A stretch of DNA of 22,418 bases from a virus: positions 1-22,418 of the IMG/VR virus record IMGVR_UViG_3300032291_000913. One strand, given 5' to 3'. The translations under genes were made by a program, and so were the position numbers. The first letter of the stretch is position 1. Each line of letters opens with the position of its first letter. Below, in pieces: positions 1 through 22,418 of the stretch. Below the pieces are notes generated by a model. It had not been told where the DNA came from, made no database searches, and saw nothing but the letters and a program-made list of their open reading frames with translations.

Positions 1-2
1 AT

Positions 3-245
3 GGCGCTGGTGATGGTATGTCTGACTCAATACCTGCTACAATAGAAGGTAAACAACCCGCTCGTTTAGCAGATGGTGAATTCGTAGTACCTGCAGATGT
101 AGTCTCTCATTTAGGTAATGGGTCTTCTAAAGCAGGATCTAAAAAGTTATATGCGATGTTAGATAAAGTAAGAAAAGCTAGAACAGGCCGCGTTAAACAA
201 GGTAAACAAATTAATGCTGATAGGTACTTACCTAAAGTAGCATGA
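3..245 (+). CDS. Phage structural protein, C-terminal fragment
   Basis: The frame is open from the window edge to the TGA at 243-245, so the 5' part lies outside the window. An in-frame ATG at 18 is probably internal, because the codons before it already read G-A-G-D-G. The visible end contains DGxSDSIPATIEG, then ARLADGEFVVPADVVSHLGNG and a Lys/Arg-rich tail. I recognise this C-terminal signature from virion-associated proteins of uncultured tailed phages, where a Gly-rich body ends in DGEFV-ADVV. The exact role (tail, neck or internal) is not known to me. The stop overlaps the next start as ATGA at 242-245, which suggests translational coupling within the late operon. Confidence 0.7.
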   Translation, partial: GAGDGMSDSIPATIEGKQPARLADGEFVVPADVVSHLGNGSSKAGSKKLYAMLDKVRKARTGRVKQGKQINADRYLPKVA

Positions 246-655
246 AACAAGTACAAATTGTAGCGCCGGGTCATATTCATGCAGTATGGCCTGTAGTAAG
301 AGGTTTACTTAATACTGCAGTTGTTAATTACGATTATGCAGATTATGATGTAGAACACCTAAAAGTATTACTAGTTAAAGAATTTCAAGTATTATTTGTT
401 GTATTAAAAGATGAAAAAATTATTGGGGCTTTTACCGTAGAAATTATTAATTATCCTAATCATCGTGTAGCACATACAACAACTATGGGTGGTAAAGGAT
501 TGTTTGATAGTAATACTGTAAATCAATATGAAGAGTGGTGTAAAGCTAATGGCGTTACAAAAATAAGAGCATATGCTCAAGATGCACAAGCAAGATTATT
601 TAAAATGAAATTAGGACTTAATGCGGTAACGCACGTAGTGGAGAAAACTTTATGA
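242..655 (+). CDS. GNAT-like acetyltransferase fold protein
   Basis: This 137-residue protein fits the small GNAT-like proteins often found inside phage structural operons. A central strand pair (FVVLKDEKIIGAFTVEII, about residues 55-70) is followed by a Thr-rich TTTMGGKGL stretch at about 79-87. Then comes a helix with YEEWCKANGVTKIRAYA and a final LFKMKLGL segment, matching the late GNAT strand order. The classical acetyl-CoA loop (Q/RxxGxG/A) is degenerate, so catalysis is not assured. Neighbours on both sides overlap by ATGA, at 242-245 and 652-655. Its location among virion genes suggests a structural or assembly-linked role, but the substrate is unknown. Confidence 0.6.
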   Translation: MKQVQIVAPGHIHAVWPVVRGLLNTAVVNYDYADYDVEHLKVLLVKEFQVLFVVLKDEKIIGAFTVEIINYPNHRVAHTTTMGGKGLFDSNTVNQYEEWCKANGVTKIRAYAQDAQARLFKMKLGLNAVTHVVEKTL

Positions 656-1773
656 AATTATTAAATCTGTTTAATTGGGTAGAAAGTTTAATAAGCTTCT
701 TTACACTTAATGTAGGTGGAGGCGGGTCAAGTGGGGGTAGTAGTGGTCCTTCTACATCTACTTCATATTCTACAAATTTACCTGAATACGCTAAGCCATA
801 CTATGAACAATTATTAAAAGAAACTGGTAAATCAGTTTATACTACAGATCCTTCAGGTAATGTAACTGGCGTACAAGCATACACTCCATATACAGGGGCT
901 AGACAAGCAGGATTTACTCCAGCTCAAACTGCACAACAATCAGAAACACTTGGCATGACAACGCCAACTCAATTTGCTCCAGCATCAACAGGTTTAGGAA
1001 CTGGCTCTGCATTGGGTCTAACTTCAGGATTAGCGGGTTTAACTGGCGCCATGGGTTATACTCCTATGAGTGTTGGCACAGGAACATTTGGTGCTCCAGC
1101 TGCAGCCTCTTATATGTCTCCATATGCATCTAATGTTACTGATATTGGTGTACGAGAAGCAGAAAAGCAAAGAGATTTAGCTAAATCTGCAGGGGCACTA
1201 GGTTCTATTGGTCGAGGTACTTTTGGTGGTGCTCGTCAAGCTTTACTACAAGCAGAACAAGAAAGAGGCGCTAATTTAAACATAGCTGATTTAAGAGCTA
1301 AAGGTATGCAAGATGCTTATACAAATGCACAAGCTCAATTCAATCAAGATCAAGCTCGTCAGTTACAAGCACAACAATTAAATCAAGCAGCTTATGGTCA
1401 ACAAGCAGCACTTCTTGGTCAATTAGGTCAAGCAGGATTAACTGCTGGCTTACAAGGTTCACAAGCGCTTGGTCAACTTGGTGCTCAACAACAAACATCT
1501 GATTTAGCTAGACTTCAAGCTCAAGGCGCTGTAGGTGCTCAACAGCAACAACAAGCGCAACAAGGTCTTGATATTGCTTATCAAGATTTCTTAACCCAAA
1601 AGAATTATCCTAAATCACAACTTGAATATCTCAGTAATATTTTACGTGGTAATGCAGGTGCGCTTGGTTCTACTCAAGTAGCTTACACTCCACAACCATC
1701 AACAGCATCACAAGTGGCAAGTCTAGGTTTAGCAGGACTAGGTTTATATAACGTATTAGGCAAAACAGTATAG
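652..1773 (+). CDS. Gln/Ala-rich virion protein with YMSPY motif
   Basis: A 373-residue protein. A hydrophobic N-terminus (residues 1-21) is followed by a Gly/Ser linker and a long low-complexity region rich in Gly, Ala, Thr and Pro. YMSPYASNVTDIGVREAEK begins at residue 154, and a GxxGRGTFGGARQALLQAEQE motif is centred near residue 192. A Gln/Ala-rich helical or coiled region spans about 218-305, and a short hydrophobic stretch lies at the C-terminus. I recognise the YMSPY-N-V-REA and GGARQAL combination from a widespread family in aquatic podovirus-like genomes, next to portal/tail or ejection genes. Its biochemical role is unproven. GGAG lies 8 bases before the ATG, and the ATG overlaps the previous stop (ATGA). 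Confidence 0.6.
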   Translation: MKLLNLFNWVESLISFFTLNVGGGGSSGGSSGPSTSTSYSTNLPEYAKPYYEQLLKETGKSVYTTDPSGNVTGVQAYTPYTGARQAGFTPAQTAQQSETLGMTTPTQFAPASTGLGTGSALGLTSGLAGLTGAMGYTPMSVGTGTFGAPAAASYMSPYASNVTDIGVREAEKQRDLAKSAGALGSIGRGTFGGARQALLQAEQERGANLNIADLRAKGMQDAYTNAQAQFNQDQARQLQAQQLNQAAYGQQAALLGQLGQAGLTAGLQGSQALGQLGAQQQTSDLARLQAQGAVGAQQQQQAQQGLDIAYQDFLTQKNYPKSQLEYLSNILRGNAGALGSTQVAYTPQPSTASQVASLGLAGLGLYNVLGKTV

Positions 1774-1782
1774 GATATCACT

Positions 1783-3480
1783 ATGAGCATAGGTAAAAAT
1801 TTAAGCTATATACCACAACAAAAACTAATAGAATATGTTAGAAATCCTGAATTAGCTGCAGCGGCTAATATTCCGGCAGCATCTGCTTTGTTTGAGTTAC
1901 AACAGCGTGTTGTAAAAGATAAAGAATTAGCTGCCTTAAAAGCTAAAGAAGCTATGGCACAAGGTCCACAAAGTGTAGCAGATAAAACTATTGCCGCTTC
2001 TCAAGAAGAAGGTTTACCAGCAGCTATGAATTTTGCACAAAACAATCAACCTATGGATGATGGTGGTGTTGCTTCATTAGATACAGGTGATATGTATCAA
2101 GAACAAAACTTTGCTGGTGGTGGTATTGTAGCGTTTGATGATGGTGGCGATGTAGACCTTAAAACACGTAGTCGTTTTGATACACTTACTAACGAAGAAA
2201 AACAAATTATTGCAGCTCAATATGGTTTAGGTGCTGATCTAGGTAATCGTCGCGGATCTGTAGGTGCTGAATATACAGGTAGTGTTGATCAACGAGGTGC
2301 CACTGTGCCAAGAATTAGTGAACTTCGTGGTCGTTACATGACTGATCAAGGTAATGAATATAGTGCTAGATATATGCCTGATGCCAGGGCTTTAGGTATA
2401 GATAGAAATGCAGGTAGAACTTCTGTTGGTGCAGATATAGCACCAGGTCCAGATAATAGTATGGGCTTAAGAAGTATTCGTGGTAGTTACATTACAGACA
2501 ACGGCACACGTTATGGTGGTGGTTATAATGTAGATACTCGCCAAGCACTGTTAGAAAGAATTAATCGTGAAGGAAATAGTTTAGGACTTACTGCTTCTCC
2601 TGATAGTGTTGGTATTCAAGGCCAGTATAGTTTTGCTGAAGGCGGCGATGTTAAACGATTTGCTTATGGTGCAGCAGTTAAAACTGATCCTGAAAGATAT
2701 GATCCGTTCTATTACAAAGATGCTGCTGCAGCTTTAGTACCAACAAGAAAATTACCTACTGCTGGTGAATATTTTGAAGATCAAAGATCTGCTGAAAAAG
2801 AATTAGGTGTAGATCCTGATTATTATGCAAAACGTATGAAAGAAGTTGCTGCAGCTACAGCAGAAGAAACAGACTCTGCTAAACGCTTAGCAAACGCTAA
2901 TATTTTATTTGCTATGGCAGACACATTAAGTTCTACTCCAGGTCCTATATTAAAAGGCCTATCAAGAGCCGCCCCTGCAGGACTTAAAGCAGGTACAGAA
3001 GCACTTAAGGATCTCAGAGAACTTGAAAAAACTAAACGTGAAGCTCAGAATAAACTTAGAGATGCAGAATACTCACAAAAACGTGGTGATGCTCAGGGTT
3101 ACATGAAGAATATTAATGAATACAAAACCCTTAATACTAATATTGAATTAAAGAATGCTGAACTTGAGACTTCTATGCGCATTGCTAACTATAAAGCAAG
3201 AGCAGAAAAAACAGGTAAAGGATATGAAATCTATGACAAAGCGGTAGATAATGCACAAAAAGCATTTGATAAAGACTATCCTGATGCTGCTTTAACAGAA
3301 GCAACAGGTGGAGATGCATCAAAACTTGGTTTAATTAGAAAACAATATATAGAACGAGAGTTAAGAACTCTTATGGGTGATATAGAAGGTGCTTATGGTG
3401 TTCAACCTGCTGTAGCGCAACCAGGTGTAGCACAACCAGGTGTTAACAGAAGACCTATTACAGAATTTGCAGGAAGTTAA
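1783..3480 (+). CDS. Virion-associated protein with beta-repeat cassette
   Basis: A 565-residue protein with AGGA 7 bases before the ATG. The N-terminal 80 residues are helical. Gly-rich FAGGGIVAFDDGGDV (residues 110-124) follows, a signature common in uncultured marine and freshwater phage virion proteins. Residues about 159-284 form a tandem array of predicted beta hairpins (see repeat entry), closed by a second FAEGGDV at 284-290. The C-terminal half is charged and mostly helical, with KDAAAALVPTRKLP, a predicted amphipathic segment (ILFAMADTLSSTPGPILKG), a long Lys/Glu-rich coiled region, and a VAQPG tandem at the end. The operon position before the giant polyvalent protein suggests an internal or ejected virion protein. 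I see no enzyme motif, and the function is unknown. Confidence 0.6.
   Translation: MSIGKNLSYIPQQKLIEYVRNPELAAAANIPAASALFELQQRVVKDKELAALKAKEAMAQGPQSVADKTIAASQEEGLPAAMNFAQNNQPMDDGGVASLDTGDMYQEQNFAGGGIVAFDDGGDVDLKTRSRFDTLTNEEKQIIAAQYGLGADLGNRRGSVGAEYTGSVDQRGATVPRISELRGRYMTDQGNEYSARYMPDARALGIDRNAGRTSVGADIAPGPDNSMGLRSIRGSYITDNGTRYGGGYNVDTRQALLERINREGNSLGLTASPDSVGIQGQYSFAEGGDVKRFAYGAAVKTDPERYDPFYYKDAAAALVPTRKLPTAGEYFEDQRSAEKELGVDPDYYAKRMKEVAAATAEETDSAKRLANANILFAMADTLSSTPGPILKGLSRAAPAGLKAGTEALKDLRELEKTKREAQNKLRDAEYSQKRGDAQGYMKNINEYKTLNTNIELKNAELETSMRIANYKARAEKTGKGYEIYDKAVDNAQKAFDKDYPDAALTEATGGDASKLGLIRKQYIERELRTLMGDIEGAYGVQPAVAQPGVAQPGVNRRPITEFAGS
2257..2634 (+). repeat. Tandem ~55-residue beta-type protein repeat
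   Basis: Within the 565-residue protein, residues 159-213 and 214-270 align. Both begin SVGA-D/E, continue to a basic R-G-x-Y-(M/I)-T-D-x-G-x-x-Y core (LRGRYMTDQGNEY against IRGSYITDNGTRY), and end in D-x-R-x-AL. A third, partial unit starts at residue 275 (SVGIQGQYSF). The DNA copies start at 2257, 2422 and about 2605 and have diverged strongly, so this is an old duplication and not a recent slippage. Alternating polar and aromatic residues with Gly turns suggest beta hairpins. The array is bracketed by FDDGGDV and FAEGGDV. Confidence 0.65.
3412..3441 (+). repeat. Short 15-bp tandem repeat (VAQPG)
   Basis: Two adjacent copies of GTAGCrCAACCAGGT differ at one base and encode VAQPG-VAQPG near the C-terminus of the 565-residue protein. 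This is most likely a flexible Pro/Gly/Ala tail that grew by replication slippage. Confidence 0.8.
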
Positions 3481-3493
3481 ATACTAATTAATT

Positions 3494-6400
3494 ATGGCAT
3501 TTGACGTTCAAGGAGCCTTAAAAGAAGGCTATACAGCTAGTGAAATAAATGAGTATCTAGCTAAAGAAAAAAACTTTGATCTGGCTGGCGCTAGAAAAGA
3601 AGGTTATACCGATGATGATATTCTTTCATTCTTAAACCCAACTAAAGTACTCTCTCAAAAACCTGAAGATGTAGGCATGTTAACTCGTGCTAAACAAGCA
3701 TTGACTGAAGGCTTTGAATCTTTAGGTGGGGCTAAACGTGGTCTTGAATTAGGTAGTGCTGCTACTGATAAAGACATGGAAGCTGCCGCTGCTAAAATGC
3801 AAGAGATAAAAGCTAAAGGGCAGGTTGCTCCTGCTGTTCAAACACTAACTGCTGCAGACATTCAACGTATTGCAGAAGAAAAAGGTCTTATCCCAGCAGG
3901 CGTGCAAGTGCCTGCATTTCTTGTAGAACAAATTTTAAAATCAGGTCCTGAAATGGCTATCCCATTATTAACAGGAGCTGCTGCTACATTAGGAACTGCC
4001 GCAGTTACTGGTCCAGCTGCACCATTAGCTGCGCCAATTATGGGGGCTTTAGTTGGTATTGGAACGTATGGTGTTCAACAATACGGTCATTTCATGGAAC
4101 GTCAAGCATTAGAAAAAAATGCGCCTCAAGATTTAGATCCTGCAGAAGCTAAAAAATGGGCAGCATATACTGCACCATTAGGTTATGTAGTAGATAGATT
4201 TACTTTAGGTATGGGTAAAGTAGGAACTAAAACTGCTATAAAAGAAATTACAAAAGAACTTGCAGAAAGAGGCACAGGTAAAGTTGTGGCTAAAGCTGCT
4301 GGAGCTCAAGCAATAAAAGGTATATCAGAAGTACCTACTGAAGTATTAGAACAAGCAGCGGAACGATATCAAGCAGGTCTAGATTTATATGATGAACAAG
4401 CTAAGAATGAATACTTTGAAGCTGGTTGGGGCGCACTAGCTGTAGGTACAGGTCTTGGTGGTGCTGCTGGCGCATACAATAAATATAAAGAAGTTAAAGC
4501 AGTTACAAGTCAGATTAAGGAAGTTAACAAAGCTAAAGAAAAAATACTTAGCGATGATATAGCAGATACTGCAGTAGCTAAACCTAATCGTCAAGATGTT
4601 ATGAACGATACGTTTGATAAAATTAAATCTGAAGCCGATGCTCTTAAAGCCAAACAAGCTAAAAAAACTGCAGCAAAACCTAAAGAAGAGGAAGAAGTAG
4701 AATTAGATTCTGATGAACCATCAAGCGTTCTTAATGATGCTACGTTAACTTCGTTAGGGTTTAAAAAATCTTCTAATGCTTATAAAGCTCTTATAGGTAA
4801 AGATATATCTGCACAAGAAAATCGTGACTTATTAAATCAAGTTATTGAAGCCAATCCAGATAAAGTAATTGAAGATGCAGCGAATACATTTATTGCTTCA
4901 TTACCGCCTGTGATAGAATTAAAGCAACCAAAATCAACTCCTCAAGGAAAAATTGATGTTACTAGACAGCCTAAAATTAAGTCCGAAGCAGATAGAACTA
5001 GCCTTCCAGCACTTGATGAATCCAAACGAGTACCAGCAACCACCGAAGGAGTTGAGTCAGGTGACGCTGGAGGAGTGGACACTGCTGGGGTTGATGCTGG
5101 AAAACTTGCTAAACGAGAGGGAAAACAGCCAGCTGCATTAAAAGAACCTGAAACTCCAGAATCTCAAGAAACTCTTAAGAGCGGAGAAGTTTTAGGTGCA
5201 TATTATGATATTGCAGATAAAGAACAAAAGTATCAGCAGCAAGTTCCGCAAGAAGGTAAATTAAATGTTAAGCCTAAAGAGTATGTTAGACCTGCAGATA
5301 AACTAACACCTACTCCGTTTATTGATAGACTTTCTCATCCTGATCCTATTATTAGAGATAGAGCACGAACAGAGTTTTTAAAAACTGTAAGAGAAGGACG
5401 TAATATTGAACGTTCTAAACAAGAATCAGAGCTTCTTAAATCCCTACCTACTTACCCTTTAGTTAAACAAGGGCAGCTATTAGCTTCTAACCTATCTAAC
5501 TTAAAGAACCCACCTCCTCAGTATCTTATTGATGAATTACGCAACCCTATCTTAAATGATAAACAACGTAAACAAAAAATTGCAGAGGGTAAAAAATACA
5601 TTATAGATCAACGTATGGAGTCTGTAATTGATAAGATTCTAAACCGTCCACCTACACCTCAAGAAGTAGAAGCCTTTAATAAACTTCAAGATGAACTTTT
5701 TGCTGAAGGTCTAGATAAAAAAGGTAGAAGCTTTAAACCTAAACGTAAAAAACAATCTGCTGAAGATTTTAACAGCATGATTGATGCCTTTATCGATGAC
5801 TTTACAGGTTTAAAAGACGAAAGATTACAATCTACTTTAGAAGGCACACCTGAAGGTAAGGCAATTGTTAATACAACAAAACCTGCTAAAACATTAGGTC
5901 AAGCCCTTACTATTATTAGACAACAGCATTTAGATAAATTAAACCCTATTCAAAAAATATTACTAGATGTTATATCCAAACTGCCTAATGTAACTAAAGG
6001 CACGTATAAAGTTATGGGTATGAAGAAAGGTGAATATGGTTTGTTTGAACCTTTCCAAAATAAAACTACTATTAGTCCTGACGCAGGGGTAGATACAATA
6101 TTTCACGAAGCGACACATAGTGCTACGGTTTTTGAATTAAAAAAACATGTGACCATGAAAAATGGTAGACCTGTAGGACGAACACCACTAGGTGATAAAT
6201 TAGTAGATATATTTGATGCAGCCGAAGTTGCCGCTATGCAACAAGAATTAAATTTTGGTGAAGCATTTAAAGACATGGATGAGTTTATTGCTAACGCATA
6301 CAATACTGTAGAGTTCCAAAAATTCTTAGCAGGAGAACGTAGTGTTGTTCCTAACGCTCCACCTGTCAATTCACTATGGACAGACTTCCTTAACTTCGTT

Positions 6401-9253
6401 AAACAACTACTAAACTTAGGTGATGTATCTAATACTTTATTAAGCGATGTTGTAGGATTAACGCCTGACTTATTTACAGGCACACGTAAAGTAGGTTCAG
6501 CTACTATTCCTGATTTCACACCGCAAGATAAAATGTTTGCAAGAGATAATAACGAAAAAGCTGCAGCATACTTTAAAAATACTAACCTTAAAACAGAAAA
6601 GGTTGAAGAAGCATCAGCATTCAAAGAGTTTAAAGATGATCCTAAGCAGTTTGTTAAAGATAGATATAAAGGGTGGCAACACTTTCTTGACACTGCCGAA
6701 ACTAATTTTTTCTCATCAGATGCAGGTTTAAGTAATGCTATACGTCGTGGATTAGAAGAAAACTCTGAATGGGCGGAAACTAAAAAAGTATTACATTCAA
6801 TTAGCACATCACAAGCTCTTCATAGTGAAGCACCAGCTCATCAGTTTTTAGAAGAAGGCGATATTAAATACAATCCTGCTTTGTATAAATATGTTGTATC
6901 AAAATCTAACACAAGCTGGAAAAAAATGATGCTTAATATTAAGGCACTTGCTGATAAAGCAGGTATTCCTTATGAAACTATGGAGAAGTATGCTCATGCA
7001 GCGTTAATTGGTAAACGTTTAAATAGCTTAAAAGAAAAAAATAAAGAGCTAAAAGAAGAAGTGTTAGATATGATGTTGGCTGGTAAAGACAAAGAAGCTA
7101 AAGCTAAATGGGAAAAAGAATATAAACATATTCATATGACTACAAAAGAGATTAACAATGCTCTTAAACTATTTGATGCTTATCCAGGATTAAATGGTAT
7201 TGTTGATCAATGGAATAGCGTTAGAGCTAAAGTATTAAAATTTGGTGTAGACTCTGGTCTTTATTCTGCAGAACAAGCACAAGAATTATTAGATGTAATG
7301 GACTATGTTCCGTTCTACCGTGTTGAGCAGATTGAACAAAAAGAAGGTCCTAAAGAATACACTCGTGGTTTATTAGATAGAGCTAAAACTGATCCTAGAT
7401 TTAAAGGCAGTAATCAGCCTGTTAATAATGTGTTTGATAACATGGAACGCTGGATGACTTATGTTATTAGAAAAGGTATTAATAACAAAGCTGCACAAAA
7501 TTTAGTTGCGGCAGCAGATCAATATTTAGAAGATGAAGTAACTAAACTACCTCCAGGTGCTAAGAGCCCTACAAGTAATACTATTGGTATATGGCAAAAC
7601 GGTGGCATCGTTAAGTATCGTTTTGAAGACCCATTATTTGTAAAAGCATTTACAGGTATGGAGACTGTAGCATTACCTGCGTTTCCCCTGCTTGCAAAGA
7701 TAGCAAACGTATTACGTGAAAACATTGTATTGTATCCGTTGTTTTCTATATCTCAAGTATTCCAAGATACTTATAGTGCTCTGATCACTTCAGGAGTAGA
7801 GAATCCATTTATGATTCCTATTGAAGTAGCAAAAGAAATATATAGAACGGCTACAAAAACTAGTGCAACTAGAGCACAACTAAAAAGCGTTGGTGCTGTA
7901 GGTATTAGAGATTACACCGCTGATATAAGTAGATCAGATGCTGAAATTGCAGCGGGATTAAAAAAACCAGGATTGTTTGATCGTATAATTAGAAACCCTT
8001 TTGGAAAATTTTCTATGGCTTCTGATAACGTTATTCGTCAAGCTATCTATAATCAAACACTAAAAGAAACAGGCGATAAAGCACTTGCTATTGAACGTGC
8101 TTTTGAAGTAATTAACTTTAGAAGAACAGGTTCTAATAAGTTAGTATCTGTAGGACGTCAAGTTATTCCGTTCTTTGGTGCTTATTTACAATCACTAAAC
8201 GTAATGATGAAAGTTGCTTCAGGACGTGGTATTGCTCCTTCTCAGCGAGCAGAAGCTTATAGAGTGCTTAGAAATACTATGATGAAAACTATGCTTTTAA
8301 GTTTAATATATAGTGCTTTAGTATCCGATGATGACGATTATGAAAAACTAGATCCTTCTGTTAGAGATAGAAGATTTGTATTTCCAGGCATGGGAGGTTT
8401 AAGTATTCCTCTTCGTTCAGACTTGGCTACGTTATTTACAAAAATTATTCCAGAACATCTATATCATACGTTATATAAACAAGATGAAGACGGCACTAAA
8501 GCAGCTAAAGCTATAAAAGATGGAATAGTAAATGCACTTGCTTCTCCTTCAGTTATGCCACAAGCTATTAAACCTTTAGTTGAAACAGCTACTAATTATG
8601 ATTACTTTACAGGTAGACCTATTACTGGAATTGGTGTTAGTGGTAAAGAAGCAGAAATGCAATATACCGCTAGAACATCTGAACTTGCTAAAGTATTAGG
8701 CGATTATTCAGGTTTTTCTCCTATGAAAATAGATCATTTACTTGATGCCTATTTAGGTTATTCAGCTGGTCTAATACGTTTAGGCACTAACGGATTAATG
8801 GCAGATATAAGAGGGGATGTATTGCCTTCTAAATCTACACAAGATTTAATTAATGCTATTCCAGGAACTTCAGCCTTCTATTCTAAAGAATTTGGAACTC
8901 GTGCTAAGAATGATTACTATGAATTAAGAGATATTGTAGACGAAGTTTATAATACTTATAAAGATAAACAAAAATTTAGAGGTCCTGAAGAAACATTAGC
9001 GTATGTTCTTAAAGATAATAATCAAAAACTTATTGTAAAAAGATATTTACTTGATGATATAGGTAAGTATTTAGGACAGTTGAGAACGGCTGAAAGAAGA
9101 GTATTAGAAGATAAAAAAATGTCTCCTGATGAAAAACAAAGAAGGATTAGATATTTTAGACAAGAAGAAACAAACATGCTTGATCATATAGCTAAATATG
9201 ATGATCGCGACGTTAAATACATTCAAAAAGTTAGGTTTGAAGCAGGTTTATAA
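3494..9253 (+). CDS. Giant polyvalent protein: HExxH site, LPD38-like domain
   Basis: This 1919-residue protein ends the late operon. The N-terminus holds two copies of a short helical motif (GALKEGYTASEINEYL, then GARKEGYTDDDILSFL). Hydrophobic Ala/Gly segments at about 154-198 and 306-335 may insert in membrane. A Gly/Asp-rich linker lies near 513-546, where local G+C rises to about half. FHEATH at 871-875 is an HExxH metallopeptidase-type motif, with Glu930 in DMDEFIANAY as a possible third zinc ligand. From about 1380 to 1640 the sequence looks like the large polyvalent protein-associated domain LPD38, including FRRTGSN followed by GRQVIPFFGAYLQSL. LPD proteins are thought to be packaged and injected to act early in the cell. 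No transglycosylase motif was seen. A good Shine-Dalgarno is lacking before the ATG. Confidence 0.75.
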   Translation: MAFDVQGALKEGYTASEINEYLAKEKNFDLAGARKEGYTDDDILSFLNPTKVLSQKPEDVGMLTRAKQALTEGFESLGGAKRGLELGSAATDKDMEAAAAKMQEIKAKGQVAPAVQTLTAADIQRIAEEKGLIPAGVQVPAFLVEQILKSGPEMAIPLLTGAAATLGTAAVTGPAAPLAAPIMGALVGIGTYGVQQYGHFMERQALEKNAPQDLDPAEAKKWAAYTAPLGYVVDRFTLGMGKVGTKTAIKEITKELAERGTGKVVAKAAGAQAIKGISEVPTEVLEQAAERYQAGLDLYDEQAKNEYFEAGWGALAVGTGLGGAAGAYNKYKEVKAVTSQIKEVNKAKEKILSDDIADTAVAKPNRQDVMNDTFDKIKSEADALKAKQAKKTAAKPKEEEEVELDSDEPSSVLNDATLTSLGFKKSSNAYKALIGKDISAQENRDLLNQVIEANPDKVIEDAANTFIASLPPVIELKQPKSTPQGKIDVTRQPKIKSEADRTSLPALDESKRVPATTEGVESGDAGGVDTAGVDAGKLAKREGKQPAALKEPETPESQETLKSGEVLGAYYDIADKEQKYQQQVPQEGKLNVKPKEYVRPADKLTPTPFIDRLSHPDPIIRDRARTEFLKTVREGRNIERSKQESELLKSLPTYPLVKQGQLLASNLSNLKNPPPQYLIDELRNPILNDKQRKQKIAEGKKYIIDQRMESVIDKILNRPPTPQEVEAFNKLQDELFAEGLDKKGRSFKPKRKKQSAEDFNSMIDAFIDDFTGLKDERLQSTLEGTPEGKAIVNTTKPAKTLGQALTIIRQQHLDKLNPIQKILLDVISKLPNVTKGTYKVMGMKKGEYGLFEPFQNKTTISPDAGVDTIFHEATHSATVFELKKHVTMKNGRPVGRTPLGDKLVDIFDAAEVAAMQQELNFGEAFKDMDEFIANAYNTVEFQKFLAGERSVVPNAPPVNSLWTDFLNFVKQLLNLGDVSNTLLSDVVGLTPDLFTGTRKVGSATIPDFTPQDKMFARDNNEKAAAYFKNTNLKTEKVEEASAFKEFKDDPKQFVKDRYKGWQHFLDTAETNFFSSDAGLSNAIRRGLEENSEWAETKKVLHSISTSQALHSEAPAHQFLEEGDIKYNPALYKYVVSKSNTSWKKMMLNIKALADKAGIPYETMEKYAHAALIGKRLNSLKEKNKELKEEVLDMMLAGKDKEAKAKWEKEYKHIHMTTKEINNALKLFDAYPGLNGIVDQWNSVRAKVLKFGVDSGLYSAEQAQELLDVMDYVPFYRVEQIEQKEGPKEYTRGLLDRAKTDPRFKGSNQPVNNVFDNMERWMTYVIRKGINNKAAQNLVAAADQYLEDEVTKLPPGAKSPTSNTIGIWQNGGIVKYRFEDPLFVKAFTGMETVALPAFPLLAKIANVLRENIVLYPLFSISQVFQDTYSALITSGVENPFMIPIEVAKEIYRTATKTSATRAQLKSVGAVGIRDYTADISRSDAEIAAGLKKPGLFDRIIRNPFGKFSMASDNVIRQAIYNQTLKETGDKALAIERAFEVINFRRTGSNKLVSVGRQVIPFFGAYLQSLNVMMKVASGRGIAPSQRAEAYRVLRNTMMKTMLLSLIYSALVSDDDDYEKLDPSVRDRRFVFPGMGGLSIPLRSDLATLFTKIIPEHLYHTLYKQDEDGTKAAKAIKDGIVNALASPSVMPQAIKPLVETATNYDYFTGRPITGIGVSGKEAEMQYTARTSELAKVLGDYSGFSPMKIDHLLDAYLGYSAGLIRLGTNGLMADIRGDVLPSKSTQDLINAIPGTSAFYSKEFGTRAKNDYYELRDIVDEVYNTYKDKQKFRGPEETLAYVLKDNNQKLIVKRYLLDDIGKYLGQLRTAERRVLEDKKMSPDEKQRRIRYFRQEETNMLDHIAKYDDRDVKYIQKVRFEAGL

Positions 9254-9442
9254 ACGCCAGACTCGTATACCTTTTATACCCTCCTCAATCACTACTTTGT
9301 GAACAAATTCAAACTCTAAGCGTTCACTTTCTTTTTTAATAGCCAATACCGCTGCATCTGTATCAATCGCAGGTAAAAAGATAGATGAGCCTGGTTTAAA
9401 CTCAGACCAAAGTATTTGATAATCTGTTCCGTTAGTTAACAC
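9248..9442 (-). CDS. Small conserved phage protein (unknown function)
   Basis: A 64-residue protein starting with GTG at 9442. The start NGTDYQILWSEFKPGSSIFLPAIDT and the end VVIEEGIKGIRVWRL match a small protein I recall in many tailed phages, with layout G-T-D-x-x-x-L-W-x-x-F-K-P-G-x-S-x-F-x-P-A and a final G-V/I-R-V-W-R. Function is unknown. It overlaps the primase-helicase stop by 11 bases, so it is probably coupled to it, and its own stop overlaps the opposing late operon by 6 bases. It is the last gene of the early unit. Confidence 0.65.
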   Translation of the reverse strand: MLTNGTDYQILWSEFKPGSSIFLPAIDTDAAVLAIKKESERLEFEFVHKVVIEEGIKGIRVWRL

Positions 9443-12278
9443 TTCGTGGTATATCCAATGGTAAGTTGTTAGTCTTTATATCTTCAAACGTAGAGTTATC
9501 AATCCATATGCATCTTCTGCCTGAACCGCTAACCTCTAAACCTTTTTGAATAACTTTAAGTTCACCTGATTTAGGTTTTAATATATTGTTATCCCTAAGT
9601 TTAGCTATAAAATCTTCCATAGTTACGTTACCCTTAGTTTCTAGGTATGTGCGCATTATACCTACAGGAATGTAAATTGTGTTGACATCTGGCTCAATTC
9701 TTACTCTTAACTCATTGATTGGTTTAAGTAAAGGGGCTTCTAGCAATCCAGAACGAGCGTCTGTTTTACTATTAATTACTAAAGTATTCTTTAGGTTTTC
9801 ATGTAAAAACTCAGTTAACGTTTCCATAGCATCAAAATCACGGGCTTTTAAATCTACTCTTGATTTTTCTAATTCTGCATATATGGCTTTTTGGACAGGC
9901 TCTATTTCTATATTATGAATGCCTAACGCTTTAGCTATTTTAGCACCTAAAAATACTGCAGCTAATGTAGCTGAATATTTGCGGTCTTCTCCTGTAATGT
10001 TCCAAGCTTTGTCTATATTTTTTTGAGTATCAGCTAAAGCAGTTTTTACAGTATCTAAATTAGATATAATCCATTGGGCATATACTTCTCCCGCATGACC
10101 ATAGTTATCAAACAATTTACCAAAATAGTTATCTGCTTGTTCTTTAGTTAAAGAGCTATCTTTTTCAATACGTAATTGTAAGAACCTAGCCATTTCACCT
10201 GAAGCTTTAGCATTCTTCGAAAACATAACTGTTCTAAAATCTGTATTACTTGATACCACGCATATAAGATTAAATATAGTATCGTTTTGTCTTTCTTTAT
10301 TAGTGCCGCTACTACTCAATCTGTTTTTACCACGACCCATAGACATAAACTTTAAGAAGTCATGTAGTTGGTCTGGAGTTACCTTAGTAAATTCATCTAC
10401 AGCTGCAGGTAAATTGTTCATATAACCCATACGATTAATAACCGCATTACCAGTATCGCCCCATACTTGAATAAGGTTAGCATTCATTTCAGGGTTACCA
10501 TATACGCTAGTCATAGCTTGTAATACTGTTGACTTGCCTTGACCTGTGCCAGGATTGTATAAATTAATTACTGCTGATTTTTCTCTAGTTTTAAAAAAAG
10601 GCATTAGTAAAGAACCAAACGCACAGAAGAAACCAAATGCTCGTAACTCCATGCCAGGTCTTTCATATACTGATATAGCTTTTTTCCATTCATCAAAAGA
10701 ACCTTTTTTCTGTAAGGTAGAATTAACGTCTTTTAAATCTTCTGATACAGGAACATATTTAATACCAAAAGCACTAATCTCACGATTACCTATTACTATT
10801 TTATTAAAGGCAGCATTCCAACCATACTGTCTATACATGGTAGTTGCTTTCTTTTGTTTTTGATGCGCTTCTAATACTGCAATAATGTAATCAATAACGT
10901 GATCTAATCGTTTACCATTTTTAAATATACCTGTTGAGTTAAGAACTTTACTAGCAGTATCTCTAGTTAGTAACTGCGTTACAGGTGCTATAAATTCTTG
11001 CACTCCATCAAAGGGTAAGTGCATCTTAAACCATGCACAAAAACCAGAGGCATGATCGTGTAGTATCTCTACAAGATAAAAATCATAGTCATAAATTAAA
11101 ATGGCTTCCTCTTCCTCACCTGCAAGAGTTTTATATATACCACCATTCTTTCCTCTAAAATAGGGGAAAGGGTAATCAGGAATTTGATACGTTACAATCT
11201 CACCTAACTCTTCTGACTTAGCTTGTATAACATTATCTGCGCCTTTAGAACGTAGGATAACTCTACCTAATTCTATAGGAGAAGTAATTTTACCTTTGTG
11301 TTTACATCCATCACAGCCTTCAGGGCGTAATCCTTCAAATTGTTTACATGTATGAGGACCTGGAATGCCATTAGCTTTAACTTCTGTTTTAGCATACTCA
11401 TAGTCGGGATGATGTTTAGATATATTATGAATAGCAGCTTCTGCATCTTCACAGTATGCTGCAATAGATAAACCAGACCTCCACAAAGGTTCTTCTATGG
11501 TGGCTTGTTTAGTCATGATATGAACTAATTGTGCACAGCCGTCATCTTTACGACAGCGTTCGATAATCTTCATAAATTTAGAAGAGTTATTTCCTAGTAT
11601 AGCTTTTGTAGCTTCATCTAAAGGGCGTTTAGCTTTAGGTTTATCTGAAACATGTATAGGAATAAGTCTTGCTAACTCATCAAATGGTGTAGGCTTACCT
11701 TCATTAAGAATTACTACATCAGAAGGCTTTTCAAAGTTCTTAAAGTTTTTAGTGTTAGGAACTCTAAGTATACGAGCAACGTCAGCTGTGCACGCGCCAT
11801 CAGCCTTAAGTCCATGCTTAGCGCATAAGAATTTAAAACCCTCAGCAACTGGTAACCAGATAGCTTTATCTACAGGTTCTGTTAAAGACCAATAGCAGTG
11901 AATACCATTACCCGAGTCAACAATCGTAGGCTCTGGCAACTCTGTTGTATCTGTAAATTTACGTAGTGCTAGTAACGCTTCGTCTTTAGTTTCATAGTCT
12001 TTCCATTTACGTTTTTTAGCATCAAACCCACAATCTATATCTAGCCATAATATTTTTTGTTCTTTAGCATTATGTTTTTTACGTTCTGTATTTTCTGTCC
12101 ATGTAGAGCATGCAAAATAAACATCTTGTTTATCTTCTAAAAACCGATCAATTACTTTTACGGCGTCGTCTATGGAGTTTATGAATTTGGGAGTGACTAT
12201 ATTTTGTTGATCTTTACCTACTATGCAATAGTATCCTTGGTCAGACCAGATGTGTTGTAAAAATTCTTTTGTTTGCAT
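9432..12278 (-). CDS. Primase-helicase (AEP prim-pol plus AAA+/DUF927-like ATPase)
   Basis: This 948-residue protein probably primes and unwinds DNA at the phage fork. The N-terminal archaeo-eukaryotic primase (prim-pol) domain has LWLDID (Asp80, Asp82), SGNGIHCYW (His127) and the basic motif ADVARILRVPNTKN at 165-178. A Cys cluster at 309-325 (HTC, then CDGC) looks like a zinc-binding linker. The C-terminal ATPase has Walker A NPGTGQGKST at 575-584, Walker B LPAAVDEF at 623-630, a sensor-like SSNTD at 676-680 and an Arg-bearing MARFLQLR at 696-703. This fits DUF927-like or superfamily 3 phage helicases. The ATG at 12278 is preceded by GAGAGA. A structured leader lies directly upstream (12314-12381). 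Confidence 0.85.
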   Translation of the reverse strand: MQTKEFLQHIWSDQGYYCIVGKDQQNIVTPKFINSIDDAVKVIDRFLEDKQDVYFACSTWTENTERKKHNAKEQKILWLDIDCGFDAKKRKWKDYETKDEALLALRKFTDTTELPEPTIVDSGNGIHCYWSLTEPVDKAIWLPVAEGFKFLCAKHGLKADGACTADVARILRVPNTKNFKNFEKPSDVVILNEGKPTPFDELARLIPIHVSDKPKAKRPLDEATKAILGNNSSKFMKIIERCRKDDGCAQLVHIMTKQATIEEPLWRSGLSIAAYCEDAEAAIHNISKHHPDYEYAKTEVKANGIPGPHTCKQFEGLRPEGCDGCKHKGKITSPIELGRVILRSKGADNVIQAKSEELGEIVTYQIPDYPFPYFRGKNGGIYKTLAGEEEEAILIYDYDFYLVEILHDHASGFCAWFKMHLPFDGVQEFIAPVTQLLTRDTASKVLNSTGIFKNGKRLDHVIDYIIAVLEAHQKQKKATTMYRQYGWNAAFNKIVIGNREISAFGIKYVPVSEDLKDVNSTLQKKGSFDEWKKAISVYERPGMELRAFGFFCAFGSLLMPFFKTREKSAVINLYNPGTGQGKSTVLQAMTSVYGNPEMNANLIQVWGDTGNAVINRMGYMNNLPAAVDEFTKVTPDQLHDFLKFMSMGRGKNRLSSSGTNKERQNDTIFNLICVVSSNTDFRTVMFSKNAKASGEMARFLQLRIEKDSSLTKEQADNYFGKLFDNYGHAGEVYAQWIISNLDTVKTALADTQKNIDKAWNITGEDRKYSATLAAVFLGAKIAKALGIHNIEIEPVQKAIYAELEKSRVDLKARDFDAMETLTEFLHENLKNTLVINSKTDARSGLLEAPLLKPINELRVRIEPDVNTIYIPVGIMRTYLETKGNVTMEDFIAKLRDNNILKPKSGELKVIQKGLEVSGSGRRCIWIDNSTFEDIKTNNLPLDIPRSVN

Positions 12279-12313
12279 GTTTCTCTCGAAATAAGTTTTG
12301 CTGCTAAATAAGG

Positions 12314-12347
12314 GCTATCTTATGCAAACGGCAGATAGCGGTGCCGT
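12314..12347 (-). promoter_or_regulatory. Candidate H-type RNA pseudoknot in primase leader
   Basis: Read on the minus strand (the mRNA sense of the primase-helicase), the order is stem 1 ACGGCA (12347-12342), loop CC, stem 2 GCTATC (12339-12334), stem 1 partner TGCCGT (12333-12328), loop TTGCATAA, then stem 2 partner GATAGC (12319-12314). Both stems are 6 perfect pairs and abut with no gap, so they can stack coaxially. Loops of 2 and 8 nt fit the deep and shallow groove crossings of a classic H-type pseudoknot. On the plus strand the loop lengths fit poorly. The element ends 35 nt before the ATG. Base pairing is seen, but folding in the cell is inferred. Confidence 0.55.
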
Positions 12348-12356
12348 ATTGATGAC

Positions 12357-12381
12357 TGGTTAAACGGGAGGGGCTTAACCA
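12357..12381 (-). promoter_or_regulatory. Inverted repeat in primase leader
   Basis: TGGTTAA (12357-12363) and TTAACCA (12375-12381) form a perfect 7-bp stem around an 11-base C-rich loop on the minus strand. It lies 9 bases upstream of the pseudoknot in the same leader, inside a block (12311-12400) that is about 51% G+C in an otherwise A+T-rich window. No T-run follows, so a simple terminator is unlikely. It could be RNA structure or an operator for the adjacent HTH protein. Confidence 0.5.
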
Positions 12382-12402
12382 CCCACTTGCATTGCAGGTT
12401 AT

Positions 12403-12633
12403 TTAGTTTTGCTTTAAGCGTATTACTAAGTGCTTGATTTTTAAGTCAACTCGCTTAGAGGGTCTTGCTTTACCCGAAAACCAATCATACACTGTTTGAC
12501 GAGAAACGTTAAGCTCTTTCGCTACTTGACTTGCAGGGTATTTAAGTGCTATGCAAATAGCACCTAAAAGTGTTCCTGTTGTTTCTTTAGCTTTTAAATT
12601 AGCTTCTATAATACTCTGTGAATATCCCCGCAT
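12403..12633 (-). CDS. Small helix-turn-helix DNA-binding protein
   Basis: A 76-residue basic protein. A central helix-turn-helix reads YPASQVAKELNVSRQTVYDWF (roughly residues 33-53), followed by GKARPSKR and a Lys/Leu-rich end. The helix SRQTVYDWF resembles the recognition helix of Cro/Xre-type or homeodomain-like regulators. I chose the ATG at 12633 because it sits one base after the upstream stop and has GGA 6 bases before it. A TTG at 12654 would add 7 residues and overlap the previous gene by 20 bases. The gene lies directly before the inverted repeats of the primase leader, so it may regulate that gene or its own unit. This is inferred from position only. Confidence 0.7.
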   Translation of the reverse strand: MRGYSQSIIEANLKAKETTGTLLGAICIALKYPASQVAKELNVSRQTVYDWFSGKARPSKRVDLKIKHLVIRLKQN

Positions 12634-12634
12634 G

Positions 12635-13558
12635 TTAAGTCCAATCAGATACAAGATCGTCTAAACTTACGTCACCTTGATCAACTTTAGGTGCTGCTGG
12701 TTTTGGAGTAGCTGCTGGAGCAGGTTTTTCTGTAGCACGAACAGTAGGCTCTGGTATATCATCTTCTACTTTAGGTATCACAGGGTCAACAGGTCTAGCA
12801 ATAGGTTGTTGTTTTTTCTGCTCAAACTCTTCACCGTCTTCATCTTTATTAATGTTGACAGATAAAGTAATAGCACGTTTAGCTTCTTCTGAAGTTGATT
12901 TTGTAGAGCATACTGCATACTCTTCATCATTCAATACTCTGATTGGTTTAAACCCAATTTTTGTGCTTGATGAGTCTTCATCAAAAGAAACTCTTGATAC
13001 AACAGACATTAAGTTTTGACCATTAGCACGAACGTAATCTGTATATTCGTGTAAAGGTTTGCGGTCTTTAGTTCCATTACCAAAAATAGACTGTGCAGGT
13101 AATGTCATTTGATATATATCACCATTTAAATCATCAGCACGAACAACGGCAATACGTCTACTAAAACGACAAGCTTTAGTGCCAGATGGTCCAGAACCTT
13201 TAATGTTTTGAGGACATGCTAAACATGTATCTGCTTGTTTCTCAGGAACTGTATCATCAGGTTTTGTGCTATCTGAAGACCAGCATGCTGGTGGTGGCAT
13301 CTTTTCGCCTTGTCTAAACTCTTTGGCAAAATACATACGATGCACATGTGGTGATGCATTAACAATAACCACATCAAGTGCATCTTGATTAGACTTCTCA
13401 ATTTCTTTACCATTAACCATTAATCTAAATTTACCGCCTCGTATAGAAATACGTTTAGCAGTCATTGAACTTCCTGTAATGTTGGCAGTGAAGCCATCAT
13501 CTCTACGGGTGTGTGTTGTTACTGCGTTGCTACCAAATACATCTAAATCTGTGCTCAT
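12635..13558 (-). CDS. Candidate ssDNA-binding replication protein with Cys4 site
   Basis: A 307-residue protein belonging to a phage family I recall as uncharacterised or SSB-like. Residues 1-90 look beta-rich (ISIRGGKFRLMVNGKEI, then DVVIVNASPHVHRMYF). PPPACW is followed by Cys112, Cys115 and Cys130; together with Cys92 these could bind zinc. A second beta-rich segment includes YQMTLPAQSIFG. After residue 240 there is a long disordered Pro/Lys/Glu linker and a short acidic tail ending DDLVSDWT, similar in layout to the acidic tips of phage and bacterial SSBs. AAGGAG lies 5 bases before the ATG, and the start overlaps the upstream stop (ATGA). Position between promoter and primase supports a replication role. 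The SSB assignment is inference. Confidence 0.55.
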   Translation of the reverse strand: MSTDLDVFGSNAVTTHTRRDDGFTANITGSSMTAKRISIRGGKFRLMVNGKEIEKSNQDALDVVIVNASPHVHRMYFAKEFRQGEKMPPPACWSSDSTKPDDTVPEKQADTCLACPQNIKGSGPSGTKACRFSRRIAVVRADDLNGDIYQMTLPAQSIFGNGTKDRKPLHEYTDYVRANGQNLMSVVSRVSFDEDSSSTKIGFKPIRVLNDEEYAVCSTKSTSEEAKRAITLSVNINKDEDGEEFEQKKQQPIARPVDPVIPKVEDDIPEPTVRATEKPAPAATPKPAAPKVDQGDVSLDDLVSDWT

Positions 13559-13962
13559 ATATTCTCCTTATTGTCTCTACTTTTAGTTATTCTTACGGTG
13601 TATTCACTTGTTGCTTGTAATCCTGGTGGTGCTTTATCGGGATTAAGTTCTAGATATTCTTTTACTGCCGACTGCACTAATCTTTTTTCAAAAAACTCAG
13701 GCATTTTGTTTTCTAATATAAAGTCATACATGCTAGACCAATCACTTGTCCAATATCTTGTGCGTAAAGTTCTTGATAAAGTTCCTACTTTAGTTTTTAA
13801 ACTCGTTACATTTAAAGTTCTACACGCCTCATTAAGAGCCAAATCCACTTTATCTTTTTGCACTTTGATATCAGTAATTTCTTTTTCTAAAGTTTCAATC
13901 TTATCACGCATATTGACTGATGCTTGCATAAGCTTTTCTATCTTATTATCATCTAATTCCAC
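13555..13962 (-). CDS. Conserved phage protein with N-terminal coiled coil
   Basis: A 135-residue protein. The first 50 residues are a charged heptad-like coiled coil (IEKLMQ...MRDKIETLEKEITDIKVQKDKV). The C-terminal half carries LKTKVGTLSRTLRTRYWTSDWSSMYDFI and a PPGLQATSEYTVRI end, a pattern I know from many tailed phages but with no assigned function. I chose GTG at 13962 because AAAGGAG lies exactly 5 bases upstream. An upstream TTG at 13977 would place that ribosome binding site inside the coding region. The gene is first after a strong promoter-like sequence, and its stop overlaps the next ATG by 4 bases, so it leads the ssDNA-binding/primase unit. Confidence 0.65.
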   Translation of the reverse strand: MELDDNKIEKLMQASVNMRDKIETLEKEITDIKVQKDKVDLALNEACRTLNVTSLKTKVGTLSRTLRTRYWTSDWSSMYDFILENKMPEFFEKRLVQSAVKEYLELNPDKAPPGLQATSEYTVRITKSRDNKENI

Positions 13963-13967
13963 ATTTA

Positions 13968-13974
13968 CTCCTTT
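13968..13974 (-). promoter_or_regulatory. Ribosome binding site AAAGGAG
   Basis: AAAGGAG on the minus strand with a 5-base spacer decides the GTG start at 13962 over the upstream TTG at 13977. Confidence 0.75.
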
Positions 13975-13991
13975 CAATAATTAAGAATAAC

Positions 13992-14019
13992 AGTATATCA
14001 CAGTAATTTACAATGTCAA
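13992..14019 (-). promoter_or_regulatory. Sigma70-type promoter
   Basis: On the minus strand TTGACA (14019-14014, 6 of 6) and TATACT (13997-13992, 5 of 6) are separated by 16 bases, with TGA directly before the -10 box (extended -10). The predicted start near 13985 leaves a short leader before the ribosome binding site at 13974. The stop codon of the upstream HNH gene is the TGA within TTGACA. It should drive the coiled-coil, SSB-like, HTH, primase-helicase and terminal small genes, read by host RNA polymerase. Confidence 0.75.
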
Positions 14020-14462
14020 CTATTTTTATAATTGTGTAAAACCCATTCAGCAAATCTAATTAATTCTAAAGATGTGGCATTGTGTTTCATTGTGTTAGCT
14101 TTGTGGCTTATTACTCTTACGTTATTTTTTACATAACCTTTTGAATTATCTATTCTATCTAATGATGGGGAGTTAGCAGTGGGTCCTGTGCTCCTTCCTT
14201 TAGTGTAAATTTTAACTATCGGAATACCTAATATAGGGCATATGATAGGTATATCTATATCTGTTTTATCTATATTAAACTCAAGACCTTTTTTCTTTGC
14301 TCGTCTTTTTGCCATTGAACATAAAACTCTTTCAGGATGTTTTATTCTATAGGTGGCACTATGCTCTGCATAATCACTATACTTATCTGCTATATATTTT
14401 TTAACTTTTTCCATATTTTTACTACGCCAGTTTTTATAATATTCTCGTCTGTCAGTAGGCAT
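14016..14462 (-). CDS. HNH-type endonuclease (probably free-standing homing type)
   Basis: A 148-residue basic protein. The N-terminus is a Lys/Arg/Tyr-rich helical region (YYKNWRSKNMEKVKKYIADKY). The C-terminal half has ICPILGIPI (Cys75), then SPSLDRIDNSKGYVKNNVRVISHKAN (about residues 98-123). The Asp/Arg pair, paired Asn and late His/Asn fit an HNH fold of the phage SLDRID type. Such genes are often mobile homing endonucleases or DNA-processing nucleases. It is inserted between a small gene and a promoter, with its stop inside the -35 box and small gaps on both sides, unlike the tightly overlapping neighbours. This suggests later acquisition. AGGA lies 8 bases before the ATG. Confidence 0.75.
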   Translation of the reverse strand: MPTDRREYYKNWRSKNMEKVKKYIADKYSDYAEHSATYRIKHPERVLCSMAKRRAKKKGLEFNIDKTDIDIPIICPILGIPIVKIYTKGRSTGPTANSPSLDRIDNSKGYVKNNVRVISHKANTMKHNATSLELIRFAEWVLHNYKNS

Positions 14463-14476
14463 TTTTATGTTCCTTT

Positions 14477-14755
14477 TTATAGGCTTTTTATATAATCTTT
14501 ATATTCTTGTCTATCCATATAAGCTTTTAATACGCCTTTTATATGTTTAATAAGAGGTTTATTTTTATCTACATCTTCATACGGCGGGTCTTTTTCAAAT
14601 TCAATTAACAGTGTGCAATATTTTTTTAAATCTTCTATTACTATTTCTTGCACTTCATCCATGTATAAATCTATATTTCCTTGTATATGAGTATCTATGC
14701 TTAACGTAGGGTATTCCATAGACCAATCATTTGCTCCTGTTTTATTATATTCCAT
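14477..14755 (-). CDS. Hypothetical small phage protein
   Basis: A 92-residue acidic protein that I do not recognise beyond a general phage context. It reads MEYNKTGANDWSMEYPTL at the start, then a long helical region with EVQEIVIEDLKKYCTLLIEFEKDP and a Lys-rich end (KGVLKAYMDRQEYKDYIKSL). I chose the ATG at 14755 because GAGGAG (14768-14763) sits 7 bases upstream. The TTG at 14761 would leave only one base of spacing. It overlaps the helicase stop by 11 bases and is probably coupled to it. No motif suggests a function. Confidence 0.55.
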   Translation of the reverse strand: MEYNKTGANDWSMEYPTLSIDTHIQGNIDLYMDEVQEIVIEDLKKYCTLLIEFEKDPPYEDVDKNKPLIKHIKGVLKAYMDRQEYKDYIKSL

Positions 14756-16307
14756 CTTCAAACTCCTCTTTATAAAGGTCTACTAATTTAATATGGTTAT
14801 CTATTTTACCTTGTAACATTCTGTATATTTTTGATTCAACAGGACTACCTTGTAGATGCACAACAGTCATCTTATTTTTTTGTCCTGCTCTATCCATACG
14901 AGCACAACATTGTATGTATGTTTCAACTGACATCACAGGTGACCAAAATACAACTACGTTAGCTGCGTGGAGTGTTACACCATGTGATGCAGCTTGAGGT
15001 TGAATTACTAAAACTTGTGGGTCTTTACTTTCTTGGAAGTTTTTAAATATCTCTGTGCGTTTATTCATAGATACATCGCCATGTATACAATCGCAGGTAA
15101 TTTTATCTTTGTGTAACTCTGCCATTATTTTTTCTATGCTGTGACGGAAAGGGCAAAATATGATAACTTTGTGGCTGGCTTCTTCTATAATTTCTTTTAA
15201 AGCCGTCATACGATTAGATACATCAAACTCTATAATACCTTTAGTGTCCGAATAGATTGAACCAGCACTTACTTGTAGGAGTTTAGTAAGCATTACCCCT
15301 GCATTAACAACGGTAATTTCTTCCCCTGCTGTTTCAAGATACATATCTTTTTTTAACTTCTTATAATACTTATCTTGTTGAGGAGTAAGAGGGACTTCTC
15401 GAGTTGTATATAATACATCGGGTAAGTCAAGACATTCATCTTTGGTATAACGAATGGCAGGTTGTAGTGTTTTAAATACTATATCCTGTGCATTAAATCT
15501 AGGCACCCAGGTGAACTGGCTGACTTTTTGCATTACCATATCCTTAAAAGTTCCTGCATATTTTGGAACGGATGCGGGGTTCACAAGTCTAGCCAGTCCA
15601 TATGCGTCAGCTGGTGATTGAGCAGCGGGTGTTCCTGTCATAAGCCATAACCATGTATTAGGTGTTACTACACGATTAATAGACTTCCAGCGACGTGTCG
15701 TGACAGTTTTGATATAGTTAGCTTCATCAACCACTATTAAATCAAAACCGCCAGATTGAATTTCTTTCTCTACAATTTCTATACCATCATAGTTAATAAT
15801 AACTACATCTGTTTTTTCTTCAAATACTTTTTTACGTTTTTCAGCACTACCATGAGCAATGCCTACACTTCTGTGCATAGCTGTTTTAAAGAAGTCTGCT
15901 TGCCATGCTGCTTGCATAATAGATAGTGGGCATACCACTAACATTCTTTTTATTTTACCTTGATTCATTAAATAATCAGCAGCCCATATTACGGCAGAAG
16001 TTTTGCCTGTGCCTGCCTCTGATAAACAATATGCACGTCTATGTGCAGAAAGAAATTGAGCTGTTGTTCTTTGATGGTCAAAAGGTTTATGAATACCAGG
16101 CCAATTGTAATCACGAGAAATAGGTGAAGGTGGATTTTTAACCTTCATGTCTGACAAAGTTATGACTTCGTCTAAACCCCAATTAACTATAACTTGGCTT
16201 ACACCATTATCATATTCTTTTACAATCTTACTTTTAGGTATCTTATCTAAAATAAGTTGTGGGCGTTTTGTATTAACTATTAACGCCTTATTTTTGTATA
16301 CTTCCAA
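14745..16307 (-). CDS. SNF2/DEAD-type superfamily 2 helicase
   Basis: A 520-residue ATPase with both RecA-like lobes. A Q-like FDHQR lies near 76-80. Walker A is SEAGTGKTS (Lys102), motif II is DEAN at 194-197, and motif III is MTGTP at 223-227. The second lobe has VIIFCPFRHS near 381, a HAANVVVFW segment, and motif VI QCCARMDRAGQ at 466-476. The order and the final R-x-D/H-R-x-GQ match SNF2-like phage helicases that remodel or unwind DNA. The start is TTG at 16307 with AGGAG 6 bases upstream. A hairpin-rich gap with a terminator-like stem lies directly upstream, so its expression may be controlled separately from the polymerase unit. Confidence 0.88.
   Translation of the reverse strand: MEVYKNKALIVNTKRPQLILDKIPKSKIVKEYDNGVSQVIVNWGLDEVITLSDMKVKNPPSPISRDYNWPGIHKPFDHQRTTAQFLSAHRRAYCLSEAGTGKTSAVIWAADYLMNQGKIKRMLVVCPLSIMQAAWQADFFKTAMHRSVGIAHGSAEKRKKVFEEKTDVVIINYDGIEIVEKEIQSGGFDLIVVDEANYIKTVTTRRWKSINRVVTPNTWLWLMTGTPAAQSPADAYGLARLVNPASVPKYAGTFKDMVMQKVSQFTWVPRFNAQDIVFKTLQPAIRYTKDECLDLPDVLYTTREVPLTPQQDKYYKKLKKDMYLETAGEEITVVNAGVMLTKLLQVSAGSIYSDTKGIIEFDVSNRMTALKEIIEEASHKVIIFCPFRHSIEKIMAELHKDKITCDCIHGDVSMNKRTEIFKNFQESKDPQVLVIQPQAASHGVTLHAANVVVFWSPVMSVETYIQCCARMDRAGQKNKMTVVHLQGSPVESKIYRMLQGKIDNHIKLVDLYKEEFEDGI
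14763..14768 (-). promoter_or_regulatory. Ribosome binding site GAGGAG
   Basis: GAGGAG inside the end of the helicase gene, 7 bases before the ATG at 14755, decides that start over the TTG at 14761. Confidence 0.65.
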
Positions 16308-16313
16308 TGCAAT

Positions 16314-16318
16314 CTCCT
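16314..16318 (-). promoter_or_regulatory. Ribosome binding site AGGAG for TTG start
   Basis: AGGAG with a 6-base spacer supports the non-ATG (TTG) start of the helicase at 16307. It sits only a few bases after the T-run of the terminator-like hairpin. Confidence 0.7.
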
Positions 16319-16324
16319 AGTGAT

Positions 16325-16364
16325 AAAAATAGACGCGACATCGAGAGAGGTAATGACGCGTCTA
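16325..16364 (-). terminator. Terminator-like hairpin before SNF2 helicase
   Basis: On the minus strand TAGACGCG (16364-16357) pairs with CGCGTCTA (16337-16330), 8 perfect pairs, followed at once by TTTTT (16329-16325). The 19-base loop can extend the stem by 3 more pairs (CAT/ATG) after a single mismatch. The T-run on one side only sets the direction. It lies between the HNH gene and the helicase, and ends 6 bases before the helicase ribosome binding site. It may end the upstream unit or act as an attenuator. Confidence 0.55.
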
Positions 16365-16373
16365 GCCCTACAT

Positions 16374-16421
16374 GTTAACACATAAGATGAAAGCGAGTAT
16401 GTCGAAAGTCTTATTGTTAAC
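16374..16421 (-). promoter_or_regulatory. Long hairpin in helicase leader
   Basis: GTTAACA-c-ATAAGA (16374-16387) pairs with TCTTAT-TGTTAAC (16409-16421): 13 pairs with one bulged base and a 21-base loop. It is the middle of three adjacent inverted repeats in the 154-base gap 16308-16461, which has about 42% G+C over 16321-16460. It may be a leader RNA structure, an operator (GTTAAC is itself palindromic) or part of a replication origin. No T-run follows it. Confidence 0.5.
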
Positions 16422-16422
16422 T

Positions 16423-16447
16423 GACGTGGTTTTAACGCACTCACGTC
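16423..16447 (-). promoter_or_regulatory. Short hairpin in helicase leader
   Basis: GACGTG (16423-16428) and CACGTC (16442-16447) form a 6-bp stem with a 13-base loop, one base from the long hairpin. Its GACGTG arm can also pair, with one G-U wobble, with the CGCGTC arm of the terminator-like stem, so alternative pairings across the gap are possible. Confidence 0.4.
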
Positions 16448-16461
16448 TTGCGCTGCAAAAC

Positions 16462-16731
16462 TTATTTTTTCTTAGTTACGTTTCTCTTTAACGAACCATC
16501 ACTATTTCGTGGGAACGAACTGTTCGCACTTTTACTTTTAATTCTCATATTGCTTGGTGTGTTTGAACCGCCTTTACTTAGAGGAACGATATGATCTACA
16601 TCTTTACCATCACCCTTTGATACTTTACCAGCTTTTATCATCATTCGTCTAGCTTTATTTCTAGCTACACGTTTTTTAATTTGATCAGGCTGCGCCTTGT
16701 ATTCGTTCTCTTTTTGATAATCTCTTGCCAT
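16462..16731 (-). CDS. Small HNH endonuclease
   Basis: An 89-residue very basic protein. After an Arg/Lys-rich helical N-terminus it has KDVDHIVPLSKGGSNTPSNMRIKSKSANSS (about residues 43-72). This fits the compact phage HNH pattern: Asp46-His47, the PLSxGG turn, Asn61 in the helix, and Asn70 where the last His is often found. Such small nucleases occur in phage replication or packaging modules. I chose ATG at 16731 because it forms TAATG with the stop of the Cas4-like gene. A longer frame from 16767 would overlap that gene by 37 bases. Its stop abuts the hairpin-rich gap. Confidence 0.75.
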   Translation of the reverse strand: MARDYQKENEYKAQPDQIKKRVARNKARRMMIKAGKVSKGDGKDVDHIVPLSKGGSNTPSNMRIKSKSANSSFPRNSDGSLKRNVTKKK

Positions 16732-17405
16732 TATTTTCCCCAATGTGAACATGATTGAACAGGACAAAACTTCTTACATGCAAAGTTTGGAACTGCATTG
16801 AAAACCCCTGTTTGATGGGCAGTATCTATCCTATGCGTTATTTTACCCCATTCAGCAAACATTTCATCTAGTTTATCTATTGTATAATCTTCTTTTAATA
16901 TCTCTTTACTTACTAAGAAAACTAAGCCTGATTTAATTTTTTCCATATCAGGAAAGTGTTTAAATATAGCTACACTAAACAAAGATAGCTGTCTAGTATC
17001 TGCATACTGACTAGACTTGCCTGTTTTATAATCAATCAAGGTTGCTAACTTAGTTTCGGAGTTTATGACTAGTAAGTCAATGACCCCTCTCCACCAAACA
17101 TCTTTAGCAAAGAAGTCACAAGGTTTTAAATCTTTAGTTAATCCTAACTTATATTCACAGTATTTATCTCCTGGAATAGATATTAACCTATCAAGAGTCG
17201 GCTTAAACATATCAAACTTTTCTGGCAGTGGTGTTGCTTTGCTTACATATAACTCTGCAGCTTTGTGAACTTCGTTACCATAAAGGAAATGTTCTGTATT
17301 CGGGTCTTGCTTAATATCTTTTGCTACATACAGATGATAGTATTGCTTAGGACATTTCTCAAATGTTGTTGCACTTGAGTAAGACCACGTTTTAAATTCA
17401 GCCAA
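16731..17405 (-). CDS. Cas4/RecB-like PD-(D/E)XK exonuclease with Fe-S cysteines
   Basis: A 224-residue nuclease. TWSYSSATTFEKCPKQYY holds Cys18, and GNEVHKA holds His47. WWRGVIDLL holds Asp110, LIDYKTGK holds Asp125 and Lys127, and RQLSLF holds Gln139. The C-terminus FACKKFCPVQSCSHW holds Cys210, Cys214 and Cys219. One early and three late cysteines with a RecB-type core are the hallmark of Cas4/AddB-like iron-sulfur exonucleases. There is no CRISPR array here, so a role in phage recombination or end resection is more likely. The start is TTG at 17405, with AGGAG 8 bases upstream. The TTG at 17423 would place that site inside the gene. It overlaps the previous stop by 8 bases. Confidence 0.85.
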   Translation of the reverse strand: MAEFKTWSYSSATTFEKCPKQYYHLYVAKDIKQDPNTEHFLYGNEVHKAAELYVSKATPLPEKFDMFKPTLDRLISIPGDKYCEYKLGLTKDLKPCDFFAKDVWWRGVIDLLVINSETKLATLIDYKTGKSSQYADTRQLSLFSVAIFKHFPDMEKIKSGLVFLVSKEILKEDYTIDKLDEMFAEWGKITHRIDTAHQTGVFNAVPNFACKKFCPVQSCSHWGK

Positions 17406-17580
17406 TTGGAGTTCTCCTAGCAATTTCTTTTGCTATCTTTGCTCTATTTTTACCTTCTGCAGCTTTATCTAATAACTCATATAGCTTTTTTAAAGACAAG
17501 GCTTTTAATCTATCTTTACCTGTTCTTGTTTTAAACGGGTCAGCATGCCGTCTACTTTTGTGTATTTGTTGTGTCGCCAT
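17398..17580 (-). CDS. Small basic hypothetical protein
   Basis: A 60-residue Lys/Arg-rich protein with a basic start (QIHKSRRHADPFKTRTGKDR) and two short predicted helices (LKKLYELLDKAAEGKNRAKIAKEIARR). The charge suggests nucleic-acid or partner binding, but I recognise no family. It overlaps the previous gene by 29 bases and the Cas4-like gene by 8 bases, so it probably belongs to the same coupled unit. Confidence 0.5.
   Translation of the reverse strand: MATQQIHKSRRHADPFKTRTGKDRLKALSLKKLYELLDKAAEGKNRAKIAKEIARRTPIG
17414..17418 (-). promoter_or_regulatory. Ribosome binding site AGGAG for TTG start
   Basis: AGGAG with an 8-base spacer supports the TTG start at 17405 of the Cas4-like nuclease and argues against the TTG at 17423. 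Confidence 0.6.
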
Positions 17581-17746
17581 TATCTACCTTTTGGACTTCG
17601 CCTGTTGATTTATTAAGTTCATACTCGGGTAAAACTTCTTTCTTTTTCTTACCAAATATCAAATCCCAATTCTTTTCAAACTGTTCGTTATTAGGTTTAG
17701 ACTGTAACCAATCTCCTGTTACATCATTTTGTGCTGTCTTTTTCAT
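17552..17746 (-). CDS. Small hypothetical phage protein
   Basis: A 64-residue protein. The centre reads FEKNWDLIFGKKKK, a pattern I recall from small phage proteins next to replication genes, followed by a Glu/Lys/Asp-rich tail. AAGGA lies 6 bases before the ATG at 17746. The start overlaps the oxygenase-like gene by 23 bases. Function is unknown. Confidence 0.5.
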   Translation of the reverse strand: MKKTAQNDVTGDWLQSKPNNEQFEKNWDLIFGKKKKEVLPEYELNKSTGEVQKVDNGDTTNTQK

Positions 17747-18230
17747 ACTGTGTCCTTATATCATTTAGTAAGTCCTCAAAAGATAACTCACTTTTATCCT
17801 TGGCAAATTCAACACTCATAAGATACCGAGTTGTTTCAAAGTTATATACTGTATGTGGCACTTGAGTATTAAATATATAGTATGTTGCAGGTTTATATTT
17901 TAATTCTTCTATCTCAAATACTGCCCCTTCTTTGTCAGGAGCAAAGGCACAAACACTTCTATCAAACGGAGTCAATAACATATTAATACCTACACCACGT
18001 CTTGTATCTGTATGCCAATCATAACAAGTGTAAGGGTCTAATCTTAGTATCCCTACAATAAACTCATACCTTGCGTGTAGCCACCTAAAAAATTTATCTT
18101 GTGCTACTATATCTGGTGGTATAGGTTTAACATTAAAATTGTAGTGTGGAAACCACGGCTGAGGATTGAAAGCGTAGTCATATAGTTCTTTAGCTATAGT
18201 AGACTTAGTGCCTATTTCATAGTAGTTCAT
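17724..18230 (-). CDS. 2OG-Fe(II) oxygenase-like double-stranded beta-helix protein
   Basis: A 168-residue protein. The iron triad fits His73 and Asp75 in DWHTDTRRGVGINMLL and His126 in FNTQVPHTVYN. Arg135 in TTRYLMSVEF could hold 2-oxoglutarate. The spacing and the H-x-D...H...R order resemble the aspartyl/asparaginyl hydroxylase-like branch of the fold. The substrate (protein, nucleotide or DNA base) cannot be read from sequence. Its ATG forms TAATG with the polymerase stop, so the two are probably translated together, which points to a replication-linked role. It has no signal peptide. Confidence 0.7.
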   Translation of the reverse strand: MNYYEIGTKSTIAKELYDYAFNPQPWFPHYNFNVKPIPPDIVAQDKFFRWLHARYEFIVGILRLDPYTCYDWHTDTRRGVGINMLLTPFDRSVCAFAPDKEGAVFEIEELKYKPATYYIFNTQVPHTVYNFETTRYLMSVEFAKDKSELSFEDLLNDIRTQYEKDSTK

Positions 18231-20056
18231 TACTTAGCATCCATATAGTTATCACCAACGCCTACTTCACAACCTAGAGGTAAGTCACTACACCATGAAG
18301 GTGCAGTAGTCATACACTTCTCAACATATGCTTTACATTCATCTACTTCTTCATCTTTGCACAACATCACAAGTTCATCATGCACCGTCATGACAACAGG
18401 ATACCTTTTAGCTACTTGGATTAATTGTTCCCCTATTATATCACGAGCCAATGATTGTATACAGCGTTGAAAGGTTTTAGATGGGTGAATATATTCGGGT
18501 ATTAAACTGCGACCCATAAGCTTATCATATGCCCATGATTCTCCTGTTTCAGTCTTTAACTTTCTCAAGTTAGGTAATCCTAATAACATACCATTAGGTT
18601 TCATCATGCCTTCATATGGAACGCTTTCTATGATACCACCGTTGCCCATACGATAATGTTGACCTGCACGAACGCTTTCTAACATCGTGCCTGCGTCAGC
18701 CCAAGCTTCAACTAATTCTGGATTAGCACGTCTGTAAGCATAGACAATATTTTTAACTTCGTTCAAGTCTTTTTCTACACCACCTTGTTTTAAAATTGAG
18801 TGCATCTTGTTAGCACCTACACCGTAGATACCTGATAAGTTTACTACCTTAAATATATATCGTAGGTCTTTGTTAACTTCGTTGTATGGTGTGCCTGTAA
18901 TATCTGCGGCTGATTGTTTATACAAATCAATACCATCTTTAATCTGCTGTATCTTTCCATGTGATTGTGCAAACCAATATGCAAGACGTAGTTCAATATT
19001 ACTTAAATCAGACGCGACAATTTTGTAGCCTTTGGGGGGACAGATGGCACGACGAAGAGGAGATGACCGTGGTAGATTTTGAAGATTGATTCCATCAACG
19101 CCACTCCATCTATGGGACACTACTGCACCTGCATACTTCAAAGGAACGGGAAGGTTACCTCTGTTAGCTATGTTGATAAAGGTTTCTGTTCTTGTTTCTT
19201 CAATGGTAGACTTATTACCTACACGAGCCGCAGCTAATGCTTGAACATAAGGGTCTTCATGTTCTAACAAGGCTTTAAACCCTTCATCTGTTTTAGCTAA
19301 CGCATAAGTTTGATTGCCAGTTGCGGGGCTTTCTTTCATAGGCACTTTAATCTTCATACTTTCTAGTATGGCAGCAAACTTAGGATTGCTCATCAAAGTT
19401 TCTTTATCTACTGCTACAGAATTTAGCAACTCTTCTTTCTTGGCTCTGACTTCAGCTAGATGTCTCACCAACAATCCTTTGTTTAACTCTAGTTTAGGTT
19501 CTGTAAACATACGGATAGTTAAATCAATAAGTTTCATCTCGGGTGCAGTGAACCTATCTTTTAACTCTGTGAATAATTCGTAGGTAAGTTCTACATCATT
19601 GATACAATAACTACCATACTTAGCTAAATCATTATGTGTAAAGTCTAATCGTCTCTTACCTAATGCATCAAGGACTTCGGTTCCCTTCTCACCTAACTCA
19701 TACAACTTAGATAGATTAGCTAAAGATACTGACTCTGTTAAGCCATGTAGAATTTGAGCCATACTCATGGTATCAAATAAACCTAAGGGGTGTATATTAA
19801 AATGCCATGATAGGATAGACGCATCAAACCTCATGTTATGTCCTAACACAAAATGTTCATGCATGTTGTATGAGTCTAAAAAAGCTTTGGTTTCAGCATG
19901 TGTGCCTGTAAACCATTTAGTAATACCTTTATCTTTGACAGCTACCCCTATGACTTCAAACTTTTCATCTCTGATGTATTCTTCGGTAGTAAACTTCTTT
20001 AACCCATACTCTTTATCGTAGTATGTTTCAAAGTCAAGCGTAATTAAGTTAGGCAT
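18230..20056 (-). CDS. polA: Family A DNA polymerase with 3'-5' exonuclease
   Basis: A 608-residue replicative polymerase. The proofreading domain has LDFET (Asp8, Glu10), LGHNMRFD (Asp78) and YCIND (Tyr150, Asp154), the complete exonuclease I-II-III set. The polymerase core has motif A ASDLSNIELR (Asp350, Glu355), motif B RYIFKVVNLSGIYG (Arg399, Lys403, Tyr411) and motif C VHDEL (Asp560). No 5'-3' exonuclease domain is present, as in T7-type enzymes, but it is shorter. The motif B residue matching E. coli Phe762 is Leu407. The start forms TAATG with the upstream stop and has AGGGG 6 bases before it. The stop forms TAATG with the oxygenase-like gene. Confidence 0.95.
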   Translation of the reverse strand: MPNLITLDFETYYDKEYGLKKFTTEEYIRDEKFEVIGVAVKDKGITKWFTGTHAETKAFLDSYNMHEHFVLGHNMRFDASILSWHFNIHPLGLFDTMSMAQILHGLTESVSLANLSKLYELGEKGTEVLDALGKRRLDFTHNDLAKYGSYCINDVELTYELFTELKDRFTAPEMKLIDLTIRMFTEPKLELNKGLLVRHLAEVRAKKEELLNSVAVDKETLMSNPKFAAILESMKIKVPMKESPATGNQTYALAKTDEGFKALLEHEDPYVQALAAARVGNKSTIEETRTETFINIANRGNLPVPLKYAGAVVSHRWSGVDGINLQNLPRSSPLRRAICPPKGYKIVASDLSNIELRLAYWFAQSHGKIQQIKDGIDLYKQSAADITGTPYNEVNKDLRYIFKVVNLSGIYGVGANKMHSILKQGGVEKDLNEVKNIVYAYRRANPELVEAWADAGTMLESVRAGQHYRMGNGGIIESVPYEGMMKPNGMLLGLPNLRKLKTETGESWAYDKLMGRSLIPEYIHPSKTFQRCIQSLARDIIGEQLIQVAKRYPVVMTVHDELVMLCKDEEVDECKAYVEKCMTTAPSWCSDLPLGCEVGVGDNYMDAK

Positions 20057-20250
20057 TACTTACCCCTAACGCGGGCTTTGACTGCATGCTCATAGATAGC
20101 CGCAATGTCAATAACTTCCTCTGACTTTAATCCTTTAGGTCTGATTTTTATAACACCATGATGAATGGTGACGATTAGGTTTCTTTCGCCTCTATCGAAT
20201 GTAGTGGCGGATGTTTCCCTAGTAGTAGGGTTAGTTGATTTTGTAGCCAT
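20056..20250 (-). CDS. Small hypothetical phage protein
   Basis: A 64-residue protein with a Thr/Ser-rich basic N-terminus and a compact RNLIVTIHHGVIKIRPKG beta segment followed by a helix (IDIAAIYEHAVKAR). GGAGAGAGG lies directly before the ATG, and the stop overlaps the polymerase ATG as TAATG. I do not recognise the family. Position suggests a small accessory protein of the polymerase unit. Confidence 0.55.
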   Translation of the reverse strand: MATKSTNPTTRETSATTFDRGERNLIVTIHHGVIKIRPKGLKSEEVIDIAAIYEHAVKARVRGK

Positions 20251-20262
20251 GCCTCTCTCCTT

Positions 20263-20460
20263 TTATTTGCGTCTATTGACGTTGTAGTCCCAATCATCAG
20301 CACAATCTTTATCGCACCAACGTCTTGAGTCCTTAAGTATCGTGCCACAATTTAAACAGTGACCCGTTGCTTTTATATATTTCATGCTATCCATTTCTTT
20401 GCGGCGAATAGCATCTTCTTTTTCTAATCTATCTTGCGTTTTATCTGCATCATCTGACAT
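20263..20460 (-). CDS. Small C4 zinc-finger protein (DksA/TraR-like)
   Basis: A 65-residue protein. A charged helical N-terminus is followed by HCLNCG (Cys35, Cys38) and RRWCDKDCADDWD (Cys49, Cys53), a C4 zinc finger of the CxxC-x10-CxxxC type. The finger and size resemble the C-terminal part of DksA/TraR-family phage proteins, which bind RNA polymerase. The acidic coiled tip of full DksA is missing, so that role is uncertain. It overlaps the upstream small membrane gene by 11 bases. Confidence 0.6.
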   Translation of the reverse strand: MSDDADKTQDRLEKEDAIRRKEMDSMKYIKATGHCLNCGTILKDSRRWCDKDCADDWDYNVNRRK

Positions 20461-20599
20461 ATTTAAGCTTTTGTAACACCAATCGAATTATGAATAAGTC
20501 TATCACTAAAGAAAAAGTATAGGGTGCATCTTTTTCTAAAAATTTAAGTTCTAAGCCTACCATAACTCCTGAGATTAACGCAAGCTGAAATACCCACAT
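20450..20599 (-). CDS. Small membrane protein (49 residues)
   Basis: An open frame of 49 codons from ATG at 20599 to TGA at 20450 fills what otherwise looks like a 138-base gap. The N-terminus WVFQLALISGVMVGL and the C-terminal TFSLVIDLFIIRLVL are hydrophobic enough for membrane segments, separated by a charged stretch (ELKFLEKDAP). The ATG forms TAATG with the DUF3310 stop, and the end overlaps the zinc-finger start by 11 bases, the same coupling style as its neighbours. This supports a real gene. Function is unknown; it could be a small holin-like or host-membrane protein. Confidence 0.6.
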   Translation of the reverse strand: MWVFQLALISGVMVGLELKFLEKDAPYTFSLVIDLFIIRLVLQKLKYVR

Positions 20600-20955
20600 T
20601 ATTTATCAATGACTTCAATTTTAACTGTTTCTTTTTCTAAAGTTTTAACCCATCTATTAACATACCATTGTGTTTTTTTAGCGTCTTGTAATTCACTTTC
20701 TTTATGTCCTGCTCTTGTCAAATACTTTAACGCTGTAAGTTTAAGATGCCCTTTAAACTCTTCGGGTGTTGACTTAGCCTCCATAATATCTATGGTCTCC
20801 ATCCCTCCTTGAGTGTAGTGTGGTGGGTGATTAACCATGTCGGAAGTGATAGGTTTTGCTCCTGCACCTTGACCTACTCTATTTATCATATCCGCTAATT
20901 GCTCTTGAGTAAAATCCTTATATGTTTCTTGCAATCTAAATTTTGGTTTTGCCAT
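20599..20955 (-). CDS. DUF3310 protein (T7 gp1.7-like nucleotide kinase family)
   Basis: A 118-residue protein. After a charged N-terminus it has DMVNHPPHYTQGGMETIDIMEA (about 39-60), EEFKGHLKLTALKYLTRAGHK and DAKKTQWYVNRWVKTLE, the conserved layout of DUF3310. In T7 the related gp1.7 has nucleotide kinase activity, so a role in dNTP supply is possible. I favour ATG at 20955 because AAAGGGG lies 5 bases upstream. An ATG at 21000, which overlaps the VRR-NUC stop as ATGA and has GGA 6 bases upstream, would add 15 residues. The stop is coupled to the small membrane gene (TAATG). Confidence 0.8.
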   Translation of the reverse strand: MAKPKFRLQETYKDFTQEQLADMINRVGQGAGAKPITSDMVNHPPHYTQGGMETIDIMEAKSTPEEFKGHLKLTALKYLTRAGHKESELQDAKKTQWYVNRWVKTLEKETVKIEVIDK

Positions 20956-20996
20956 GTTTACCCCTTTGTATTTATTTAAAATTGTTTTTAATCTTG

Positions 20997-21290
20997 TCAT
21001 ACTATATCCAAATTCTTTTCTACTGTTTCTAAATCATTTTCATTAACCACCCAAGCATGCCCATCATTGTTTCGTATAGCTTCAATATTTTTATGTTGTA
21101 GTTCAGTAGGGCGATTATTCCCTGCCTTACATTCTATAGCTACAAATTTACCTCTAATACACGCAATAATATCAGGCACACCTATACTTGTGTATGCACC
21201 AGCAACAGGAAAAAAATAATACACTCCCCGAGCCTTTAGCATTTTAACTACTTGTTGCTTAACCCATTTTTCTTTTACAGGTTGTCTCAC
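20997..21290 (-). CDS. VRR-NUC family nuclease
   Basis: A 97-residue PD-(D/E)XK nuclease. It has GVPDIIACIRGKFVAIECKAG, with Asp40 as the catalytic Asp and Glu53-x-Lys55 as the E-x-K pair, then ELQ near residue 65. The size and the GxPD...ExKxG pattern fit stand-alone phage VRR-NUC proteins, which act on branched or flap DNA. The start is GTG at 21290, overlapping the upstream stop as GTGA. Confidence 0.85.
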   Translation of the reverse strand: MRQPVKEKWVKQQVVKMLKARGVYYFFPVAGAYTSIGVPDIIACIRGKFVAIECKAGNNRPTELQHKNIEAIRNNDGHAWVVNENDLETVEKNLDIV

Positions 21291-21595
21291 TTTGGTATCT
21301 CCATAAGGCGTTGGACAACAGCTGCTTTCTTATGTTGAAACTCAGCTGTTTTCTGACCTATCATTCTAAAATCTAATTTCTTTGAGAAGGCAGCTTCAAT
21401 GTTACCCATAACTTGTCGATATTCTAAATACACTTCATCAGTATCATTCTCAGCAATAACATAAAATTGACCATCTCTGATACCTACATTTTTTATATAT
21501 CTACCTACATCTACAAGTTTAAGGATAGCCATCTTCTCCTTATCCTCCTTAGATAAAAGCGATGAGTTCTCATCTAACGCATGATATATTTTCAT
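21287..21595 (-). CDS. Hypothetical conserved phage protein
   Basis: A 102-residue protein that I do not recognise. It has a beta segment GIRDGQFYVIAENDTDEVYLEYRQVMG in the middle and a Lys/Gln-rich helical end (QHKKAAVVQRLMEIPK). The ATG at 21595 has GGAG 5 bases upstream and overlaps the previous stop as ATGA. A second ATG at 21532 is preceded by AAGGAGG and AAGGAG within the frame. The AAG/GAG codons there are unusual for this A+T-rich genome, so an internal start giving an 81-residue form is possible. Confidence 0.55.
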   Translation of the reverse strand: MKIYHALDENSSLLSKEDKEKMAILKLVDVGRYIKNVGIRDGQFYVIAENDTDEVYLEYRQVMGNIEAAFSKKLDFRMIGQKTAEFQHKKAAVVQRLMEIPK

Positions 21596-22418
21596 ATGTT
21601 CTCCATAATTTTGTTGACTCTTGCTAATATTTCTTGGCGAGCCCCTACACTTTCTCGTAACTCATCGGCTGTAACACCTACTAATGTTTGTTCCAAAGAT
21701 TGTCTTGCTTGTTCTAATTTTGGGTCTTTTGTTACATTAAGCCTTGTTAATAGATTTGTCAACTCTAACGCATTATCTACTAAACTATTTCTAAATATCT
21801 TTTTTTCATCACCACTTAATCTGTCTACCATGTGCTCTAGGGTGTTATGTAGCCTAGACCATGCATCACTCATAGCTGCTTCAACACGACCTTCGTATGC
21901 TTTCTGATATTCTTGTTGCATCTCATTACGAATATCATCTGCGATGTCAACACGGAAATCATTTGTTTCTGGCACAGGCATAATAGTATATCTCAAGTTA
22001 AACTTGTTTGCAATTTTGTCTGCCTCGGGATATTCTGACCTATCAAACAGATTACCTAGTTTATAAACCATACCTTGTATGATGTTTGGGTATTGTTGTA
22101 TAAATGTATTTATACGAGATTTAAATTCCGCCTCATACACTCCTAGCTGATGTTTGTAATCAAAGAAGTTAGTCATCGGTAATAACCTTGTGCCTGTATC
22201 TGACCAAGGCAGTGTTTGCCTGCCATGCCAATCACGAATTTCATTTGCTAATTTTGTGATAGCTTCTAGTTGGTCTGAACCTGCAAGGATATGTTTGTTA
22301 TAATTACCTGCCTTGATAGTTGTGTTTTTGTTTATATCAATTTCTTTGGACACATTCTTATCTAGTTTCCTAGCTGTCCATACTGATATGTTTAAGTCAA
22401 TTAAAACTGCACTGCTTG
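21592..22418 (-). CDS. Conserved phage protein, 5' end outside window
   Basis: The frame stays open to the right edge of the window, and the gene starts beyond it. The codons before the in-frame GTG at 22353 read AVLIDLNISVWTARKLDKNV, a stretch that looks like the true N-terminal part of a phage family I recall (LNISxWTARKxDK). The GTG is therefore probably not the start. Visible motifs are LPWSDTGTRLLP, a helical YEAEFKSRINTFIQQYP, then LFDRSEYP, RYTIMPVPETNDFRVDI, and a long charged helical C-terminus. The layout loosely recalls DUF3150-type proteins, but I cannot confirm this. No catalytic motif is seen. It heads the visible early unit and overlaps the next gene as ATGA. Confidence 0.65.
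   Translation of the reverse strand, partial: SSAVLIDLNISVWTARKLDKNVSKEIDINKNTTIKAGNYNKHILAGSDQLEAITKLANEIRDWHGRQTLPWSDTGTRLLPMTNFFDYKHQLGVYEAEFKSRINTFIQQYPNIIQGMVYKLGNLFDRSEYPEADKIANKFNLRYTIMPVPETNDFRVDIADDIRNEMQQEYQKAYEGRVEAAMSDAWSRLHNTLEHMVDRLSGDEKKIFRNSLVDNALELTNLLTRLNVTKDPKLEQARQSLEQTLVGVTADELRESVGARQEILARVNKIMENI

Follow-up and report, generated by a model that had tools for sequence, protein, structure and literature searches.

To our knowledge, control of phage replication genes by an mRNA pseudoknot is known essentially from T4-type gene 32 only. The T4 gene 32 operator is autogenous, lying on the gene of the single-stranded DNA-binding protein (SSB) itself. A UUAAA/UAAA region of more than 40 nt between its pseudoknot and the AUG is essential (PMC535899). 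Among other described leaders, the T4 DNA polymerase gene (gene 43) is itself preceded by a hairpin operator, located about 40 nt upstream of the AUG, and the pseudoknot leader of Escherichia coli rpsO, encoding S15, is used in translational control (PMC3014915).

Here we describe a leader RNA upstream of a primase-helicase gene in a viral DNA stretch of 22,418 nt (the window; positions 1 to 22,418 of IMG/VR record IMGVR_UViG_3300032291_000913). Like the gene 32 operator of T4 and RB69, it contains an H-type pseudoknot in a replication-gene leader tens of nucleotides upstream of the AUG, and a possible gp32-like protein is encoded nearby. Unlike that operator, it is not located on the SSB gene but precedes both polymerase and primase genes, and it is larger and modular, with a second (loop-loop) pseudoknot, a covarying hairpin and tandem copies. 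It shares with the T4/RB69 gene 43 operator, a hairpin bound by DNA polymerase, the presence of a structured leader before a phage DNA polymerase gene. However, the T4 operator is a simple hairpin of 16-18 bases whereas the element described here is a double pseudoknot, and the phages of the window group carry it on the primase gene, their polymerase gene having no structured leader. The rpsO operator likewise has a pseudoknot in its leader, but there a ribosomal protein, S15, binds the leader of its own gene.

Structure and covariation of the leader element

The original prediction for this locus was an H-type pseudoknot of two perfect, interlocking 6-bp stems on the minus strand (12347-12314), spanning -69 to -36 from the primase-helicase ATG at 12278, and sequence, strand, stems and coordinates were all exact on re-reading (Table 1). 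The bare pattern, taken alone, is not significant. A search for two perfect 6-bp stems with a loop 1 of 1-4 nt, an inter-stem distance of 0-1 nt and a loop 3 of 2-10 nt found one instance in the window compared to a mean of 0.6 per dinucleotide-shuffled window (at least one in 14 of 40 shuffles), and the leader reached only z = -2.2 by ordinary folding. Since the bare pattern is expected 0.6 times per window, it was not accepted by itself and comparative data were needed.

A scan with the pattern of the window's element, referred to as class A, recovered 47 stretches, many of them not before a primase gene. Divergent class A copies were added using a covariance model, and covariation was assessed in 48 distinct relatives. 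The two reported stems alone are paired in 98.1% of 576 cells, with two-sided changes in 5 of 12 pairs and 15 compensatory cells against 1.9 in shuffles (0 of 500 as high), and pairing with slid partners is 18-56%. Covariation across the 48 distinct relatives thus upholds both predicted stems, with compensatory changes and 98% pairing, and a chance origin of the pseudoknot was rejected on these data. Judged by comparison of relatives, which settles the matter, the reported pseudoknot is real.

The reported pseudoknot forms the 3′ half of an element of about 85 nt, the 5′ half of which had been missed in the original prediction. From 5′ to 3′, the element comprises a hairpin (P1), a second hairpin (P2) and the H-type pseudoknot (P3 and PK2), and the P1 loop pairs over 6 bp with the long loop of the H-type pseudoknot, forming PK1. 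P1 is 99.2% paired in the 48 distinct relatives and shows two-sided changes in all five pairs. The intervening P2 covaries freely: 44 of 48 distinct relatives form this hairpin, using 20 different 5′ hexamers, and it is absent from L061, L134, the second copy of L115, and L117. Two-sided changes were found in three of the six pairs of P3 (96.9% paired), the telling case being ACGGTA/TACCGT in L114 and L151/L179, and in two pairs of PK2 (99.3% paired), for example ACTACC/GGTAGT in L118. PK1 is 100% paired in 48 sequences; its outer pair changes from A-U to G-C in four sequences and to G-U in one, its second pair changes from U-A to U-G in two, and the telling case is TTGCAC opposite the P1-loop sequence GTGCAA in L079, L094, L107 and L134.

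Taken together, the four core helices (P1, PK1, P3 and PK2) comprise 23 pairs, of which 11 show two-sided changes, and 98.8% of 1104 cells are paired in the 48 distinct sequences. They contain 73 compensatory cells against 16.5 in shuffles (0 of 500 as high), and pairing falls to 23-41% with slid partners. The two pseudoknot helices alone are 99.7% paired with 10 compensatory cells against 1.6 in shuffles (0 of 500), and, like the two reported stems, they lie above all shuffles in cells paired, compensatory cells and covariation score. Seven of the 12 pseudoknot pairs never vary, and PK1 and PK2 are therefore supported, but by few independent changes, PK1 especially. The RNA might alternate between P1-loop pairing and the H-type fold instead of forming both simultaneously. 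Across the core helices, G-U cells number 73 and A-C cells are absent, indicating that the folding strand is the mRNA strand, and on this pattern of substitutions the mRNA strand is the strand under selection. Conserved positions are nearly all helical, with few conserved unpaired bases.

Table 1 Coordinates of the leader element, its parts and the neighbouring genes in the window
Feature	Position	Strand	Description	Basis
P3 (stem 1 of the reported pseudoknot), 5′ strand	12347-12342	-	ACGGCA	read directly
Loop of the reported pseudoknot	12341-12340	-	CC	read directly
PK2 (stem 2 of the reported pseudoknot), 5′ strand	12339-12334	-	GCTATC	read directly
P3, 3′ strand	12333-12328	-	TGCCGT	read directly
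Long loop of the reported pseudoknot	12327-12320	-	8 nt, TTGCATAA	read directly
PK2, 3′ strand	12319-12314	-	GATAGC	read directly
P1 hairpin	12382..12398	-	CCTGC 12398-12394 / GTGGG 12386-12382; 7-nt loop AATGCAA	covariation
PK1, 5′ strand	12387..12392	-	ATGCAA, inside P1 loop; partner 12327-12322	covariation
P2 hairpin	12357..12381	-	9-bp stem, loop CCCTCCC; starts 0 nt after P1	comparison of relatives
P3 (stem 1)	12328..12347	-	ACGGCA / TGCCGT	covariation
PK1, 3′ strand	12322..12327	-	TTGCAT, inside the pseudoknot's 8-nt loop	covaries with 12392-12387
PK2 (stem 2)	12314..12339	-	GCTATC 12339-12334 / GATAGC 12319-12314	covariation
Linker	12279..12313	-	35 nt before the primase-helicase ATG; weak ribosome-binding site GAGAG 12287-12283	read directly
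Primase-helicase	9432..12278	-	948 aa; DUF927; PHROG DNA primase/helicase; presumed controlled gene	
Small helix-turn-helix (HTH) protein gene	12403..12654	-	stop codon 4 nt before P1	
307-aa Cys4 protein	12635..13558	-	possible gp32-like ssDNA-binding protein; gene without structured leader	

Genomic context and other structured leaders

The primase-helicase is encoded in 70 viral loci, and all 70 leaders contain a structured element at the same site, the folds belonging to three mutually unrelated classes: class A in 22 leaders, a different structured RNA (class B) in 20 plus one mutated B copy, and a plain G+C-rich hairpin (class C) in 27. The phages related through the element are from freshwater. 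Class A and class B elements are found in sense orientation just upstream of only two gene types, the primase-helicase, which is the target of the element in window-like phages, and a family-A DNA polymerase, its target in a second phage group. Nearly all copies lie directly upstream of one of these genes on the same strand, and the apparent exceptions have cargo genes between the element or array and the polymerase, or lie where the contig ended or was altered. In L077, L115, L122 and L177, cargo genes are inserted in the gap between array and polymerase; judged by eye, their likely products include an HNH endonuclease and two 2OG-Fe(II) oxygenases, and a further cargo gene in this gap encodes a 149-aa protein. 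The suspicion of a group I intron beyond the arrays in L077/L105 was dropped, the sequence having no Rfam match.

The second group's polymerase and primase are about 40% and about 30% identical to those of the window, respectively, whereas several other proteins are about 80-95% identical. Its polymerase leaders carry the element alone, in tandem or beside unrelated structured RNA, in arrays that include B, BA, BAA and BABA, and its primase has a different, stem-loop leader (class D). Class B is also found in some second-group-like primase leaders (L120, L128 and L157). This distribution of classes A and B over polymerase and primase leaders indicates that the modules have moved between genes. 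The polymerase leaders of several close relatives (L239, L243, L250 and L252) lack any element, which is therefore dispensable. The spacing from PK2 to the AUG is 26-35 nt in primase leaders and mostly 16-27 nt in polymerase leaders (single or last copy), and the linker of the window is 66% A+T. In most primase leaders the distance between the HTH stop codon and the beginning of P1 is -1 to +6 nt, and the four long contigs scanned each contain one class A copy.

L061 and L280 represent the same 8.8-kb contig, which combines a window-type primase, preceded by class A, with a polymerase that shares 77% identity with that of the second group. Going by these identities, this mosaic phage is direct evidence of replication-gene exchange between the groups. 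In the L013/L102 primase leader, class A is immediately preceded by a degenerate class B copy (GGGCGAAAGCACTTTTTATATG...TAGCCTACC), which suggests transfer of a B-A unit and subsequent loss of B.

Class B is a second unlisted structured RNA of the form GGGC-GAAAGCAC...ACCGCGAGUA-GCCC (L018:2850-3000, with 54 copies aligned to it), which precedes the same two genes as class A and often lies immediately before it. Its GGGC/GCCC stem covaries (GGGU/ACCC, GAGC/GCUC) and its internal GAA/AGUA resembles the loop E (sarcin-ricin) motif. A UUGC/GCAA stem did not hold in more sequences, and only GGGC/GCCC and the GC/GY pairs are predicted. Class D, in the second group's primase leaders (L186-L199), is a stem-loop (for example, CCUCCG...CGGAGG) that contains an inner hairpin as well as an A-rich internal loop and lies shortly before the primase start and downstream of a promoter-like TCGACA-N16-TAAAAT. 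Class E, located between B-A arrays and the polymerase in L115 and in L077/L090/L093/L111, appears to be a further H-type pseudoknot, with apparent stems CUUACAC/GUGUAAG and GUGCGAG/CUCGCAC.

Searches of Rfam 15 returned no match for the window at curated thresholds, none for the leader when relaxed to E = 5, and no family match for class A in eight related loci; relaxed matches in a class B locus (mir-7552, S4-Flavobacteria) were discarded because they scored below threshold and lay outside the element on the opposite strand. The class A pattern had no match among 84,980 prokaryote species genomes, blastn against 50,697 phage records found no related DNA, and the stretches of Rollin, KPP25, RHph_TM3_14A and Xp15 that were searched gave no model hit. 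The 20 prokaryote-genome matches to the class B pattern fit our estimate of chance for so loose a pattern. We found no report of the double-pseudoknot element in the open literature that was searched.

Alternative explanations

The 307-residue protein contains four invariant Cys and was found in 21 of 21 long contigs tested, covering both phage groups. It has no sequence match in PDB, and its AF2 model, of low-to-medium confidence (pLDDT 67.6), resembles the gp32 core to a middling degree (RB69, Z 6.6; T4, Z 5.3; over 150-157 residues) and the phiC31 RDF with Z 8.6. The C-terminal tail of the window group, SLDDLVSDW, is acidic, whereas that of the second group, VSSIINKWSAKS, is not. The modelled fold is weakly gp32-like, and as such compatible with an ssDNA-binding protein but not proof of one. 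According to the original prediction, this protein could control primase-helicase translation as in T4. In such a scheme it would nucleate on the pseudoknot, spread over the linker and repress the primase or polymerase when free ssDNA is scarce. The similar pseudoknot distance, the fold, and the Cys residues and occurrence of the protein favour such control, which we nonetheless consider unlikely. In the 16 phages read, the protein's own gene lacks a structured leader and its ribosome-binding site is strong, matching AAGGAG or nearly so; the 35-nt window linker contains neither UUAAA nor UAAA, and, unlike in T4 gene 32, only 16-27 nt separate element and AUG in most polymerase leaders. Furthermore, the RNA core hardly varies from one group to the other, whereas their 307-residue proteins are only about 28-38% identical, and unrelated structures also occupy the same sites. 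Since the T4 operator is autogenous and needs the UUAAA/UAAA tract, both of which are missing here, the element is not of the gene 32 type. What holds of the original prediction is a conserved pseudoknot in a replication-gene leader at an AUG distance like that of T4 gene 32, borne out by coordinates and covariation. Its proposal of T4-like control by the 307-residue protein agrees with the pseudoknot, the distance and the weakly gp32-like fold and fails on the autogenous site and the tract, and the same element before the polymerase and the larger fold with a second pseudoknot also speak against operation of the gene 32 type. By analogy, the element may work as the T4 operator does only insofar as both are leaders of phage replication genes.

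Since folds of unrelated type replace one another at the site, the main rival is an intercistronic mRNA processing or stability element. Its compact fold would stop a ribonuclease or designate where cleavage occurs, and would thereby shield the 3′ end upstream or the 5′ end downstream. Any stable structure would suffice for this, so classes A and B and plain hairpins would be interchangeable, in keeping with structures of unrelated fold in all primase leaders at the same site, mostly adjoining the upstream stop codon, and with tandem copies in polymerase leaders. However, a mere barrier does not need a near-invariant PK1 and PK2 common to two phage groups, and close relatives manage without the element; we regard this explanation as possible, if rather doubtful. 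The compact, aptamer-like pseudoknot fold with its near-invariant core, and tandem and B-A arrangements as in tandem riboswitches, could point to a riboswitch that senses a small molecule such as a nucleotide and gates the replication genes, but the scarcity of conserved unpaired bases for a pocket, the non-metabolic target genes and the lack of an Rfam riboswitch match make this quite improbable. It is similarly hard to credit that the element is a module of selfish or mobile DNA, or a replication site of folded ssDNA, located only incidentally before replication genes: its presence in some close relatives and absence from others, its transfer between the leaders of polymerase and primase, its tandem copies and the cargo genes inserted alongside would fit, yet sense-strand G-U wobbles without A-C mismatches, constant sense orientation, short AUG spacing and the restriction to one locus on each of the four long contigs scanned argue against it. 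Small ribozymes typically have multi-pseudoknot folds, and by this general resemblance the leader could harbour a self-cleaving ribozyme, but with few invariant unpaired bases and no Rfam ribozyme match we consider this extremely improbable.

A putative role in replication-gene expression

The position, orientation and target genes of the element point to a putative role in cis control of expression. We propose, with belief and doubt evenly weighted, that it is a conserved cis-acting leader RNA controlling expression of the adjacent gene, most likely at translation initiation, and that it probably sets the amount of replication enzyme made. Translational control is favoured since in most copies the fold ends 16-35 nt from the AUG and since P1/PK1 could be opened by a ribosome terminating upstream. 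The folded element, perhaps held by a phage or host factor, would hinder the 30S subunit at this distance from the AUG, or alternatively its CUCC-bearing P2 loop might be offered to the Shine-Dalgarno sequence. Because the P1/PK1 5′ strand of the window group directly adjoins the upstream HTH stop codon, a ribosome terminating there would open the 5′ half, and this could couple the HTH gene and the primase-helicase. The plain hairpin found instead in 27 primase leaders would equally suit a mechanical or stability role.

The P2 loop (12372-12366 in the window) is variable except for a recurrent CUCC, which resembles the anti-Shine-Dalgarno sequence and is kept in two copies without a P2 stem (the second copy of L115, and L117). 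Pairing of the P2 loop with the Shine-Dalgarno region barely beats shuffled loops, with 4 of 200 shuffles as good, and sequestration by the CUCC loop was set aside as a weak signal only. As for a regulator highly conserved between both groups, only a Lys/Arg-rich protein of 60 aa, without obvious function, stood out (L321-L323; 21734-21916 in G016). It is 77% identical between the groups, compared to 30-40% for polymerase, primase and SSB, and is a possible nucleic-acid-binding candidate. The other early proteins conserved between the groups are presumably enzymes, judged by eye.

More tentatively, the element may represent a new regulatory RNA class, a double pseudoknot whose upstream hairpin loop captures the long loop of the H-type pseudoknot. 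It would be one of several interchangeable, tandem-stackable modules swapped between polymerase and primase leaders, tuning the replisome via a shared factor or via coupling to upstream translation. The defined new RNA fold is available for structural work, and the matched leaders that occur naturally (A, B, BA, BAA, BABA, plain hairpin and none) offer a set for testing the effect of leader structure on the phage replisome. What is new here is an RNA fold that putatively serves as a leader element of phage replication genes: a covariation-supported double pseudoknot, unrelated to that of T4-type gene 32, that, across dozens of uncultured phages, precedes two replication genes, between which it has been exchanged along with other folds.
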